Shown here piece by piece: positions 1-64,000 of a DNA stretch of 64,000 nt; the stretch's first letter is position 1; every line of letters begins with the position of its first letter. This DNA is from Streptomyces sp. NBC_01478 (GTDB lineage Bacteria; Actinomycetota; Actinomycetes; Streptomycetales; Streptomycetaceae). Both the position numbers and the translations under genes were made by a program. Location: positions 5,685,501 to 5,749,500 of the forward strand of contig NZ_CP109444.1 in the NCBI RefSeq assembly GCF_036227225.1. Direction: 5' to 3'. The notes beneath the pieces were generated by a model. That model worked only from the letters and a program-made list of their open reading frames with translations. It was not told the origin of the DNA and made no database searches.

Positions 1-25
1 GCAGGAGCAGGGGGTGGCGGTGTGA
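1..25 (+). CDS. 3' tail of an upstream gene, probably the ABC ATPase
   Basis: Only the last seven codons are in the window (Q-E-Q-G-V-A-V, then TGA at 23-25). The stop overlaps the GTG start of the permease gene as GTGA, the usual ATPase-permease coupling in Streptomyces exporters. The ATPase identity is inferred only from this position. Confidence 0.4.
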
Positions 26-798
26 GTGCGATGACCACTACTCCGGCCGGTCGGCTGCGGGCGCTGGGGCGGGCCGAGTTGAGCCTTCTCGGGCGGAACC
101 GGAGTGCCGTGGTCACGGCGCTGCTCGTGCCCTTGGCGCTGCCGTTCAGCGTGCGGCCCGCGGTCGACCAGATGGATCTCAAGGGGGAGGGGCTGAGCGT
201 CGGCTCGGTGATGCTCACCGCCGCGATCGGGTTCTCGCTGCTCTTCGCCGTGTACTCGTCGCTGGTGAGCGCGTTCGTCGCGCGGCGGGAGGAACTGGTC
301 CTCAAGCGCCTGCGCACCGGGGAACTGGGCGACCCCGAGATCCTCGCCGGGACCGCGCTGCCGTCCGTGTGCCTCGGGCTCGTCCAGTCCGTGCTGCTGG
401 CCGTGGCGTGCGTGGCGCTGCTCGACGCGGGGGCGCCCGCGATGCCCCAACTCGCGCTCCTGGGGCTGCTGTTCGGCCTCTTCCTGAGTGCCGCCCTTGC
501 GGCCCTCACGGCCAGCGTGACCAGGACGGCGGAGAGCGCGCAGGTGACCGCGCTGCCTGTGCTGTTCGCGTCCATGCTCGGCTCCGGGATCATCGTCCCG
601 CTACAGCTCCTGCCCGACCGGGTCGCCGATGTCTGCCGGTTCCTGCCCCTCTCCCCCGCGATCCGGCTGATCAGCGGCGGCTGGAACGGCGACCTGTCCG
701 GCTACGACGCGCTCGGCGCCGTCCTGACCGCGCTGGCCTGGACCGTCCTCGCGGTGTTTGCTGTACGGCGGTGGTTCCGTTGGGAACCGCGGCGCTGA
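22..798 (+). CDS. ABC transporter permease (ABC-2 type exporter)
   Basis: 258-residue integral membrane protein with about six hydrophobic segments, at roughly residues 30-45, 60-85, 110-135, 143-165, 175-200 and 228-247. This matches ABC-2 permeases that work with a separate ATPase to export lipids, peptides or drugs. The start is GTG at 22, overlapping the preceding stop; ATG at 31 is also possible. It is followed after 29 bp by a histidine kinase and response regulator. Permease plus DesK-like two-component pair is a common arrangement in which the sensor controls, or reads flux through, the exporter. The substrate cannot be told from the sequence. Confidence 0.85.
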   Translation: MSAMTTTPAGRLRALGRAELSLLGRNRSAVVTALLVPLALPFSVRPAVDQMDLKGEGLSVGSVMLTAAIGFSLLFAVYSSLVSAFVARREELVLKRLRTGELGDPEILAGTALPSVCLGLVQSVLLAVACVALLDAGAPAMPQLALLGLLFGLFLSAALAALTASVTRTAESAQVTALPVLFASMLGSGIIVPLQLLPDRVADVCRFLPLSPAIRLISGGWNGDLSGYDALGAVLTALAWTVLAVFAVRRWFRWEPRR

Positions 799-827
799 GG
801 TACGGGGAGTACGGGGAGCACAACGGC

Positions 828-2237
828 ATGCGGACACTTGTTGGCTCGCGCGGCTCCGGCGGCTGGTGGGGGCGGAAGAGCACGCCCGGGAAGGTCGAGA
901 CGTACACCCGGTGGTCCTTCCACTTCTTCGCCGTGGTCGAGGTCGGCGCGATCGGGCTGCCGCTGTTCGCGCAGGTCGGGGTGGACACCGCGGGCTGGAT
1001 GGCGGCCGTCGTGACCGGGCACGCGCTGCTCTGCTCCGCCACCGCCTCCCGGGCGCTCGACTGGACGCGCGGCCGGCGCGCACAGCCCGTACGGCTGCTG
1101 TGGTTCCTCGGCGCGGTGACCGTGCTGATCGCCGTCGTCGCGCTGGTGCTGCGGGAGCGGGGTCCCGGCGGCGACCAGGCGCGGGCCGCCGCGAGCACGC
1201 TCTTCGTGGGCGTGCTGGGCTTCGGCGCGGGCACGCTGACGCTCGGGGTCCGCGGCCGGCGGCAGATCCTCGCGGTGGTCGCGGGCGCGGTCGTCGGCAC
1301 GCTGGTGCTGCAGCTTCCGCTGGGCGTGGCCGCGGGCGCCGCGTTCGGCACCGGGCTCGCCGTCCTCTTCACCGCCGGCGGTCTCGCCTTCACCGCCGCG
1401 TTCTCCGTCTGGCTCCTCGACGCCGTCTACGAACTCGACGAGGCCCGCGAGACCCGGGCCCGGCTCGCCGTCGCCGAGGAACGGCTGCGGTTCGGGCGCG
1501 ATCTGCACGACGTGATGGGCCGCAACCTGTCGGTGATCGCGTTGAAGAGCGAACTCGCCGTGCAGCTCGCCCGGCGCGGGCGGGCCGAGGCCGTGGAGCA
1601 GATGATCGAGGTGCAGCGGATCGCCCGGGAGTCGCAGCGGGAGGTGCGCGATGTCGTACGGGGCTACCGCGAGGCCGACCTCCGGCTCGAACTGGCCGGT
1701 GCGCAGGGCGTGTTGGCCGCCGCCGGCATCGAGTGCGAGGTGACCGGCGACGCGGCGGGGCTGCCGGTCGAGGTGCAGTCGGCGCTCGGGTGGGTGGTGC
1801 GGGAGGCGACGACGAACGTGCTGCGGCACGGGGATGCCGGGCGGTGTGTGGTGGGGGTGCGGGTGGCTGGAGGGCGGGTCGTGCTCACCGTCGAGAACGA
1901 TGGGGCCGAGGTGGTGGCGGGTGGTGATGTCCCTGCGGGCGTCGGTGGTGGCGGCAAGGGCGGGTCGGGGCTCGTGGGGTTGCGGGAGCGGTTGAGCGCG
2001 GTCGGTGGGGAGTTGGAGGCGGGGGCTGTGGACGGGGACCGGTTCCGGGTGGTGGCTACGGTGCCGGTGCCTGCGGGGACCGGGACGGGGGCTGGCACAG
2101 GGACCGGGACTGGAGCTTGGACCGGGACCGGGGCTGGGACCGGGACTGGAGCTGGGACCGGGACCGGGGCTGGGACCGGGGCTGGGGCTGGGACCGGGGC
2201 TGGGGCTGGGACCGGGGCTGGGGTGGTCGACTCGTGA
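828..2237 (+). CDS. Two-component sensor histidine kinase (HisKA_3 type)
   Basis: 469 residues from ATG 828, with GGGGAG a few bases upstream. About five membrane segments lie between residues 30 and 200. The dimerisation/phosphoacceptor motif R-D-L-H-D-V-M-G follows (His about 227), then an HATPase_c domain with the N-box R-E-A-T-T-N-V-L-R-H-G and the G-S-G-L-V-G-L-R-E-R-L loop. This is the NarL/DesK class that phosphorylates a LuxR-type regulator, encoded just downstream. The last ~60 residues are a Gly-Thr-Ala low-complexity tail (GTGAGTGTGA type) from an expanded hexanucleotide repeat, which is not part of the catalytic fold. An open frame extends upstream to 369 but overlaps the permease and looks non-coding. 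Confidence 0.9.
   Translation: MRTLVGSRGSGGWWGRKSTPGKVETYTRWSFHFFAVVEVGAIGLPLFAQVGVDTAGWMAAVVTGHALLCSATASRALDWTRGRRAQPVRLLWFLGAVTVLIAVVALVLRERGPGGDQARAAASTLFVGVLGFGAGTLTLGVRGRRQILAVVAGAVVGTLVLQLPLGVAAGAAFGTGLAVLFTAGGLAFTAAFSVWLLDAVYELDEARETRARLAVAEERLRFGRDLHDVMGRNLSVIALKSELAVQLARRGRAEAVEQMIEVQRIARESQREVRDVVRGYREADLRLELAGAQGVLAAAGIECEVTGDAAGLPVEVQSALGWVVREATTNVLRHGDAGRCVVGVRVAGGRVVLTVENDGAEVVAGGDVPAGVGGGGKGGSGLVGLRERLSAVGGELEAGAVDGDRFRVVATVPVPAGTGTGAGTGTGTGAWTGTGAGTGTGAGTGTGAGTGAGAGTGAGAGTGAGVVDS
2077..2226 (+). repeat. GGGACC/GGGGCT hexanucleotide repeat at the 3' end of the kinase gene
   Basis: About 150 bp of imperfect 6-bp units (GGGACC, GGGGCT, GGGACT, GGAGCT). Read in the kinase frame they give alternating Gly-Thr/Gly-Ala. 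The unit length keeps the frame, so copy-number change would lengthen or shorten the tail without truncation. Confidence 0.85.
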
Positions 2238-2340
2238 ACGTGCCGCTCATCGCCCGCCCGCTGTCCGCCATGAGCGGGGGCGCCTCGTGCGCCCGCCCGC
2301 TGTCCCCCGTGACCAGGGGAACCTCGACCAGGAGAACCTC

Positions 2341-2958
2341 ATGACCGGCCCCGTCGTACGACTTCTGCTCGCCGATGACGAGCACCTCATCCGGGGTGCG
2401 CTCGCCGCGCTGCTCGGGCTGGAGGACGATCTGGTGGTGGTGGCCGAGGCGGCTACCGGGCCCGAGGCCTTGGCCATGGCTCGGGCGCATGAGCCGGATG
2501 TGGCTGTGCTCGATCTTCAGATGCCGGGGGCCGACGGTGTGAAGGTCGCCACATCGCTGCGGGCCGAACTGCCCGGGTGCCGGGTGCTGATCGTGACCGG
2601 GCACGGGCGGCCGGGGCATTTGAAGCGGGCCCTCGCGGCGGGGGTGCGGGGGTTCGTGCCGAAGACCGTCAGTGCTCAGCGGCTCGCGGAGATCATCCGC
2701 ACGGTGCACGCCGGGAACCGTTATGTCGACCCCGAGTTGGCCGCCGACGCGATCTCCGCCGGGGACTCGCCGCTGACCGCCCGCGAGGCCGAGGTGCTGG
2801 AGCTGGCCGCCGACGGGGCGCCCGTCGCGGAGATCGCCGAACGGGCCGCGTTGTCACAGGGGACCGTACGGAACTATCTCTCCTCCGCCGTCTCGAAACT
2901 CGGGGCCGAGAACCGGCATACGGCAGTGCGTCTCGCACGCGAGCGAGGTTGGGTATAG
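2341..2958 (+). CDS. LuxR/NarL-family response regulator
   Basis: 205 residues. The N-terminal receiver domain has the acidic pair D12-D13, the phosphorylated aspartate D58 (V-L-D-L-Q-M-P) and the conserved Lys near 107 (V-P-K-T). The C-terminal LuxR-type HTH starts at P-L-T-A-R-E-A-E-V-L-E-L. It is the cognate partner of the kinase ending at 2237. The 103-bp gap contains two near-identical copies of a ~20-bp segment beginning CGCCCGCCCGCTGTCC (about 2248 and 2290), a small tandem duplication. The likely target is the exporter operon itself (inferred). Confidence 0.92.
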   Translation: MTGPVVRLLLADDEHLIRGALAALLGLEDDLVVVAEAATGPEALAMARAHEPDVAVLDLQMPGADGVKVATSLRAELPGCRVLIVTGHGRPGHLKRALAAGVRGFVPKTVSAQRLAEIIRTVHAGNRYVDPELAADAISAGDSPLTAREAEVLELAADGAPVAEIAERAALSQGTVRNYLSSAVSKLGAENRHTAVRLARERGWV

Positions 2959-2981
2959 TTGCTCTCGCGCCACGGCGCAGC

Positions 2982-3054
2982 GCGGACGTAGCTCAGTTGG
3001 TAGAGCGCAACCTTGCCAAGGTTGAGGTCGCCAGTTCGAACCTGGTCGTCCGCT
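2982..3054 (+). tRNA. tRNA-Gly (anticodon GCC)
   Basis: Acceptor stem GCGGACG pairs with CGTCCGC at 3047-3053. The anticodon stem CAACC/GGTTG carries the loop TTGCCAA, anticodon GCC. The T loop TTCGAAC is present. CCA is not encoded after discriminator T. It starts 23 bp after the response-regulator stop. Confidence 0.97.
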
Positions 3055-3060
3055 CCCACG

Positions 3061-3090
3061 AAAACCCCGGTCCACTGGACCGGGGTTTTC
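3061..3090 (+). terminator. Intrinsic terminator after tRNA-Gly
   Basis: Perfect hairpin AAAACCCCGGTCC-ACT-GGACCGGGGTTTT followed by C. The symmetrical A and T tracts let it serve tRNA-Gly and the convergent purC. Confidence 0.9.
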
Positions 3091-3099
3091 TCGTCTCCC

Positions 3100-3999
3100 C
3101 TAGGCCCAGTTCAGGCCGGTCAGGCGCTCGTACGCCTCGATGTACTTCGCGCGGGTCGCGTCCACGACCTGCTGCGGCAGCGCGGGCGGGGGCTGCTCGC
3201 TCTTGCGGTCCCAGCCCGACTCCGGCCCGGTCAGCCAGTCACGCACGAACTGCTTGTCGTACGACGGCTGCGCGCGCCCCGGCTCCCACTCCTCGGCCGG
3301 CCAGAAACGGGACGAGTCCGGGGTGAGCACCTCGTCTGCGGCGATCAGCGTCTCGCCCTCGTAGCCGAACTCGAACTTCGTGTCGGCGAGGATGATGCCC
3401 CGGTCGCGCGCGATGTCCCGGGCCCGGCCGTACACGGCGAGGGTCGCCTGGCGCAGTTGCGCGGCGGTCTCGGCGCCGACCTGCCGGGCGACCTCCTCGT
3501 ACGACACGTTCTCGTCGTGCTCCCCCACGGCGGCCTTGGTGGCCGGGGTGAAGATCGGGGCGGGGAGTTCGCTGCCGTCGACCAGGCCCTCGGGGAGGGC
3601 GAGGCCGCAGACCGTGCGGGACGCGTCGTACTCGACCAGGCCGGAGCCGGTGAGGTAGCCGCGGGCCACGCACTCCACCGGGACCATCTGGAGGGACTTG
3701 CAGATGAGAGTGCGGCCCGCCCAGTCGGCGGGGGCGCCGGGCGGGAGGTCGGTGCCGAGGACGTGGTTGGAGATCAGGTCGGCGAGCTGGTCGAACCACC
3801 AGAGGGAGAGCTGGGTGAGGACGCGGCCCTTGTCGGGGATCTCCGTGGGCAGCACCCAGTCGTACGCGGAGATGCGGTCGCTGGCGACCATCACGAGCTC
3901 GCCCGCCTCGTTCTGGTACAGCTCGCGCACCTTGCCGGTGTGGAGGTGCGTCAGGCCCGGAACCTGGAGCGGCTCGGGCTTTTCTACGAATCCGGACAC
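3100..3999 (-). CDS. purC: Phosphoribosylaminoimidazole-succinocarboxamide synthase
   Basis: 299 residues from a GTG start (V-S-G-F-V-E-K) with GGAGG five bases upstream; a longer open frame upstream is unlikely. SAICAR synthetase joins CAIR and aspartate using ATP in de novo purine synthesis. Family motifs seen: H-T-G-K-V-R-E-L-Y near the N-terminus, D-R-I-S-A-Y-D, R-G-Y-L-T-G-S-G, and the C-terminal D-T-K-F-E-F-G. Convergent with tRNA-Gly across a terminator. purD lies about 5 kb upstream on the same strand. Confidence 0.96.
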   Translation of the reverse strand: MSGFVEKPEPLQVPGLTHLHTGKVRELYQNEAGELVMVASDRISAYDWVLPTEIPDKGRVLTQLSLWWFDQLADLISNHVLGTDLPPGAPADWAGRTLICKSLQMVPVECVARGYLTGSGLVEYDASRTVCGLALPEGLVDGSELPAPIFTPATKAAVGEHDENVSYEEVARQVGAETAAQLRQATLAVYGRARDIARDRGIILADTKFEFGYEGETLIAADEVLTPDSSRFWPAEEWEPGRAQPSYDKQFVRDWLTGPESGWDRKSEQPPPALPQQVVDATRAKYIEAYERLTGLNWA

Positions 4000-4090
4000 G
4001 GTTCCTCCAGTGGGTCTCTCCAACTGGCTCGATTGTCCCGTATGCGCGGCCGCCTCCCGGCAGGGGGTATGTCGACCTTCTACGTGTGGG

Positions 4091-5623
4091 TCAGTCGTGC
4101 TTGCAGATGCGGTCCAGGAGGTTGGCCGTGGCGCGCTGGACACGGGCGTCCACATGGCCGGGGCGGTCCAGGGCCGGGGACCAGGCGAAGGTGCCGGAGG
4201 CGAAGACGAGGGAACCGGACGGCGCCCGGTACAGGGAGGTCTCCTGGTGGCGGAGGGCGCCCTCGCCGTCCGCGTACGGGGAGTGGGCGAGCAGGATGCG
4301 CTCCTCGTGCTGGGGGAGCTGGGTGCGCGGGAAGTACCGGTCGGCCTCGCCCGCGACCAGGCCCTCGATGCCGTCGCCCTCGCCGGCGCCGGTCGCCTCC
4401 CACAGCCAGTGGTCGGCGTTGCGGACGATCAGGGGGTACGGCTCGGGCACCCGGCCCGCGTACTGGATCCCCACCAACTGCTGCTCGGGGCGGTCGACTT
4501 CGCGCCACAGCACCGGCTTGCCAGGGCCCCGGCGCTTGCGGCAGGTGAGCAGGCGGTCGGGGACGCCGGACGGGGAGGGCCCCAACTCCACTTGCCAGTA
4601 CATGGTGTTGGCGGAGAGGAAGACGAGGGACGTGCCGTGGTCGCGGGCGCGCTCGACGGTACGGCGCATCTGTGTCGACCAGTACTCGTCGTGGCCCGGG
4701 AAGACCAACCCCCGGTAGCGGGTGGGGTCTACGCGGCCGGAGTGCAGGTCGCGGGCGTCGGCGTAGGCGAGGTCGTAGCCGTAGCGCTCGGCATAGCGGA
4801 TGAAGTCGTAGGCGTGGCCCACATGGAGGGGCAGGCCCGCGCCCGCGTACGGGCGGTCGAAGGAGACCGTCGTCGCGGCCTCGGACTCGCCGAGCAGCCG
4901 GCCGGCTCCGTCCCAGGCGTGGTAGAGGCTCGCGCCGGTGTGGCCGTCCTCCGGGTAGAGGTTGTAGGCCTGCCAGGTGATGTCGGGCAGGAGGAGGAGC
5001 AGGTCGGCGGGGTGGTTGTCGCGGACCGTGAACGGGATGTGGGAGCGGTAGCCGTCGGCCGTGGTGAGGACGGCGACGTAGGCGCCGATGCTCCAGTAGC
5101 TCGGGATCTGCAGGCGCCAGGACAGCCACCAGTGGTGGCAGGAGACCGTGCGGTCGGCGGCAAGCGGCGGGGGCTGGACGATGCCCGAGAGGCGGGGGCT
5201 GGTGGTGATCTTGGCGGCGCCGTCACCGCCGTAGTGGCCGATGCGGTAGACGTCCACGGCGAACTCCTGGGGCGGGTCGACCGTGACATGGAAGTCGAGG
5301 GCCTCGCCTGGTGCGACGGCGCTGGCCGAGGTGAATCCCTTGATCTGGCGGTGGACGTCGTCGGCGGAGCGGGGGCCGCCACCGCCACCGCCGGATGTGC
5401 GCGGGGCGGGGAGCTTGGGGGCGTTTCTGCCGGGGGTGCGAGAGGGAGTCTGGGCGGGGTTGTGGGCGGGGGCCGGGTCCACGTACCAGGGGACGACGTG
5501 GCCGGTGTCGTCGAAGTAGGTCTCGCTGCCCCGGAGCCAGGGGACGGGGCCCTGCCCGAAGGGGTCCGTGACGGCGTGCGCCAGCGCTCCCGACTCCCAG
5601 CGGCGGATCTGCTCCGACCCCAT
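4091..5623 (-). CDS. N,N-dimethylformamidase large-subunit-like protein
   Basis: 510 residues from ATG 5623 with a GGGAGGGG ribosome site. The C-terminal ~350 residues look like the DMFase beta-subunit family: G-H-D-E-Y-W-S followed by a region ending S-A-N-T-M-Y-W-Q, and an N-terminal beta-rich part before it. Family members hydrolyse N-substituted formamides, but most actinobacterial copies have no known substrate, so only the fold is claimed. Residues about 50-85 are a Pro/Thr/Gly-rich linker. It ends 91 bp upstream of purC and could be co-transcribed with it. Confidence 0.7.
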   Translation of the reverse strand: MGSEQIRRWESGALAHAVTDPFGQGPVPWLRGSETYFDDTGHVVPWYVDPAPAHNPAQTPSRTPGRNAPKLPAPRTSGGGGGGPRSADDVHRQIKGFTSASAVAPGEALDFHVTVDPPQEFAVDVYRIGHYGGDGAAKITTSPRLSGIVQPPPLAADRTVSCHHWWLSWRLQIPSYWSIGAYVAVLTTADGYRSHIPFTVRDNHPADLLLLLPDITWQAYNLYPEDGHTGASLYHAWDGAGRLLGESEAATTVSFDRPYAGAGLPLHVGHAYDFIRYAERYGYDLAYADARDLHSGRVDPTRYRGLVFPGHDEYWSTQMRRTVERARDHGTSLVFLSANTMYWQVELGPSPSGVPDRLLTCRKRRGPGKPVLWREVDRPEQQLVGIQYAGRVPEPYPLIVRNADHWLWEATGAGEGDGIEGLVAGEADRYFPRTQLPQHEERILLAHSPYADGEGALRHQETSLYRAPSGSLVFASGTFAWSPALDRPGHVDARVQRATANLLDRICKHD

Positions 5624-5811
5624 GACCTCACCCCTCCCTCGTGCCCCCGTGGTGATCCTTCGTTCGGCTGTCGCATGTCACGCGCCCTTGCCCTGCACAG
5701 GATCGGCCCCAGCACATCACATTAAGCACTCACTCTGTCACTGGTCGTTGCTAATTGACCAAAAGTGGAGCTCGGGGTTCCGATACGGGTGGAGGTGAAG
5801 GGGGCGCGACG

Positions 5812-7848
5812 TCAGACGAGTCGTACCGGCTTCTCGGGGCGTATGCCCAGGTCCATCAGCCAGGCGCGCAGCGGTGCCGGGTCGCCGTCCTCCACGAGGC
5901 TGAGCACCCTCGGGGCGAGATCGGCCGCCCTTTCGCCGTTCACAAGCAGGGTCGGTCCGTCCAGCCAGTCGAGGCCCGGGGTCGCGCCGGCCGTGTCCAT
6001 CGCCGCGCAGCACACCATCGCCGTGACGTGATCGGCCAGCAACTCCCGCCCTGTGCGCGGCGGTTGGAGCGGGAAGAGGGGGAGCAGGCCGTCGTCCCAG
6101 AGCGCGGTGTCGGGGCCCTGGCCGGTCGGGGCCGAACTGACCGGCGGGGTGGCCGCTTCCTCCCGCGCCAACTCGGCGGTGAGGCCTGCGGCGAGGGCCG
6201 CGCTGTGGGGGGAGCAGGTTTCGCCGAGTTCTTCGTCGTCTTCGGCGGCCATAGCTTTGTAGGGGTGGGGAGTGCGGGTGGCGGTGGCGCCGGGTTCCGC
6301 GCCGCTGGCACCGGTGGCCGTGCCCGTGCCCGTGCTGTCGGACTCGGTGTCTTCGTCGGCCGTGTCCGGCTCCGCGGACTGGTTGGTGCCGTCGGCTTCA
6401 GTGGGTGCGTGTAGGCCAACGGGCCCAGTGGGAAGGGGCGTTCCGTCGGGGTCGAAGCCAACGGCCGCCGGGGAAGAGGCAGTTCCGCCGACGCCGGTGC
6501 CATCGGCCTCCGCGCCTCCATCTACCGGATCCGTCTCGCCGTAGCGCCCCTCCGCCGTCGGGTCCGTCAGGTGGTCCACCACTCGGGCCAGGGTCGGGGC
6601 GTCGTGGTGGGGCGGGGTGGGGTCGGGGGCGCGGCGGACGCCGAGGGTGTCCAGGACTCGGTGGAGGCGGGCCGCGTCGGTGCGCCATTTGCGGTCGACG
6701 ACCTCCTCCGGGTACTCCTGCCAGTCCACCGGCGCCCAGTCGGGACCGGGCTCGGCGGGGCCGCCGTGGAAGAGGCGGGCGGCGAGCAGCGAGGTCGCCT
6801 CGTCGATCGCGCCGGGCTCTTCGAGCAGGTCGCAGGCGGGACGCTCGCCCAGGCGGGAGGCGAAGCCCTCGGCCAGCCGGTCGCGGCGGGACAGCTCCGT
6901 GAGCGCCGCGACCACGCCCGCGTCCAGCCGGGACGGCCAGCGGCCCATCCGCCACGCGGGCAACGCGACCCGGGTCAGCAGCCGGTCCCAGCCCGCGTAC
7001 GCCAGGCCCACCTGTTCCTGCGCGACGATCCGCAGGCCGTAGTCCACAGCCTGTGCACGCTCGGCGGCCGCGGCGGCCACGCCCCGCTCCATCTCGGCCG
7101 CGTGCCCCCGGCAACTGCGCAGCAGCAGCCGGGCGACCCAGCCGACACCGGCGAGCACCGAGCGGAACACGGGCGCGCGGGGCGCCGAGGTCACGGCCAC
7201 CGCCGCGTCCAGGCCCCGTACGAAACGGCGGGCCGCGGCTATGTCCGGGTGCGCCGAAGGTCCCGTACCGGCGACGACCGGCGCGAGCACCGCGCGCAGC
7301 TCGCCCACCCGCATCCACCACAGGAACGGCGAGCCGATGACGAGGACGGGCGCGGTCGCCGTACGACGGGAACGCCCCGGGGTGAGGCCGCGTACGCCGG
7401 TGATCTCGTCACCGCTCTCCTTCGGGGGCGGGCCGTGGGACGGGTGGGTGCGGTCCTCCAGCCAACTGTCGCAGTCCGGGGTGAGCGCTATCGCGGACGG
7501 TGCGGGGACGTCGAGGCGGTCGGCCAGGTCGCGCACCAGTCGGTACAGGTCGGGGGCCGACTCCTCGGCGATCGCGACCGTAGGGCTCACGGCCGGGCGG
7601 GAGCGCGCCACGACCAGCGCGATCGCGCCGGCCGCGAGCAGCACGACCACCGCGGCCACGCCCATGATCCAGCGGGCGAGGTCCCAGCCCTGGCCCACGA
7701 GATGGCCGGTGGAACCCCCGGCGAACAGGATCACCGCGCCGGCGGCGGGCAACAGGGCGACGGCCAGCGCCCGGCTGCGGATCCGCAGCACGGCCAAGGC
7801 CCGGGAACGCGCCGCCTGCGCGCCCGCCTCCACACCCATACCGGTCAC
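5812..7848 (-). CDS. Membrane protein with a degenerate M48-type peptidase domain
   Basis: 678 residues. Two N-terminal membrane helices (about 28-44 and 60-82) are followed by a cytoplasmic domain laid out like M48/Ste24 proteases: a segment L-Y-R-L-V-R-D-L-A-D-R-L-D-V-P, then V-L-V-I-G-S-P-F-L, then G-E-L-R-A-V-L-A. Where M48 enzymes carry the zinc motif HEXXH, this protein reads P-V-V-A-G (about 190-194), so it should be proteolytically inactive (inference). Residues about 430-560 are acidic and low in complexity. It sits between purD and the DMFase-like gene. The function is unknown. Confidence 0.65.
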   Translation of the reverse strand: MTGMGVEAGAQAARSRALAVLRIRSRALAVALLPAAGAVILFAGGSTGHLVGQGWDLARWIMGVAAVVVLLAAGAIALVVARSRPAVSPTVAIAEESAPDLYRLVRDLADRLDVPAPSAIALTPDCDSWLEDRTHPSHGPPPKESGDEITGVRGLTPGRSRRTATAPVLVIGSPFLWWMRVGELRAVLAPVVAGTGPSAHPDIAAARRFVRGLDAAVAVTSAPRAPVFRSVLAGVGWVARLLLRSCRGHAAEMERGVAAAAAERAQAVDYGLRIVAQEQVGLAYAGWDRLLTRVALPAWRMGRWPSRLDAGVVAALTELSRRDRLAEGFASRLGERPACDLLEEPGAIDEATSLLAARLFHGGPAEPGPDWAPVDWQEYPEEVVDRKWRTDAARLHRVLDTLGVRRAPDPTPPHHDAPTLARVVDHLTDPTAEGRYGETDPVDGGAEADGTGVGGTASSPAAVGFDPDGTPLPTGPVGLHAPTEADGTNQSAEPDTADEDTESDSTGTGTATGASGAEPGATATRTPHPYKAMAAEDDEELGETCSPHSAALAAGLTAELAREEAATPPVSSAPTGQGPDTALWDDGLLPLFPLQPPRTGRELLADHVTAMVCCAAMDTAGATPGLDWLDGPTLLVNGERAADLAPRVLSLVEDGDPAPLRAWLMDLGIRPEKPVRLV

Positions 7849-8075
7849 GACCGGACCTCACCCCCTCCGTGCTGTCCCGCTCTGCTGGCGTTGCTCACTC
7901 CCCCACTGTGGCACCCGCCACTGACATCGCAATGCCGGTGGGCCAAGTGCCGGAACGCTTGCGCCGCACCATAGTTGGGGCCCCGGTCCCCGTCAGCCGG
8001 TTGGGGCATCGGTCACTCGATGGAATGGCTCAGGGGAAAGGTGGATGACAGAGGGCAAGGGTGAGGGCAAGGTTC

Positions 8076-8107
8076 AGGCCCCGAATCCTGAGACGGAATC
8101 GGGGCCT
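8076..8107 (-). terminator. Intrinsic terminator downstream of purD
   Basis: Inverted repeat AGGCCCCGA…TCGGGGCCT with a 14-nt centre, located 34 bp past the purD stop. Confidence 0.7.
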
Positions 8108-8140
8108 GTCGGGTTCATCGGTGCGCGGGAGCGCTTGGGA

Positions 8141-9394
8141 CTACTCGCCCGCCGCCGCCTTCGCCGCGATGTCCGTACGGTGCTGGGAGCCGTCGAGACG
8201 GACCCGGGTCAGGGCCGCGTACGCGCGCTCGCGGGCCTGTGTGAGATCCGCGCCGGTCGCCGTGACGGAGAGCACGCGGCCGCCCGCGCTGACGACGTCG
8301 TCGCCGTCGTACCTGGTCCCGGCGTGCAGCACGTACGCGTGCGGGGCGTCCTGCGCCGCCACCTCGTCGAGGCCGGCGATCGGGTCGCCGGTGCGCGGGG
8401 TGTCGGGGTAGTTGTGCGAGGCGATGACGACGGTGACCGCCGCGTCCTCGCTCCAGCGCAGGGGGGCCAGGTCGTCGAGGGTGCCGTTCGCCGCGGCGAG
8501 CAGGACGCCGGCCAGCGGGGTCTTCAGCCGGGCCAGGACCACCTGCGTCTCGGGGTCGCCGAAGCGGGCGTTGAACTCGATGACCCGCACACCGCGCGAG
8601 GTGATCGCGAGACCGGCGTAGAGGAGGCCGGAGAAGGGGGTGCCGCGGCGGTGCAGCTCGTCGACGGTCGGCTGGAGGACGGTCTGCATGACCTCGTCCA
8701 CCAGCTTCGGGTCGGCCCACGGCAGCGGGGAGTACGCGCCCATGCCGCCGGTGTTCGGGCCCTCGTCGCCGTCCAGCGCGCGCTTGAAGTCCTGCGCGGG
8801 CTGGAGCGGGACGACGGTCACGCCGTCGGTGATCGCGAACAGGGACACCTCGGGGCCGTCGAGGAACTCCTCGATGACGACGCGCTCGCAGGCGGCCGCG
8901 TGCGCCTTCGCCGCTTCGAGGTCGTCCGTGACGACGACTCCCTTGCCGGCGGCCAGTCCGTCGTCCTTCACGACGTACGGCGCACCGAAGGCGTCGAGAG
9001 CCTCCGCGACCTCTTCCGGGGTCGTACAGACATAGGAGCGGGAGGTCGGGACGCCGGCCGCCGCCATCACTTCCTTGGCGAAGGCCTTGGAGCCCTCCAG
9101 TTGCGCGGCCTCCCCGGAGGGGCCGAAGACCGGGATGCCCGCCTCGCGCACGGCGTCGGCGACCCCGGCGACGAGGGGTGCCTCCGGGCCGACCACGACC
9201 AGCTCGGCGCCGAGCGCTGTCGCCAGCGTGGCTACGGCCGCGCCGTCTAGGGGGTCGACCTGGTGCAGCTCGGCCACCTCGGCGATGCCGGCGTTGCCGG
9301 GAGCGCAGTGCAGTGCGGTGACGTCGGGGTCTAGGGACAGGGAACGGCAGAGGGCGTGTTCGCGGGCACCGGTACCGATGACGAGGACCTTCAC
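8141..9394 (-). CDS. purD: Phosphoribosylamine-glycine ligase
   Basis: 417 residues, the normal family length. GARS ligates glycine to 5-phosphoribosylamine with ATP in purine synthesis. The N-terminus reads [14 protein letters not shown]. The ATP-grasp core includes [15 protein letters not shown] and [10 protein letters not shown], and the metal-binding end is [11 protein letters not shown]. The start codon ATG at 9394 fits the conserved first strand. About 175 bp without a gene separate it from dnaX upstream. Confidence 0.97.
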
Positions 9395-9570
9395 GGGGTC
9401 AGCCTAGGTCACGGTGAGGGTGGGGTGGGTCGGGGTGGGGGTTGGCGGGGTTGCGGCCGGGTCGGGGGTGGGGGGCTTGTGTTGTTCGCGGGGTGCGGGT
9501 AGGTGGGGCTGGTCGCGCAGTTCCCCGCGCCCCTGAGGGGATCGGGGTGGGCGGGGCGACAGGAGGCGCC

Positions 9571-11877
9571 CTACTCGTTGGTGAACTCCTCCAGCACCGT
9601 TGCTCCCAGTTCCCGGACGATCAGTTCGTGGCCGGAGAGGGCCGACTCGTCGAGGTCGGGGTCGTCGTCCTCGGGGGTGTCGTCCTCGGCGGAGACGGTG
9701 CGGGGGGCGGGGGGCGGCGCGGGCGCTGCGGGGGGCTGGGGCTGGGCGGGCGCGTGGGCCGAAGGGGAGTTCGTGGTGTTCGTGGGGGCGGGCGTGGAGG
9801 CGGGGGTGGGCTGGGGGGATGCCGGGCGGGGGGTGGCCGTAGCGGGGCCGGGGCTGCCGTAGCCACCAGGTGCTCCGCCGTAGCCGCCCGCCGCGCCACC
9901 GCCACCGCCGTAGGAACCGCCCGGTTGCGGGGGCGGGGTGCCGCCGCCCGACGGGTCGACGATCGCGTCGATCTTCCACGTGACGTTGAACTGCTCGGCC
10001 AGTGCCTGCTTCAGCACGTCCTCGCTGCCGCTGCTGTTGAAGTTGTCCCGCGCACCGGCGTTCACGAAGCCGATCTGGAGGGTCGTGCCGTCGAAACCGG
10101 TGACCTGCGCGTTCTGGCTGAGCAGGATCCAGGTGAAACGGCGGCGGTTCTTCACCACTTCCAGGATGTTCGGCCAGAGCATGCGGGGGTCGAGGCCGCC
10201 GGCCGGGGGCGGGGTGGCGGCTTGGGCGGGGGTCGCGGCCTGGGGGGCGGGGGCCTGTACGGGGGCGGGTGCGGGGGTGTTGTGGGCGGACGGGGGTTGT
10301 CCGCCGCCCGCGGGTGTCGCTGTGGGCCAGCCGCCGGGGCGACGACCGCTGCCTACGGCTGTGGCGGTGGGCCAGGCGCCGGGGGTGGGGGCAGGAGGTT
10401 GTGCCTGGGGCTGCGGCTGTTGGGGTTCCTCGGCGGGCGGGGTCGGCTGGGCGTAGGCCGGGGCGGGGGCCTGCGCCGGCGGCATCGCGGGCGGGGCCGT
10501 AGCGGCGAAGGGGGCGCCGGGGGCGGGGCCGGGCGCGCCTGGACCTCGTACGGCTGCTCGCGCGGCGGCGGCACCGCTGCCCGGCGGGACGGGGGCGCCA
10601 CCCCCATGGGCGGGAGCGGGAGCGGGGGCAGAGACAGGGGCAGGAGTGTGAGCGTGGGCGTGGGCGTCGGGTCCGGGGGCGTAGCCCATGGCGGGCGCGC
10701 CGCCGCCGCCCGAGAAGTTGACGCCGCGCTCCAGTCGGTCGAGGCGGGCCATGACCGACTGCTCGTCGCCGTAGGCGGCGGGAAGCATCACCCGGGCGCA
10801 GATGAGCTCTAGTTGGAGGCGGGGGGAGGTGGTGCCGCGCATCTCGGTCAGGCCGGTGTTGACGAGGTCGGCGGCGCGGCTGAGTTCGGCGGCGCCGAAG
10901 GTGCCGGCCTGGGCCTGCATACGTTCGAGCACGTCGGCCGGGGCGTCGATGAGGCCCTTGTCGAGGGCGTCGGGGACGGCGGCGAGGATCACCAGGTCGC
11001 GGAGGCGCTCCAGCAGGTCGGCGACGAAGCGGCGCGGGTCGTTGCCGCCCTCGATGATGCGGTCGACGACTTCGAAGGCGGCGGCGCCGTCACCGGTGGC
11101 GAAGGCCTCGACGACGGAGTCGAGGAGCGAGGCGTCGGTGTAACCGAGCAGCGAGGTCGCCATGGCGTATGTCACACCGTCGGTGCTCGCCCCCGCGAGC
11201 AACTGGTCCATGACGGACATGGAGTCACGCACGGAACCGGCACCGGCCCGCACGACGAGCGGCAGCACACCGTCCTCGACGGGGATGTCCTCCTGCCCGC
11301 ACACCTGGCCCAGGTAGTCGCGCAGGGTGCTGGGCGGCACGAGCCGGAAGGGGTAGTGATGGGTGCGCGACCGGATCGTCCCGATGACCTTCTCGGGCTC
11401 GGTGGTCGCGAAGATGAACTTGAGGTGCTCCGGCGGCTCCTCGACGACCTTCAGCAGCGCGTTGAAGCCGGCCGGCGTGACCATGTGGGCCTCGTCGATG
11501 ATGTAGATCTTGTAGCGGCTGCTCGCGGGCCCGAAGAAGGCCTTCTCGCGCAGCTCACGGGCGTCGTCCACACCACCGTGCGACGCGGCGTCGATCTCGA
11601 TGACGTCGATGGAACCGGGTCCGTTGCGCGCGAGGTCGCGGCAGGACAGGCACTCGCCGCAGGGGGTCGGGGTGGGGCCCTTCTCGCAGTTCAGACAACG
11701 GGCCAGGATGCGCGCGCTCGTGGTCTTGCCGCAGCCTCGCGGCCCGCTGAACAGGTACGCGTGATTGACCCGGTTGTTCCGCAGCGCCTGCTGCAACGGG
11801 TCGGTTACATGCTCCTGCCCGATGACCTCGGCGAACGACTCCGGGCGATAACGGCGGTACAGCGCGAGAGACGACAC
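9571..11877 (-). CDS. dnaX: DNA polymerase III subunits gamma and tau
   Basis: 768 residues from GTG 11877 (V-S-S-L-A-L-Y-R-R-Y-R-P), the start used by homologues; an upstream start at 11907 is unlikely. The clamp-loader AAA+ domain has Walker A G-P-R-G-C-G-K-T-T, four zinc-binding cysteines (C-L-N-C, C-G-E-C, C-L-S-C) and Walker B I-I-D-E-A-H. A Pro/Ala/Gly-rich linker of about 150 residues and a C-terminal tau-like region follow. TATAAC lies nine bases before the GTG and no Shine-Dalgarno is evident, so a leaderless transcript is possible. Confidence 0.96.
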   Translation of the reverse strand: MSSLALYRRYRPESFAEVIGQEHVTDPLQQALRNNRVNHAYLFSGPRGCGKTTSARILARCLNCEKGPTPTPCGECLSCRDLARNGPGSIDVIEIDAASHGGVDDARELREKAFFGPASSRYKIYIIDEAHMVTPAGFNALLKVVEEPPEHLKFIFATTEPEKVIGTIRSRTHHYPFRLVPPSTLRDYLGQVCGQEDIPVEDGVLPLVVRAGAGSVRDSMSVMDQLLAGASTDGVTYAMATSLLGYTDASLLDSVVEAFATGDGAAAFEVVDRIIEGGNDPRRFVADLLERLRDLVILAAVPDALDKGLIDAPADVLERMQAQAGTFGAAELSRAADLVNTGLTEMRGTTSPRLQLELICARVMLPAAYGDEQSVMARLDRLERGVNFSGGGGAPAMGYAPGPDAHAHAHTPAPVSAPAPAPAHGGGAPVPPGSGAAAARAAVRGPGAPGPAPGAPFAATAPPAMPPAQAPAPAYAQPTPPAEEPQQPQPQAQPPAPTPGAWPTATAVGSGRRPGGWPTATPAGGGQPPSAHNTPAPAPVQAPAPQAATPAQAATPPPAGGLDPRMLWPNILEVVKNRRRFTWILLSQNAQVTGFDGTTLQIGFVNAGARDNFNSSGSEDVLKQALAEQFNVTWKIDAIVDPSGGGTPPPQPGGSYGGGGGAAGGYGGAPGGYGSPGPATATPRPASPQPTPASTPAPTNTTNSPSAHAPAQPQPPAAPAPPPAPRTVSAEDDTPEDDDPDLDESALSGHELIVRELGATVLEEFTNE

Positions 11878-11954
11878 GCGTACGAGGTTATAGGCGCCCA
11901 CTGACAACGGGGGCCGGTGGCGAACTCGGCGCAGCTTCGGCCGCCAGGCGCAGA

Positions 11955-12008
11955 GCTACAGCTACAGCTACAGCTACAGCTACAGCTACAGCTACAGCTA
12001 CAGCTACA
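11955..12008 (+). repeat. (GCTACA)9 hexanucleotide array
   Basis: Nine perfect tandem copies of GCTACA (54 bp) lie between the dnaX start and the 4.5S RNA gene. There is no credible ORF in the array; the plus-strand frame reads Gln-Leu repeats. It starts 78 bp upstream of the dnaX GTG. Confidence 0.97.
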
Positions 12009-12059
12009 GGCAGAGCCACGACCACAGGCGGCGGGAACGCAAGCGCCCCCCACGCACCC

Positions 12060-12136
12060 ACCAGAGCCAACCTACCCTTGCTGCCTTCCGGCCCTGGGGG
12101 AGTTCAGTCAGATAGCGCCGCGTGAGGGGCTCCGCA
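12060..12136 (-). ncRNA. ffs: 4.5S signal recognition particle RNA (small bacterial type)
   Basis: On the minus strand the conserved SRP Alu-less core reads CAGGGCCGGAAGGCAGCAAG, including the GGAA tetraloop closing helix 8. It is flanked by GAGCC at the 5' end and GGCTC at the 3' end that pair as the terminal stem. Position beside dnaX is standard in Streptomyces. Ends are approximate. Confidence 0.88.
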
Positions 12137-12206
12137 CAGGCTACAGGATCTGAGCGGGGGGGAACGAGTTCGCGAGCACTCCTCAACGTCTTGTATTGTT
12201 TGCCGC

Positions 12207-12294
12207 GGAGGATTCGCCTAGTGGCCTAGGGCGCACGCTTGGAAAGCGTGTTGGGGGCAACCCCTCACGAGTTCGAATCTCGTATCCTCCGCCA
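12207..12294 (+). tRNA. tRNA-Ser (anticodon GGA), AICE integration site
   Basis: Acceptor GGAGGAT pairs with ATCCTCC. The anticodon stem CACGC/GCGTG carries the loop TTGGAAA, anticodon GGA. It has the long class II variable arm and an encoded CCA. The 3' 56 bases, from 12239 on, are repeated at 27582-27637. The 5' part is chromosomal and the 3' part was supplied by the integrated element, so the tRNA stays intact. Confidence 0.97.
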
Positions 12295-12359
12295 GTGCCT
12301 CACCGGGCACGATGTCGAAGGGCCCCACCGTTCGCGGTGGGGCCCTTCGTCGTTGGCCG
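12239..12359 (+). repeat. attL: left 121-bp direct repeat
   Basis: Identical to 27582-27672 over the first 91 bp (tRNA 3' half plus spacer). It then has four mismatches in the next nine bases, which form the hairpin loop, and is identical again to the end. The crossover must lie inside the identical 91 bp, most likely in the tRNA anticodon region where identity begins. Confidence 0.95.
12316..12349 (+). terminator. Strong hairpin terminator of tRNA-Ser(GGA), element-derived copy
   Basis: A perfect 15-bp stem, CGAAGGGCCCCACCG with its complement, closed by a TTCG tetraloop. It lies 21 bp after the tRNA CCA. It also faces the 3' end of int and may terminate that operon. Confidence 0.85.
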
Positions 12360-12376
12360 TCTCAGTTTCCGTCTCA
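12356..12376 (+). repeat. Left copy of a 21-bp repeat, probable integrase arm site
   Basis: Exact match, same orientation, to 27444-27464. It contains two GTCTCA hexamers and overlaps the int stop codon. Repeats at both inner ends of an integrated element fit the arm-type sites bound by the N-terminal domain of tyrosine recombinases. Confidence 0.65.
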
Positions 12377-13642
12377 GTTTGTTTTTTCTTCGGTGCCGGT
12401 ATCGGTGTTGGTCCCGGGCAGCACCCAGAGCGCGTCTCCGACTTGCTGCGCGACCTTGCGGAGCATGGTCCCCGTCACGTGCATGTAGCGAGCTCGCATC
12501 CTGGCCGCTCCCCCGGGCTCCCAACCCATGATCGAGTCGATCACGACGTCTGGGACGCCGAGGATCAGGAGGACGGTCGCTGCGGTGTGGCGAGCGTCGT
12601 GGAGACGGCCGTTCCGTACGTCGGCATCCCGCAGCAGCCGCTTCCAGACGTGGAAGTCGGTGTTGGGGCTCAACGGTCCGCCAACTGGCGAGGCGAAGAC
12701 ATACCCCTTGTCCTCCCAGTCAGTGCCAGCAGCGATCCGCTCCCGCTCCTGGACTTCCTGGTGTTGGCGGAGAATCTTGATCAGCGGATCGGGCAGGCCG
12801 ATGGTGCGCCGTCCGGCTCGGGACTTGGTGGACTTGTGTTCGCGGCGGGTCTGCTCTTTCTTGGGGCAGTAGCCCGCCTTCCGGCCACACGAGTTGGCAC
12901 CGCAGCCGTGCGCGTACTTCGGGCGGAGCCGGTTCTTGCGGATGCGGACGTACCCGGCGGCGAGGTCGACGTCTTCCCAGTGCAGGCCGAGCGCCTCGCC
13001 CTGGCGGAGGCCGAGAGCCAGGGCGACGACCCAACGTGCGCTGTTGCGGAGCTTGGCCGCTTCGACAAGCAGGCTCTGTACCTCCTCGATCGTGTAGGGC
13101 TCGATGTCCTCCTCTTCGAGGCGGGGAGCCTTGGCGATCTCGGCGGCGTTGGTGACGACATGCCCACGACGGACCGCTTCGCCGAGGGCGACCCTGATCG
13201 TCCGGTGAGCATGGTGGGCGGTGCCGGCGGAGCTCCCGGACGCCTGCATCTTCCGATAGAAGCGTTCGAGGTGCTCCGGCTCCAGGCCGTCGAGCTTGTG
13301 AGCGCCCAGGCCGGGGACGAGGTGAACGCGTACGTCGACCTCGTACCCGTCGTACGTGTTCTCGGAGACGTACGACTTGGCGATGTTCTCGACCCAGTGC
13401 TCAAGCCAGCTCTGGACGGTCCATCCCTTGCCCGGCTTCCGAAGCTTCTTGTCGTCGCGGGCCCGCTCCATCTCGCGGACGGCCTTGGTCACTTCGGCCT
13501 TGGTCTTCCGCTCGATGTGACGGCGATCGGGCTTGCCGTCGTCTTTGACGCCGACGGTCACCCGGCCGTGCCATTTGCCGTCCTTGCCGAGGTAGATGGA
13601 CGAGGCGCCGTTGGGCTGGCGGGTGCGTTTCGTCTCTGCCAT
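12374..13642 (-). CDS. int: Site-specific tyrosine recombinase (integrase)
   Basis: 422 residues. The N-terminal arm-binding region is basic. A SAM-like core-binding domain (about 70-170) precedes the catalytic domain with R213 (G-L-R-Q-G-E-A), H348-x-x-R351 (H-D-A-R-H-T-A), W374 and nucleophile Y386 (R-Y-M-H-V-T). An insertion with three cysteines around 247-259 (C-G…C-G-R-K…C-P-K-K) is typical of actinobacterial AICE integrases. It catalyses recombination between attP and the tRNA-Ser attB. Adjacent to attL and last gene of the leftward operon. Confidence 0.96.
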   Translation of the reverse strand: MAETKRTRQPNGASSIYLGKDGKWHGRVTVGVKDDGKPDRRHIERKTKAEVTKAVREMERARDDKKLRKPGKGWTVQSWLEHWVENIAKSYVSENTYDGYEVDVRVHLVPGLGAHKLDGLEPEHLERFYRKMQASGSSAGTAHHAHRTIRVALGEAVRRGHVVTNAAEIAKAPRLEEEDIEPYTIEEVQSLLVEAAKLRNSARWVVALALGLRQGEALGLHWEDVDLAAGYVRIRKNRLRPKYAHGCGANSCGRKAGYCPKKEQTRREHKSTKSRAGRRTIGLPDPLIKILRQHQEVQERERIAAGTDWEDKGYVFASPVGGPLSPNTDFHVWKRLLRDADVRNGRLHDARHTAATVLLILGVPDVVIDSIMGWEPGGAARMRARYMHVTGTMLRKVAQQVGDALWVLPGTNTDTGTEEKTN

Positions 13643-13653
13643 GTCTCCCCCCT

Positions 13654-13887
13654 TCAGGCCGCTACAGCGGGACGGCGGCGGAGTTGGGTGACGTATGCGG
13701 GCAGCGCCTCGGCCGGGACTCGGCGAAGTCGGCCTACCGTGACCGATTCGATCTCGCCCGCGAGCACGAGCTTGAAGCAGGTTGTACGGCCGATACGGAG
13801 TCGCCGTGCCGCCTCTTCGACGGTCAGCAGGACCAAGGACGGGTCGGCGAGTTCTGGGACAGCGGTCAAGGCTCGCGGCTCAGCCAC
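13654..13887 (-). CDS. xis: Excisionase (MerR-like HTH)
   Basis: 77 residues, with a HTH_17-type motif V-E-E-A-A-R-R-L-R-I-G-R-T-T followed by the wing G-R-L-R-R-V-P. It directs the integrase towards excision. It lies 11 bp upstream of int, and its start overlaps the end of rep by 8 bp, so rep-xis-int are translationally coupled. Confidence 0.9.
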   Translation of the reverse strand: MAEPRALTAVPELADPSLVLLTVEEAARRLRIGRTTCFKLVLAGEIESVTVGRLRRVPAEALPAYVTQLRRRPAVAA

Positions 13888-15339
13888 GGGTGGGCTCTCC
13901 TTCCGTTCCGAGGGCGGGTTCGAGGGTCTCGGCTAGCCAGGCTTCGGTGGACGAGAGGCCGGTTCCGGCGAAGACCCAGTGGGCGAGGACGTAAGTCGTG
14001 TTGGTGTGGGGTTCTGTTGGCGTTGGGGTCGCTTGGGCACGGCGCCATTCGGCTCGGGCGTTGCGGAGGGCGCCGAGGGTGGTGGAGTAGCGGCGGGATT
14101 TGGTGGAGAAGTGGCCGCGGAAGCCGAGCATGTGGGCCCAGGCGCGCAGGCGGAGGTGTTCCAGGCTCTTGCGGGCGCCGAGGGTCCAGGCGGTGCGGAT
14201 CAGGCGGCGGGCGTGGTCGCTGATGTCGAGGTGGGCGAGTTCGGCGGCGAACTTGAGCGGGCGGTCGAGAGCTCCCGTCGCGGTTTCGGCGCCCTTGGTG
14301 GCGTACTTGGCGATGTAGGCGGCGACGGCTCGTTCGGTGAGTTCCCGGCCGTCGTTGAAGTCGGCGGATCGGATGGTGCGGACGTCGAGTTGGCGGCCGA
14401 AGGTGAAGGTGTGATTGCGGCCGTCGATGGTCGGGCCGTCGACGCGGACCTTGGCCGTCGCGGTACGGATGGCGTCGGTGAGCAGTTCGGCGGTGGCCCA
14501 GGGCGGGGGCGGGGTGTCGCCGCCGGTGGGGCCGTCGATGCGGATGACTGCGTGGAAGTGGACGGCGCCGCGCTTCTGGTACTCGGCGACCTTGGCGAAC
14601 GACACGCGTGCGTGGTCGCGGAACCGACGCTGGGAGAGGCCCGCTCGCTTGGCGACCTCTCGGCGTAGGTAGGTGGAGAAGCGGCGCCAGAGGGGACCTG
14701 CGTGTGCGTTCCAGAGGACGGCGGCTTCGTAGTCGTAGGTGTCCGGGTCGAGGGGTGTGCCGAGTCGCTCGTCGTCCTGGGCATGGTGGGTGCCGCAGCG
14801 GCAGGGGCGGCCGTCGGTGCGGCGGTTGTGGACCGGGCCAAAGCCGGGGGCGGTGAAGGTGGCGAAGACGCGGGGGTGGGTGGCGACGTGTTCGGGGGTG
14901 CCCTTGCCGCCGCGTAGGCCGGAGGTGATCAGGTGGAAGGTGTCGCGGCGGTAGACCTCGGAGCAGGCCGCGCAGCGGGTGGTGCGGCGGTTGTTGCAGC
15001 GGACGAGGAGTTGGCCGGCCGGGAGCGTCGAGGAGTTGAGGTGGTGGAGGATGCCGCCGATCTCGCCGGTCGTGGTGTTGACGTCGCACTCGGTGCGGTG
15101 GCCGTCGAGGGGATGGGGTGGGTGCAGCCGCCGAGGCCGGAGAGTTGGCGGAGGATACCCGGGAGGGTGCCTTGCGCGGCCAGATTCGCTAGTTCGGGGA
15201 GTGGGGCCGGGGTGAGGCGGGTGAAGATGGCTTGCTCCTTCTGGCTGGCTCGGTCAGGAGAGACGGGCCCCGGGGCGGCGAAATGCTTGGTCGTGTGCCG
15301 CCGCCCCGGAGGCCAGGGGTTGTTCAGGGAGTCGTTCAG
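13880..15339 (-). pseudogene. RepSA-like rolling-circle replication initiator, frameshifted
   Basis: Two frames encode one Rep protein. Frame 1, from about 15339 down to about 15113, ends in the motif G-G-C-T-H-P-I-P. Frame 2, from about 15110 to the stop at 13880, continues with L-D-G-H-R-T-E-C-D-V and carries the rest, including Y-D-Y-E-A-A-V-L-W-N-A-H and Q-K-R-G-A-V-H-F-H-A-V. The break is at a run of four G on the plus strand (15109-15112); one extra G would restore an intact ~486-residue protein. No ATG, GTG or TTG precedes either part until GTG 14605 inside the domain. The only upstream candidate is CTG at 15339, overlapping the previous stop as CTGA. Either a real inactivating frameshift or a homopolymer sequencing error. 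Confidence 0.75.
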
Positions 15340-15578
15340 CGGCGGTGGTCGCGGAGCATCGAGCGCAGGACCACGGCGGCTATGGCTACGGAGATGGCCG
15401 TTACGGCGACGGCGGCCAGGAGCGCGGTGAGGACGACTCCGCCGACGACCAGGGCGACGACCGTGTTGCGGTCGATGGCGACCGGCGGAAGCGAGCGCCG
15501 TACAGGCGTCGGGTCGGCCGGGGTGTGGGTGTGCGCGGGCGGCGGGGTCGGGTTGTCGGGGTACTTGGGCAGGAACAC
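15336..15578 (-). CDS. Small membrane protein, Spd-like (plasmid spread)
   Basis: 80 residues from GTG 15578 (V-F-L-P-K-Y-P-D-N), chosen because AAAGGG lies 7 bp upstream; an in-frame ATG at 15611 lies inside the preceding operator. One or two hydrophobic segments occur in the C-terminal half (V-V-A-L-V-V-G-G-V-V…). The size and place, just before rep, match small spread proteins of pSAM2-type elements. The stop TGA overlaps the apparent rep CTG start. Confidence 0.7.
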   Translation of the reverse strand: MFLPKYPDNPTPPPAHTHTPADPTPVRRSLPPVAIDRNTVVALVVGGVVLTALLAAVAVTAISVAIAAVVLRSMLRDHRR

Positions 15579-15597
15579 GGCGAACCCTTTCTCATCT

Positions 15598-15606
15598 ACT
15601 CGTCTA
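15598..15606 (-). promoter_or_regulatory. TAGACGAGT operator A (before spd-rep-xis-int)
   Basis: The 9-mer on the minus strand is followed by AGAT, a ribosome site and GTG 15578. It also contains the TAG stop of the upstream gene. The same layout (AGACGAGTAGAT, RBS, start) occurs at 18667. Confidence 0.7.
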
Positions 15607-15798
15607 GTCATGTGAACCGTTTACGACACCCACTCCGGAACGCGTGCCGGACTCGATGGCGGGGGCGAGGAAGGTGTGCGAGAGCCAGAAGCCGAACAGG
15701 GCGATCAGTACGACGATCCAGGTACGGACGCCGAGGAACTTGACCGCTCCCCAGGCGAAGAAGCCGAGGACGACGACGAGCGGCAGGCTGACGGTCAC
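15604..15798 (-). CDS. Small hydrophobic protein of the transfer region
   Basis: 64 residues from GTG 15798 with GGGAG upstream. Nearly the whole chain is two hydrophobic segments (L-P-L-V-V-V-L-G-F-F-A-W-G and W-I-V-V-L-I-A-L-F-G-F-W-L). It sits 16 bp downstream of a 63-residue gene in the Tra/Spd operon. A role in intramycelial spreading is inferred from position only. Confidence 0.7.
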   Translation of the reverse strand: MTVSLPLVVVLGFFAWGAVKFLGVRTWIVVLIALFGFWLSHTFLAPAIESGTRSGVGVVNGSHD

Positions 15799-15814
15799 GG
15801 GGTGGAACTCCCTT

Positions 15815-16006
15815 TCAGCGGACGGGGCAGCGGTGGGTGTGCGCGGCCAACTCGGCGGCGGCGCGGCTGTCGTAGTCGTGCGAGGCACCGCAGCGCGGGG
15901 CGGTGCAGGCGGCGGTGTGCTTCTCCTGGCCCCGGTCGTCGTAGGACGTGGCGACCTGGACGGGCCCGATGCGGATGACGTTGCGGAAGCGGCGGTTGGC
16001 GGGCAT
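15815..16006 (-). CDS. Small conserved AICE protein (mobile element transfer protein type)
   Basis: 63 residues from ATG 16006 with a strong GAGGAGG site. It begins M-P-A-N-R-R-F-R-N-V-I-R-I-G and has cysteines at C-T-A-P-R-C and near the C-terminus with three histidines, which could bind a metal. It overlaps no neighbour and lies 2 bp after the previous stop. Homologous small proteins are commonly found between tra and rep in AICEs; their function is not established. Confidence 0.75.
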   Translation of the reverse strand: MPANRRFRNVIRIGPVQVATSYDDRGQEKHTAACTAPRCGASHDYDSRAAAELAAHTHRCPVR

Positions 16007-16008
16007 CT

Positions 16009-16191
16009 TCAGTCCTCCTCTCGGCGGTTCGGTGCGGGGAACTCGGCGAGGATGCGGGCAGCTTGGGCAGGGTCCGAGGTCCGGTCGGCGGCTTCCTCGG
16101 CGAGGAGCCGGGCAAGTGCCCATCGGTTGCTGCGGGCCATCTCGCGGGCCGCGTCGAGGTAGTCGGCGGCGGTGTTGAAGGTGAGGGGCAC
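16009..16191 (-). CDS. Small hypothetical protein of the transfer operon
   Basis: 60 residues, M-P-L-T-F-N-T-A-A-D-Y-L-D-A-A-R-E-M-A-R, largely amphipathic helix with no cysteine or membrane segment. It is packed between the DUF2637-like gene (3 bp) and the 63-residue gene (2 bp), so it belongs to the same transcript. No function recognised. Confidence 0.65.
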   Translation of the reverse strand: MPLTFNTAADYLDAAREMARSNRWALARLLAEEAADRTSDPAQAARILAEFPAPNRREED

Positions 16192-16194
16192 GGG

Positions 16195-16830
16195 TCAACT
16201 TCCTGTCGGTGTGAGGTGGGCGGCGATGGCTTCGGCCATGGGTGCCGGGACGCCGAGGCGGGCGCGCAGGGTCGAGACGTCCATGGGGGTTCCGGTTCGG
16301 GTGTGGTGGTCGGCGGCGACCTTGCGGGCGTGGTCGATCAGGGCGGCCGGGACCGGCACGGCGGGGCGGTTGGGTGGCGCCTCGACAGCGAGTTGGGCGG
16401 GCAGCTCGGGGGCTGATTCGGGCTTGTCTTCCTGGTCCTCGACCACCTCGACGGCGACGACCGCCTTGGGCGCCGAGTGGGCGAGGAGGGTTCCGCCGAG
16501 GAAGGCGACGGCGGGCCAGCCCGCGACGAGGATGCGCAGCCAGGCCGGGACGTCGCCGAGATCGAGCAGGCCAGCGGTCGCGACGTTCGCGCCGAGCGAC
16601 GCCGTCAGCGCGATGACGAACCAGCACCAGCCGGAGGCCTTCGCTTCGCCGGTCCGCAGTCGGCGCCAGGCGGCGACGAGCAGGAGATCGACGCTGATGG
16701 GGTAGGCCCATGCTTTCCACCCGTCCTGCCCGGCCGCCGAGGCGATGTCGTGCAGGTGGGCGAAGGAGAGAGCGGCGGCGATGAAGGCTTGGACGAGTAC
16801 CGCGTCGACGCGGGCCAGTTGGGCGCGCAT
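16195..16830 (-). CDS. DUF2637-like membrane protein (SpdB-type spread protein)
   Basis: 211 residues from ATG 16830, preferred over ATG 16857 because GGAAGGAG lies 8 bp upstream. Four hydrophobic segments lie in residues 10-130, with the family-like stretch W-A-Y-P-I-S-V-D-L-L-L-V-A-A after the first. An acidic linker and a C-terminal helical/HTH-like part (L-R-A-R-L-G-V-P) follow. DUF2637 proteins are encoded beside tra in most Streptomyces conjugative elements and are thought to act with Tra in spreading. Confidence 0.8.
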   Translation of the reverse strand: MRAQLARVDAVLVQAFIAAALSFAHLHDIASAAGQDGWKAWAYPISVDLLLVAAWRRLRTGEAKASGWCWFVIALTASLGANVATAGLLDLGDVPAWLRILVAGWPAVAFLGGTLLAHSAPKAVVAVEVVEDQEDKPESAPELPAQLAVEAPPNRPAVPVPAALIDHARKVAADHHTRTGTPMDVSTLRARLGVPAPMAEAIAAHLTPTGS

Positions 16831-16911
16831 GATGCGGCTCCTTCCGGGGTCGGGCATGGAGGGGTAGGGACGTGGCGCGAAGCGGTCACACCAAACCGGG
16901 GTGGGAGAAGG

Positions 16912-18294
16912 TCAGTTGGTTGCCGGGCGCGGCTGGACGTTGGGACCCGGGGTCTTGACCAGTTGCGCGGGTACGTGCGGCTGGAAGCGCTTGAGTGCGG
17001 GCAGGTCGGGCACCAGGTGCGCGGAGTCGCGGCAGATCTTTGCGGCGTCGCCGAGGGAGAGGTAGGGGGTGCGGATGCGGGACCAGCCGCCGGAGGTGTC
17101 GCCCGCGACGGCCAGGCCGGGGCGTTCGGGGGCGATGGCGCAGGCGGCGCCGACGGCTTCGGGGGCGATGTCGCCCAGGGCCATTTTGGCGGAGGCTTCG
17201 TCGTTGACGCGGTGGCAGACGCGGCCGGTGAGCTGGGCGCGGAGCATGGTGGCGCCCTTGCCGAGTTCGGCGCCGAAGCGCTGTCCGCAGACTTCGAGGT
17301 AGATGCCGGCGGCGCGGCCGAGTTGGGCGAGGCGGATGAGCTGGGTGACCATCTCGTCGCGGCGTTCCTCATCCTTGCGGGTAGCGACGAGGAAGAGTTC
17401 GGCGACCTCGTCGACGAACAGCACGATCGGGACCGGGCGTTCGCTCTCGGGCAGGCCCCAGATGTCTGAAGTGATCTCCTCGTCGGGGGTGTTGGGGGCG
17501 ATGCCCTGGCGGGACTTGATCAGGTCGTAGCGGTCCTCCATTTCGTCGATGAGCGCGGGCAGTAGGTCGGCTGCCTGGTCGGGGTCGGTGGCCAGGGCCG
17601 AGAGGCGGGCAGCGAACGGGGAGAGTTCCACGCCGCGCTTGCAGTCGATGCCGACCAGGGCGACCGGCTGGCGGGCGAGTCCGGTGACCAGGTGGCGCAG
17701 GTACATGGACTTGCCCGACAGCGTTGCGCCGAGGGTGAGTTGGTGCGGGACGGTGCGGTAGTCCCGTACGAACGGCGTGGCGTCCTCCCGCAGGGCGACC
17801 GGCACTTTGAGGAGCCCGGACGGGAGCTTGCGGGTGCGGGGCATGCGGACCCGGCGCAGCACGTCGTAGCCGACGAGCCGGAGTTCGACGATGCCGGGCT
17901 TGAGGGTGGTGACGTAGACGGCGTGAACTCCCCAGGCGTGCCGCAGCCGTTCGGCGGAGGCGGCGACGTCGGCGGGTTCCTGGCCCGGGGCGAGCCGCAG
18001 ACGTATCCGCAGGCCGGTTGTGGTGGGTCGGATGATGCCCCGGCGGGGCGGTACGGGACGGACCTCGCGGCGGGTGGTGGCCTTGACGGCGAGGACGCGC
18101 AGCCGGGACGGAGCCACGGTCAGGCCGCAGGCCTCCATGACCGAGCCGTACGAGCTGAGCAGGCGGGTGGTGGATATCGGCAGGCCGATCGTGGACCAGT
18201 ACGCGGCCGGATGCTTGGCCCGGGTGTAGGCGGCCCCACCACCGAGCGCGGCGAGGGGACCACCCACCTCCAGGAGCGTCGTCAGGTCGGTCAT
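16912..18294 (-). CDS. FtsK/SpoIIIE-type DNA translocase, conjugal transfer protein Tra
   Basis: 460 residues from ATG 18294, which overlaps the previous stop as ATGA. There is one short N-terminal hydrophobic stretch, then a motor domain with Walker A G-A-T-L-S-G-K-S (about 189-196) and Walker B I-V-L-F-V-D-E (about 290-296), followed by the Q-L-G-R-A-A-G-I-Y-L-E-V-C-G-Q-R helix and sensor region. The protein pumps double-stranded element DNA into the recipient as a hexamer and is the only transfer protein AICEs need. The longer open frame above 18294 is antisense noise. Confidence 0.94.
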   Translation of the reverse strand: MTDLTTLLEVGGPLAALGGGAAYTRAKHPAAYWSTIGLPISTTRLLSSYGSVMEACGLTVAPSRLRVLAVKATTRREVRPVPPRRGIIRPTTTGLRIRLRLAPGQEPADVAASAERLRHAWGVHAVYVTTLKPGIVELRLVGYDVLRRVRMPRTRKLPSGLLKVPVALREDATPFVRDYRTVPHQLTLGATLSGKSMYLRHLVTGLARQPVALVGIDCKRGVELSPFAARLSALATDPDQAADLLPALIDEMEDRYDLIKSRQGIAPNTPDEEITSDIWGLPESERPVPIVLFVDEVAELFLVATRKDEERRDEMVTQLIRLAQLGRAAGIYLEVCGQRFGAELGKGATMLRAQLTGRVCHRVNDEASAKMALGDIAPEAVGAACAIAPERPGLAVAGDTSGGWSRIRTPYLSLGDAAKICRDSAHLVPDLPALKRFQPHVPAQLVKTPGPNVQPRPATN

Positions 18295-18650
18295 CAGGCG
18301 GCGGCCTCGGCGACGGCCGGGAACGCGGCCGGAGTGACAGCGGCGGCACGGAAGGCGATGCCGTGGCGCTGCTGCCCGTTGAACACGCTCTCCCACGGCC
18401 GGGCGACCAGCCCCGGCAGCGAGACCGGAGCTCCGAGCGCCAGCCCCTCGGAGACACCACCCTCGGGGACGGTGACCTTGATCAGCGAGGACTCGCCCTC
18501 CTCGATGTAGACGACGCCGAGCGTCATCAGCGCCTCGCCGCTGACGGCGTCCTTGGCGATCTCGCCGGTCTGACGGTCGCGGACCTTCGGCTCCGGGGCC
18601 TCGGTCAGCAGGATCGTCGCGGCGGCGGTCTCAACACGGATGGTACGCAA
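18294..18650 (-). CDS. Conserved small AICE protein upstream of tra
   Basis: 118 residues from TTG 18650 (L-R-T-I-R-V-E-T-A-A-A-T-I-L-L-T-E), with GGGAAA just upstream. An in-frame ATG at 18680 lies in operator B and has no ribosome site, so TTG is preferred. The protein is mostly beta, ending with W-E-S-V-F-N-G-Q-Q-R-H-G-I-A-F-R-A. It is found as the first gene of transfer operons in related elements; the function is unknown. Downstream tra overlaps by 1 bp. Confidence 0.75.
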   Translation of the reverse strand: MRTIRVETAAATILLTEAPEPKVRDRQTGEIAKDAVSGEALMTLGVVYIEEGESSLIKVTVPEGGVSEGLALGAPVSLPGLVARPWESVFNGQQRHGIAFRAAAVTPAAFPAVAEAAA

Positions 18651-18666
18651 GGAAGTTTCCCTATCT

Positions 18667-18675
18667 ACTCGTCTA
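18667..18675 (-). promoter_or_regulatory. TAGACGAGT operator B (transfer operon)
   Basis: Minus-strand 9-mer in TATAGACGAGTAGATAGGG, 17 bp before the TTG start of the operon. TATAGA could double as a -10 element, in which case a bound repressor would block it. Confidence 0.7.
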
Positions 18676-18741
18676 TACATGTAGCGATCCGAGAACCCGA
18701 TCTCCGGGTTCGTGCGGACCACCCTGCCACACAACTCGACC

Positions 18742-18757
18742 ACTCGTCTATACGAGT
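18742..18757 (-). promoter_or_regulatory. TAGACGAGT operator C, palindromic copy
   Basis: The plus strand reads ACTCGT-CTAT-ACGAGT, six-base inverted arms around the same 9-mer. It is located 67 bp upstream of operator B in the promoter of the leftward operon. Confidence 0.7.
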
Positions 18758-18820
18758 ATGCACGTTGGGGTGTACGAGTTCGGAGAAGCATCCCCGCGCA
18801 CCAGCCAGACCCAAGCAAGC

Positions 18821-19120
18821 TCACCCGAAGGAACCGTCCTCCCGGGCGGTGAACAGCTCGCAACCGTCATGCTCGAAACGGGCCCGCCCGTCGAACGCCG
18901 AGCCGGCATGGGTGCAGACTCCCCAGTCCCGCCCCAGCTCTCCGCTCAACGCGATCCAGAACCGACAGCCACCGCATTGCGCGTCGTACCAGTCGTCTCG
19001 ATATCCGGGCTGGTGAGTGGGCCTGTTCTGCACCTGCAACCAGCGCTCGTGACAGGCGTCGTTGTGCGCGCGGTCATCGCCCGTCCACGCTTCGCCAGGC
19101 ACGACGCGGTTTGCGCTCAT
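18821..19120 (-). CDS. Cysteine-rich DUF3027-like protein
   Basis: 99 residues. The core reads Q-C-G-G-C-R-F-W-I-A-L-S-G, then G-V-C-T-H-A-G and H-D-G-C-E-L-F, so four cysteines and a histidine are spaced like a small zinc site. This resembles the C-terminal module of DUF3027 proteins. The start overlaps the stop of the GntR gene as ATGA, so it is translated with the repressor. It may be a repressor partner or cargo; no activity is known. Confidence 0.7.
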   Translation of the reverse strand: MSANRVVPGEAWTGDDRAHNDACHERWLQVQNRPTHQPGYRDDWYDAQCGGCRFWIALSGELGRDWGVCTHAGSAFDGRARFEHDGCELFTAREDGSFG

Positions 19121-19905
19121 GTCGCCGGGAGCTGGTACGACAGCACGTACGCGTCCGCCGCCATGACCGTGTCGCAGACCTCCACAGCCCGCCCTTCGGT
19201 GTCGTACGCGGTGCGGATGAGGTGAATCACGGGCACGCCGGAGGCCAGCCGGAGCGTCTTGACCTCGGTGGGCGAGGGCATCCGGGCGCGGATCTCCTCC
19301 TCGAAGTGGTCGAGGTGGTGGCCGAGTTCTTCGAGGCGGGCGTAGATGCCGCCGGGGCCGGGGTTGGGTTCGGCGATCTGCGTGCCGCGCGCGATGTCGA
19401 GGGGCAGGTAGGAGGTGGCGAACTCGACCGGCTTCCCGTCGAGCAGATACCGGCGTCGGCGGGCGAGCACGCGCCGTACGGAGCCGAGCCGGGTGGAGAT
19501 GTCCTGACTGGCCTTCTCCTCCTTCACCTCCAGGCTGTCGACCTGTGGGTGACTGCCGGCGGCGTCGGCCTCGACGATGAACGCGGATTTGCCCTGCTCG
19601 CGGTGACGGCGGGCGAAGCGGTCGGAGGCGAGCCGCCGTACGGGCGGCCGGGGCCGGACGAAGACGCCCTTGCCGTGCTCGGCATGCACCAGGCCCTCGC
19701 CCTGGAGGACGGAGAAGGAGTTGCGGACGGTCATCCGGGAAACCCCGTAGTGCTCGACCAGGTCAGCCTCCGAGGGCAGCTTTTCGCCCTCCTTGAACCG
19801 CCCACGGTCGATGGCCTCGCGCAGTTGATCGGCGATCTGCCGGAAGACCGCACGATCACTCGTGGGGTCGAGATCGCCGAGCAGGCCGGAACGGAGAGGG
19901 CTCAC
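19117..19905 (-). CDS. GntR/HutC-family repressor (KorSA-like)
   Basis: 262 residues from GTG 19905 with AAAGGAG 8 bp upstream. The winged helix (about 18-85) reads F-R-Q-I-A-D-Q-L…G-V-S-R-M-T-V-R-N-S-F-S-V-L. The C-terminal UTRA domain is of the HutC type (Y-L-P-L-D-I-A-R-G…). In pSAM2, KorSA of this family represses the activator of replication and transfer. Here a TAGACGAGT site lies 22 bp upstream of the start (19928), and four more copies stand at the other element promoters. Autoregulation and control of the whole element are inferred. Confidence 0.88.
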   Translation of the reverse strand: MSPLRSGLLGDLDPTSDRAVFRQIADQLREAIDRGRFKEGEKLPSEADLVEHYGVSRMTVRNSFSVLQGEGLVHAEHGKGVFVRPRPPVRRLASDRFARRHREQGKSAFIVEADAAGSHPQVDSLEVKEEKASQDISTRLGSVRRVLARRRRYLLDGKPVEFATSYLPLDIARGTQIAEPNPGPGGIYARLEELGHHLDHFEEEIRARMPSPTEVKTLRLASGVPVIHLIRTAYDTEGRAVEVCDTVMAADAYVLSYQLPAT

Positions 19906-19927
19906 GTTGAGTACTCCTTTAGGTATC

Positions 19928-19936
19928 TAGACGAGT
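19928..19936 (+). promoter_or_regulatory. TAGACGAGT operator D (gntR/Nudix divergent region)
   Basis: Plus-strand copy in CTAGACGAGTGGG, in the 86-bp region between the divergent gntR and Nudix starts. Another GCGAGTG follows immediately, which may be a half site. Confidence 0.65.
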
Positions 19937-19991
19937 GGGCGAGTGTTGTTGCTACGGTGGAGAGCCTAGCCAGCCGGGAGGGCCGAGGAAC

Positions 19992-20423
19992 GTGAGCACT
20001 GACCGTCCGCACTCCGTGAGCGTCGCCGGAGTCATCGTCGACGACCACGGCCGCGCCCTCCTGATCAAGCGCCGCGACAACGGCAAGTGGGAACCCCCGG
20101 GCGGCGTCGTCGAGCGAGACGAAACCCTCCCCGAGGCCCTCCAACGCGAAGTCCTCGAAGAAACCGGCATCAAGATCGCACTTCCGGCGACCCTCACCGG
20201 TGTCTACAAGAACATGACGGGGCTGATCGTCTCCCTGGTCTTCCGCTGCCAGGCCGCCGACGGCACACCCACCACCGGGGACGAGACCCGCGCACTGCGC
20301 TGGGCCACCCGGGAAGAGGTATCCGAACTCGCCGACGAGGCATACGCGATCCGCGTCCTGGACGCACTCGATGCGGCGTCTCCGCCGGCCATCCGCGCCC
20401 ATGACGGCGTGAAACTCGTCTAG
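19992..20423 (+). CDS. Nudix hydrolase, Pif-like transfer immunity protein
   Basis: 143 residues from GTG 19992 with GAGGAA just before it. A complete Nudix box G-x5-E-x7-R-E-x2-E-E-x-G-I is present (G-G-V-V-E-R-D-E…R-E-V-L-E-E-T-G-I). In pSAM2 the Nudix protein Pif blocks transfer between two element-bearing cells; the same position next to the GntR repressor supports that role here. The substrate is unknown. The stop codon lies inside operator E. Confidence 0.85.
   Translation: MSTDRPHSVSVAGVIVDDHGRALLIKRRDNGKWEPPGGVVERDETLPEALQREVLEETGIKIALPATLTGVYKNMTGLIVSLVFRCQAADGTPTTGDETRALRWATREEVSELADEAYAIRVLDALDAASPPAIRAHDGVKLV
20414..20422 (-). promoter_or_regulatory. TAGACGAGT operator E
   Basis: The plus strand reads ACTCGTCTA, overlapping the Nudix stop codon (CTC-GTC-TAG) and 48 bp before the next gene. 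It could be chance, because it is coding sequence. However, it is the fifth copy of the 9-mer, and a related CACGAGTATACGAGCAC lies at the next gene's start. Confidence 0.5.
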
Positions 20424-20469
20424 CCCGAACCCGCTGCACATGGCGGCCTACCAGCACGAAGGAACTTGT

Positions 20470-20898
20470 ATGCACGAGTATACGAGCACTGCACGGGTCT
20501 GGGGGCTCACTTGCCCAGGTTTCCCCGAAGAGGTCAGCCGGGCGCGGCGCTGGACACGCGACATCCTGCGCGGCTCGCCCTTGGCCGAGGACGCCGAACT
20601 GATCGTGAGCGAGCTGAGCGCGAACGCGATCCTGCACACGGCGAGTGGGCGGGAGGCCGGCAGCTTCCACCTGGCGCTTGCGGTGTCCTCGCAGGTGGTC
20701 GCTCTATCTGTGACGGATGGCGGGGGCGCGGGGACCGCTCCGAAGGTCGAGCACCGGGACCAGGAGGCGGAGCACGGCCGGGGGCTGGGAATGGTCAGCG
20801 CGATTGCGCACCGGGTCGTGGTCCACGACAGCGACGGCGGTCACACCGTCACCGCGGAACTCTTCACGGACGTACGACGAGGAGGGCACCCGTGCTGA
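20470..20898 (+). CDS. Anti-sigma-factor-like ATP-binding protein (HATPase_c)
   Basis: 142 residues from ATG 20470. The GHKL-type ATPase fold has the N-box E-L-S-A-N-A-I-L-H-T-A, the G1 box V-T-D-G-G-G and the G2 segment H-G-R-G-L-G-M-V-S-A. Streptomyces carry many such single-domain RsbW-like proteins; some bind sigma factors or kinase partners. No sigma factor is adjacent. It overlaps the next gene by 7 bp and lies after the Nudix gene, so these form one rightward transcript. Confidence 0.8.
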   Translation: MHEYTSTARVWGLTCPGFPEEVSRARRWTRDILRGSPLAEDAELIVSELSANAILHTASGREAGSFHLALAVSSQVVALSVTDGGGAGTAPKVEHRDQEAEHGRGLGMVSAIAHRVVVHDSDGGHTVTAELFTDVRRGGHPC

Positions 20899-21275
20899 GC
20901 ACGACGATCGGTCCGGGCTTTTGGTGCGAGTGCTGGACCCGGCACTTGAACGACGGCCGGCCGCCAACGCTCTTCGGCTCCTACGACGCCTACACAGAGA
21001 CCGAGGCGAACAACTGGGTCTCCGAGATCCTGCGCACCATCTCACCGGCACTCGACTCCGACGCCTCCCAGGAGGCATGGGAACGACTCTACGACCACCG
21101 CGTCAACACCCGACGGACCCTGTTGCGCCGCGTGCCCTGGACGGTGTCCGTCATCCATGCCCGAACACTCATCACCTGGACCGTAAGCCCAGTGACCTTC
21201 CTGCCGATGGCACACCGTCAGGCCGCAGAACTTCCCACGTGCGCATACGACTTCAAGCCGCGCTCCAGTAGCTGA
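20892..21275 (+). CDS. Hypothetical protein coupled to the HATPase gene
   Basis: 127 residues from GTG 20892, overlapping the previous stop. It starts V-L-S-T-T-I-G-P-G-F-W-C-E-C-W and contains a helical segment T-E-A-N-N-W-V-S-E-I-L-R-T-I. There is no membrane segment and no recognised family. Its translational coupling to the ATPase suggests a joint role. Confidence 0.6.
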   Translation: MLSTTIGPGFWCECWTRHLNDGRPPTLFGSYDAYTETEANNWVSEILRTISPALDSDASQEAWERLYDHRVNTRRTLLRRVPWTVSVIHARTLITWTVSPVTFLPMAHRQAAELPTCAYDFKPRSSS

Positions 21276-21293
21276 CGAGCCTTCACCAAGAGG

Positions 21294-21728
21294 TCAGCGT
21301 GGCACCCGGCCAGCGGTGAACCCTTCGCCATCCTGGAATTCGATCAGGATCCCACTGTCAACGAGGTAGACCCAGCACGCAGAACAGCACTCCAAAATCA
21401 TGTCGGCATGCGTGGCCACCAGGCCGACCTCCAGGGCGAGCGAGGGCACCGCGAGATTGCCCCAGAACACGACTGCCAACTCATCCGGACGAGCGAGCCC
21501 GCCCAACAGCCCCCGAAGCTCCCCACCGTCGAATACTGGGGAGCTCTGGAGTACTTCAACACCACTCCAGTCCAGGCGAGATGACCCCACAGAACCGAAG
21601 CGACTCAAGCTCACCGCGGCGAACGATCGGTCCTCGTCATACGACAGCACCACCGCCCTGCCTCCAGCAGCGGCCAGAAGCGCCGCGATCACATCAGGCT
21701 GTGCTCCATAGCCGATCTCAGCGCTCAC
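21294..21728 (-). CDS. Hypothetical protein
   Basis: 144 residues from GTG 21728 with AAGGGAG 4 bp upstream. Alternating strand/helix pattern (A-V-V-L-S-Y-D-E-D…L-A-V-V-F-W-G-N-L…W-V-Y-L-V-D-S-G-I-L-I-E-F). There is a Cys pair in L-E-C-C-S-A-C. Convergent with the preceding gene. No family recognised. Confidence 0.55.
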   Translation of the reverse strand: MSAEIGYGAQPDVIAALLAAAGGRAVVLSYDEDRSFAAVSLSRFGSVGSSRLDWSGVEVLQSSPVFDGGELRGLLGGLARPDELAVVFWGNLAVPSLALEVGLVATHADMILECCSACWVYLVDSGILIEFQDGEGFTAGRVPR

Positions 21729-21820
21729 GACACTCCCTTGCATCCACCGCCTTCTGGGATGCACGAGCGAGCCCTTTCCTCAGACAGCACAGCACCCAGC
21801 CGTGAGGCACACCCCCAACA

Positions 21821-21835
21821 GCACCATCCAACCTA
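21821..21835 (+). repeat. Left target-site duplication of the IS
   Basis: GCACCATCCAACCTA, repeated exactly at 23771-23785 on the other side of the insertion. 15 bp is within the range reported for IS481-family elements. Confidence 0.9.
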
Positions 21836-23770
21836 TGTCTAGGTTCAGTTGAGCTTTGACGGATGTATGTCGGTTGATGCTTTCCGGTTCCTAGCCTGTT
21901 GTGCGGTTCTTCGTGCCGTAGGCCTTGAAGCGGGTCACCTCCTTGCTGGTGGTGCGGGGCAGGGTCCGCAGGCGGTGTCCGTCGTGGTCGAAGACGTGCA
22001 GGGTGGTGTCGGTGACCTCGACGGTGACCACGGTGCGGGCATGGACCATGCCGACCTGGACCTGCTGGCCGCAGACCTGGATGCTGCCGCGGGCGGACAC
22101 CTTCCGCCCGACCCGGACCGCCTCCTGCGGCGCCTTCGGCGGCAGCGGGCTGAGCTGGGCATCACTGATATAGGCCCGCCGCCGGGGCGGGATCGGACAC
22201 GGCAGTGTCCGCACCAGCACGCCGTCAGCGATGACCTGCATCAAAGGGCCGTCCAGCCGAAGGACCACGCGCTGTCCGGCCAGCAAGACACCGACGGTGA
22301 TCTGCTGTCCGGCCAGGCCCACCACTCCGGAGGCGTTCACGGTGCGGGCCACCTGGACGGGCAAGCGGGTAGCCAGCGGACCGGCGAGCCGGCCTGCCGG
22401 GGCGGGACCGGCCGCACGAGCCCCGGACGCCCGCAGCCGCACCAGATCCGCGGTGCTCAGCCGCGACGGCACGGTCTTGATGCGCCTGCCGTCCAGACTG
22501 ACGTGGACAGTAGTGCTGTCCATCCACAGCGTCACCGCAGCGCCCGCATGCCGGGGACCGAACCAGAACTGCTGACCGGCCACCGCGAGATTCCCGCTCG
22601 GCGGCACCACCCGGTCCACCTCCACCGCCTCCGGCGAACCCAGCACCGCCTCCCCGACCCGCTCAACCCTCTGCCCCGTCCGTCCCTCGCCGGCCGTCAC
22701 GTCGGTCAGCCGGGCCGGAAGCCGCAGTTCAACCCCGTCGGCCGCGGCGGGACGGAACCGGCTCGCCGGGACGGCCATGTCCAGCGACTGGTGCGGACGC
22801 ACGGTGTTGTAGTCCTCGCGCCAGCCGTCGATGACCGCCTGCGCCGCATGCAGATCCGCGAACGGCCCCAGGTCGTCGAGGAGTTCACGCCGCAGCGACT
22901 GATGGAACCGCTCGATCTTCCCCGTGGTTGTCGGCGACCGCGGTCTGGTCAGCCGGTGCTTGATGCCGTTCAGCCGGCAGATCCGGTCGAACAACACCTC
23001 CGTGGACGGCCCCGGAGTCCCGAACCGGCCGGTGAACTGCTTCCCGTTGTCGGTCAGCACCTCCTCCGGACAGCCGAACCCCACCAGCGCAGCAGTGAAA
23101 GCCGCACACACCGCCCGCCCGGTCGCCCGCTCCACCACCGAGGCGATCACACAGAACCTCGAATGGTCATCGACGCCGGTCACCAGCTTCAGCTCACGGC
23201 CGTCGGCCAGCCAGAACCCGCCCATCACATCCATCTGCCACAACTGCATCGGCCCCGGCCGCTCCCACCGCCGGTAATCCTCCCGACGCCGGCGCCTCCT
23301 GACCGGGACGATCATCTGATGGCGCACCAGGATCCGATACACCGACGCCTCCGACGGCACCGGCTCCACCCCACGACGCCCCAGCTCATGACGCAACCGG
23401 CGCTGACCCCACCGCGGATGCAGCCTGCGCAGCTCCAGCACCGCCGCCTCCACACCGGCCGGCATCTGCCACGGATGCGACCTCGGACGATGCGACCGGT
23501 CCGCCAGACCCGCCAGACCACCTGCCTCATACCGGCGCACCCACGCATGCACCGACTGCCGCGAGACCCCATACCGGGCCGCAACCTCCGTCTTCGATGC
23601 TCCAGCAGCCACTTCCATGACCGCGTGATAGCGCTGCTCGACCACGCTCAGCTCCACTAACACCGGCCTCGCCCCGCCTCCACGACAGCAGTCGCAGACA
23701 GCAAAGCCGAGGACGGAACCGTCAAGCATCAAGTGACGTCAACACGTCAAGCATCAAACGAAGTAGGACA
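21836..23770 (-). mobile_element. IS481-family insertion sequence, 1,935 bp
   Basis: Bounded by imperfect inverted repeats: the left end TGTCTAGGTTCAGTTGAGC and the right end, read inwards, TGTCCTACTTCGTTTGATGC share TGTC, TA, TTC and GCTTGACG blocks. Flanked by a 15-bp target duplication and containing one transposase ORF. The motif TTGATGCTT recurs inside both ends and may be a transposase binding site. The perfect duplication suggests a recent insertion into the AICE. Confidence 0.9.
21891..23666 (-). CDS. IS481-family transposase with long C-terminal extension
   Basis: About 591 residues from GTG 23666; the exact start is uncertain. N-terminal HTH (V-A-A-R-Y-G-V-S-R-Q-S-V-H-A-W), then the integrase-fold DDE: D146 (L-W-Q-M-D-V-M), D206 (L-T-D-N-G-K-Q) and E252 (G-K-I-E-R-F-H-Q), followed by N-T-V-R-P-H-Q-S-L. 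The catalytic part ends near residue 310. The remaining ~280 residues hold three copies of a ~53-residue beta module, each with a G-Q-Q motif and a V-x-T-x-P end (about 349-401, 439-490, 518-571). This is much longer than ordinary IS481 enzymes. Confidence 0.92.
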   Translation of the reverse strand, partial: PVLVELSVVEQRYHAVMEVAAGASKTEVAARYGVSRQSVHAWVRRYEAGGLAGLADRSHRPRSHPWQMPAGVEAAVLELRRLHPRWGQRRLRHELGRRGVEPVPSEASVYRILVRHQMIVPVRRRRRREDYRRWERPGPMQLWQMDVMGGFWLADGRELKLVTGVDDHSRFCVIASVVERATGRAVCAAFTAALVGFGCPEEVLTDNGKQFTGRFGTPGPSTEVLFDRICRLNGIKHRLTRPRSPTTTGKIERFHQSLRRELLDDLGPFADLHAAQAVIDGWREDYNTVRPHQSLDMAVPASRFRPAAADGVELRLPARLTDVTAGEGRTGQRVERVGEAVLGSPEAVEVDRVVPPSGNLAVAGQQFWFGPRHAGAAVTLWMDSTTVHVSLDGRRIKTVPSRLSTADLVRLRASGARAAGPAPAGRLAGPLATRLPVQVARTVNASGVVGLAGQQITVGVLLAGQRVVLRLDGPLMQVIADGVLVRTLPCPIPPRRRAYISDAQLSPLPPKAPQEAVRVGRKVSARGSIQVCGQQVQVGMVHARTVVTVEVTDTTLHVFDHDGHRLRTLPRTTSKEVTRFKAYGTKNRTTG

Positions 23771-23785
23771 GCACCATCCAACCTA
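23771..23785 (+). repeat. Right target-site duplication of the IS
   Basis: Second copy of GCACCATCCAACCTA, directly after the IS right end GTAGGACA. Confidence 0.9.
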
Positions 23786-24168
23786 CTGAGTTACAACTTT
23801 CTCTACTGGTTCAAGGCGGCTCGCTCCGCTCCCCGCGCGCGGCCCGGGCCCCGGCCGGGCCTGCGCTCCTGTCTCCGCCCCGCTCCAGCCCGGCCGGCGC
23901 CCGCGCCGCGCACTACGTGTTCAGCCGCCTGATGCCAGAGAAGGGGTACGTCGTGGCTGGGGCGGTCGGCTCCACGGCTTTACGGAGCCACCTTGGCGCG
24001 AGCCTCGAAGATCATGGCCCCAACGTCGTGCTTTACCAGGCAGGTCCACAGACTGCCCGACGCGCCGGAAGCATACGGGGCCATGATCACCCGCGCCAAA
24101 GCAGCGCCACCCCAAAGCCGCTCCACCGACCTCGCGGATAAGGAACTGCCGCTCGGGCTCCAGCAAAC
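23786..24168. other. Gene-free stretch with GC-rich inverted repeats
   Basis: No ORF has convincing coding features. The first 130 bp is a very GC-rich block rich in short inverted repeats (GCGCGCGGCCCGGGCCCCGG), which is the kind of structure seen at replication origins or transfer loci of Streptomyces elements. That role is only a suggestion. Confidence 0.4.
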
Positions 24169-24741
24169 TTAGAATCCCCAACGCTGGAAGGGCTCCATGG
24201 TTCGAGGAGATGAGCACCTTGTCATCGCCCTGAACTCGGAAGCTAGCCCTCTTTGAACGCCTGCAATTTTTTCGGCAAGAAGCTCAACATCGCCAACCGA
24301 AATTTCTCGCGCTTCGTCGATCTTTCGATGCCTGCTGCGCATGCAGTAATAAACGGGAGAACCGTCATCTACTGCACCCCACGGCCGAGGCAAACGGCCC
24401 TCTTCACCGAAAGGGTCATAAGGATACCAAACGCCGTGAATCACTGCATTTCTAATAAGGCGATACTTTGCGAATTCATTCAATAGCTCCAGCACTTTGA
24501 CGTGACTACTCTCCGGCCAACGCGAGAAGTATGGATCTCTCTGGCACAGAACGGATTTGCAGGTATCGGATAGCCACTCACTACCCTGCCCCTGCAGGAG
24601 GACCCACAAAATCTCATCGGCACCCGACATGTCGCCAATTAGTTCACGCAAGAGTTCATCCATGCGTGCACTCTCTGTGGCTACCCGACCGATTGCGCGG
24701 TAAAGATCATCGTCTTCGACGAATACCGCCCCGCCAGTCAT
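24169..24741 (-). CDS. HEPN-like cargo protein
   Basis: 190 residues, mostly helical and notably AT-richer than the flanking core, which suggests foreign origin. An N-terminal helix (A-R-M-D-E-L-L-R-E-L-I-G) is followed by Y-R-L-I-R-N-A-V-I-H-G-V-W, whose R-N-x3-H matches the R-x4-6-H signature of HEPN ribonuclease-type domains (R97, H102). HEPN proteins are frequent toxin or defence effectors. No adjacent MNT antitoxin is visible. It precedes the Abi-like gene's stop by 89 bp on the same strand. Confidence 0.55.
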   Translation of the reverse strand: MTGGAVFVEDDDLYRAIGRVATESARMDELLRELIGDMSGADEILWVLLQGQGSEWLSDTCKSVLCQRDPYFSRWPESSHVKVLELLNEFAKYRLIRNAVIHGVWYPYDPFGEEGRLPRPWGAVDDGSPVYYCMRSRHRKIDEAREISVGDVELLAEKIAGVQRGLASEFRAMTRCSSPRTMEPFQRWGF

Positions 24742-24830
24742 GCTGATTTACCCCTCCCCGCTGATGCATTCTCTTTACGCGGCCATTCCGGCCCGCCGAG
24801 CGCGCCCTCGGTGACTCCTAACGACCGCCC

Positions 24831-25661
24831 CTACTGCGTGGTTCGCAAGGTCAGCACGGTCCCTCTCGCCCATTGGACGAGGCTCACGGCCAGATGCACA
24901 GCGCTCTGAGCCTCATCCAATGTCGGCTTGCGTTGCGTGCCGTTAGCGTGCCGGTCTGGGTTGGGCCATAGAGCGTCAAGCATAGAGATTAGGGGCTGAA
25001 CACTGTGGTCCATCTTGACGCCGGGGAGAATGAAGTTCCAACGGTCGCCCTGACTGCGAAGCGAACCCACAACGTGGCCAAGTTGCGCCTTGTCTTGCTT
25101 TGGTACCACGATTGGAATGAGAGCCGCCTCAACCGCCTTGATGGCATGATCCCACGCATCCGAGGCGTCGGGGTCACGAGAAAAAGCCCGGTCCCATGCC
25201 TGCTTCAGCTCGTCGCTGGCCTGATCAGTAGGTGATGTTGCTACGTCGTAACTTCGTTGTGCGGTCTCGTCAACCCGGCGCCGAAGTCCCCCCAGGTCCC
25301 TTGCGGCCATCCAAGCGGAGCCGCCGATCGACAAGGACTGCTCCAAATGTGGGGCGCCAGAATTTCCCACCGATGTGCTCAGCAGGTAGTCGATGACGTC
25401 GAGGAAAAGATCGCCGTTTTGCAGACATTGAGAAAGTAGGTGGTGCATCATGGCCGAACCATCCCCATTTACGACTGGAATGCGTACGGCCAGTGCTGCA
25501 TTGTGGATAAGGTCTCTGTTCATTCCCCGGCTTGACCGATATCCGAAGATGCCCTCAACCCAATACTCCAAGGCAGGAGCAAGGTGCTGGGGAACTCCCT
25601 CCTCGATTTGATTCGGAGGCTTAATTCCACGGCGCACGGACAGAGGGACCCAGTTCGACAT
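24831..25661 (-). CDS. Protein with abortive-infection-like C-terminal domain
   Basis: 276 residues from ATG 25661. The C-terminal ~110 residues (H-A-I-K-A-V-E-A-A-L-I-P-I-V, then M-L-D-A-L-W-P-N-P-D-R-H and the helix A-Q-S-A-V-H-L-A-V-S-L-V) resemble the all-helical Abi-C/HEPN-related domain. The N-terminal half, about 1-140, is unrecognised. There is no clear ribosome site at ATG 25661, and an upstream open frame to 26030 looks non-coding. Lying directly upstream of the HEPN-like gene on the same strand, it may form a two-gene defence module with it. Confidence 0.5.
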   Translation of the reverse strand: MSNWVPLSVRRGIKPPNQIEEGVPQHLAPALEYWVEGIFGYRSSRGMNRDLIHNAALAVRIPVVNGDGSAMMHHLLSQCLQNGDLFLDVIDYLLSTSVGNSGAPHLEQSLSIGGSAWMAARDLGGLRRRVDETAQRSYDVATSPTDQASDELKQAWDRAFSRDPDASDAWDHAIKAVEAALIPIVVPKQDKAQLGHVVGSLRSQGDRWNFILPGVKMDHSVQPLISMLDALWPNPDRHANGTQRKPTLDEAQSAVHLAVSLVQWARGTVLTLRTTQ

Positions 25662-26155
25662 GGCCGGAAGGGTACAGCCTGATAGGGGGTTCTTGTGTGG
25701 CCTTTTCGGTAGACGCACCTCTCTGGGTGTTACGCCCGCCGGGAGGCATGCGGTCAGCGGTCTGACGAGTGCCAGACTTGGAGCGGCCGCGCCGGGAGCG
25801 TCCGAGCGCAGAGTTCTGCAAGAGCTTCGGCCAGGCCTTGGAGAACAGCCGCGAACTGCCACCAGCCGCGTGGGCACCGTCTGTTGACTCGGCATGTTAG
25901 GTAGGCCACGGCAGTACGAGGCCCAACAAGCCCCAACCCCCGAGGGGCTTCGAGACGAAGGGCCGAAAGTCGTGCCATTCGCGTGCCAGATCCAGCGGGG
26001 ACTCACGGGGAACAGCGGGGACCAGGCCACGGAGCCACCAAGGCTGGATGACCCTTCCGCCGCAGGCCAGTACGGTAGTCGGCCCTACAAGACCCAAGTT
26101 TCCCAAGCTGAGAGCTTGGTCGGCATCGCAGGTCGGACACGCTGGGTAGGGTGGC
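25662..26155. other. Gene-free stretch in the element cargo region
   Basis: About 490 bp with several overlapping frames in both directions but no ribosome site, domain or codon pattern to support a gene. It should contain the promoter of the leftward HEPN/Abi-like pair and of the rightward gene at 26156. Confidence 0.5.
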
Positions 26156-26590
26156 GTGGTGCGTTACCTGACAGAGGCCTTCATCATCGGGGCCCTGAAG
26201 CGAGGCCGGCCGGTGGAACAGTTCCTCGGTCCGGTCAGCGCTCCCCGTCGTCTCGGAGTCGCGTACGTCGAGGTCCGCCCAACGAAGGCGGCCTATGAGG
26301 TCTACATCCATACCGTCGAAGACGTCGGTCATGAGAGGTTCCTCGACCTGGTCGAGTTCCCACCACTCAACGCCGACGAGGACGAAGAGGAGTTCGGCCG
26401 ACTCATTGCCACGGCAGATGACCCGTCTACCGCACTGGCCGCTGCCGAGGAGGCCACGGGCGCAGTGCGGGAGAGGTGGGTCAACGAGAGCCTGGTCCAG
26501 GGCGAATATGGCGACTTCGTCCGAGCGGGCCGACCTGCGGAACGATCTCCCGATGGACATCCTTGGCCAAGTCGCCTAGCAGGCAACTGA
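26156..26590 (+). CDS. Conserved hypothetical protein
   Basis: 144 residues from tandem GTG-GTG at 26156/26159. Begins V-R-Y-L-T-E-A-F-I-I-G-A-L-K-R-G and continues as a compact alpha/beta protein with an acidic D-E-D-E-E-E-F stretch near 80. It ends with W-V-N-E-S-L-V-Q-G-E-Y-G-D-F. Cytoplasmic, with no catalytic motif visible. It is cargo of the element and possibly an immunity-type protein, but that is speculation. Confidence 0.6.
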   Translation: MVRYLTEAFIIGALKRGRPVEQFLGPVSAPRRLGVAYVEVRPTKAAYEVYIHTVEDVGHERFLDLVEFPPLNADEDEEEFGRLIATADDPSTALAAAEEATGAVRERWVNESLVQGEYGDFVRAGRPAERSPDGHPWPSRLAGN

Positions 26591-26965
26591 GACACCGAGC
26601 AGTGAGTGTCTAACTGCGTGACAAAGCCGACGAACGCCGACGAACGAGCGCGGACGCCTACGGACCATCGGCCCAGGTGAGAGATGCACCCGTACAAGGC
26701 GGATGCCCCATGCAAGTTACTTCGGGACGAAGAGGTCACCGCCCAACACCCGACAGCGTGGCTGAGGCCCGTGGGGGTACAGCGAGGCACACGTGTGCGT
26801 GATCGGTCGCCGCGCCCACCGTCGTGGCTGACTGGCGTCGGCTGAGGCACAGACCCGCAGGCCTTCCTCTCCGGCTGCTCCGTGCAGGATCAAGGCGTGG
26901 CGCCGGCGGATTGGTCGACGCGGAAAAGGCGCCTGATGGAACACGGGATCCATCTGGTGCGGAAC
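26591..26965. other. Gene-free stretch with GACGAAC direct repeats
   Basis: Contains GCCGACGAAC twice in tandem near 26627-26645 and no convincing ORF. Further GAACG-type repeats occur closer to attR (27468-27560), as is common in the right arm of actinobacterial attP sites. Confidence 0.4.
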
Positions 26966-26981
26966 TGAGTACCCGTACTCA
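26966..26981. promoter_or_regulatory. Palindrome TGAGTAC-CC-GTACTCA
   Basis: Perfect 7-bp arms with a 2-bp centre, 35 bp upstream of the membrane-protein ATG at 27017. Probable operator or promoter-associated element. Confidence 0.6.
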
Positions 26982-27016
26982 TGTGCCGCCCTACGCGCGT
27001 GGGCAGGGTGGCGAGT

Positions 27017-27433
27017 ATGGACTTACCGGTTGCCCCTCCGGCCTTCGACGCCACCACCGGCTCCAGGCAGCGGCGCCGTGTGGACCGGAGTGCCGACATC
27101 GCAGCCGGGTGCGGTCTCGTACTCCTGGAGCTGATTGCCTTGGCGGCGATCTTCGGACTCTGGTTCCTGTCCGGCTTCGATCTCGACTCGGACAAGACCC
27201 CCACAACCGATCCCTTGTGGGGCTATCTGGTCGCCGCCGGCGGAGTCGGAGTCCTCGCCATTGCGGCGGCCGTGACAGCCGCATGGGTAGACGCCGTCGT
27301 GACGGTTGTCATCCAAGCCGTAATGGCCGTCCTGATCCTCATGATCTTCTTGGGTGGGGGTGAGGTCCAGTCTCACCAGGACCAGTTGTGCCACGACGTG
27401 CCGTCAGCGGCCAGTTGCAAGGACAGTGGTTGA
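27017..27433 (+). CDS. Small membrane protein
   Basis: 138 residues from ATG 27017. Three hydrophobic segments (about 32-52, 66-88, 93-113) follow a basic N-terminus, and the C-terminal tail has two cysteines (L-C-H-D-V…S-C-K-D). Last gene before attR. A small conserved Streptomyces membrane protein with no known function; the palindrome upstream suggests its own promoter. Confidence 0.65.
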   Translation: MDLPVAPPAFDATTGSRQRRRVDRSADIAAGCGLVLLELIALAAIFGLWFLSGFDLDSDKTPTTDPLWGYLVAAGGVGVLAIAAAVTAAWVDAVVTVVIQAVMAVLILMIFLGGGEVQSHQDQLCHDVPSAASCKDSG

Positions 27434-27443
27434 ACCGTGTGCC

Positions 27444-27464
27444 GCCGTCTCAGTTTCCGTCTCA
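27444..27464 (+). repeat. Right copy of the 21-bp repeat, probable integrase arm site
   Basis: Exact copy of 12356-12376, same orientation, 118 bp inside attR. Confidence 0.65.
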
Positions 27465-27581
27465 TTCAGCAACGTTCACGGCCGTTCAGCCAGGACCACA
27501 GCCTGAGCGCCGACCGAGGCCCAGCCGCCGATGAACGCAGGTGAACGTCCCCGAACGACGCCCACCTCCCCACCCCCACAG

Positions 27582-27702
27582 TTGGAAAGCGTGTTGGGGG
27601 CAACCCCTCACGAGTTCGAATCTCGTATCCTCCGCCAGTGCCTCACCGGGCACGATGTCGAAGGGCCCCACCATTCACAATGGGGCCCTTCGTCGTTGGC
27701 CG
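27582..27702 (+). repeat. attR: right 121-bp direct repeat with tRNA-Ser 3' remnant
   Basis: Copies the last 56 bases of tRNA-Ser(GGA) plus its trailer and hairpin. The remnant lacks the 5' half and cannot be a functional tRNA. The four differences from attL all fall in the hairpin loop region. Confidence 0.95.
27659..27692 (+). terminator. Original tRNA-Ser hairpin terminator, displaced to attR
   Basis: 12-bp stem CGAAGGGCCCCA with its complement and a 10-nt loop CCATTCACAA. Weaker than the element-supplied copy at 12316, which has 15 bp and a TTCG loop. It now lies 23 bp from the 3' end of the convergent VOC gene. Confidence 0.75.
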
Positions 27703-27714
27703 GCGCGGTTGGAT

Positions 27715-28155
27715 TTATGGCAGTTGTTCGGCCAGGCCGACGATGATGCCCTCCGGGCCGCGGAGGTAGCAGAGCAGGTAGCTGTCCTCGAACCGGGCGA
27801 TCTCGCCGACGAGTTCGGCGCCGTGCGGGCGTAGGCGGGCCACGGTGTCCTTGATGTCGTCGACGGCGAACATGACGCGGTGCGTGCCCAGGATGTTGTG
27901 CGGCCGGTTGCGCGGCCCGGCGTCGGTCGCCTCGGGGCTGCGGTATTTCGCCAGCTCGAGTCGGCTGTGGCCGTCCGGGGTCCGGACCATCGCGATGTCA
28001 CAGTGGACGCCGTCGAGTCCGGTGCACTGGTCGGCGAAGAGGCCCTGGACCTCCCCCCTGCCCTCCAGTTCCATACCGAGTTCCACGAAGAACGCGATGG
28101 CGGCGTCCATGTCCTCCACGACGATGCCGACGTTGTCCATCCGCTGAATCGCCAT
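27715..28155 (-). CDS. VOC-family (glyoxalase/dioxygenase fold) protein
   Basis: 146 residues from ATG 28155 with AAGGAG 8 bp upstream. Two beta-alpha-beta-beta-beta units: D-N-V-G-I-V-V-E-D-M-D-A-A-I-A-F-F at the N-terminus and H-R-V-M-F-A-V-D-D-I-K-D-T-V near residue 90. Conserved metal-ligand-type positions are present (E and H). Could be a metal-dependent isomerase, dioxygenase or a resistance binding protein. First chromosomal gene beyond attR. Confidence 0.85.
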   Translation of the reverse strand: MAIQRMDNVGIVVEDMDAAIAFFVELGMELEGRGEVQGLFADQCTGLDGVHCDIAMVRTPDGHSRLELAKYRSPEATDAGPRNRPHNILGTHRVMFAVDDIKDTVARLRPHGAELVGEIARFEDSYLLCYLRGPEGIIVGLAEQLP

Positions 28156-28330
28156 GCCGGTTTCTCCTTCTTCCTCGGGCGGCCGGTGGTGGGCGGTGCT
28201 GGTCGGTGGTGGCCGCTGATGTACCTGGGACGGAGCCGGTGGCACGTTCTCGACATCCGCGGACCGTCGAAGCAGTGCGGGCCGGGCCGAGCACCTCGTC
28301 GTCTTGCCGGACGGCGGACAGTCCGCGGCT

Positions 28331-28384
28331 GCTCGTCCTCGTGGTCGTGCTCGTCCTCGTGGTCGTGGTCGTGGTCGTGGTCGA
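28331..28384 (+). repeat. CTCGTC/GTGGTC short tandem repeat
   Basis: 54 bp of GTCGTG/CTCGTC units in the 336-bp gene-free stretch between the VOC gene and the large protein gene. No gene is supported in 28156-28491. Confidence 0.7.
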
Positions 28385-28491
28385 CACGGGCTCGTCCGGA
28401 CGGCAACCCGCTCCACGTCTCCGGCATTGAGCCCCGCTCCACCCCCTGGAACTCCGCCCCAGTCAGATCGGCGACTCCGAATTCGGAATTC

Positions 28492-31400
28492 TCATTGGCT
28501 GGCCAGCGGAGTGAGAGTCTGCAACCTGCTGACGAGTTGGTAGCATCGCCGCTCGGGTCCAGAAGTCCGGCCGGCGATCGTTTTGGTCAATTCTCGCATG
28601 GCTGCCGGATGCGCACCGCGTCCGGTTCTCTCGTAGATCGTCAGAAGACGGCGCAGGAGTGAGCGCGCCGCGGAGATATCGCCCTCAAGGGTTTTCGCAT
28701 GTGCCCTGGCGCAGAGGTCGACCGCGTTTCCGTCCGACCGCTCTCCCATTTGGAGATCGGCACGCTCGGGCAAGCTGACCCGTAGAAGTTCCGATACGAC
28801 TACCGAGTACACCTCTCGCTCTGATTCCTCCGGATAGTTCGCGAGGATGTGACGAATCCGGCGCTGTTGTTTGTCGAGATCTCCCGGAAGCAGGCGCAGC
28901 AGAAGGATGAGCCGCTTCAAGGCCTGGGGATTCAGCGAGAGCGCCGTGTTCAGCACGGGAGGAGTGGTGCCTGCCCAGTCGGTCAGGGCCACCAGGCAGT
29001 CCGCCAGCACGGCGGGCTTTTGCCAGTCTTCCTGCACCGCGCAGTCGACCAGGAGCCTGGACACCGCGGAGGAGTCGGCCTGGTCCTTGGCCTGTACGAC
29101 CGCGGTGGCCAATTGCAGCACCAGTTCGGGCTGAGCGGTTTCCGGTATGTCGAGAAAGCCGCGCAGATAGTTCTCCGCGTCCGAGGGGCGCAGCGAGCGA
29201 GCGTGGATCGCTGTTTCCAGCGCGGAGAAATGCAGCGGCAGGAAATCCTTGATGGGTACCTGCGGATCGTTCAGCAGCCGGCCCACCGCGTCCAGTGACA
29301 TTCGGGACAGGGAATGCAGTTCGTCGGGATGCCATGCCCTGGCGAGTTTCAGCAGCCGCTGCCATACGTGCGCGGCCTGATTGTGCGGGAGTTCACGGGC
29401 CAGCGGCAGCAGGACCTCTACGCTCCTCACCCCTAGCCGGTCGTTGGACTCCGCGCGGCGGATCGCCTCCAACTCCGCTTCGAATCTGTGACAGGCGGCG
29501 TCGTCGAGGGTCGACGGCTGGAGGCAGGCTCTCAGTATGCGCAGGGACAGATCGTGCCGTTTCTGGGTGAGGCAGCGGCCCGTCAGATCCGCGAAGTGGT
29601 CCGAGCACTTGAAGCGGTCCTGCAAAGACGCCGTTTCCGCGTCCGCCACAGCGCTGTACAGATGACGCCACAGCCAGTTCCGGTCGTCGGGCCGCCCGTA
29701 CTTGGCGACCAGTGGCGGAAACAACTGCGCCGTGTTCTTTGCATGCAGCAGTTTCGGCACATCCACGATGCCGCCGCGCAGAACCGGCATCAGCAGGTCC
29801 GTGATCTCTTTCTCCCTGGGGAACTTCTTCACCATTTCGAAAAAGTCCGCCCAGGGGTTCACATCCCAATCGGAGGCACCTTGTAACCGGCGGACCAAGT
29901 GAAGCATTGTCTCGTCGCCGCCCAGCGTGAGGAGCATGTGCAGAACTTCGGCCGGGTTGCGCGGTTGAGGAGCCAGATTTTGCGCAAGCTCGTCCGAGAG
30001 ACCCCGCTGCCAGTAGTCCGCCAGGGATCTGACGTCCGGGAGCATTCCACCGTCCAGCCGGTGGATCGCGACAATGAGCGGATACCAGGCGTAGATCTGT
30101 GTCGAAACCGATCCCTGGGTGCTTTTTGCGGCAATGGAGAGGATCAGATCCCGGTGTTCCCTCACCAACCAGGACCGGTCCTCTTTCGAGGCCTTGGTGA
30201 TGAGCTCCCGCGCGAATTTGCAGTGCAATCGATTGGCGGGATCGACTCCTCTCAGTGCCTTGTGGAGAGATTCGCGCCTGTATTTTACGAAGGTGTCGTC
30301 CCCGTTCCGCTTCTTTATTTTCTTCAGTGCCCGGTCCAGGACGGTGCGCTGCCCCAGCCAGACAAGGCGCTGACCGTTCCCCGTGGTGTAGCCGTGTGCC
30401 TGTTCCAGGTCATCCGACGCAAGGCCGAACGCTTCACTGAGAACGCCGTCGGGCACGGGGAGCCGATGGGTTCCGCAGGACATGAGCAACAGAAGGCCGA
30501 GCGACTTGCCCGTGTCGGTCGGGTACTTCTGGTACTGACCGTGCAGTTCTTCTGCGTACCGCTGGAACTCCTGCTCCCGGTCGGAGCTGAGCATGCGGAC
30601 GATCTCACCGATCAGCGGGGGTCTGTCACTCCTGAGGCGAAGGCTCATGTCCGCTTGTTCGCTGTGGGTCATGCGGTGCCGCCCGGACCGGGACGAATGC
30701 AACACCTCGGCGAGCGACTGCACTTCGCCGATCTGCACCCGTCCCACCTGAACCGTTTCCTGGAACGGCTGCAGCCACGTGGGGATGTCGCACTCGGTCA
30801 CCACGTACAGCCCGGGTTCGCCGCCGCCCTTCTCGTCCAGCACGGGGCCGAGCATCGCCCGCACATCATCGGGGTCGGGGACGGCGTCCAGCACGACGAC
30901 GAAGGGCTGTCGCTGCGCGGCACGAAACGCCTTCAGCGCCGTGATGTCCGCTTCGGCCGCCGGATCGAGGACGAAGACGGGGACCTTCCTGATCTGGTGG
31001 AGTTCGTCCACGCTGCGCAGCAGCGCCCAGGTGCGCCCCGAGCCGCGGGCACCGTCCACCTTCAGGATCCTTGAACGCGGGGAGCGCTGGTCGAGCCAGT
31101 CGCCCATGGCCCGGTAGGCCTGACGGTTGATCTCCCGAGCGATCGCCGGCTTCAAGAAGCACTCGTGGGTGACGAGAGCCAGCGGGGTACCAGGAGCGGG
31201 CACTTGCTCCCGCCACCGGGTCCAGTCGACCGGCCCGTCGGCAGCCGGGTCGTCGGCGACCTGCCCGACTGCGACCGGCCCGTCGGTGGCCGGCCCGTCT
31301 GCGACCTGCCCGTCGGTGGCCGGGCCGAGGCTTCGAGGGGTCGGCTCAGCCGTAGAACTGTCCTGCGTGTGCGGTACGGCGACGGCCCGGAACGCTTCGC

Positions 31401-32547
31401 AGGCACGGGCCGCCAGGCGCAGGAACCACTGCTGTTCGGCGGTTTCCGTCCGGCGCGTGAGGAACATCAACGCGCATGCCTGCAGGGCCAGGAGGTACTG
31501 GGGGTGCCATTCGGGCTGGGCGTAACGGTGGGTCTGACGCCAGCGGTCAGGGGCGGCTCGCAGGCTCCGGAGGGCGTACAGCAGATCCTTGGGCAGGCGG
31601 CCTTCGTTCGGGTGGGAAGTCTCCTCGTCCTCGTTGAGCAGGAGTTCTTCCAGCACGCTCCGTTCCGGCTCTTCCAGTCGGGGAAGGTAGTCGCAGACCA
31701 CGTACAGCAACAACTGCACCGGGTCCCGCAGGAGCAGCCCTTCGTCCTCGAAGCGCGACAGGTCGACGAGGCAGAAGGAGTCGGGTTCGAGCTCCGGCCG
31801 CGTGGCCACCATGATGTTTCCGGGGTGCAGGTCGTAGTGGGCGCGGCCCAGTGCCACCGTGGGCGGTTTCAGACCGGCCAGCGGGGAAGGGACCGCGAAC
31901 GGGGTGGGGTTGGGCAGCTCGCGGGGCCATCCCGGCAGCGTGAGGAACTCGCTGTGCAGATCGGCTCCCAGGAGCCGTGCGGCGGCGCCGGCCAGGGCGC
32001 TGGTGGGCCTGGCCCGGTGGCCCAGTGCCTTCGCCAGGAAGTCCTGGGCCGCCATGTCGTGGTCGGCACGCCGGTCGGGGTTCCAGTCCGTGAAGACGCC
32101 ATCGATGACGGCGGCGGCCACATCGATTTTCCCCTCACCAGGTGAAACCGCGGTCAGCGGGTTCAGCGGATGCCGACCGCGTGCGTCGAGCGCGCAGTCG
32201 AGGAACATCAGCCAGGTGTCGCCGACCCGGAGGGGATCGTAGACCTGGCTGATGAATCGGCGTTCAGGGAAGTCGAACGTGGGCCCGCCCTGGCGGAAGG
32301 GCGGGCGGGACTGCCATGCCGCTTCGAGATCATGGGGTTCGGTGACGGCCCCCTCCTCGCCGGCACATAACTTGAGCAGGAGCTTCTGCTGTGGATGCTT
32401 CGCATCCCCTTCGTGGAACACGAAGCCCAGGCGTGCTCCGCTGCCGCCGTCGGGCAATGCTTTCTCGAAGGTGATACTGCGCCGACTGTTCTGCCAGTGC
32501 GCCAGCGCGGCGGCAACCTCCTGGCCAAAGTGCGTCAACCCACTCAT
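28492..32547 (-). CDS. Large kinase-like / P-loop / helical-repeat protein (STAND-like)
   Basis: 1351 residues from ATG 32547, with GGAG 5 bp upstream. Residues 1-395 look like a phosphotransferase or protein-kinase-type domain: a possible Lys in K-L-L-L-K-L (55-60), the catalytic loop H-Y-D-L-H-P-G-N (237-244) and the metal-binding V-D-L-S (261-264). A Gly/Asp/Ala repeat linker (about 408-441, A-D-G-P type) leads to an NTPase-like region with Walker A G-A-R-G-S-G-R-T (499-506) and Walker B F-V-V-V-L-D (549-554). Residues about 650-1351 are long helical solenoid. This matches the effector–NTPase–sensor plan of STAND proteins used in bacterial immunity. Family membership is inferred from motifs only. 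Confidence 0.6.
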   Translation of the reverse strand: MSGLTHFGQEVAAALAHWQNSRRSITFEKALPDGGSGARLGFVFHEGDAKHPQQKLLLKLCAGEEGAVTEPHDLEAAWQSRPPFRQGGPTFDFPERRFISQVYDPLRVGDTWLMFLDCALDARGRHPLNPLTAVSPGEGKIDVAAAVIDGVFTDWNPDRRADHDMAAQDFLAKALGHRARPTSALAGAAARLLGADLHSEFLTLPGWPRELPNPTPFAVPSPLAGLKPPTVALGRAHYDLHPGNIMVATRPELEPDSFCLVDLSRFEDEGLLLRDPVQLLLYVVCDYLPRLEEPERSVLEELLLNEDEETSHPNEGRLPKDLLYALRSLRAAPDRWRQTHRYAQPEWHPQYLLALQACALMFLTRRTETAEQQWFLRLAARACEAFRAVAVPHTQDSSTAEPTPRSLGPATDGQVADGPATDGPVAVGQVADDPAADGPVDWTRWREQVPAPGTPLALVTHECFLKPAIAREINRQAYRAMGDWLDQRSPRSRILKVDGARGSGRTWALLRSVDELHQIRKVPVFVLDPAAEADITALKAFRAAQRQPFVVVLDAVPDPDDVRAMLGPVLDEKGGGEPGLYVVTECDIPTWLQPFQETVQVGRVQIGEVQSLAEVLHSSRSGRHRMTHSEQADMSLRLRSDRPPLIGEIVRMLSSDREQEFQRYAEELHGQYQKYPTDTGKSLGLLLLMSCGTHRLPVPDGVLSEAFGLASDDLEQAHGYTTGNGQRLVWLGQRTVLDRALKKIKKRNGDDTFVKYRRESLHKALRGVDPANRLHCKFARELITKASKEDRSWLVREHRDLILSIAAKSTQGSVSTQIYAWYPLIVAIHRLDGGMLPDVRSLADYWQRGLSDELAQNLAPQPRNPAEVLHMLLTLGGDETMLHLVRRLQGASDWDVNPWADFFEMVKKFPREKEITDLLMPVLRGGIVDVPKLLHAKNTAQLFPPLVAKYGRPDDRNWLWRHLYSAVADAETASLQDRFKCSDHFADLTGRCLTQKRHDLSLRILRACLQPSTLDDAACHRFEAELEAIRRAESNDRLGVRSVEVLLPLARELPHNQAAHVWQRLLKLARAWHPDELHSLSRMSLDAVGRLLNDPQVPIKDFLPLHFSALETAIHARSLRPSDAENYLRGFLDIPETAQPELVLQLATAVVQAKDQADSSAVSRLLVDCAVQEDWQKPAVLADCLVALTDWAGTTPPVLNTALSLNPQALKRLILLLRLLPGDLDKQQRRIRHILANYPEESEREVYSVVVSELLRVSLPERADLQMGERSDGNAVDLCARAHAKTLEGDISAARSLLRRLLTIYERTGRGAHPAAMRELTKTIAGRTSGPERRCYQLVSRLQTLTPLASQ

Positions 32548-32609
32548 CGCTCCAGTCTGTCCGAACCCGGGTCACAGCGTGAGCAGTTGTGGTGCTATGC
32601 CTCCGGAAG

Positions 32610-34094
32610 ATGGACGTCAGGGGGCTGGGGATGGCGTGGACGGGGGCGCTGCGTCGTGTGCAGCGTGCGGCGACGCGGGGCAGGACCGTCAGCGGGCGGG
32701 TGCTGCAGCAGGCGGTGGCCGACCATGACGCGAGCGGGGGACCGTGCCGTATCCAAGGTGCGCGGGTGGCCGGACCGGTCGATCTCTCCCACCGTCAACT
32801 GGAGTTCGGCCTCGAGTTCGTCGAGTGCCGCTTCTCGGATCCGCTGGATCTGCGCGGCATGCAGGCCGTCTCGCTCGATCTGAGCGGTTCGAGTGCTCCT
32901 GCCGTGCTGGCGGACGGCCTTTCCGTGGACGGGGATGTCCGCCTGTCGGGATGCGTCATCGGCACGGCTTCGGGCGAGCCTACGGCGCTGGGCACCGAGA
33001 CCGCTGTCGTACGCGACGGCGTACGGGCCCCGCGACGGGTGGCGGAGCCGCCGGCCGAGGCTCCGCTGCGGCTGGCGGACGCCCGGATCGCGGGCAGTCT
33101 CACGGCGGATGAACTGCGGCTGCAATCCAGCGGGTTGTGGTCCCTGTTCGCTCCTCGCCTCCGTGTCGACGGCGCGATACAGGGGCGTGGGCTGCGGGCG
33201 ACCGGCGCGGTGTATCTGCGGGATGTCCGGGTGGCGCACGCGGTGTACTTCGACGGGGCGCAGGTGGGTGGCATCGACGCCACCGGCCTCTCGTGCGGCC
33301 GCGGGTTCTACGCGGACTGGGGTTTTCGCTCCCATGGACAGATCCTGCTGCGCGGGGCGACGGTCGAATCGGTGGTGACCTTCCACGACGCCGAACTGGC
33401 CGGACCCCACGGGGAGTTGATACTCAGCCGGCTGACGACGTCCCGGCTCCGCCTTGATCTGCGGGCCGCGCCGCCCGGGCGGATCGTCCTGCGGGACGCC
33501 CGGGTGGGAGTACTCGTCGACGACTCCGCCACCTGGCCCGCCGCGGGGCGGCTGGACATCGAGGGGCTCGTCTATCAGCGGCTGGGGTCGATCACTCCCC
33601 TGTCGCTGAAGGACCGGCTGTACTGGCTCGCCCTGGACCACGAGGCCGGCGTGGGCGTCTTCGAGCAACTGGCCGCCTCCTACCAGGCGGCGGGCGACGA
33701 GCGGGCGGTCAGAGCGGTACGGCACGCGCGTGAGCGGCGGCTGCGGCGCGGCGACAGACTCACCGGCCGTATCTGGGGGGCGTTGCAGGACGTCCTGTTC
33801 GGCTACGGCTACGCCCCCAGGCGGGCGTTGCTGTGGCTGCTGGTGCTGGTGGCGGGCGGTTCGAGCTGGTTCTCGGTGCATGCGCCGGCCCCGGCCGGCG
33901 GATCCGGCCAGCGCACGTTCGATCCGGTGCTGTACTGCGTGGATCTGCTGATCCCCGTGGTCTCTCTGGGCTACCGATCGGCTTTCGACCCGGCCGGCTT
34001 GGACAAAGTGGTGGCCGTGTTCTTGATCGCGTCGGGATGGGTGCTGGCCACCGCGGTCGTCTCGGGGGCCAGTCGCGCGTTGGGCCGGGGGTGA
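32610..34094 (+). CDS. Membrane-anchored beta-helix-like protein (oxidoreductase-annotated Streptomyces family)
   Basis: 494 residues from ATG 32610; ATG 32631 is equally possible. Residues 30-330 are strand-rich with recurring V-x-L-x-(G/D)-x-x-(V/I/L) spacing (pentapeptide-like: L-R-L-A-D-A-R-I, V-Y-L-R-D-V-R-V, I-L-L-R-G-A-T-V). A helical segment follows, then two or three membrane helices at the C-terminus (A-L-L-W-L-L-V-L-V-A-G-G and V-A-V-F-L-I-A-S-G-W-V-L-A). Divergent from the large STAND-like gene with only 62 bp between starts, so the promoters overlap. Function unknown. Confidence 0.6.
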   Translation: MDVRGLGMAWTGALRRVQRAATRGRTVSGRVLQQAVADHDASGGPCRIQGARVAGPVDLSHRQLEFGLEFVECRFSDPLDLRGMQAVSLDLSGSSAPAVLADGLSVDGDVRLSGCVIGTASGEPTALGTETAVVRDGVRAPRRVAEPPAEAPLRLADARIAGSLTADELRLQSSGLWSLFAPRLRVDGAIQGRGLRATGAVYLRDVRVAHAVYFDGAQVGGIDATGLSCGRGFYADWGFRSHGQILLRGATVESVVTFHDAELAGPHGELILSRLTTSRLRLDLRAAPPGRIVLRDARVGVLVDDSATWPAAGRLDIEGLVYQRLGSITPLSLKDRLYWLALDHEAGVGVFEQLAASYQAAGDERAVRAVRHARERRLRRGDRLTGRIWGALQDVLFGYGYAPRRALLWLLVLVAGGSSWFSVHAPAPAGGSGQRTFDPVLYCVDLLIPVVSLGYRSAFDPAGLDKVVAVFLIASGWVLATAVVSGASRALGRG

Positions 34095-34149
34095 GCGGGG
34101 CGGGGGTAAGCAGGGCGGGGTGGCGCGGTGCCGTGCGGAAGGTGGCGGT

Positions 34150-34485
34150 CTACCCGTGCCCCACGCCCGTGCCGCCGTTGGAGAAGTCCAGGTGGAACGG
34201 AGAGCCGGGGGACGCCGGGTTCCAGCCTTCGCGCAGGGCGTGTTCGACGGCCTGCCTGACGTCGGTCGGCAGTACGGGCCTGTACTCGCGGCCCAGCCAG
34301 TTGCCCGGGTGGGGGTGGGCGGTGGTGACCACGAGGGTCGTACCGCCTCCGTCCGCGTGCTCGACCGCGAAGGTGCACGGTGTCCAGGCCAGCGCCTGGG
34401 AGTAGGTCGGCCTGCGGCGCAGGCGCCATCGGTAGGCCGTGCCGTCGACGACGATGTGCCGGGATCCCTTGCGGGTCAGTGTCAT
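34150..34485 (-). CDS. Hypothetical protein
   Basis: 111 residues from ATG 34485 with a strong GAGGAGG site. A beta-rich start (H-I-V-V-D-G-T-A-Y-R-W-R-L-R-R-R-P-T-Y) and a conserved-looking end R-E-G-W-N-P-A-S-P-G-S-P-F. Small Streptomyces family of unknown function. It follows the PH-like membrane gene by 13 bp and is probably co-transcribed. Confidence 0.7.
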   Translation of the reverse strand: MTLTRKGSRHIVVDGTAYRWRLRRRPTYSQALAWTPCTFAVEHADGGGTTLVVTTAHPHPGNWLGREYRPVLPTDVRQAVEHALREGWNPASPGSPFHLDFSNGGTGVGHG

Positions 34486-34498
34486 GGCGCCTCCTCGT

Positions 34499-35104
34499 CT
34501 ACTCCGGAGCGGCGAACGGGTCCCGTACCGGGTCCCGTACCGGGTTCGGTGGGGTGTTCGGTGGGGTGTTCCACCAGGCCCGTGGGGGTGGGGCCGGGGT
34601 CCAGTCGGGGCCCCGGTGGGTCAGCCACCACTGGCCAATGACGTGGAACTTCTCCTCGAAGCGGCGGTCCCAGGCGAGGAAGCCGGTGCTGGGTGCCCGT
34701 AGGCGGGTGCTGCGGCCGTTCGCCTCGTAGAGGACGACCGTTCTGGTGCCCATGATGGATTCGATCTGGATGGACTGGATGTCGGCCCAGGGGATGGTCC
34801 GGCGGCGCAGGTTGCGGACCACGGCCGCGGACTCGGTGAGGGTGACACCGAAGTAGGAGGGGAGCAGGAGGCCCACGACCAGCAGGCCGAGCCAGAATGC
34901 CAGCCAGGCGGTCTGTGCGTCCGGGGGCGGTGACCCGGCCAAGGACGTGACGAGGAGGATCGCGCTGACGACGGCCATGGGGAACACGGGCCCCAGTCGC
35001 TGCCACACCGTCGCGCTGTAGCGCGGTCTCGGCGAACTGTCCACCACTGCACCCCCGTTGACCTGGTGTCCCGCTTGTCCGTCGCGGTCGTTCATTGTCG
35101 CCAT
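34499..35104 (-). CDS. PH-domain-like membrane protein
   Basis: 201 residues. Two membrane helices (about 38-57 and 66-86) are followed by a small beta domain containing G-V-T-L-T-E-S-A-A-V-V-R-N-L-R-R-R-T-I-P-W-A-D-I, the pattern of bacterial PH (bPH) domains. The C-terminus is Pro-rich with a short R-D-P-V repeat. Likely a membrane-associated scaffold; no known role. ATG 35104 or 35095; neither has a good ribosome site. Confidence 0.65.
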   Translation of the reverse strand: MATMNDRDGQAGHQVNGGAVVDSSPRPRYSATVWQRLGPVFPMAVVSAILLVTSLAGSPPPDAQTAWLAFWLGLLVVGLLLPSYFGVTLTESAAVVRNLRRRTIPWADIQSIQIESIMGTRTVVLYEANGRSTRLRAPSTGFLAWDRRFEEKFHVIGQWWLTHRGPDWTPAPPPRAWWNTPPNTPPNPVRDPVRDPFAAPE

Positions 35105-35214
35105 TGTTGCTGTGAGGGCAACTGTCCGCGAAAGAAATTCTCCGGACGTGACAACCTCCTTGGCCCGTACACCCGTTCCATAGGCATGAAGTACTCCTCA
35201 CCGCGCCCGGCGCC

Positions 35215-35515
35215 GGTGCCGGGCGGGCGCGTCTGCGGCGTACGGCCCATCTGCTGTGCGGGGACTGGCACTTGGCCGAGGACCTGACGCAGACGGCGCT
35301 GGCGAAGCTGTACGCGGTGTGGCGCCGGGTACGGCAGTTGGAGTCGCCGGACGGGTACGCCCGGCGGGTGCTGTACCGCACGTTCATCGACAAGACCCGG
35401 CGGCGGCGCCGGGGTGCAGCGTGAGCACGGTGAAGAGCCAGACCTCCCGGTGGCTGGGCACCTTGCGGCACATCCTCGCCGACTCCGGCAAGGGGCCGGT
35501 GCCGCCGGGGACGTC
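35215..35515 (+). pseudogene. SigE-like ECF sigma factor remnant
   Basis: Encodes a region 2 fragment (L-L-C-G-D-W-H-L-A-E-D-L-T-Q-T-A-L-A-K-L-Y) up to a stop at 35424. After a missing central section, the C-terminal piece C-S-V-S-T-V-K-S-Q-T-S-R follows in another frame. The N-terminus and most of region 4 are lost. Dead gene created by internal deletion; the end runs directly into the GMC fragment. Confidence 0.75.
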
Positions 35516-36113
35516 CAACAAGATCGAGGCGCAGTACTTCGCGAAGACCGATCCCGCGCCGGCCGCTCCCGACCTCCAGCCGGTGATGTCCCATGTGCCG
35601 CTGCCCGTCGTGGGCCAGGACGTGCCGGCGGAAGGGCACGGTTACAGCGTCGCGCCGGGCACGATCCGAACGCTCAGCCGGGGCCGGCTGTGGCTGCGGT
35701 CCGCCGATCCGGCACAGGCGCCCGCACTCGATCCCCGGTACTTCGAGGAGTCGTACGACCTGCGGGCGATGGTGACGGCGGTCAGGCAGGCGCGGGAGAT
35801 CGGGGAGCAGAAGGCGCTCGGCGAGTGGCGGGCGCGGGAGGTCGCGCCCGGGCCGGGGGTCGTGACGGACGACGAGATCGCCGCGTACGTCAAACGCAAT
35901 CTGAGCAGTTATCACCACCAGGTTCGGGACGTGCCGGATGGGCGCCGGGGCCGACGCGGTCGTGGATCCGCTGCTACGGGTGCACGGGGTGCCGGGGCTG
36001 CGGGTCGCGGACGCGTCGGTCATGCCGGCGGTGCCGTCGGGCAACACGCATGCGCCGACCGTGATGATCGGGGAGCGTTGCGCGGAGTTCCTGCTGGCCC
36101 AGGCCCTCGTCAA
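35516..36113 (+). pseudogene. GMC oxidoreductase C-terminal remnant, frameshifted
   Basis: Only the C-terminal substrate/FAD domain remains: P-A-L-D-P-R-Y-F, S-S-Y-H-H-Q, then after a +1 shift near 35924 [20 protein letters not shown] and [11 protein letters not shown]. The H-H and N-T-H catalytic motifs belong to choline-dehydrogenase-like enzymes. The FAD-binding N-terminus is absent and the fragment is joined to the sigma remnant. Confidence 0.8.
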
Positions 36114-36760
36114 CTCACCTTCACGGAAAGCTCTGTTGATCCCTTCAGCGGGAGGGTCACGGAGCGGAAGCCGTTGGCCGGGTCGCGGATGTAGGCGAGG
36201 TAGTCGGGTTCGGCGTTGTCGTTCATCACGAAGGCGCCGGTGCGGAGTTGGGGCGCGACGATCTCGATGACCTGGCGGGCGAGGGTGGGGCCGCCGTCAC
36301 TGATCGGCCAGCCGTCGATGAGCGCGAAGTCGACGGGGCCGCCGAGGTCGCGCAGCGTCTCCCGGGCGTCGCCCACCCGCAGGTCGACGTAGTCGGCCAA
36401 CTCGGCCTCGGCCAGGTTGCGTTGAGCGGTCGCCGCCTTCTCCGGCACGATCTCGGAGCCGATCACCGTGCCGCCGCCGTTGTCGCGCACGGCGGCGGCG
36501 AAGTAGATCGTGGAGACGCCGACGGAGGTGGCGAACTCGACCACCCGCGTCGCGGCGATCGCCCGGCAGAGCAGGTAGATGAGGTCGCCCTGGTCGGCGT
36601 GGATCGAGAAGCCGATGTCGGCGTAGGCGTGCGGGTCGTGGGTGCCGGCGCCGCCTCGGGGGCCGCCGTTGGTGGGGCGCCGGCGTTCGGCCTGGAGCCG
36701 GTCCAGGACAGCCGTGACCCGGGCGTCCTGCAACGGGCTGGGGGAATTCTGCGCGGGCAT
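36110..36760 (-). CDS. O-methyltransferase-like SAM-dependent enzyme
   Basis: 216 residues from ATG 36760, with TTGGAG 5 bp upstream. The SAM-binding pattern reads [16 protein letters not shown], then [10 protein letters not shown] and [10 protein letters not shown], as in class I catechol-type O-methyltransferases. G-V-S replaces the usual G-x-G. The substrate is unknown. It ends against the GMC remnant. Confidence 0.82.
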
Positions 36761-36803
36761 CGTCACTCCAAGGTCGCATTACCGATACGTTCTTGTCCTA
36801 TCA

Positions 36804-36813
36804 CGATATATCG
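36804..36813. promoter_or_regulatory. CGATATATCG palindrome upstream of the methyltransferase
   Basis: Perfect 10-bp palindrome in an AT-rich patch 44 bp upstream of the methyltransferase start, in otherwise GC-rich DNA. It resembles PadR-type operators, but no PadR gene is adjacent. Confidence 0.4.
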
Positions 36814-36910
36814 AATACTGTCGACGGGCCTTCGGTGACTCCCGTTGCGAGGCTCCCGGGGCCGGGTTGAGGTGGCGGCAGACCGCAGCTCGGCGAAGGA
36901 GTCCGTCGTG

Positions 36911-38095
36911 GTGGACAGGCGCAGGTTCATCGCGGGGTCCGGTGCCGTCGGCACCCTGGCCGTGCTGGGCACGACGTCCGCGTGCACGGCGGAGGCCGAG
37001 GGCGAGGCCGTGAGCGGGACGGCTCCGGCCGCCGGTCACATCCGGAGCGCCACGGCGATCACCCAGGTCTACGGCGACGGCCAGAAGCTCGTCGCCGTGG
37101 CGGTCGAGTACGACACGGACATCACCGGTTCGGCCCTGTCGACGTCGCCGTTCAAGGTCACCGGCCGGACCGCCGACCTGGCCGAGCACGGCAGGGACGG
37201 CCGCTACGTCGTCGTGGAAATGTCGCCGGACGACAAGGCGGAGGCGGTCCGAAGGTCGGGGACAGCACGCCGGGCGGAACCATCGTCGCCGCGAAGGCCA
37301 CCCTCACCCAGACCGGCAACGTCACCACCACCTCCGGCACCCGCTACGCCGCGAGCGGCACGAAGCTGACGACCGACGCGGTGAAGAACCTGATCGTGGA
37401 CGACTTCCGGCAGTTCACCTTCACCGACCCGGGGGCCGCTGATCCAGGGCCTCGGCGCGGTGTGCTGGGCGAGCCCTGAGGACCAGGCCCGGCACGAGGC
37501 CTTCGTGCTCGCCCCCGAGTACGACTCCGTCGTGATCGACGACACCTACAAGCCGTCGCCGCTCTTCGACACCACCGCCCATCTCGTCCAGGCGCTCACA
37601 AAGAAGTACAGCCTCGACGAGAAACGGTTCTACGCGACCGGGCAGTCGATGGGCGCGATGATGACGCTGGGCCTGAACATCAAGTACCCGGATTTGTTCG
37701 GGGCGTCGTTCGTCGTCGCCGGGCAGTGGCCGGCGGACCAGGCGAAGTCGCTGGCGAAGTCGCTGGCGAAAAAGAAACTCTGGATCGTCGTCTCGCAGGA
37801 CGGCGACAAGTCCTACTCCGGCGAGAACGCCATCACCAAGGCCGTCAAGGCGCAGGGCACGGCCGTAGCGACGGCGGTGTGGGACGGGCGGTCCACCGGG
37901 GCCCAGTTCGCGGCGGACGTGCGGAGCATGAAGGCGCAGAAGGCGCCGGTCAACTACGCCTCCTTCAAGACCGGGACGGTCGTGCCGAAGGGCTCGACGA
38001 CCAGTGCGCACATGGCCACCTGGCAGGTCGCCCACACGATCCCCGGCATCCGGGGCCGGGTCATGGACCAGTCCCGCCGAGTTCATTCCCTCTGA
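36911..38095 (+). pseudogene. Degenerate copy of the Tat-exported esterase gene
   Basis: Paralogue of the intact gene at 38346. It begins V-D-R-R-R-F-I-A-G-S-G (twin-arginine signal) and is collinear. It lacks about ten residues near A-L-S-T-S-P-F-K-V-T, about 30 near 37245 (frame change) and about 35 near 37435 (second frame change), the last removing the strand before the nucleophile region. The 3' part keeps A-T-G-Q-S-M-G-A-M-M and runs to 38095. Three frames are needed, so it is not expressed as one protein. Confidence 0.88.
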
Positions 38096-38345
38096 GTTCG
38101 CTCTGAATATGACCGGTTTTCGTCGTCGAATTCTCGCCGCCGGTAAATCAGGAGAATGCGGGTCAATAATTGCAGCGCAATAGCTCCCACCATCTAAGGT
38201 TGCGCGAAGCGAATTCATCCGTACGACCAGGGAACTTCTGCGTCTCCTGTGAAAAAGCTTCTTCTTTCTCGTTTCGCTTCACAGATTGGGGCAGGACAGT
38301 GGCGCCCGGCAGCCCTGACAACCTCGATCGAAGGAGCTCACCTTC

Positions 38346-39737
38346 ATGGACAGGCGTAGGTTCATGGCCGGTACCGCGACCGCGACGGCGGGGGCCCTGG
38401 CGGTGTTCGGCAGCGCGACCCCCAGCTCGGCGCAGGAGGCGAGCGGGACGGGCGCGACCGGCTCGGACGGAGACCATGTGAAGGGTCTCACCGCCATCAC
38501 CCAGGTCTTCGGAGCCGGGCAGAAGCTCGTCGCCGTGGCGGTCGAGTACGACAGAGAGATCGACGGCCGGACGCTGTCGACGTCGACGTTCACGGTCACC
38601 GACCGCACCGTGACCAAGGTCTACACGAACCGCACCGCCGACCTCGACGAGCAGGCGCGGTACGGCCGTTACGTCATCGTCGAGCTGTCCACCGACGACA
38701 CGGCGGCGGCCCTGTGGGTGACCCAGCAGGGCGGCGGGACCCCGCCCACCGGCGGCACGGGCGGTACGGGCGACTCCGACGGCGGGGTCGGGGCGGGCGG
38801 CCCGAAGGTGGGCGACACCACCCCCGGCGGGACCATCGTGGCCGCGAAGGCGACGCTCACGCAGGCCGGCGCGGTCACCACGGCCCACGGCACCCAGTAC
38901 CCCGCGAGCACCACGGCGCTGACCACCGACGCCGTGAAGAACCTGATCGTCGACGACTTCCAGCAGTTCACCTTCGCCGACCCCGCGACCGGCCAGACGC
39001 TGAACTACAACCTGTTCGTGCCCGAGCACTACAACCCGCGCAAGAGCTACCCGCTGGTGCTGTTCATGCACGACGCGAGCGTGGTCAACGTCGCGACCGA
39101 GGGCCCGCTGGTGCAGGGCCTGGGCGCGGTGTGCTGGGCGAGCCCGGAGGACCAGGCCCGGCACGAGGCCTTCGTGCTCGCCCCCGAGTACGGCTCCGTC
39201 GTGATCGACGACGACTACCTGCCGTCGACGCTCTTCGACGCCACCGCCAACCTCGTCGAGTCCGTGACGCAGCAGTACAGCATCGACCCCGACCGCCGTT
39301 ATACGACGGGTCAGTCGATGGGCGCGATGATGTCGCTCGGCCTGAACATCAAGTACCCGGACCTGTTCGCGGCGGCGTTCATCGTCGCCGGGCAGTGGCC
39401 GGAGGCGCAGGCCGCGCCGCTGGCGAAGAAGGACCTGTGGATCCTGGTCTCCGCCGACGACACCAAGGCCTACCCCGGCGAACAGGCCATCGCCGCGGTC
39501 ATCCAGGAGCAGGGCACGCAGGTCGGCACCGCGCTGTGGGACGGGCAGTCCACCGCCGCCGAGTTCGCGGCCGACGTCCGCGCCATGAAAGCCCAGCGGA
39601 CGCCGGTGAACTTCGCCGCGTTCGAGACCGGCACGACCGTACCGACCGGCTCGACGACCAGTGCGCACATGGGCACCTGGCAGATCGCGTACACGATCCC
39701 CGGGATCCGGGACTGGATCATGCGGCAGTCGCTGTAA
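38346..39737 (+). CDS. Tat-exported esterase/PHB-depolymerase-like alpha/beta hydrolase
   Basis: 463 residues. Twin-arginine signal D-R-R-R-F-M-A-G at the N-terminus and a cleavage region near S-S-A-Q-E-A. An Ig-like N-terminal domain (about 45-125) is joined by a Gly/Thr linker to an alpha/beta hydrolase with nucleophile motif G-Q-S-M-G (T-T-G-Q-S-M-G-A-M-M) and a late histidine in T-S-A-H-M-G-T-W. Secreted serine hydrolase, probably acting on an ester polymer; the substrate is not determinable. Its broken paralogue lies 250 bp upstream. Confidence 0.88.
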   Translation: MDRRRFMAGTATATAGALAVFGSATPSSAQEASGTGATGSDGDHVKGLTAITQVFGAGQKLVAVAVEYDREIDGRTLSTSTFTVTDRTVTKVYTNRTADLDEQARYGRYVIVELSTDDTAAALWVTQQGGGTPPTGGTGGTGDSDGGVGAGGPKVGDTTPGGTIVAAKATLTQAGAVTTAHGTQYPASTTALTTDAVKNLIVDDFQQFTFADPATGQTLNYNLFVPEHYNPRKSYPLVLFMHDASVVNVATEGPLVQGLGAVCWASPEDQARHEAFVLAPEYGSVVIDDDYLPSTLFDATANLVESVTQQYSIDPDRRYTTGQSMGAMMSLGLNIKYPDLFAAAFIVAGQWPEAQAAPLAKKDLWILVSADDTKAYPGEQAIAAVIQEQGTQVGTALWDGQSTAAEFAADVRAMKAQRTPVNFAAFETGTTVPTGSTTSAHMGTWQIAYTIPGIRDWIMRQSL

Positions 39738-39831
39738 GGGTGCCCGGCCACGGGGGCGGGTCCCGGCCGCGGCACTCGGCGGCATAGAGTGCTGCGGCAG
39801 ATCCGGCAGGCGTGGGTGGAGGTAGATCGCG

Positions 39832-40800
39832 ATGGAGAACCCGCCGCAGCTCACCATGGGACGGCTGTTCTCCTCCTGGCAGGCGGACGTTCCCGCGCTG
39901 CTGGTCGTCGTACTCCTCGGCGGCCTGTACGGCTGGGGCGTCCTGCGGCTGAGGCGGCGCGGCGAGAGCTGGCCGGTGGCGCGGACCGCCGCGTTCGCGG
40001 TGCTCGGGCTCGGCACGCTCGTCATCGCCACGATGTCGGCGCTGGCCGTGTACGACCGCGTGCTGTTCTGGCCGGCCGCCGTCCAGAACGTCCTCCTCGA
40101 CCTGATCGCCCCGCTCGGCCTGGCCCTGGGCGATCCGCTGCGGCTGGCCCTGCGCGCCCTGCCCGAACGCGGGGCGGCGCGCGCGCAGGGAGTGCTCACC
40201 GGCCGCCTGGTCCGGCTGTTCACCTTCCCCCTGGTCAGCACGGCCCTGGTGCTGACCACGGAACTCACGATCTACTTCACGCCGTACTTCGAGACGGCGT
40301 TGGCCAACAACTGGCTGCACCAGCTCATGTACCTCCAACTGCTGCTCGCCGGGAGCCTGTTCGTCCTCCCGGTGCTCACCCGCGAGGAGGCACTGCCCGC
40401 CTGGTGCACCCACCCGGTGCGGGCGGGCCTGGTGTTCGTCGACGGGATCATCGACGCGGTACCGGGCATCGTGGTGATGACCCACGGCACGCTAATCGCC
40501 GGCTCCTGGTACCTCGCCCACTCCCCGTCCTGGGCCCCTGACGTGCAGCACGACCAACAGCTCGGCGGCGGTGCGATGGTCGGCATCGCCGAGCTGGTCG
40601 CCGTCCCCTTCCTGCTCGCGATCCTGGTCCAGTGGGCCCGCACGGAACGCGCGGAGACGGTCGCGCTGGACCGGCGGCTGGACACGGAACTGGAGCGGGC
40701 GACACCCGCGGAAGCTGCGGTGGACGGGCCGGAACTCGTCCGCCCCTGGTGGGAGACCGAGAACAGCGAGGTCGCGCAGCGCATCCGGGGACAGCGGTAG
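39832..40800 (+). CDS. ctaG: Cytochrome c oxidase assembly protein CtaG (caa3 type)
   Basis: 322 residues with about seven membrane helices. The conserved histidine motifs of the family are partly visible (N-N-W-L-H-Q-L-M-Y, V-V-M-T-H-G-T-L, and L-A-H-S-P-S-W near 235). CtaG-type proteins help copper insertion into haem-copper oxidases. A stronger copper link is the CopC-CopD gene 3 kb downstream, though the two are not in one operon. The C-terminus is a charged cytoplasmic tail. Confidence 0.85.
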   Translation: MENPPQLTMGRLFSSWQADVPALLVVVLLGGLYGWGVLRLRRRGESWPVARTAAFAVLGLGTLVIATMSALAVYDRVLFWPAAVQNVLLDLIAPLGLALGDPLRLALRALPERGAARAQGVLTGRLVRLFTFPLVSTALVLTTELTIYFTPYFETALANNWLHQLMYLQLLLAGSLFVLPVLTREEALPAWCTHPVRAGLVFVDGIIDAVPGIVVMTHGTLIAGSWYLAHSPSWAPDVQHDQQLGGGAMVGIAELVAVPFLLAILVQWARTERAETVALDRRLDTELERATPAEAAVDGPELVRPWWETENSEVAQRIRGQR

Positions 40801-40807
40801 GCGTTCC

Positions 40808-41416
40808 TCACGCCACTGTGAGGCTGTCCAACTCCCTTATCAGCCGGGCCCCTTCACGGGTCATGATCTCCGGATCGCGCAGGGCGTTCGAGAGCAACGA
40901 CATGCCCTGGTAGGCACTGACGAGGGTCAGCGCGAGCCCCTCGGGATCGGCCGCGCCGAGCAGCCGGTACTGCTGCTCCACCCAGTCCACCAACCGCCGT
41001 ATGACCTGCCCCGCGGCGAGATCGAGCCCACCCTCGTACCGCTTGTCCAGCTCTACGGCGAGGGTGCCCATGGGGCAGCCGTGGCGGGCCGCGATGTCCT
41101 TCTGCTCGACCCAGCCGCCGATCAGTGCCTTGAGGCGTTCGCGCGGGTCGGGCAGCTCGTCGAGCCGGGCGGTCAGGGTCTCCAGGGAGCCGGTGTGCTC
41201 GGAGAGGGCCGCCTCGATCAGCTCGTCCTTGGTCTTGAAGTAGTAGTAGACGTTGCCCGTCGGGACGTCGGCGGCGCGGGCGATGTCGGCGATGGTCGTG
41301 CGCTCCACGCCCTGCTCGTGCAGGACCCGGGCGGTGGCGGTGGTCAGCCGCTGCCGCTTGCCGACGGCGGCGGGCCGGTCGGTCCTGTCGGGCCGGGAAT
41401 CCTTTGAGTCAGTCAT
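40808..41416 (-). CDS. TetR-family repressor
   Basis: 202 residues from ATG 41416 (M-T-D-S-K-D-S). HTH: T-T-I-A-D-I-A-R-A-A-D-V-P-T-G-N-V-Y-Y-Y, the typical TetR recognition helix. The ligand domain has C-P-M-G-T-L-A-V-E-L as in TetR_C_6/AcnR-like regulators. Divergent from the NmrA-like reductase, with a palindrome between them. TATAGT followed by TAGTCGG directly precedes the ATG, so the message may be leaderless. Confidence 0.92.
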   Translation of the reverse strand: MTDSKDSRPDRTDRPAAVGKRQRLTTATARVLHEQGVERTTIADIARAADVPTGNVYYYFKTKDELIEAALSEHTGSLETLTARLDELPDPRERLKALIGGWVEQKDIAARHGCPMGTLAVELDKRYEGGLDLAAGQVIRRLVDWVEQQYRLLGAADPEGLALTLVSAYQGMSLLSNALRDPEIMTREGARLIRELDSLTVA

Positions 41417-41470
41417 CCGACTAACTATAGACAACGGGCGGGGTGATCGTGCTAGCGTCCTTCCCGACAG

Positions 41471-41490
41471 AGTTAGTCAGTCAACTAACT
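41471..41490. promoter_or_regulatory. TetR operator AGTTAGT-N6-ACTAACT
   Basis: Perfect 7-bp inverted arms in the 109-bp divergent region, 35 bp upstream of the reductase start. A related GACTAACTATAG half site lies at 41418, near the repressor start. Confidence 0.85.
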
Positions 41491-41525
41491 CACTTGCTTG
41501 CACATACGGCGACGGGGGTATCGAG

Positions 41526-42329
41526 ATGATCGTGGTGACGGGTGCGACCGGGAACGTGGGGCGGACGCTGGTGCGGATCCTCACGGAGGGCCGGGTCCCG
41601 GTGACGGCGGTGGCCCGAAACATCGGCGGGCCGGGGACGGTGGCCGGTGACCTGGGCGAACCTGAGAGTCTGCGAGGTGTGTTCGAAGGCGCCGAGGCGC
41701 TGTTCCTGCTGGTGGCGGGCGAGCGGCCGTACGACGTCCTGGACCTGGCCAAGTCCGCCGGTGTCCGCAGGGTGGTCCTGCTGTCCTCGCAGGGCGCGGG
41801 GACCCGCCCGGAGGCGTACGCGCATCCCCGCCGATTCGAGGCGGCCGTACGGGAGTCGGGGCTGGACTGGACGATCCTGCGGTCGGGAGGCCTGGACAGC
41901 AACGCGTTCGCCTGGGCCGAGTCGATCCGCGCGGAGCGCACGGCGGCGGCGCCGTTCGGTGACGTGGGCCTGCCGTTCGTGGACCCCGACGACGTGGCGG
42001 CGGTCGCCGCGGCTGTGCTGCGCGAGGACGCGCACGCTGGCGCGACCTACACCCTGACCGGCCCCGCGCCGACGACACCGCGGGCGCGGGCGGCGGCGAT
42101 AGCGGCGGCACTGGGCGAGGAGGTGGCCTTCACGGAACAGTCCCGTGCGGAGGCCCACGAGTCGATGGCCCGGTTCATGCCGCTGCCCGTGGTCGAGGGC
42201 ACGCTGGCCGTCCTGGGCGAACCGACCGAGGAGGAGCGGCGGGTGAGCCCCGATGCGGAGCGGGTGCTGGGCCGGGCACCGGGCACCTTCGCGTCCTGGG
42301 CGCGGCGCAACGCGGCGGCCTTCCGGTGA
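41526..42329 (+). CDS. NmrA/NAD(P)-binding Rossmann reductase
   Basis: 267 residues. The N-terminus I-V-V-T-G-A-T-G-N-V-G-R is the GxxGxxG NAD(P) motif of atypical SDR/NmrA proteins (NAD(P)H quinone reductase-like), and V-V-L-L-S-S-Q-G-A-G lies at the active-site strand. Divergent from the TetR gene and overlapping the haloalkane-dehalogenase-like gene by 4 bp (GTGA); the two form the regulated operon. Confidence 0.88.
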   Translation: MIVVTGATGNVGRTLVRILTEGRVPVTAVARNIGGPGTVAGDLGEPESLRGVFEGAEALFLLVAGERPYDVLDLAKSAGVRRVVLLSSQGAGTRPEAYAHPRRFEAAVRESGLDWTILRSGGLDSNAFAWAESIRAERTAAAPFGDVGLPFVDPDDVAAVAAAVLREDAHAGATYTLTGPAPTTPRARAAAIAAALGEEVAFTEQSRAEAHESMARFMPLPVVEGTLAVLGEPTEEERRVSPDAERVLGRAPGTFASWARRNAAAFR

Positions 42330-43207
42330 CGGCCTCGCAGGTGACGCGGGTCCTCGACTCGACCATCTCCCACCGGGAGTCCGGCACCGGAGCACCGATC
42401 GTCTTCCTGCACGGCAACCCGACCTCGTCGCACCTGTGGCGGAACGTCCTGCCGGGGGTGACGTCCGGGCGCCTGCTGGCACCCGACCTCATCGGCATGG
42501 GCGCGTCGGGCAAGCCCGCCATCGCCTACGACTTCGCCGACCAAGCCCGTTATCTGGACGCGTGGTTCGACGCGCTCGGGCTGCGGGACGTGGTGCTGGT
42601 CGGGCACGACTGGGGCGGCGCCCTGGCCTTCGACTGGGCCGCGCGCCATCCGGACCGGGTGCGGGGCATCGCGTTCACCGAGACCATCGTCAAGCCGATG
42701 AGCTGGGAGGAGTTCCCGGAAGGGGGCCGGGAGCTGTTCCGGGCGATCAAGACGGCCGGCGTCGGCGAGGCCATGATCCTCGACGAGAACGCCTTCATCG
42801 AACAGGCTCTCCCCGCCGCCTCCGCGACCCCGCTCACCCCGGCCGACCTCGCCGTCTACCGCGAGCCGTACCCGACCCGGGAGAGCCGCCGCCCCCTCCT
42901 GCGCTGGGCCCGCTCGATGCCCCTGGGCGGCGAACCGGCCGACGTCGTCAGCAGGATCGAGGCGTACGACCGCTGGCTCAAGTCCAGCGCGGACGTACCG
43001 AAGTTGCTGCTCACGTTCGCGCCCGGGCCGGGGGCGATGATGCACGAGGGGGTCATCTCCTGGTGCGCGGCCAACATCGCCGGGCTGGAGACCGAGCACT
43101 CCGACGCCGTGGCCGGCCATCACACACCGGAGGACCGGCCGGAGGTGATCGCCGCGGCGATATCGGCGTGGGTGGAGCGCCACCAACTCGTCGCGGACAC
43201 GGCATGA
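42326..43207 (+). CDS. Haloalkane dehalogenase-like alpha/beta hydrolase
   Basis: 293 residues. Oxyanion motif H-G-N-P-T-S-S and nucleophile elbow G-H-D-W-G-G (Asp nucleophile followed by Trp, a halide-stabilising pair). The catalytic His lies in V-A-G-H-H-T-P-E-D, with a likely acid in F-T-E-T-I-V. These are the marks of haloalkane dehalogenases, which turn haloalkanes to alcohols. Induction by a TetR ligand is inferred from the operon. Confidence 0.88.
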   Translation: MTASQVTRVLDSTISHRESGTGAPIVFLHGNPTSSHLWRNVLPGVTSGRLLAPDLIGMGASGKPAIAYDFADQARYLDAWFDALGLRDVVLVGHDWGGALAFDWAARHPDRVRGIAFTETIVKPMSWEEFPEGGRELFRAIKTAGVGEAMILDENAFIEQALPAASATPLTPADLAVYREPYPTRESRRPLLRWARSMPLGGEPADVVSRIEAYDRWLKSSADVPKLLLTFAPGPGAMMHEGVISWCAANIAGLETEHSDAVAGHHTPEDRPEVIAAAISAWVERHQLVADTA

Positions 43208-43226
43208 CATGCGGCGTGCAGGGCGC

Positions 43227-45104
43227 CTACCGAACGATCCGCACGTTCCGGGACACACTCACCTGATCCACATCCGTCGTCCTGACCGTGACCTTCATCG
43301 TCCACGTCCCGGCGATCGGCAGGTTGAGGGTGTTGGTCCCCCAATAGCCGCCCTCGTCCTTGACCTTGGCGTCGAGGGGGCCGATCTTCTGGGCGGGGAG
43401 GGTGAAGGAGAGGCGCAGTTCGGGGACGGTGGCGAAGCCGCCGTCGGGGCCGTAGACGACCGCCTCGACCGAGTTCAGGCCCACGCGTCCGGGGTCGAGG
43501 GTGATCTGCACCTTGCCGCCCGCGTTGCCGACCTTGAAGGGGACCATGGTGACGGACGCCGCCGGGATGCCGGCCGCTGTCGCGGTCTGCTGCGCGTCCG
43601 CCGCCGCCCGGCCCGGGAGGGTGTTGGTCAGCAAGGTGGTGATCACCAACACCACGACACCGACGCCGACTTCGAACAGCACGGAGAGACGCAGACCGCG
43701 CCGATACCGGTCCCGCCCCTGGGAACCGTCACCGGAGTCCGGGACGCCCTCGCCGTCGGCGGCACAATCACCGTCGCCCTCAGGAGGGGAGACCGTCGCC
43801 CCCGTCCGTACCAACTCCGGTACGGGGAGCCGCACTTCCGACTCCACCAGCCGTCCCGTCCACTGCCGCGACCACCCCGCCACCACGAGCAGCAGCACCA
43901 CCGCGCCGAGTTTCACGAGCAGGATGCGGCCGTACGACGTGCCGGTCAGGGCGTTCCAGGAGCCGAGGCCGCGCCAGGACTGGTAGACGCCGGTGACGAC
44001 GAGCACGGTCACGGAGGCGAAGGCGAGGCGGGAGAAGCGGGCCACCGGGGCCGCGTCGAGGGCCGGTGAGCGGTAGAGGACGGTGAGCAGGGCCGTCAGG
44101 CCGCCCAGCCACACCGACATCGCGAGCAGATGCAGCACCGCCGACGTCATCGCCACCGGCACCTGGATCCCGGCGGACGCGTGCTCCGCCGACGCCCAGG
44201 TCAGCGCCAGCCCAACGGCCAGGGCGGCACCCGTCCCCAAGGCCACCCGTCCGAACCGCTCCCGCCCCCGAAGTCGTAGGAGGAAGACGGCTGTTGCGGC
44301 GAGGAGCAGGAGGCGGGCCGCGAGTGCCAGGCCGGGGCGGGTCGCCAGGGTTTTGGGGAGGGCGGAGGGTTCGAAGGCCGTGGCCAGGCCGGTGCCCGCC
44401 TCGTAGGGGGCCCGGAGGACGAGCAGGGCCAGCGTGGCCGCCAGCAGGGTCCACCAGCCCATCCGGATCGGCTTGTTGAGGACGGACGGGTCCGGGGGGC
44501 GGCACAGGGTGACGAAGGCGGCCGTGCCGATGAGGAGGGCCGCGGCGATGTACGCGAAGTAGCGGGCTATGTCGTACAGGCTGCCCGTCAGCGGCTCCTC
44601 GGTCGGGGCCGTGTTGACGGGGGTGGTGGTGGCGGAGGGTTTGCCGATCGAGAAGGTGAAGGCGCCCGAGACCGGGTGGCTGTCGGCCGAGACCACGCGC
44701 CAGGCGACGGTGAAGGTGCCGGTGCCCAGTTTGGCGGGGAGTGTCACGCTCGCCGTGTCGCCCGCGTCCTGCGCGTGGTGCGCCGAACTCGTCTTCACCC
44801 GCCGGTTGTCGGGGTCGTAGACGCGGAAGGAGTCGTCGAGCAGGGCGACGGACTCGGAGAAGGTCAGGGTGAGGGTGCGGGGGGCGGACTTGAGGACGCT
44901 TCCGTCGGCAGGGTCGGTGGATTCGAGGGCGGCGTGCGCGGACGCGGTGCCCGCGGTGCCGAGGAGGAGCAGGACCAGCACGGTGCCCAGCAGCACCAGC
45001 CCTTGAACTCCTCGCCGGCCGGCCCGGCCGACGTGTCCGCCGCCTCCGCCTCCGCCGCCTCCGTCGTATCCAAGACCCTGTCCCTCATTCCGTCGTCGGC
45101 GCAC
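43227..45104 (-). CDS. Copper resistance fusion CopC-CopD with C-terminal YtkA-like domain
   Basis: 625 residues from GTG 45104 with GGAG 7 bp upstream; the longer open frame is not coding. A signal helix is followed by mature A-H-A-A-L-E-S-T-D-P-A-D-G-S, where the first His and A-D-S-H-P form the CopC Cu(II) site. Eight membrane helices make the CopD part (about 180-450). An internal acidic loop and a C-terminal domain (V-P-F-K-V-G-N-A-G-G…W-T-M-K-V-T-V) resemble YtkA/FixH-like domains. Imports or buffers copper, probably for oxidases and laccases. Confidence 0.9.
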   Translation of the reverse strand: MRRRRNEGQGLGYDGGGGGGGGGHVGRAGRRGVQGLVLLGTVLVLLLLGTAGTASAHAALESTDPADGSVLKSAPRTLTLTFSESVALLDDSFRVYDPDNRRVKTSSAHHAQDAGDTASVTLPAKLGTGTFTVAWRVVSADSHPVSGAFTFSIGKPSATTTPVNTAPTEEPLTGSLYDIARYFAYIAAALLIGTAAFVTLCRPPDPSVLNKPIRMGWWTLLAATLALLVLRAPYEAGTGLATAFEPSALPKTLATRPGLALAARLLLLAATAVFLLRLRGRERFGRVALGTGAALAVGLALTWASAEHASAGIQVPVAMTSAVLHLLAMSVWLGGLTALLTVLYRSPALDAAPVARFSRLAFASVTVLVVTGVYQSWRGLGSWNALTGTSYGRILLVKLGAVVLLLVVAGWSRQWTGRLVESEVRLPVPELVRTGATVSPPEGDGDCAADGEGVPDSGDGSQGRDRYRRGLRLSVLFEVGVGVVVLVITTLLTNTLPGRAAADAQQTATAAGIPAASVTMVPFKVGNAGGKVQITLDPGRVGLNSVEAVVYGPDGGFATVPELRLSFTLPAQKIGPLDAKVKDEGGYWGTNTLNLPIAGTWTMKVTVRTTDVDQVSVSRNVRIVR

Positions 45105-45187
45105 GTCACATCTCCGTCTTCGGACATTCCGGCCCACGGTCAGGTACGTCGGCCTCCGGTTATGTACGGAGGAAGCACACGTCCCGC

Positions 45188-45955
45188 TCACCATGCCGGC
45201 CGCGCCGTCATGCCGCCGTCGACGACCAGGTCGTGCCCGGTGACCCAGGAGGCGAGGCGCGAAGCCAGGAACACGCACGCGTCCCCGACCTCCTCCGGCC
45301 GGCCCAGCCGCCCCGTCGGCGCCGCCTCCTGCCATCTCCGCACGCCGTCCGGCCAGGCCTCCGCCAGCCCCTCCCGGTCGATCAGACCGGGCGAGACCGT
45401 GTTGACGCGGATGCCGTACGGGCCGTACTCCAGGGCCGCCGACCGCGCGTGCATGACCACGGCCGCCTTGGACGCGCAGTAGTGCGCGTGCAGCGCGGCC
45501 GGGGCGCCAGCCTCGATCGACGCGATGTGCGTCACCGTGCCGCCGCCCTGCTCCCTCATGGCCTCGGCCGCCGCCTGGGTGCACGCGAAGACGCTCGTCA
45601 GGTTGGTGTCGACGACCGCCCGCCAGTCCGCAGCCGTCATCCCGTCCAGGGGCTGCGTCGGCTGCACACCCGCGTTGTTGACCAGCGCGGTCAGCCGTCC
45701 ACCGCCCCATTCGGCCGCCTCGCGGACCAGTCCGCGGCAGGCGTCCTCGTCGGTCAGATCGGCTTGCAGTACGACGGCTCGGGCCCCCAACTCCCTTACG
45801 CGCGCGGCGACTTCACCGGCCGCCTGCACCGCCGTACGACAGTGGACCGCGACCCCCGCCGCCCCCTCCTCGGCGAACCGCAGCGCGATGCCCCGGCCGA
45901 TGCCCCCGCTCGCACCCGTGACCAGGGCGAACTGCCCTTCCAGCAGGCGGCTCAC
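45188..45955 (-). CDS. Short-chain dehydrogenase/reductase
   Basis: 255 residues from GTG 45955, overlapping the cupin gene stop as GTGA. Cofactor motif T-G-A-S-G-G-I-G-R-G, N-N-A-G, the catalytic Y-C-A-S-K, and a C-terminal G-H-D-L-V-V-D-G-G. Likely an oxidoreductase for a sugar or acyl substrate; specificity is not visible. Translationally coupled to the cupin. Confidence 0.93.
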   Translation of the reverse strand: MSRLLEGQFALVTGASGGIGRGIALRFAEEGAAGVAVHCRTAVQAAGEVAARVRELGARAVVLQADLTDEDACRGLVREAAEWGGGRLTALVNNAGVQPTQPLDGMTAADWRAVVDTNLTSVFACTQAAAEAMREQGGGTVTHIASIEAGAPAALHAHYCASKAAVVMHARSAALEYGPYGIRVNTVSPGLIDREGLAEAWPDGVRRWQEAAPTGRLGRPEEVGDACVFLASRLASWVTGHDLVVDGGMTARPAW

Positions 45956-46443
45956 GAGCGGCACAGCCCGGTGATGCGGGCGGCCTCGGACGGGTCGCGG
46001 GCGTAGCGAACGCTCAACTCGCCTGCCTCGCCGTGCTCGTAGCCCTCGTAGGTGAACCCGGGTGCCATCGTGCAGCCGAAGAACGTCCACGCGCCGTCCG
46101 CCACCACCCGCGCCCCCATCCACGTACCGCCGGGCACGGTGAACTGGAGGTGCTGGCCGTGCAGGACGTCCGGGCCGAGGACCGCCGTGCGCGTGCTGCC
46201 GTCGGGGGCGAGGAGGAGGAGTTCGAGCGGGTCGCCGAGGTAGAAGTGCCAGACCTCGTCGCCGGGCAGGCGGTGCAGCGCGGAGTAGTCGGGCGCTGTC
46301 AGCAGGGCGACGATCGCCGTGCCCTCCGGGCGGCCGTCCGGGCGCAGCGGGCCCGCCCAGGTCCGGCGGAACAGTCCGCCCTCGCGGGGGATCGGCTCCA
46401 GGCCGTAGTGGGCGACGAGGTCTTCTGGGGTCACTCCGGTCAC
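45952..46443 (-). CDS. Cupin DUF985-family protein
   Basis: 163 residues. The Cupin_5/DUF985 pattern reads L-P-G-D-E-V-W-H-F-Y-L-G-D-P-L-E-L and F-T-V-P-G-G-T-W-M-G-A, then a C-terminal F-T-Y-E-G-Y-E. The family folds like sugar epimerases but its reaction is not settled. Lies 9 bp downstream of the acylase fusion gene and is probably part of the same transcript. Confidence 0.85.
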   Translation of the reverse strand: MTGVTPEDLVAHYGLEPIPREGGLFRRTWAGPLRPDGRPEGTAIVALLTAPDYSALHRLPGDEVWHFYLGDPLELLLLAPDGSTRTAVLGPDVLHGQHLQFTVPGGTWMGARVVADGAWTFFGCTMAPGFTYEGYEHGEAGELSVRYARDPSEAARITGLCRS

Positions 46444-46452
46444 CTCGGCAGG

Positions 46453-49146
46453 CTACGGGAAGGCCACCTCGCGAGGGAGAAACGCCAGTTGAGCGCGCTT
46501 TTCGGGCAGGAAGACGTCCGGGATGTCGATCTCCGGCAGCACGACCTCCGGCCCCGCCACGAACCCCTGCCGCAGAAACCGCGCGATCGCCTTCTCGTTC
46601 CGCACATCCGGATCGACCACGATCCGACGCCGGTCCAGCACGACCAGGACGTACGACGCGAGGACCCCCATCACCGCCGCCGACCAGCCGGGCCGTTCGC
46701 CGTCCGGTCCGGCGGGTGCGAGGAGGAGGTGGATGCCGATGTCTCCGGGTGCCACGGCGTAGCAGTCGCCGACGCGGTCGGCGGCGGGCTCGTAGGTCTG
46801 GAGGAGGGCGATCGGTTCGTCGTCCCTGACCACCAGGTGGGCGTGGTGGGTGTCGAGGGTCTCCATGTGGGCGTAGATCTCGGCGACTTGGGCCCGGGTG
46901 AGGCCGTTCATGCCCCAGAAGGCGGCCCGTTCCTCGCTGACCCAGCGGTGGATGGTCTCCGCGTCGGCCACCGGGTCCAGGGGGAGGATGCGGACGGTGC
47001 CGAAGCCGGCGACGTTTTGTTCGTGGACCGGTTCGCGGGTGGGGATGTCGGGTTCGAGGCGGGTGAAGTCGGTGATCACCGGGACCAGATCTCCCTTGAG
47101 CCACAAGGGGAGTTGATCGCGGTGATGCGGCGAACCGGGCACCCCCGACGCCCCCAACGGCACCACCCACAGGCTGTCCTCCCGCCGGTTCAGGTCCCAC
47201 ACGAACCGGGCCGCCGGCCCCCGCGCGCTCAGGTCGGTGAGCCCGGGGACGGAAGAGGTGCACAGGACACAGTCGTGGTCGCCGGAGAGGCCGGGTTGTT
47301 CGCTGTACGTCGACTCCTCTGCCAACGCCCGCCAGGGAGCGAGGCGGTGGGTGTCGCCCCAGGCGCCCGCCGGTGCGGCGGCGACTTCCTCGACCGCCGC
47401 CCGCACGATCTCCGCCCGGTCGATCTCCGTCCGGTCGGTGCCGTACAACTCCCGTGCCCGCAGCAGGTGTTCGAGCGCGAAGGCGACACGCGGGAGCAAC
47501 GCGAGCCACGGCAGGAACACCTCCGGGTACGCGGGCGGCTCGGCCAGCGCGGCGAACGCCGGGTGCGCCGCGAGCCGTCGTACGACCGCGCCGCGCACGG
47601 CCGCGAAGGCTGCGGCGTCGGTGCTGTCGGCGTCCATGCGGCGGTCCCAGGCCAACAGCTTGTCGCGGAGTACGCAGGCGGCGGGGGTGAGGTCGGTCAG
47701 GGCGGCCAGGTGGTCCAACAGGGGTGCGGCGGAGCCGAGTTGGGTGTCCATGTGGATCGCGGGCATGTCGGCGGCGGACCACCTCGCGCGCTCGGCGAGC
47801 AGTTCGGTGATGCGGTCGGCGCGGTGGGGCGGGGCGAACTCGACGCCGAGCGGGGCGGCCGGGCCGCGCTGGTTGGCCATGACGGCGATGCCGTCCTCGG
47901 TCAGTCCGGCGCGGGGCATCTCGTGCCAGCCGTGCCACTCGTGACCGGGTTCCCAGGCGGGGACCAGCCGGATGCGGTTGGCCTCGGCGCGCAACGGCAC
48001 CCGGCCCGCGACCCGGTGCAGCAGTCCGCCCTCGGTGTCGGCGGCCTGGACGACGTTGACGGGTTCGACCCAGTCGTCGAACGCCCGGTCCACGTCGGCG
48101 ACTTGGCGCGCGCGGAGGAGCGGGAGCAGGGCGGTGAAGCCGAGGTCTTCGGTGACGCGGGGCGGGTAGCGGAGGCTGACGGCGAGTGGCGGGACGCCGG
48201 GCGGCGCGGTGACTCCGCCGTCGAGCCCCTCCGGCCCGCCGATGACGACGGGCCCGCGCTCGGTCTCGATCACCTCGACCTCGACGGGCTCCTCCCCGGC
48301 CACCTCGACGAGCTCCGTGTGCCGGGCCGCGCGCCGCCAACCGCCGTCCGGGCCAAGGGCTTCGACACCGGCACCGGTACGGCGCAACCGTTCCCGGTAC
48401 AGGTCCTGGTAGTCGGCCATGGCGTTGGTGATGGCCCAGGCGACCGTGCCGGTGTGCCCGAAGTGGGCGATGCCCGGGACACCGGGCACGGTGAGGCCGA
48501 CGACGTCGAACTCCGGGCAGGAGAGGTGGACTTGCTGATAGACGCCGGGTTCCTCGATGAAGCGGTGCGGATCACCGGCGAGGACGGCCCGCCCGGTCGT
48601 GGTCCGCGCCCCGCTCACCAGCCAGCCGTTGCTGCCGGAGGTACCGGGCCCGTCGGCGGCGAACAGCCCGACCGCGTCCGGCCCGAGCCGCCGTATCGCC
48701 TCTTCACGCCACAGCTTGGCCGGGAACCCCGCGAAGAGGATGTGCGTGGCGAGCCAGACCCCGAGGGGAGTCCAGGGTTCCCAACGCCCGCGCGCGAGCC
48801 CGGACTTGGCGAACTCAGGAGCCGAAGTCCCGTTGTTGAGGCCTTCGTTGACGCCGTCGACGTACGACCGGACCCAGCGCGCGGTCTCCGGGTCCCGCCG
48901 CTCCAGGGCGGCGAAACAACGTCTCGCGGTGTCGTCGAGCCGGACCCGTCGGGCGAAGAGATCCCAGGGCAGGGCGGCGAGACCGAGAAGGGCGGCCGAG
49001 GTGCCCTGCGCCCGATGCCGTTCGACCTCCAACTGCCGGCCGCGGTCGAGGGCGGTGACGCGGCCCTGGACTCGGGCGAGTTCGTCGGCGCTGTCGGCGC
49101 GCAGGTGGGGGATTCCCCAGGCATCTCGGTAGATCTGGGTTGTCAC
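46453..49146 (-). CDS. Penicillin-acylase-type Ntn hydrolase fused to a siderophore acetyltransferase
   Basis: 897 residues from GTG 49146. Residues 1-690 are a penicillin/acyl-homoserine-lactone acylase homologue: Y-R-D-A-W-G-I-P-H at the start and the autocleavage motif G-S-N-G-W-L-V-S-G (S172 would become the N-terminal nucleophile). Residues ~700-897 form a GNAT-like domain of the IucB/siderophore acyltransferase type (H-R-W-V-S-E-E-R-A-A-F-W-G-M-N, G-I-H-L-L-L-A-P, V-V-V-D-P-D-V-R-N-E-K-A). Divergent from a siderophore-interacting protein across an iron box, so iron control is likely. It may deacylate and reacylate a siderophore precursor. Confidence 0.85.
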   Translation of the reverse strand: MTTQIYRDAWGIPHLRADSADELARVQGRVTALDRGRQLEVERHRAQGTSAALLGLAALPWDLFARRVRLDDTARRCFAALERRDPETARWVRSYVDGVNEGLNNGTSAPEFAKSGLARGRWEPWTPLGVWLATHILFAGFPAKLWREEAIRRLGPDAVGLFAADGPGTSGSNGWLVSGARTTTGRAVLAGDPHRFIEEPGVYQQVHLSCPEFDVVGLTVPGVPGIAHFGHTGTVAWAITNAMADYQDLYRERLRRTGAGVEALGPDGGWRRAARHTELVEVAGEEPVEVEVIETERGPVVIGGPEGLDGGVTAPPGVPPLAVSLRYPPRVTEDLGFTALLPLLRARQVADVDRAFDDWVEPVNVVQAADTEGGLLHRVAGRVPLRAEANRIRLVPAWEPGHEWHGWHEMPRAGLTEDGIAVMANQRGPAAPLGVEFAPPHRADRITELLAERARWSAADMPAIHMDTQLGSAAPLLDHLAALTDLTPAACVLRDKLLAWDRRMDADSTDAAAFAAVRGAVVRRLAAHPAFAALAEPPAYPEVFLPWLALLPRVAFALEHLLRARELYGTDRTEIDRAEIVRAAVEEVAAAPAGAWGDTHRLAPWRALAEESTYSEQPGLSGDHDCVLCTSSVPGLTDLSARGPAARFVWDLNRREDSLWVVPLGASGVPGSPHHRDQLPLWLKGDLVPVITDFTRLEPDIPTREPVHEQNVAGFGTVRILPLDPVADAETIHRWVSEERAAFWGMNGLTRAQVAEIYAHMETLDTHHAHLVVRDDEPIALLQTYEPAADRVGDCYAVAPGDIGIHLLLAPAGPDGERPGWSAAVMGVLASYVLVVLDRRRIVVDPDVRNEKAIARFLRQGFVAGPEVVLPEIDIPDVFLPEKRAQLAFLPREVAFP

Positions 49147-49206
49147 CCTGCGACCTCTCTGTGTTGCGGCTCTGTGTTGAGTACGGCTCTGTGTTGCGGC
49201 TGTTTT

Positions 49207-49225
49207 TTAGGTTAGCCTTGCCTAA
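49207..49225. promoter_or_regulatory. Iron box (DmdR/IdeR operator)
   Basis: TTAGGTTAGCCTTGCCTAA, a close match to the actinobacterial DtxR-family consensus TTAGGTTAGGCTAACCTAA. Centred in the divergent region between the acylase fusion and the siderophore-interacting gene, so both should be derepressed under iron starvation. Three CTCTGTGTTG repeats lie next to it (49157-49196). Confidence 0.88.
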
Positions 49226-49265
49226 GTTACTCGTGGGGAAAGCGTACGCGAAGGGTGAAGAGGCG

Positions 49266-49979
49266 ATGGTGCAGGGGCGCGGTTGGGAGGGCGCGGTACT
49301 CAAACTGCTGCGCGCGAAGGACTTCGAGTTCACCGTGACGAGGGCCGAGGACGTCACCCCGCACTACCGCCGCCTCCGCCTCACCGACGGCGGCATGCTC
49401 GCGGCGACCGGCGTCCACCCGACGATGTGGGTCCGCCTCTGGTTCGACAACGCCGGCAGGCCGCACCAGCGGGCGTACACCCTGGTCGACCCCGATCCGG
49501 CGGCCGGCACGTTCGGCCTCGAATTCGCCCTGCACGAGGGCAGCGCGAGCGACTGGGCCCGCGCCGCGAAGCCCGGCGACACGATCGAGGCGACGGTCCA
49601 GGGCACGGGCTTCGAGGCGCCCACCCCAACCCCGTCGCACCTCTTCGCGATCGGCGACCCGGCGTCCCTCCCGGCCATCAACTCCCTGCTGGGGTCGGTC
49701 GGTTCGACGGTCCCGGCGACGATCTGGTTCGAGAACGCCACCGAGGGCCTGCCGTTCCGCACGGACCCGCCGCTGCACGAGGTCCGCCACCTCTCCAGGG
49801 GCCAACTCGCCGAGCGGGTACGGACGGAACTCCCGGACCTCCTGAAGACCACCCCCGACCCGTACGTCTGGATCACCTGCGACACGGCCACGACGCGAGG
49901 GCTGTCGTCGTACGTGCGCAGGGAGTTGGGCGTACGACGGGAACGGGTGCACGCGCTGGGGTACTGGCGGCCGACCTGA
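49266..49979 (+). CDS. Siderophore-interacting protein (FAD-dependent ferric reductase)
   Basis: 237 residues from ATG 49266 with GAAGAGG upstream. The FAD-binding_9/SIP family pattern reads P-H-Y-R-R-L-R-L-T, R-A-Y-T-L-V-D-P-D (flavin site), then F-A-I-G-D-P-A-S-L-P-A-I-N-S-L-L and the C-terminal W-I-T-C-D-T-A-T-T-R and Y-W-R. Reduces ferric siderophores to release iron. Expression under the iron box upstream. Confidence 0.9.
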   Translation: MVQGRGWEGAVLKLLRAKDFEFTVTRAEDVTPHYRRLRLTDGGMLAATGVHPTMWVRLWFDNAGRPHQRAYTLVDPDPAAGTFGLEFALHEGSASDWARAAKPGDTIEATVQGTGFEAPTPTPSHLFAIGDPASLPAINSLLGSVGSTVPATIWFENATEGLPFRTDPPLHEVRHLSRGQLAERVRTELPDLLKTTPDPYVWITCDTATTRGLSSYVRRELGVRRERVHALGYWRPT

Positions 49980-50016
49980 GGCCGACCCCCGTACGGGGAA
50001 GGAGCATGATTGATTC

Positions 50017-50451
50017 ATGCCAAAGGGGCGGATACGCGCGGTCGTCGGCTATGCCGCGCTCACCTTGCTGTGCGTGGCGGCGACAGCGGCGGCCGTGTCG
50101 ATGAGCATCGCGACGCTGAACCTGTCGGGGAACGCCGTGGAGGTCCGGTTCGCCGAGTGCCACCAAGAGTCGGTGAAGAGCGGCACCGAAACCGTATGCA
50201 GCGGTCCGGTGCAGCACACCACGCACGCGCGCACCGCAGAGGTCGCCTACAAGGGCCACGTGGGCGAGACCGTCAGGGCCGCACGGACTCTCTGGGGAGG
50301 CTACGAACCGGTCAAGACGGACTTCGTCTCATGGGGCATCTGGATCCTGTTCCCCGTACTGCCGCTCTTCGGGACAGCGGGCGCGGGGGCGCTCACGGTC
50401 AGGGAACTGCGCCGGGCAAGGCAACCAGCCGCTGCCGATGAAGCCTTGTGA
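50017..50451 (+). CDS. Hypothetical membrane protein
   Basis: 144 residues from ATG 50017 with GGAAGGAG 12 bp upstream. Membrane helices at about 10-32 and 105-127; the loop between is extracellular with two cysteines (F-A-E-C-H-Q…T-V-C-S-G) that could form a disulfide. No family recognised. Confidence 0.65.
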   Translation: MPKGRIRAVVGYAALTLLCVAATAAAVSMSIATLNLSGNAVEVRFAECHQESVKSGTETVCSGPVQHTTHARTAEVAYKGHVGETVRAARTLWGGYEPVKTDFVSWGIWILFPVLPLFGTAGAGALTVRELRRARQPAAADEAL

Positions 50452-50524
50452 GTTTCCGCTGCCGGTGCCGGACCACCCATTGATCCGGAAGGCACCCCGC
50501 TCCCATCCGCGCCATCATCGACCC

Positions 50525-51130
50525 ATGGACGTCACCCTTCACCTCGCCCAGGACCCCGACGCCGACGCGCTCCTCGGCCGTTCCCCGCTCGCCGCGCTGG
50601 TCGGGATGTTGCTCGATCAGCAGGTGCCGATGGAGTGGGCGTTCAAGGGGCCGCGGACGATCGCCGACCGGCTCGGGGCCGATGATCTGGACGCGCACGA
50701 GATCGCGGCCCGGGATCCCGAGGACTTCGCCTCGCTGCTCTCCGAGAAGCCGGCCGTGCACCGGTACCCGGGGTCCATGGCCAAGCGGATCCAGCAGTTG
50801 TGCCAGTACGTCGTCGAGCACTACGACGGGGACGCGAGCGGTGTCTGGGACGGCGTCGGCACCGGGGCCGAGCTGCTCAAGCGGCTGGAGGCGCTGCCCG
50901 GGTTCGGGAAGCAGAAGGCGCAGATCTTTCTCGCCCTGCTCGGCAAGCAGCTCGGGGTCCAGCCGAAGGGCTGGCGCGAGGCCGCCGGGGCCTATGGCGA
51001 GGCGAAGTCCTACCGCTCCGTCGCCGACATCACCGGGCCCGAGTCGCTCACCAAGGTCCGCGCCCACAAGCAGGAGATGAAGGCCGCCGCGAAAGCGGAC
51101 AAGGCGGCGAAGGCCACCGGCGGCAAGTAA
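50525..51130 (+). CDS. HhH-GPD base excision DNA glycosylase-like protein
   Basis: 201 residues from ATG 50525. Core: M-L-L-D-Q-Q-V-P-M-E-W-A-F near residue 30 and the helix-hairpin-helix L-P-G-F-G-K-Q-K-A-Q-I-F-L-A-L-L (about 120-135). This resembles the UPF0104/HhH-GPD group in Streptomyces. The Lys/Ala-rich tail may contact DNA. A glycosylase role is inferred; the catalytic Asp is not obvious. Confidence 0.8.
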   Translation: MDVTLHLAQDPDADALLGRSPLAALVGMLLDQQVPMEWAFKGPRTIADRLGADDLDAHEIAARDPEDFASLLSEKPAVHRYPGSMAKRIQQLCQYVVEHYDGDASGVWDGVGTGAELLKRLEALPGFGKQKAQIFLALLGKQLGVQPKGWREAAGAYGEAKSYRSVADITGPESLTKVRAHKQEMKAAAKADKAAKATGGK

Positions 51131-51209
51131 CCCCGGCACCGAACAACCCCGTCAGCCAGGTGGCCCGTCCCCGGTGGCGGGTCCGCAGGACCCGGTCAAA
51201 ACATGGACC

Positions 51210-51869
51210 ATGACCGAGGCACCGAGCGGCCCCTTGGGCCCGGAGTACGACGACCGCAGCGTCCACGACAGCCGGCGTCAACACCGGCCGCCACGCGAAG
51301 AGGAATTCGAAGGGCCCCTGTTCGCCCTCTCCAAAGCCGCCTGGCAGGTCGTCCTGCTCACCGGCGTCGCCTCTCTCGTCCTGGGCGTGCTGGTCCTGGT
51401 CTGGCCCGGCGCGTCCCTCTTCGCGGCCGGCATCCTCTTCGGTCTCTACCTCCTGATCAGCGGCGTCTTCCAGTTGGTCGCCGCCTTCGGCACCCACCGG
51501 GCGACCTCGCTGCGCGTACTCGCGTTCATCAGCGGCGCGCTGTCGATCGTGCTGGGCCTGTTCTGCTTCCGCGGGCCGATGCAGTCGATCCTGCTGCTCG
51601 CCCTGTGGATCGGCATCGGCTGGCTGATCCGGGGCATCACCCAGACCCTGGCCGCCATCCACGACGGGACCATGCCCGCGCGCGGCTGGCAGATCTTCCT
51701 CGGGATCGTCACCTTCGTCGCCGGCATCGTGCTGATCGACTCGCCGTTCCGCTCGGTCGCCGTCCTCACCCTCGTCTGCGGCATCTGGCTGGTCGCGGTC
51801 GGCGTCGTGGAGATCATCACCGGCGTCCGGATGAGGAGCCTCGCCAAGAAGGTGCCCACGGCCCTGTGA
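51210..51869 (+). CDS. HdeD/DUF308 membrane protein
   Basis: 219 residues from ATG 51210; a GTG at 51174 in frame is less likely. About six membrane segments in three pairs, each starting with a G-x-x-x-L-V-L-G-x-x-x-x-x-P-G type turn (L-V-L-V-W-P-G-A-S-L; L-G-L-F-C-F-R-G-P). The family is linked to acid or envelope stress in other bacteria; here only the fold is claimed. Confidence 0.82.
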   Translation: MTEAPSGPLGPEYDDRSVHDSRRQHRPPREEEFEGPLFALSKAAWQVVLLTGVASLVLGVLVLVWPGASLFAAGILFGLYLLISGVFQLVAAFGTHRATSLRVLAFISGALSIVLGLFCFRGPMQSILLLALWIGIGWLIRGITQTLAAIHDGTMPARGWQIFLGIVTFVAGIVLIDSPFRSVAVLTLVCGIWLVAVGVVEIITGVRMRSLAKKVPTAL

Positions 51870-51947
51870 GCCTCGTTGGTAGGCCGTGCGGGCGGTTTCC
51901 CCGCCCGCCGCGATGAACTCCGTACGCCCGCTGGGAGAAGACCTTCC

Positions 51948-52280
51948 ATGAGCACGAGGGTGAGCCCCGCACGACACCTCCCCCGCAGCCGCGCCTGGCT
52001 GCGGGCCCTCGTGCTGCTGCTCGCCCTGCTCGTCCCGGGCACCGACGCCCAGATGCGCGCGACGCCGGTCGCGGCGTCCGCCGAGACGACCGTCGAGTAC
52101 GACGTCCTCGATACGGCCGCTGCCCTACGGCCCGTCTCCCTCACCGTCCACCGGCCCACCGTGCCCCTGCGGCCCGCGCCCGCCCCGGCATCCCCTGCAC
52201 CCCGGGTCCGCTCCTTCCCCGCGCCGCCCCGGCCCCCGTACACCCTCCGCTCCCTGCGCACCGTGGTCCTGCGCTGCTGA
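51948..52280 (+). CDS. Small secreted Pro-rich protein
   Basis: 110 residues from ATG 51948 with GGGAGAAG upstream. A hydrophobic signal (A-L-V-L-L-L-A-L-L-V-P) with cleavage likely near T-D-A-Q, then a Pro/Ala-rich chain ending R-T-V-V-L-R-C. No domain. Could be exported and short-lived; function unknown. Confidence 0.6.
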   Translation: MSTRVSPARHLPRSRAWLRALVLLLALLVPGTDAQMRATPVAASAETTVEYDVLDTAAALRPVSLTVHRPTVPLRPAPAPASPAPRVRSFPAPPRPPYTLRSLRTVVLRC

Positions 52281-52335
52281 CGGACCGACCGCCCCCCCCA
52301 GGTCAATCCGTCGGTACGACGCCAGGAGCACAGCC

Positions 52336-52458
52336 ATGCCCATCGACCCGTACGCGGTCCTGCGCGCCCTGTTGCGCGCGGAGGCCGTCCGCAACGCGCC
52401 CAAGCCGGAGGTCCGCCGACCCGAGCCGCAGCGGCCCCCGGAGGGACACAAGCGCTGA
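52336..52458 (+). CDS. Short 40-residue protein
   Basis: ATG 52336 preceded by AGGAG 7 bp upstream. The product M-P-I-D-P-Y-A-V-L-R-A-L-L-R-A-E-A is a basic helix then a Pro/Arg tail. Separated from the previous gene by 55 bp, likely same transcript. Coding is supported by the ribosome site and GC bias only. Confidence 0.5.
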   Translation: MPIDPYAVLRALLRAEAVRNAPKPEVRRPEPQRPPEGHKR

Positions 52459-52482
52459 CCCGCCGGACGTACGGCCCGGTGG

Positions 52483-53994
52483 TTAGCGCTTCCGCCGGGC
52501 CGTGCCGAACAGGGAGCGGGTGATCTCTCGGCCGATCTGGGTGCCGACGGAACGCGCCAGGGACTTGAACATCCCGCTGCCTACGACCTGTTGGACCATC
52601 GACTCGTCCTCCTTGGCCGGAGACTTCTTCGCGGCCGCCTTCGGTGTCTCCTGCGGCTGCGGACGGGACGTCAGCTTCTCGTATGCCGACTCGCGGTCCA
52701 CAGCCTGTGCGTAACGGCCGTAGAGAGATGAGGACTTGACCGCCAGGTCGAGGGTTGCCGCGTCGATCGGGCCCATCAGGGACTCGGGGGCGCGGAGGCG
52801 GGTGACGGCGACCGGGGTCGGGGCGCCGTTCTCGCTCAGGACCGTGACCACCGCCTCGCCCGTGCCCAGGCCCGTCAGGATCTCCTCCAGGTCGTAGGAG
52901 GAGTTCGGGAAGGTCTTGACCGTCGCCTTCAACGCCTTCTGGTCGTCCGGGGTGAAGGCGCGGAGCGCGTGCTGGACGCGGTTACCGAGCTGGGCCAGGA
53001 CGTCGCCGGGTACGTCCTTCGGGGTCTGCGTCACGAAGAAGACGCCGACCCCTTTCGAGCGAATCAGGCGGACGGTCTGCGTGATCGAGTCCAGGAAGGC
53101 CTTGGAGGCGTCGTTGAAGAGCAGATGCGCCTCGTCGAAGAAGAAGACGAGCTTCGGCTTCTCGGCGTCGCCGACCTCCGGGAGGTCGTGGAAGAGGTCG
53201 GCCAGCAGCCACATCAGGAAGGTCGAGAAGAGCTGCGGTTTGTCCTGGACGGCAGGGAGTTCGAGGACCGAGACCATGCCCCGGCCGTCGGTCGCCGTGC
53301 GCAGCAGCTCGCTCGTGTCGAACTCGGGCTCGCCGAAGAAGTCGGCCATGCCCTGCGCCTCGAAGGCGGTGAGGGAGCGCAGGATCACGCCGGCCGTGGC
53401 GGTGGACAGACCGCCGATGTTCTTCAGTTCCGGCTTGCCCTCGTCCGAGGTCAGGAAGGTGACGACCGCCCGCAGGTCCTTGAGGTCGATCAGCTCCAGG
53501 CCCTTGGTGTCGGCGTAGTGGAAGATCAGGCCGAGGGACTGTTCCTGGGTCTGGTTGAGCTGGAGGACCTTGGAGAGCAGCACCGGGCCGAAGCCGGTGA
53601 TCGTGGCCCGGACCGGGATGCCGTGGCCGATGCCGCCCAGGGCGTAGAACTCGGCGGGGAATCCGGTCGCCGTCCACTGTTGACGGACCTCCGACGCCCT
53701 CCCCCGCACCTTGTCGTTCGCCACTCCCGGCGCCGAGATGCCCGACACATCGCCCTTCACGTCCGCGAGGAACACCGGCACGCCCTGTGCCGAGAGCTGC
53801 TCGGCGATGAGCTGGAGCGTCTTGGTCTTGCCGGTGCCGGTGGCGCCCGCGACCAGGCCGTGGCGGTTGAGCATGGGGAGGGGGATGCGGATCTGCGCGT
53901 CGGGCAGCGGGGCACCGTCCCACAGCAGGGCCCCGAGGTCGAGTGCGGGTCCTGTGAAGGCGTAGCCCGCGGCGATCGACTCGCTGTCACTCAT
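52483..53994 (-). CDS. HerA-like DNA translocase/helicase (DUF853)
   Basis: 503 residues from ATG 53994 with AGGGG 7 bp upstream. HerA/FtsK-fold ATPase: Walker A G-A-T-G-T-G-K-T-K-T (about 50-57), Walker B L-V-F-F-F-D-E-A-H (about 284-292), and the C-terminal conserved Q-Q-V-V-G-S-G-M-F-K-S-L-A-R-S. Widespread in actinobacteria, possibly in DNA processing. Faces the neighbouring gene at 54100 divergently. Confidence 0.88.
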   Translation of the reverse strand: MSDSESIAAGYAFTGPALDLGALLWDGAPLPDAQIRIPLPMLNRHGLVAGATGTGKTKTLQLIAEQLSAQGVPVFLADVKGDVSGISAPGVANDKVRGRASEVRQQWTATGFPAEFYALGGIGHGIPVRATITGFGPVLLSKVLQLNQTQEQSLGLIFHYADTKGLELIDLKDLRAVVTFLTSDEGKPELKNIGGLSTATAGVILRSLTAFEAQGMADFFGEPEFDTSELLRTATDGRGMVSVLELPAVQDKPQLFSTFLMWLLADLFHDLPEVGDAEKPKLVFFFDEAHLLFNDASKAFLDSITQTVRLIRSKGVGVFFVTQTPKDVPGDVLAQLGNRVQHALRAFTPDDQKALKATVKTFPNSSYDLEEILTGLGTGEAVVTVLSENGAPTPVAVTRLRAPESLMGPIDAATLDLAVKSSSLYGRYAQAVDRESAYEKLTSRPQPQETPKAAAKKSPAKEDESMVQQVVGSGMFKSLARSVGTQIGREITRSLFGTARRKR

Positions 53995-54099
53995 ATCAGA
54001 CCCCTGTTCCCTTTTTGCCCTTCTTTGCCCCATCTTTTCCAGCGTCGCACTCCGTCTCCATGGCTGCGCCCGGAACGTCATGACCGGTAGGCTTTCCGT

Positions 54100-54396
54100 G
54101 TGATCTTCAAGCGCATCGGAAACGGCCGGCCGTACCCCGACCACGGCCGGGAGAGCACCCGGCAGTGGGCGGATGTCGCGCCGCGCCCGGTCCGCCTCGA
54201 TCAGCTCGTGACGACCAAGGGCCAGCTCGACCTCGAAACCCTTCTCGCCGAGGACTCGACCTTCTACGGCGACCTCTTCGCGCACGTCGTGAAGTGGCAG
54301 GGCGACCTGTACCTGGAGGACGGCCTGCACCGCGCGGTCCGCGCGGCGTTGCAGCAGCGCCAGGTGCTCCACGCGCGCGTGCTCGAGCTGGACTGA
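54100..54396 (+). CDS. Small conserved protein, ParB/VapB-like
   Basis: 98 residues from GTG 54100. The end G-D-L-Y-L-E-D-G-L-H-R-A-V-R-A-A-L resembles the D-G-x-H-R motif of ParB-like domains. Streptomyces genomes often annotate it as a VapB-type antitoxin; no toxin is adjacent. The start is 105 bp from the divergent HerA-like gene. Confidence 0.65.
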   Translation: MIFKRIGNGRPYPDHGRESTRQWADVAPRPVRLDQLVTTKGQLDLETLLAEDSTFYGDLFAHVVKWQGDLYLEDGLHRAVRAALQQRQVLHARVLELD

Positions 54397-54521
54397 GTCG
54401 CGCCTTCGGCGAGCCGCGGACGGCTGCCTTCCGGTAAACCGTTCGCCCTTTCGGGTTGGTCTCGGCGCTGTCGAATGATCATCTAGTAGGCATCGCCGCC
54501 CGGGCGCACTACGCTGCGCTC

Positions 54522-55181
54522 ATGAGCATGCTGACTCCCCCAGGCATGGGCGGCCAGTACCGGATCACGGGGGACAAATACCCGCGCATGCGCCGTCCGC
54601 GGCGCCGTGGGCGGCTCGTCCTCATGATGGTCGCGTCCGTCGCCGTCGTGGGTGTGGGCGGGTGGGGCACGTTGCAGCTCATCGACGTCTTCACCGGTGG
54701 CGGCAAGCAGGCCTCGGCCGCCGGTTCCAAGGCCGCCTGCGTGTCCAAGGCCAGCCCCTCGGCGAGTGCGAGCGCGAGCACGGACGCCGCCGTGCCCAAG
54801 CCGGCCCAGATCACCGTGAACGTCTACAACGCCACGCCCCGCAGCGGCCTCGCCAAGTCGACCGCCGACGAGCTGAAGAAGCGCGGCTTCCGGATCGGCG
54901 ACGTGGGCAACGCGTCCGCGCAGTGGGACAAGAAGGTCAAGGGCACCGGCGTACTGCTCGGCCCCGCCGCCTCGCTCGACACCTCGCTGCCCGTCCTCGC
55001 CACCCAGCTCACCGGCGCCGAGCGCCGCACCGAGGCCACCCGCAAGGGCGCCACCGTCGACCTGATCATCGGCACCGCGTTCAAGAACCTCACGGCGAAG
55101 GCCGCCGCCGACAAGGCCCTGGCCGCGCTGAGCGGGCCCGCCGCACCGACCGCCAGTGCGTCACCGAAGGCGTGCTCGTAG
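54522..55181 (+). CDS. LytR C-terminal-domain membrane protein
   Basis: 219 residues from ATG 54522. A basic N-terminus and one membrane helix (about 32-52), a Ser/Ala spacer, then a LytR_C domain (I-T-V-N-V-Y-N-A-T-P-R-S-G-L-A, T-A-D-E-L-K-K-R-G-F). Probably a cell-envelope protein. TACGCT nine bases upstream could be a -10 giving a leaderless message. Confidence 0.85.
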   Translation: MSMLTPPGMGGQYRITGDKYPRMRRPRRRGRLVLMMVASVAVVGVGGWGTLQLIDVFTGGGKQASAAGSKAACVSKASPSASASASTDAAVPKPAQITVNVYNATPRSGLAKSTADELKKRGFRIGDVGNASAQWDKKVKGTGVLLGPAASLDTSLPVLATQLTGAERRTEATRKGATVDLIIGTAFKNLTAKAAADKALAALSGPAAPTASASPKACS

Positions 55182-55337
55182 CCGTACGGGAGCAGCCGTA
55201 GGACACCGCACGCGCGCACCCGTACGGCAGGCAAGAGCCGTACGGGAATCGGGTGTTGATCCGTCCGGTGTCGAACTGCCGGACGGTGAGCGGGTGTCGA
55301 GCGGACCGGTGTCCATCGGCCGGACGGCGAGCGGGTG

Positions 55338-55973
55338 TTACTCCGCCGCGCCGTACAGCCGGTCGCCGGCGTCGCCCAGGCCCGGGACGATGTAGCCGTG
55401 TTCGTTCAGGCGCTCGTCGACCGAGGCCGTCACGACCGTCACCGGGGTGCCCGCGAGCTCGCGCTCCATGACCTCGACGCCCTCGGGGGCGGCGAGCAGC
55501 ACCACGGCCGTCACGTCGTCGGCGCCGCGCTTGATCAGCTCGCGGATCGCGGCGACCAGGGTGCCGCCGGTGGCCAGCATCGGGTCCAGGACGTACACCT
55601 GGCGGCCCGAGAGGTCCTCCGGCATGCGTGTGGCGTACGTGGAGGCCTGGAGGGTCTCCTCGTTGCGCACCATGCCCATGAAGCCGACCTCGGCGGAGGG
55701 CAGCAGCCGGACCATGCCGTCCAGCATGCCGAGGCCCGCCCGCAGGATCGGCACCACCAGCGGGCGCGGGTAGGACAGCTTGACGCCGGTGGTCGAGGCG
55801 ACCGGCGTCGTGATGTCGACCTGTTCGGTGCGCACGTCGCGCGTGGCCTCGTAGGCGAGCAGGGTGACCAGCTCGTCGGCCAGGCGGCGGAAGGTCGCGG
55901 AATCGGTGCGCTGGTCGCGCAGCGTGGTGAGCTTGTGGGCGACCAAGGGGTGGTCGACGACGTGGAGACGCAT
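55338..55973 (-). CDS. upp: Uracil phosphoribosyltransferase
   Basis: 211 residues. Converts uracil and PRPP to UMP. PRPP motif [13 protein letters not shown], flexible loop region S-Y-P-R-P-L, and the C-terminal [12 protein letters not shown] family signature. ATG at 55973 follows TACTGT by eight bases with no ribosome site, so a leaderless transcript is likely. Confidence 0.97.
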
Positions 55974-56121
55974 GTCCACAACAGTAGCCGGGCCCCGCGG
56001 CTGCCGCGGCCCCGCTCCGACCGGCCGCGACAACGGCCCCACCGGCCGCGATTCCACCCGCACTGGCATCAAACCGCCCGTCCGGGGGAAAGTGGGAGGG
56101 ACGGAACGGGGTGGTGCACCG

Positions 56122-56316
56122 ATGCCTGACCGTGAGTCCCACGAGGACCCGTCACAGCGGAACAGCCGGGAAACCGACGCCGAGCGCAAGAAGCGCCGGG
56201 ACCGGTTCCTGCGCGATCTGGCCGAGGCCCGCGAGCTGCGCGACCGGGTCCAGCCCCGGCGCGCCAAGACCGCCAAGCTGCGCCACGCCATGCGTATGCG
56301 CACGTTCCGCTGGTAG
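56122..56316 (+). CDS. Small basic conserved protein
   Basis: 64 residues from ATG 56122, very rich in Arg, Lys and Glu with a long charged helix ([13 protein letters not shown]). No domain. Located between upp and the tadA-associated gene. Conserved size and charge suggest a nucleic-acid or ribosome-associated protein, which is not shown. Confidence 0.6.
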
Positions 56317-56558
56317 TTGAGGCCTGTCTCACAGCACTTTGTAAGCCCAACCGGGTGCGTGTGCACGGCGATCGCCGCGTACGATCCCGCTGGTGGTCGA
56401 TCAAAACGGGCGGACACAGGGAGCCGAAGACGTCCCCTGAACGCCTTGTTTCTGCCACGATTCCGAGTGGGTGGGGCTCGGAGCACGAGCTCTCCCCGCC
56501 CGTAACCTCGCCGGGGGGACCCCCAACCGGCACACCTATGACCAGTGGGAGAGTCACG

Positions 56559-57098
56559 GTGTACTTCGCCGCACTGCTCGCGCGCACCGAAGACGGGTGG
56601 GAAGCGAGCGACACAGAGCTCGACGATGTCGAGAGCCTGTCGGATCTGGCCGAACTGGCCCGTGAAGCCTCGCCCGAGGACGACACGGTGCTGGTACTCA
56701 TCGAGCAGGAGGACGCCTGGTTCGGCGTCGTCCGCATCGACGGCGAGGACGACCCGCGGATCTACGTCTCGGACGCCGCTGCGGCAGCCCGCAGCTCGTA
56801 CGGCGAGATCCTGCTCACCGACGAGCTGCTCGGACGGGATCCGGACGACGACGATGTCGTCGACCTGGACTCGCTCGACCTCGACGGTACCGAGGACGGT
56901 GACACCGAGGAGGAGGACGACGACGAGGACGGCACCTCCTCGGCCGAGGCCGTTCCGCACAGCCCCGTCGGCGATGTCCAGATCCTCGACGACCTGGGCG
57001 TCGGCGAGAAGCAACTGCGTCTCCTGGACGCCGACGACGCGCTGAGCTCCATCGCCGAGGCCCTGGGGGCCTCGGAGGTCCTGGAGACCGTCCGCTGA
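56559..57098 (+). CDS. tRNA adenosine deaminase-associated protein
   Basis: 179 residues from GTG 56559 ([12 protein letters not shown]), with GGGAGAG 5 bp upstream. ATG 56538 is an alternative. Highly acidic centre ([10 protein letters not shown]…E-E-E-D-D-D-E-D). In actinobacteria this gene sits before tadA, as here (56 bp). Confidence 0.85.
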
Positions 57099-57154
57099 CC
57101 ACAGCACGCACAGAAGGGCCTTGGGACCCGGTACGCGACCGCTGGCGGGCCGCG

Positions 57155-57586
57155 ATGCGGCTCGCCCTGGACGAGGCCGGAGCGGCCGCCCGGGGCGGCG
57201 ACGTCCCGGTCGGCGCGGTCGTACTGTCCCCGGACGGTACGACCGTGCTCGCCACCGGACACAACGAACGCGAGGCCACCGGCGATCCGACGGCGCACGC
57301 CGAGGTCCTCGCGATCCGGCGCGCGGCGGCGGAGCTGGGCGAGTGGCGGCTCTCGGGCTGCACGCTCGTCGTCACCCTCGAACCCTGCACGATGTGCGCG
57401 GGCGCGCTGGTGCAGTCCCGGGTCGACCGGGTCGTCTACGGCGCCCGCGACGAGAAGGCGGGCGCGGCCGGCTCGCTCTTCGACGTCGTACGGGACCGGC
57501 GGCTCAACCACCGCCCCGAGGTGATCGAGGGCGTGCTCGCGGACGAGTGCGCGCACCTGCTCACGGAGTTCTTCCGCGGCCGGTAG
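57155..57586 (+). CDS. tadA: tRNA-specific adenosine deaminase
   Basis: 143 residues from ATG 57155. Zinc motif H-A-E-V (catalytic Glu) and P-C-T-M-C. Deaminates adenosine 34 of tRNA-Arg(ACG) to inosine. In the same frame the sequence stays open and coding-like upstream to the previous stop, where CTG overlaps TGA as CTGA; a longer protein with a non-ATG start is possible. Confidence 0.94.
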
Positions 57587-57653
57587 CGGTACCGGCGGTC
57601 GGCCTCGATTACCGATTTCAAACCACACCCCACCTTGTTGTAAGGTCTCTCTC

Positions 57654-57738
57654 GGTAGCGTGTCCGAGCGGCCGAAGGAGCTCGCCTCGAAAGCGAGTGT
57701 GGCGCAAGTCACCGAGGGTTCAAATCCCTCCGCTACCG
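57654..57738 (+). tRNA. tRNA-Ser (anticodon CGA)
   Basis: Acceptor GGTAGCG pairs with CGCTACC. The anticodon stem CTCGC/GCGAG carries the loop CTCGAAA, anticodon CGA. Long variable arm of class II. CCA not encoded. Confidence 0.96.
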
Positions 57739-57743
57739 CTCTC

Positions 57744-57779
57744 ACACCCTCCTGACCTGAGACACGGTCAGGGGGGTGT
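57744..57779 (+). terminator. Terminator after tRNA-Ser(CGA)
   Basis: 14-bp stem ACACCCTCCTGACC with its complement (one G-U pair) and an 8-nt loop. Also convergent to the SDR gene end at 57802. Confidence 0.85.
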
Positions 57780-57801
57780 CGTGCGTGCGGGCACGGACGG
57801 G

Positions 57802-58635
57802 TCAGCGGGAGGCGCGCTGGGCCTCGATCACCTGGTGGACCGTCGGATCGGTGTCGGCGTGCCGGTGGGAGCGGGCCGCGAAGTCCGGGAACTGGACGGC
57901 CAGGGCGCAGCGCAGGCGCAGTTCGAGCGGGGCGATGTTGGTCTCGCCGCGGTTGTCCTCGACGGCCCGGACGACAGCGGCAGCCACCTCGTCGGGCGAG
58001 ACGGTGCGCACGCCGCTAGGCACCTCGGCGCCGGTCGCGGCGAACATGCCCGCGTCGCGGACGAAGCCGGGCTGGACGAGGGAGACGCCGACGCCGGTGT
58101 CGTGGAGATCCAGGCGCAGGCTGTGGGCGAACCCGCGCAGGCCGAACTTGGACGCGGTGTAGAGCGAGGAGTACGGGGTGGCGGCCTTGCCTGACATGGA
58201 ACCGACGAAGGCCAGATGACCGCGTCCCCGCGCCACCATGCGGGGGGCGAGCAGCCGGGACAGCAGGACGGGGGCGGTCAGGTTCACCGCGAGGGCGCGC
58301 TCGATCTGCGCGGGGGTGTAGTCGAGGAGGTCGCCGCTGGCGGGCAGTGCCGCGTTGGCCACCAGCACGTCCACGTCCGGGCATTGCGCGGCGAGCCGGG
58401 CCACGGCGTCGGGGTCGCCGAGGTCCGCGACGACGGGCCTGGCGCCGACCTCGGCGGCGAGAGTCTCCAGCGCCTCGGGCTGCCGCCCGGTCACCACCAG
58501 CGTGGCGTTCGCGCGGGCCAGTCGGTGCGCGAGGGCGCGTCCGATGCCCCCGGTCGCGCCGGTGAGCAGAACAGTCGTGCCGGCGATGTGCGTCAACGCC
58601 GCCTCCAGTCCGGGTTGCCACCCGTAGAACCTCAT
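57802..58635 (-). CDS. Short-chain dehydrogenase
   Basis: 277 residues from ATG 58635 (M-R-F-Y-G-W-Q-P-G). Rossmann motif T-G-A-T-G-G-I-G, N-A-A, Y-T-A-S-K. Divergent from the aldo-keto reductase with an operator-like region between. The pair may act on one carbonyl substrate. Confidence 0.9.
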   Translation of the reverse strand: MRFYGWQPGLEAALTHIAGTTVLLTGATGGIGRALAHRLARANATLVVTGRQPEALETLAAEVGARPVVADLGDPDAVARLAAQCPDVDVLVANAALPASGDLLDYTPAQIERALAVNLTAPVLLSRLLAPRMVARGRGHLAFVGSMSGKAATPYSSLYTASKFGLRGFAHSLRLDLHDTGVGVSLVQPGFVRDAGMFAATGAEVPSGVRTVSPDEVAAAVVRAVEDNRGETNIAPLELRLRCALAVQFPDFAARSHRHADTDPTVHQVIEAQRASR

Positions 58636-58646
58636 TGGCAATGAGT

Positions 58647-58658
58647 TGACTATAGTCA
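58647..58658. promoter_or_regulatory. TGACTATAGTCA palindrome in the SDR/AKR divergent region
   Basis: Perfect 12-bp palindrome inside a wider pair of arms GCAATGA…TCATTGC (58639-58662). It is followed by TGCCAAC-ATG-GTTGGCA around 58679-58695. These lie between two divergent starts 98 bp apart. The regulator is not in the window. Confidence 0.6.
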
Positions 58659-58733
58659 TTGCATCTAGGCAATTCAATGCCAACATGGTTGGCAACAAGG
58701 TTCGGTGGCAACGGCTCTCACAAGGTGGTCCTC

Positions 58734-59726
58734 GTGGAACAACGGGAAATCGGCAGGATCGGTCGGAGCGTCTCGGTGGTGGGGCTCGGCACCTGGCAGT
58801 TGGGCGCCGACTGGGGCGCGGTGGACGAGGACGAGGCGCTGGCCGTCCTCGGTGCCGCCGTGGACTCGGGCGTGACGTTCCTCGACACGGCGGACGTGTA
58901 CGGCGACGGCCGCAGCGAGCGGCTCATCGGCTCGTTCCTCAGGCGGCTCGGCCCCTCGCGCGCGGACGGCATCCTCGTGGCGACGAAGCTGGGGCGGCGC
59001 GCGCCGCAGCACCCGGAGGAGTTCACCCTGGACAACTTCCGTTCCTGGACGGACCGTTCGCGCGCCAACCTGGGCGTGGACACGCTCGATCTGGTCCAAC
59101 TGCACTGCCCGCCCACGCCCGTCCTCTCCGCCGACTCGGTGTACGACGCCCTGGACGTGCTCGTCGACGAGGGGCGCGTCGCGGCGTACGGGGTGAGCGT
59201 GGAGACCTGCGAGGAGGCGCTGACCGCGATCACCCGACCCCATGTGGCCAGTGTGCAGATCATCCTCAACGCCTTCCGGCGCAAGCCCCTGGAGCGCGTC
59301 CTGCCAGCGGCCCGGGCGGCCGGTGTGGGCATCGTCGCCCGCGTCCCGCTCGCCTCCGGGCTGCTCTCCGGCCGGTACCGCCGGGACACGGTCTTCGGCG
59401 CCGACGACCATCGCGCCTACAACCGCCACGGTGAGTCGTTCGACGTCGGCGAGACGTTCTCCGGCGTGCGCTACGAGGTGGGGGTCGAGGCGGCCGCCGA
59501 GTTCGCGGCTCTCGTGCCCGACGGCACGACTCCGGCACAGGCGGCGCTGCGCTGGGTCGTGCAGCAGCCCGGTGTGACCACGGTGATCCCCGGCGCGCGC
59601 ACCCGGCAGCAGGCCCGCGCCAACTCCGAGGCCGCGGGGCTGCCCGAACTTCCCCGGCTCACGACGAAGGCGATCGAGGAGATCTACGACCGCCGGATCA
59701 GGGCCCTGGTGCACGACCGCTGGTGA
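58734..59726 (+). CDS. Aldo/keto reductase
   Basis: 330 residues from GTG 58734 (V-E-Q-R-E-I-G-R-I). Tetrad: D and Y in F-L-D-T-A-D-V-Y-G, K in V-A-T-K-L-G and H in V-Q-L-H-C-P. C-terminal phosphate-binding motif V-I-P-G-A-R-T-R-Q-Q. NADPH-dependent carbonyl reductase, substrate unknown. Confidence 0.92.
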   Translation: MEQREIGRIGRSVSVVGLGTWQLGADWGAVDEDEALAVLGAAVDSGVTFLDTADVYGDGRSERLIGSFLRRLGPSRADGILVATKLGRRAPQHPEEFTLDNFRSWTDRSRANLGVDTLDLVQLHCPPTPVLSADSVYDALDVLVDEGRVAAYGVSVETCEEALTAITRPHVASVQIILNAFRRKPLERVLPAARAAGVGIVARVPLASGLLSGRYRRDTVFGADDHRAYNRHGESFDVGETFSGVRYEVGVEAAAEFAALVPDGTTPAQAALRWVVQQPGVTTVIPGARTRQQARANSEAAGLPELPRLTTKAIEEIYDRRIRALVHDRW

Positions 59727-59746
59727 CGGCGGCCCGGCGGCGGCAG

Positions 59747-59788
59747 GGCTGTGGCCCACGGGGAGGGGAGTCCCCGTGGGCCACAGCC
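59747..59788. terminator. Bidirectional hairpin terminator
   Basis: Perfect 18-bp inverted repeat GGCTGTGGCCCACGGGGA with its complement and a GGGGAG loop, lying between the convergent aldo-keto reductase and alditol oxidase genes. Confidence 0.93.
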
Positions 59789-59802
59789 GTCTTCGCGGGA
59801 CG

Positions 59803-61062
59803 TCACCCGGTGCCGAGGAGTCCGTCCGTGAAGTCGTTGCCGAACTTGCCGGCAGGGTCGTACTTGCGGACCAACTGCGCGAAGGCGCCGAGCTGTTCGT
59901 GCAGCGCGGCCAGCTCCCGCGGGGTGAGCGCGGTCAGCTTGCCCCAGTGCGGGCGGGCGCCGAGCGGCAGCAGGACGTCCTCGACGGCGGCGATCAGCGG
60001 CCGGACGCGGTCCAGGTCCTTGACCCAGGTGAAGTGGAAGGTGACGGAGTCCCGGCCGCGGGCGGGGCTCAGCCACAGGTCGTCCGCGCGGACCGTGCGC
60101 ACCTCCGCGATGTGCAGGGCGGGGGCGAGACGCGGTCCCAGGCTCCGCAGCGCGGCGAAGGCGGCGGGGGCCGCGGTGCGCGGCAGGTAGTACTCGGACT
60201 GCAGTTCCTCGCCGGCCCCCGGGGTCAGTTCGGGCCTGAAGTGCGGCAGGCGCTCGCACCACGGGCCCGGTTCGTCGAGCTGTTGGGTGCTGAACTCCGG
60301 GGGCATTCCGGGGACGGGGTTCATGGGCCGCTCGGCCCGGCGGCCGCCGTCCCAGCCCGGGTCGGGCCGGTCCGTCCTGCGCTTGAGCCAGACCTCGGCG
60401 GACGCGCCGCCCCAGTCGGTGAACACGCTGACGCTGTGGGCCGCGCCGGACACCGTGTCGAAGTCCGCCGCCACCTCGTCGAGCGGGACCGCGACATGGA
60501 CGCGCTGCGCCATCTCGTAGCTCGGCTCGACGTCGAGGGTCAGCCGGGTGACGATGCCGAGCGCGCCGAGGGCCACCACCGCGCCGGGGAACACGTCCGG
60601 GTCGGTGTCCCGGCTCAGCTCGGTCAAGTCGCCCTCGGGACCGATCAGTTGCAGCGCCCGGACCGACGCGGCCAGACAGCCCAGGGTGTCGCCGGACCCG
60701 TGGGTGCCGGTGGCCACGCTGCCGGCGACGGAGATGTGCGGCAGCGAGGCCAGATTGGCCAGGGCGTGACCGGCGCGTTCGAGCGGGGCGATGACGTCCG
60801 CGTAGCGCAGGCCGGCGGAGACGGTGACGGCCGAGGCCGCCGGGTCGAGTTCGACCGCGGGCGGCAGGCCGTCCAGCCTGACCAGGTCCCCGCGGGTGTC
60901 GGCGACGGCGCTGAACGAGTGGCCGCTGCCGACGGCGCGTATGCGGTCGCTGCCCGCGACGAGCCGCCGCAGGTCGTCGAGACTCCGCGGCCGATGCCAC
61001 CGCGCGGCGCCGAACGTGATGTTCCCGGCCCAGTTGGTGGCCGTTTCGAGCGTACGGGACAT
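59803..61062 (-). CDS. Alditol oxidase-like FAD oxidoreductase
   Basis: 419 residues from ATG 61062, the length of Streptomyces AldO. Residues 40-175 bind FAD: G-S-G-H-S-F-S-A, where the His of VAO-type enzymes is covalently linked to FAD, and A-T-G-T-H-G-S-G. The C-terminal half matches lactone oxidases. Oxidises a sugar alcohol and produces peroxide. Its 5' region holds a ~300-bp gene-free repeat-like stretch. Confidence 0.9.
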   Translation of the reverse strand: MSRTLETATNWAGNITFGAARWHRPRSLDDLRRLVAGSDRIRAVGSGHSFSAVADTRGDLVRLDGLPPAVELDPAASAVTVSAGLRYADVIAPLERAGHALANLASLPHISVAGSVATGTHGSGDTLGCLAASVRALQLIGPEGDLTELSRDTDPDVFPGAVVALGALGIVTRLTLDVEPSYEMAQRVHVAVPLDEVAADFDTVSGAAHSVSVFTDWGGASAEVWLKRRTDRPDPGWDGGRRAERPMNPVPGMPPEFSTQQLDEPGPWCERLPHFRPELTPGAGEELQSEYYLPRTAAPAAFAALRSLGPRLAPALHIAEVRTVRADDLWLSPARGRDSVTFHFTWVKDLDRVRPLIAAVEDVLLPLGARPHWGKLTALTPRELAALHEQLGAFAQLVRKYDPAGKFGNDFTDGLLGTG

Positions 61063-61362
61063 GAGTACTCCGATCCGCGGAGGTCGTTGGACCCGGACAT
61101 CGCCGGGAGGGGCTGTCCCAGGTCGTGTCGGCACAGTCCCGTCGTCCGCCCGAAGGGCGGGCCCCGCGGCGTCCGGTGCGTGCTCTGGGGTCCCCCGGCC
61201 GAAGGCTGGGGGAGCGCCGGGCGGAAGCCCTCGTACTGGACGTACTTGGGCTTTCGTCCGGTGCGGCGAGTGGGGCACCGCCCACGCCCTCAAGGCAGTG
61301 GGGGAGCGTGCCGGGCGTCGCGGGGCGGGCGGGACTTTGCGGACACGGCCCAGGGGTGTCGC
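61063..61362. other. Gene-free stretch of intergenic-repeat type
   Basis: Contains hairpins such as CGCCCGAAGGGCG, GTCCCCCGGCCGAAGGCTGGGGGAG and GCCCACGCCCTCAAGGCAGTGGGGGAGC. Two palindromic GTAC steps occur at GTACTGGACGTAC. This pattern looks like the dispersed non-coding repeats of Streptomyces chromosomes. No gene supported. Confidence 0.55.
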
Positions 61363-62559
61363 TCAGCGCGCCTCGGCGCCCGCCGAGGACGAGACCTTCA
61401 CGGCGACGCGCTCCGCCTCGCGCAGGACGGCGTCCCGGTAGCGCGCGTCGAGCCCGGCCACCGGCGGCAGCACATGGCACTCCTCGATCTCGCCGTCGGC
61501 GTAGGGCAGCGCGAAGCCGGCCAGCGGCAGGACGGTCAGCGGTGAGCGGGCGTCGAACAGGGCGGCGGTCTCGGGCCCGGGTGTCCCGGCGGCGCGGTCG
61601 ACGGCCGCGCCGACGGCGATGACGCCGCGGCCGTTGACCGTGCCGTGCACGGCGCCCAGTTCGTAGCGGGGGCCGAGGCCCAGCTTCTCGCCGGCCGCGG
61701 CCAGTTCGGCACGTACCCCGGGCAGGATCCGGGCGGTCTCCGACCAGCCGAAGGCGAGGGCGAGTTCGAGTTCCAGGCGGGGCCACTTGGCCAGGTAGTA
61801 GCGGTTGTTGATCCACGCCGTGCGGCCGTTGTCCGCGACGCTGCGCAGATGCGGGAGGTGCAGTCCGTACACCTCCTGGCCGAGCACGATCGGCGTGCCG
61901 GTCAGGGCGATCCGCAGCGCCCACTCCTGGTCCTCGGGACCCCAGCCGCGGAACCCCACGTCGTAGGTGATCCCGTGCTCCCGGACGGTCGCGGTCGGGA
62001 CGGCCACCAGGCCGCCGCGGGCGTAGACCCAGGGGAAGGCCGCGAACGCCTGGCGCTGGTCGGCGTTCCAGCGGTCGTCCATGACCACCTCGTCGCGCTC
62101 CTCCAGGCCGGCGAGCACCTCCCGGTAGTGGCTGAAGGGGACCGCCTCGACGTGCTCGACATCGGTCTCGACGGCGTCGTCGTAGCCGATCATCTGGCCC
62201 AGGACGCAGACGTTCTGCCCATGGGCGTAATGCCGGTCGTAGAGGTTGTCGAGGAAGTGCGGAGGCAGCACCATGTCCGCGTCCAGGATGAGCGTCACCC
62301 GGCCGCGGGCAAGGCGCATGGCGAGGTTCCGGGCCTGGCAGAGGTTCCACTCGTCGCCGGACAGGACCGACACGACGTCGATCCGGTCGGTGAACTCACC
62401 GGCCACGGAGACGAACTCCGGCGCGTACTCCATCGCGCCGATCAGGACCTCGAAGTCGGAGCGGTCCATCGTCTGCTCGGCGAGCGCCGAGAGGACGAGA
62501 CGGATGTTGTCCAGCCGCTGCTTGTAAGGGATCACGACACTGAACTTCAGATCAGTCAT
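61363..62559 (-). CDS. Family 2-type glycosyltransferase
   Basis: 398 residues. N-terminal GT-A fold: F-S-V-V-I-P-Y-K-Q-R, D-x-D motif L-I-L-D-A-D-M-V-L, and R-G-W-G-P-E-D-Q-E-W characteristic of beta-1,4-galactosyltransferase-like (Glyco_transf_7C) ends. The C-terminal ~130 residues are unrecognised. Divergent from the MFS gene across 96 bp; a sugar or antibiotic decoration role is possible. Confidence 0.85.
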   Translation of the reverse strand: MTDLKFSVVIPYKQRLDNIRLVLSALAEQTMDRSDFEVLIGAMEYAPEFVSVAGEFTDRIDVVSVLSGDEWNLCQARNLAMRLARGRVTLILDADMVLPPHFLDNLYDRHYAHGQNVCVLGQMIGYDDAVETDVEHVEAVPFSHYREVLAGLEERDEVVMDDRWNADQRQAFAAFPWVYARGGLVAVPTATVREHGITYDVGFRGWGPEDQEWALRIALTGTPIVLGQEVYGLHLPHLRSVADNGRTAWINNRYYLAKWPRLELELALAFGWSETARILPGVRAELAAAGEKLGLGPRYELGAVHGTVNGRGVIAVGAAVDRAAGTPGPETAALFDARSPLTVLPLAGFALPYADGEIEECHVLPPVAGLDARYRDAVLREAERVAVKVSSSAGAEAR

Positions 62560-62655
62560 GCCTGGAGTGTGACTGAATGTTGCCCAACTTGGCAATAGTG
62601 TGCCTGAATGGAGTTGTCCGCGTGCCCCGCAGCGAGTCGACGAGCTGGAGACGAC

Positions 62656-63930
62656 ATGACGAACGCCGAGAACGGCAAGACGGAAGAAGCCGGAGGCAGG
62701 GTGGAGACGGCCGTGGAAGGAGGGGAAGGAGGCGCCGCGGGAGCCGCCTCGGGAGCCCCGCGGCTGGTCGGCCTCGCGTCCCGGGGGCCGTTCTTCCTGA
62801 CGGGATTCGTCTTCGCGAGCTACTTCGTGCAGATCCCGCTCTGGAAGTCCGACTTCGGGCTCTCGGACGGCCAGTTGGGCATGCTGCTGATGCTGCCCAT
62901 CGTCACCGGACTGCTGGCCATGCAGGCGACCGGCGGGCTCGTCGCGCGCTTCGGCAGCTCGCCCGTCGTACGGGCGTCGGCACTCGCGCTGCCGCTCTCC
63001 CTCGTCCTCTTCGTCCCGGCGGGCCGGTCGGGCTCCGTGGTGTGGTTCGGCCTCGCGCTGGCGGTGTTCGGCGCGGCCGACGGTGTCATCGACGTCTCCA
63101 TGAACAGCCACGCCATCGCGGTGGAGAAGACGACGGGCCGCCACATCATGAACAGTTGCCACGCCGCGTGGAGCATCGGCTCCGCGTCGGGGTCGCTGCT
63201 CGGCGGCGCCGCGATCAAGGCCGGCCTCTCCGTCACCGCGCACTACGAGGTCGTGGGCGCCGTCATGGTCGCGCTGGCCCTGGCGGCGGGACGGCATCTG
63301 CTGCCGGCCTCGGCCGACCGGACCGGGCGGCGCACGGCGGCCGGCGGCGACCGAAAGAGCCGCTCCAGCACCTGGACCGGGTGGTCCCCCCGGCTGCTGC
63401 TGCTCGGCGCGACCGGCACGGTCGTCCTGGTGTGCAGCGGCGTCGTCGGCAACTGGGGCGGCATCTACCTGCACGACGGCCTCGGTTCCTCCCTCGCCAC
63501 CGCCTCGCTCGCCTATGTCGCGTTCAGCGCCTGCGAGGCGGGCGGCCGGCTGGTCGGGGACAAGCTGCACGGGCGGTACGGGGCCCGTGCGCTGGTCACC
63601 CGCAGCGGCGCGGTCGCCGTCGGCGGCCTGGCGGTGGTCGTGCTCGCCCCGGGCGCGGCGATCGCCGTCGCGGGCTTCGCCCTGCTCGGCCTCGGGCTCT
63701 CCGTGCTGGTGCCGGTCATCTTCAGCACCGTCGGCCACGGCGGCGAGGACATGGGCACGGCGAGCACGGCGGACGCCCTCGCCAAGATCAACACCATGAC
63801 CTACAGCGGCCTGCTGATCGGCCCGGTCCTCGTCGGCTGGTGCGCGAGCGGCCTGGGCCTGCGAACCACGCTCTGCGGCCTGCTCGTCCTCCTGGCCGCG
63901 ACCCTCGCGGCCGGCCTGCGGAGGGTGTGA
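62656..63930 (+). CDS. MFS transporter
   Basis: 424 residues from ATG 62656 with GGAG 5 bp upstream. Twelve hydrophobic segments after a Gly/Glu-rich cytoplasmic head. The family's loop 2-3 appears as G-G-L-V-A-R-F-G-S-S. Similar to YfnC/fucose-permease-like MFS proteins. Expressed divergently from the glycosyltransferase. Substrate not determined. Confidence 0.87.
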   Translation: MTNAENGKTEEAGGRVETAVEGGEGGAAGAASGAPRLVGLASRGPFFLTGFVFASYFVQIPLWKSDFGLSDGQLGMLLMLPIVTGLLAMQATGGLVARFGSSPVVRASALALPLSLVLFVPAGRSGSVVWFGLALAVFGAADGVIDVSMNSHAIAVEKTTGRHIMNSCHAAWSIGSASGSLLGGAAIKAGLSVTAHYEVVGAVMVALALAAGRHLLPASADRTGRRTAAGGDRKSRSSTWTGWSPRLLLLGATGTVVLVCSGVVGNWGGIYLHDGLGSSLATASLAYVAFSACEAGGRLVGDKLHGRYGARALVTRSGAVAVGGLAVVVLAPGAAIAVAGFALLGLGLSVLVPVIFSTVGHGGEDMGTASTADALAKINTMTYSGLLIGPVLVGWCASGLGLRTTLCGLLVLLAATLAAGLRRV

Positions 63931-63957
63931 CCCCCGCCCCTCCCGAACCCCGCTTCC

Positions 63958-63982
63958 GCCCCGCCGGCCCGTCCGGCGGGGC
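63958..63982. terminator. Terminator after the MFS gene
   Basis: 10-bp stem GCCCCGCCGG with its complement and loop CCCGT, 28 bp downstream of the stop. Confidence 0.7.
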
Positions 63983-64000
63983 GATTCCCCTACGGCCGAG

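What the first reader, a model, noticed from the sequence alone, without database searches (positions are those of the whole stretch)
28492..34094. Kinase-like / P-loop / helical-repeat giant next to attR, divergent from a membrane beta-helix-like protein
The 1351-residue protein combines an apparently complete phosphotransferase catalytic loop (H-Y-D-L-H-P-G-N, V-D-L-S), a repeat linker, a Walker A/B NTPase region and a long helical solenoid. Immune STAND proteins have effector–NTPase–sensor order. A kinase-type effector there is uncommon, and the gene lies in a variable zone beside an AICE. The divergent membrane protein shares only 62 bp of promoter and could be a partner.
Basis: partly seen in the sequence, partly recalled or inferred. 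Interest (0 to 1): 0.7.

Follow-up and report, generated by a model that had tools for sequence, protein, structure and literature searches.

The report
Kinase-armed sensor paired with membrane protein
A Streptomyces gene joins an intact kinase to an immune-type ATPase-like switch and a long helical part, and sits back to back with a dedicated membrane protein, which looks like an unstudied alarm system that may act on the cell membrane when triggered.

The parts
28492..32547 (-). 1351-aa kinase-NTPase-solenoid gene
   Evidence: homologues of the same architecture P0002 (74%) and P0003 (70%)
31378..32547 (-). Residues 1-390: TCAD9-like APH/choline-kinase-fold module with all catalytic residues
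31228..31365 (-). Residues 395-440: repeat linker (15-bp unit); DNA homology to L050 and L051 ends at its edge (31367, 31369)
30628..31227 (-). About residues 441-640: nSTAND5-like P-loop NTPase core (Walker A GARGSGRT, Lys replaced by Arg)
28495..30627 (-). About residues 641-1351: predicted winged-helix-like segment and long helical solenoid (probable sensor), low-confidence model
   Evidence: homologous to G259 and G743 up to residue 1348
32548..32630 (.). 83-bp shared divergent upstream region; 65-97 bp in the 7 other close-clade loci
32631..34094 (+). Membrane partner: weak pentapeptide match in the N-terminal half, two hydrophobic segments near the C-terminus (residues 399-418 and 454-481 of 487)
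27582..27637 (+). attR of the neighbouring element (context, not part of the unit)

Best explanation
This is a two-gene conflict (probably anti-phage or abortive-infection) unit. The long helical part senses a trigger; the nSTAND5-like NTPase acts as the switch or oligomerisation platform; the N-terminal APH-fold TCAD9-like kinase is the enzymatic output; and the divergently transcribed membrane protein is its dedicated partner. Triggering frees or clusters the kinase, which phosphorylates either the membrane partner or a small molecule that the partner reads, and the membrane protein then damages or closes down the envelope. Shown: kinase fold and complete active site, NTPase homology, chassis and kinase swapping, the recurrent divergent pairing. 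Inferred: activity, substrate, trigger, membrane damage, and a role against phage.
Against: The P-loop lysine is missing in 5 of 5 chassis sequences, so ATP hydrolysis is doubtful. The NTPase/solenoid model is low confidence. The TCAD9 and nSTAND5 Pfam hits of the window protein are below cut-off, and both models also ring below cut-off in control genomes (6 of 14 and 14 of 14). No defence gene was noticed beside the close pair (by eye only). G032 has the close membrane protein opposite a PRTase protein instead of a kinase. Three of 11 remoter loci have no S_4TM (L057, L061, L063). The wider membrane family is in 382 of 392 genomes, and three remote members have ordinary-looking neighbours. 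L052-L056 lie beside genes that look like purine catabolism (by eye), which fits a housekeeping role too. In L052 and L056 the membrane proteins are 77% alike but the kinases only 45%. No match was found in the phage or viral collections.
Confidence: 0.5

Rival explanations
1. The kinase and membrane protein are the constant core and the C-terminal modules are the variable effectors, as in the two-gene EACC1-caspase system of Kaur et al. 2020. Here the kinase would be the activator and the NTPase-solenoid the deployed part.
For: Kinase plus membrane gene are constant across 8 loci while the C-terminus varies. DNA homology with two other loci stops at the kinase end (31367 and 31369). EACC1 text read in PMC7159879 section 33.
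Against: On the same NTPase-solenoid chassis the N-terminus is what changes, to a Cap4 nuclease, a known type of effector (its role is recalled). NTPase plus helical repeat is a sensor/switch layout.
Confidence: 0.2
2. A small-molecule resistance or metabolic kinase (APH/choline-kinase type) with a regulatory C-terminus and a membrane scaffold; not a conflict system.
For: The fold matches small-molecule kinases best; L052-L056 lie near genes that look like a xanthine dehydrogenase set (by eye).
Against: The C-termini are NTPase, TPR or GTPase-like conflict-type modules; the chassis is shared with a Cap4 nuclease; remoter relatives are linked to S_4TM, CHAT and AbiJ_NTD3; the kinase is patchy, 17 of 392 genomes.
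Confidence: 0.15
3. A signalling kinase without immune function: a divergently regulated envelope-stress sensor.
For: The membrane family is general in the genus (382 of 392 genomes), and three remote members have ordinary-looking neighbours (L104-L106).
Against: The paired membrane proteins form a sharply separate subfamily (E at most 7.6e-140; next 9.8e-57) tied to the kinase.
Confidence: 0.1

Closest known systems
TCAD9 (Pfam PF19974), 'ternary complex associated domain 9', linked to vWA-MoxR-VMAP conflict systems (one figure-legend passage, PMC10910872)
   Same: The window kinase matches the model's C-lobe half (profile 280-424); the database annotation of the window protein itself carries PF19974.6.
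   Different: 28.2 bits, below the cut-off 40. No MoxR or vWA gene was noticed near the pair, but none was searched for with profiles. Here the domain is fused to its own NTPase and helical part and paired with a membrane gene.
STAND/NLR-like defence proteins (Avs, bNACHT type; recalled)
   Same: Order output domain - NTPase - repeat region; output domains swap (kinase, Cap4).
   Different: P-loop lysine replaced; output is an APH-fold kinase; has a dedicated membrane partner.
EACC1-caspase membrane two-gene conflict system (Kaur et al. 2020, PMC7159879, section 33 read)
   Same: Two genes, membrane-linked, constant enzymatic N-terminus with variable C-termini.
   Different: Kinase instead of caspase or cyclase; a 487-aa pentapeptide-like protein with two hydrophobic segments instead of single-TM EACC1; divergent genes instead of a 5'-3' pair.
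SMODS / S_4TM second-messenger pair
   Same: At 8 of 11 remoter loci the kinase gene stands next to S_4TM, as SMODS does in G064 and G022.
   Different: The enzyme is a kinase, not a nucleotidyltransferase; in the window the partner is the pentapeptide-like membrane protein, and no S_4TM lies in the window.
Cap4_nuclease-nSTAND5 protein of G259 (L102:9173-12715)
   Same: Same chassis, 34% identity over 440-1348.
   Different: Nuclease instead of kinase; no membrane-partner hit in the fetched 20 kb.

Membership tests
APH/choline-kinase-like (protein-kinase-like fold) enzymes | Bilobal kinase fold | tested here: met
APH/choline-kinase-like (protein-kinase-like fold) enzymes | Catalytic residues (beta3 Lys, alphaC Glu, HxD Asp, Mg Asn, DFG-type Asp) | tested here: met
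   identical in 17 of 17 modules; roles recalled
APH/choline-kinase-like (protein-kinase-like fold) enzymes | Phosphotransfer activity | not testable with these tools
   needs biochemistry
Pfam TCAD9 (PF19974) | Score above the curated cut-off | tested here: inconclusive
   28.2 against 40 bits with version 5; precomputed PF19974.6 assigned to the same protein
STAND NTPase | Homology to a STAND P-loop core | tested here: met
   hhalign 96.6% to a 20-sequence STAND set, controls 0.1-0.4%; nSTAND5 hits 21.4, 32.8 and 31.4 bits, all under the cut-off 34
STAND NTPase | Canonical Walker A lysine | tested here: not met
   GARGSGRT (3), GRQGSGRT, GARGRGST: 5 of 5 without it
STAND NTPase | Winged helix plus repeat sensor after the NTPase | tested here: inconclusive
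   element order fits, but pLDDT 56.6
MoxR-vWA ternary conflict system | MoxR AAA+ and vWA genes alongside | not tested
   gene calls of the window and of L050-L056 were read by eye only
Antiphage defence system | Protects against phage | not testable with these tools
   needs an infection assay
EACC1-caspase system | Caspase or cyclase domain and EACC1 | tested here: not met
   Pfam scan of both window proteins lists neither at E up to 1

The most novel reading that the evidence does not exclude
TCAD9-type kinases define an undescribed class of bacterial immune signalling in which a sensor-switched APH-fold kinase takes the place of the SMODS nucleotidyltransferase and makes a phosphorylated messenger (or directly phosphorylates its target) to open a cognate membrane effector: S_4TM in remoter clades, the pentapeptide-like membrane protein in the window's clade. 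Sensor parts are exchanged freely on the kinase.
Probability: 0.3. Interest if true: 0.88.

Novelty: new variant of a known kind. Interest (0 to 1): 0.72.

Why it matters
Bacterial immune signalling enzymes that act through membrane effectors are known mainly as makers of cyclic nucleotides or NAD derivatives (recalled). An intact APH-fold kinase fixed beside membrane proteins, and in remoter relatives beside the same effector family that SMODS enzymes use, points to phosphorylation or a phosphorylated metabolite as the signal. It would give TCAD9 a testable function, and it shows kinase and sensor modules changing hands, in one case with a DNA breakpoint at the domain border.

Tried and rejected
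C-terminal model searched in PDB: generic helical-repeat proteins, TM 0.07-0.23 in the rows shown, one STAND-TPR entry at rank 50; not used. PADLOC OloA hit (E 5.6e-4, residues 1113-1267): a single weak match in the helical part, set aside as probably repeat-driven. TCAD9 and nSTAND5 family searches over many genomes also ring in control genomes and were not used for distribution claims. Kinase profile against PDB sequences: 2 weak rows (E 0.042, MAP kinase loop only). The gene downstream of the membrane partner in L050, L051, L052, L055 and L056 (5 of the 7 other close-clade loci) looks by eye like an inactive trypsin, but Pfam on 3 of them and a PDB profile gave no such match; not claimed. 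Phages and viral contigs: no match; plasmids: one. Literature: searches; among the rows listed none describes TCAD9 with S_4TM or this pair, but the library holds open-licence papers only and supplements could not be read. Papers seen: PMC7159879 (abstract, outline, passages, section 33), PMC8195603, PMC10907252 and PMC10910872 (passages only); the others as search listings.

Limits of the counts: the genome searches scored only a few first-look candidates per genome (4, 2, 3), so copies may be missed; one search listed a capped set of matches, best first. L061, L064 and L067 did not reach my phmmer cut though they matched; a profile confirmed them and they are in the 11. L068, a remnant, is in neither the 8 nor the 11. 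Contexts of P0002, P0003 and P0005-P0009 are unknown (one search returned only the P0004 record; the L051 protein equals P0004). SMODS was tested with Pfam only beside the S_4TM genes of G064 and G022; G089 and G122 were read by eye.

Full report
What is there. The gene at 28492-32547 (-) encodes 1351 aa and is divergent from a membrane-protein gene (ORF 32589-34094, conserved start ATG 32631). It lies about 0.9 kb outside an attR: 27582-27637 repeats the last 56 bp of tRNA-Ser 12207-12294. The host genome is one contig of 12.1 Mb. The genus is Streptomyces: the named homologues are, and two of the unnamed genus genomes match named Streptomyces records in contig length (G024, G117).

NTPase and helical part. 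Residues 471-563 hit nSTAND_NTPase5 (E 2.3e-4, 21.4 of 34 bits). hhalign of the chassis NTPase (4 rows, 3 kept by the program) with 20 STAND-type sequences (5 from kinase-bearing proteins, 15 from nSTAND5 hits) gives probability 96.6%; the controls with the kinase and the solenoid give 0.1-0.4%. The Walker A reads GARGSGRT (window, P0002, P0003), GRQGSGRT (G743) and GARGRGST (G259): the lysine is replaced in 5 of 5, whereas 17 of the 20 above-cut-off nSTAND5 loci that I read keep it. The part may be a nucleotide-binding switch rather than an ATPase. The AF2 model of 430-1351 is poor (pLDDT 56.6), but its element order fits NTPase, winged helix and a long helical solenoid.

Modules change hands. 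Besides P0002 and P0003, the chassis recurs in G259 (window 440-1348, 34%) with a Cap4_nuclease N-terminus (38.4 bits, cut-off 26.2) and in G743 (from 442, 50%) with an N-terminus that Pfam does not name. These are the only hits apart from the window's own genome in 392 genus genomes and in 104 order genomes. Conversely the kinase module is fused to DO-GTPase-like parts (sub-threshold, E 0.0012 in P0004 and 0.013 in P0006; nothing named in P0008), to NB-ARC (22.6 bits, cut-off 23.5) plus TPR in P0009, to P-loop plus TPR in L065, to a probable P-loop plus TPR part in L058 (sub-threshold) and to a part with a faint propeller-type hit in L028 (E 0.006), and to other tails without a name. DNA homology of the window to L050 and L051 (78%) runs from the membrane gene through the kinase and stops at 31367 and 31369, the kinase end.

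The membrane partner. It has a weak pentapeptide match and two hydrophobic segments near the C-terminus. Its wide family is in 382 of 392 genus genomes, but the close subfamily (E at most 7.6e-140; next 9.8e-57) is in 9. Kinase hits at E at most 3.0e-44 number 8 (next 2.9e-31), and all 8 have a close-subfamily gene divergent from them, with 83 bp between starts in the window and 65-97 bp in the other 7 (starts chosen by eye). The ninth membrane gene (G032) faces a 1645-aa PRTase protein instead. The pairwise identities of the two proteins run in parallel (Spearman 0.90 over 28 non-independent pairs), though L052 and L056 differ (77% membrane, 45% kinase). L068 holds remnants of both genes. Near the chassis genes without the kinase (G259, G743) no membrane-partner hit was found in the fetched stretch: the partner follows the kinase.

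A wider rule. Of the 21 kinase matches in 392 genomes, 8 are the close clade, 1 is the remnant and 12 are remoter, at 11 loci. At 8 of these 11 an S_4TM gene lies next to a kinase gene: at 7 the gap between the two ORFs or matches is -4 to 175 bp, and in L065 the S_4TM match lies 74 bp from the kinase-domain match. In L060 S_4TM lies between two kinase genes; in L058 it follows a second kinase gene (337.7 bits), 5.9 kb from the first. Pfam confirmed S_4TM in 6 of the 8 at 214-275 bits; L059 and L065 rest on tblastn. The other three loci show TPR-CHAT (L057), a fusion with AbiJ_NTD3 and a second protein kinase domain (L061) and an unnamed gene with one hydrophobic segment (L063). S_4TM itself is rare, 7 of 106 genus genomes: 3 of the 7 are beside this kinase (G024, G117, G120), 2 beside SMODS (PF18144, 77-80 bits), and 2 (G089, G122, the latter a partial match) have no kinase-profile hit in the fetched stretch. 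No S_4TM hit lies in the window or in L050-L056.

Mechanism. Because the N-terminal place on the chassis can hold a Cap4 nuclease, and because the kinase usually stands beside a membrane protein (8 of 8 close, 8 of 11 remoter loci), the simplest model is helical sensor, NTPase switch, kinase output, membrane effector. Whether the kinase phosphorylates the membrane protein or makes a messenger is open; the SMODS parallel favours a messenger, the likeness to LxmK allows a peptide target. Immunity is inferred from domain company only. A metabolic role is not excluded: five close-clade loci (L052-L056) lie beside genes that look like purine catabolism (by eye).

Novelty. The parts are known kinds (TCAD9, nSTAND, S_4TM). 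The fixed kinase-membrane pair, the kinase/nuclease exchange on one chassis, and the kinase in the SMODS place were not seen in the papers listed by the searches. I file it as a new variant of a known kind.

Noticed in passing
L050:13209-16058 (+); partial matches in L051:18213-19790, L052, L056: Two genes downstream of the membrane partner, a 950-aa protein (N-terminal part TPR-like by eye) ends in four S1 stretches (PF00575, 270.9 bits) that read by eye like a nearly whole ribosomal protein S1; a possible decoy module. No match in the window.
   Followed up: partly
L050:12190-13209, L051:17185-18213, L055:6799-7719, L052, L056: Conserved gene just downstream of the membrane partner in 5 of 7 other close-clade loci; looks like an inactive trypsin by eye but no profile match.
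   Followed up: partly
L103:2793-7727 (+): 1645-aa ORF with two phosphoribosyltransferase stretches and GHKL-like parts (by eye), facing a close-subfamily membrane protein in G032 where the kinase would be.
   Followed up: partly
L061:7909-10686 (-): TCAD9-like kinase fused to AbiJ_NTD3 (178.8 bits) and a second protein kinase domain (53.9 bits).
   Followed up: no
L068:9218-10429: Degenerate locus in which only pieces of the kinase and of the membrane gene remain.
   Followed up: no
window 27715-28416 (-) and L050:5767-6321 (+): A gene beside attR (VOC-like by eye) is 87.5% identical to one near the kinase-membrane pair in G007, but inverted.
   Followed up: no
G000:C1:10124760-10125698 (L023, L069): The window's genome has a separate ORF related to the C-terminal, DO-GTPase-like part of the P0004 type.
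   Followed up: no
plasmid NZ_CP109010.1 129338-136457 (L028, L060): Two TCAD9-type proteins flank an S_4TM gene on a 336-kb linear Streptomyces plasmid.
   Followed up: partly
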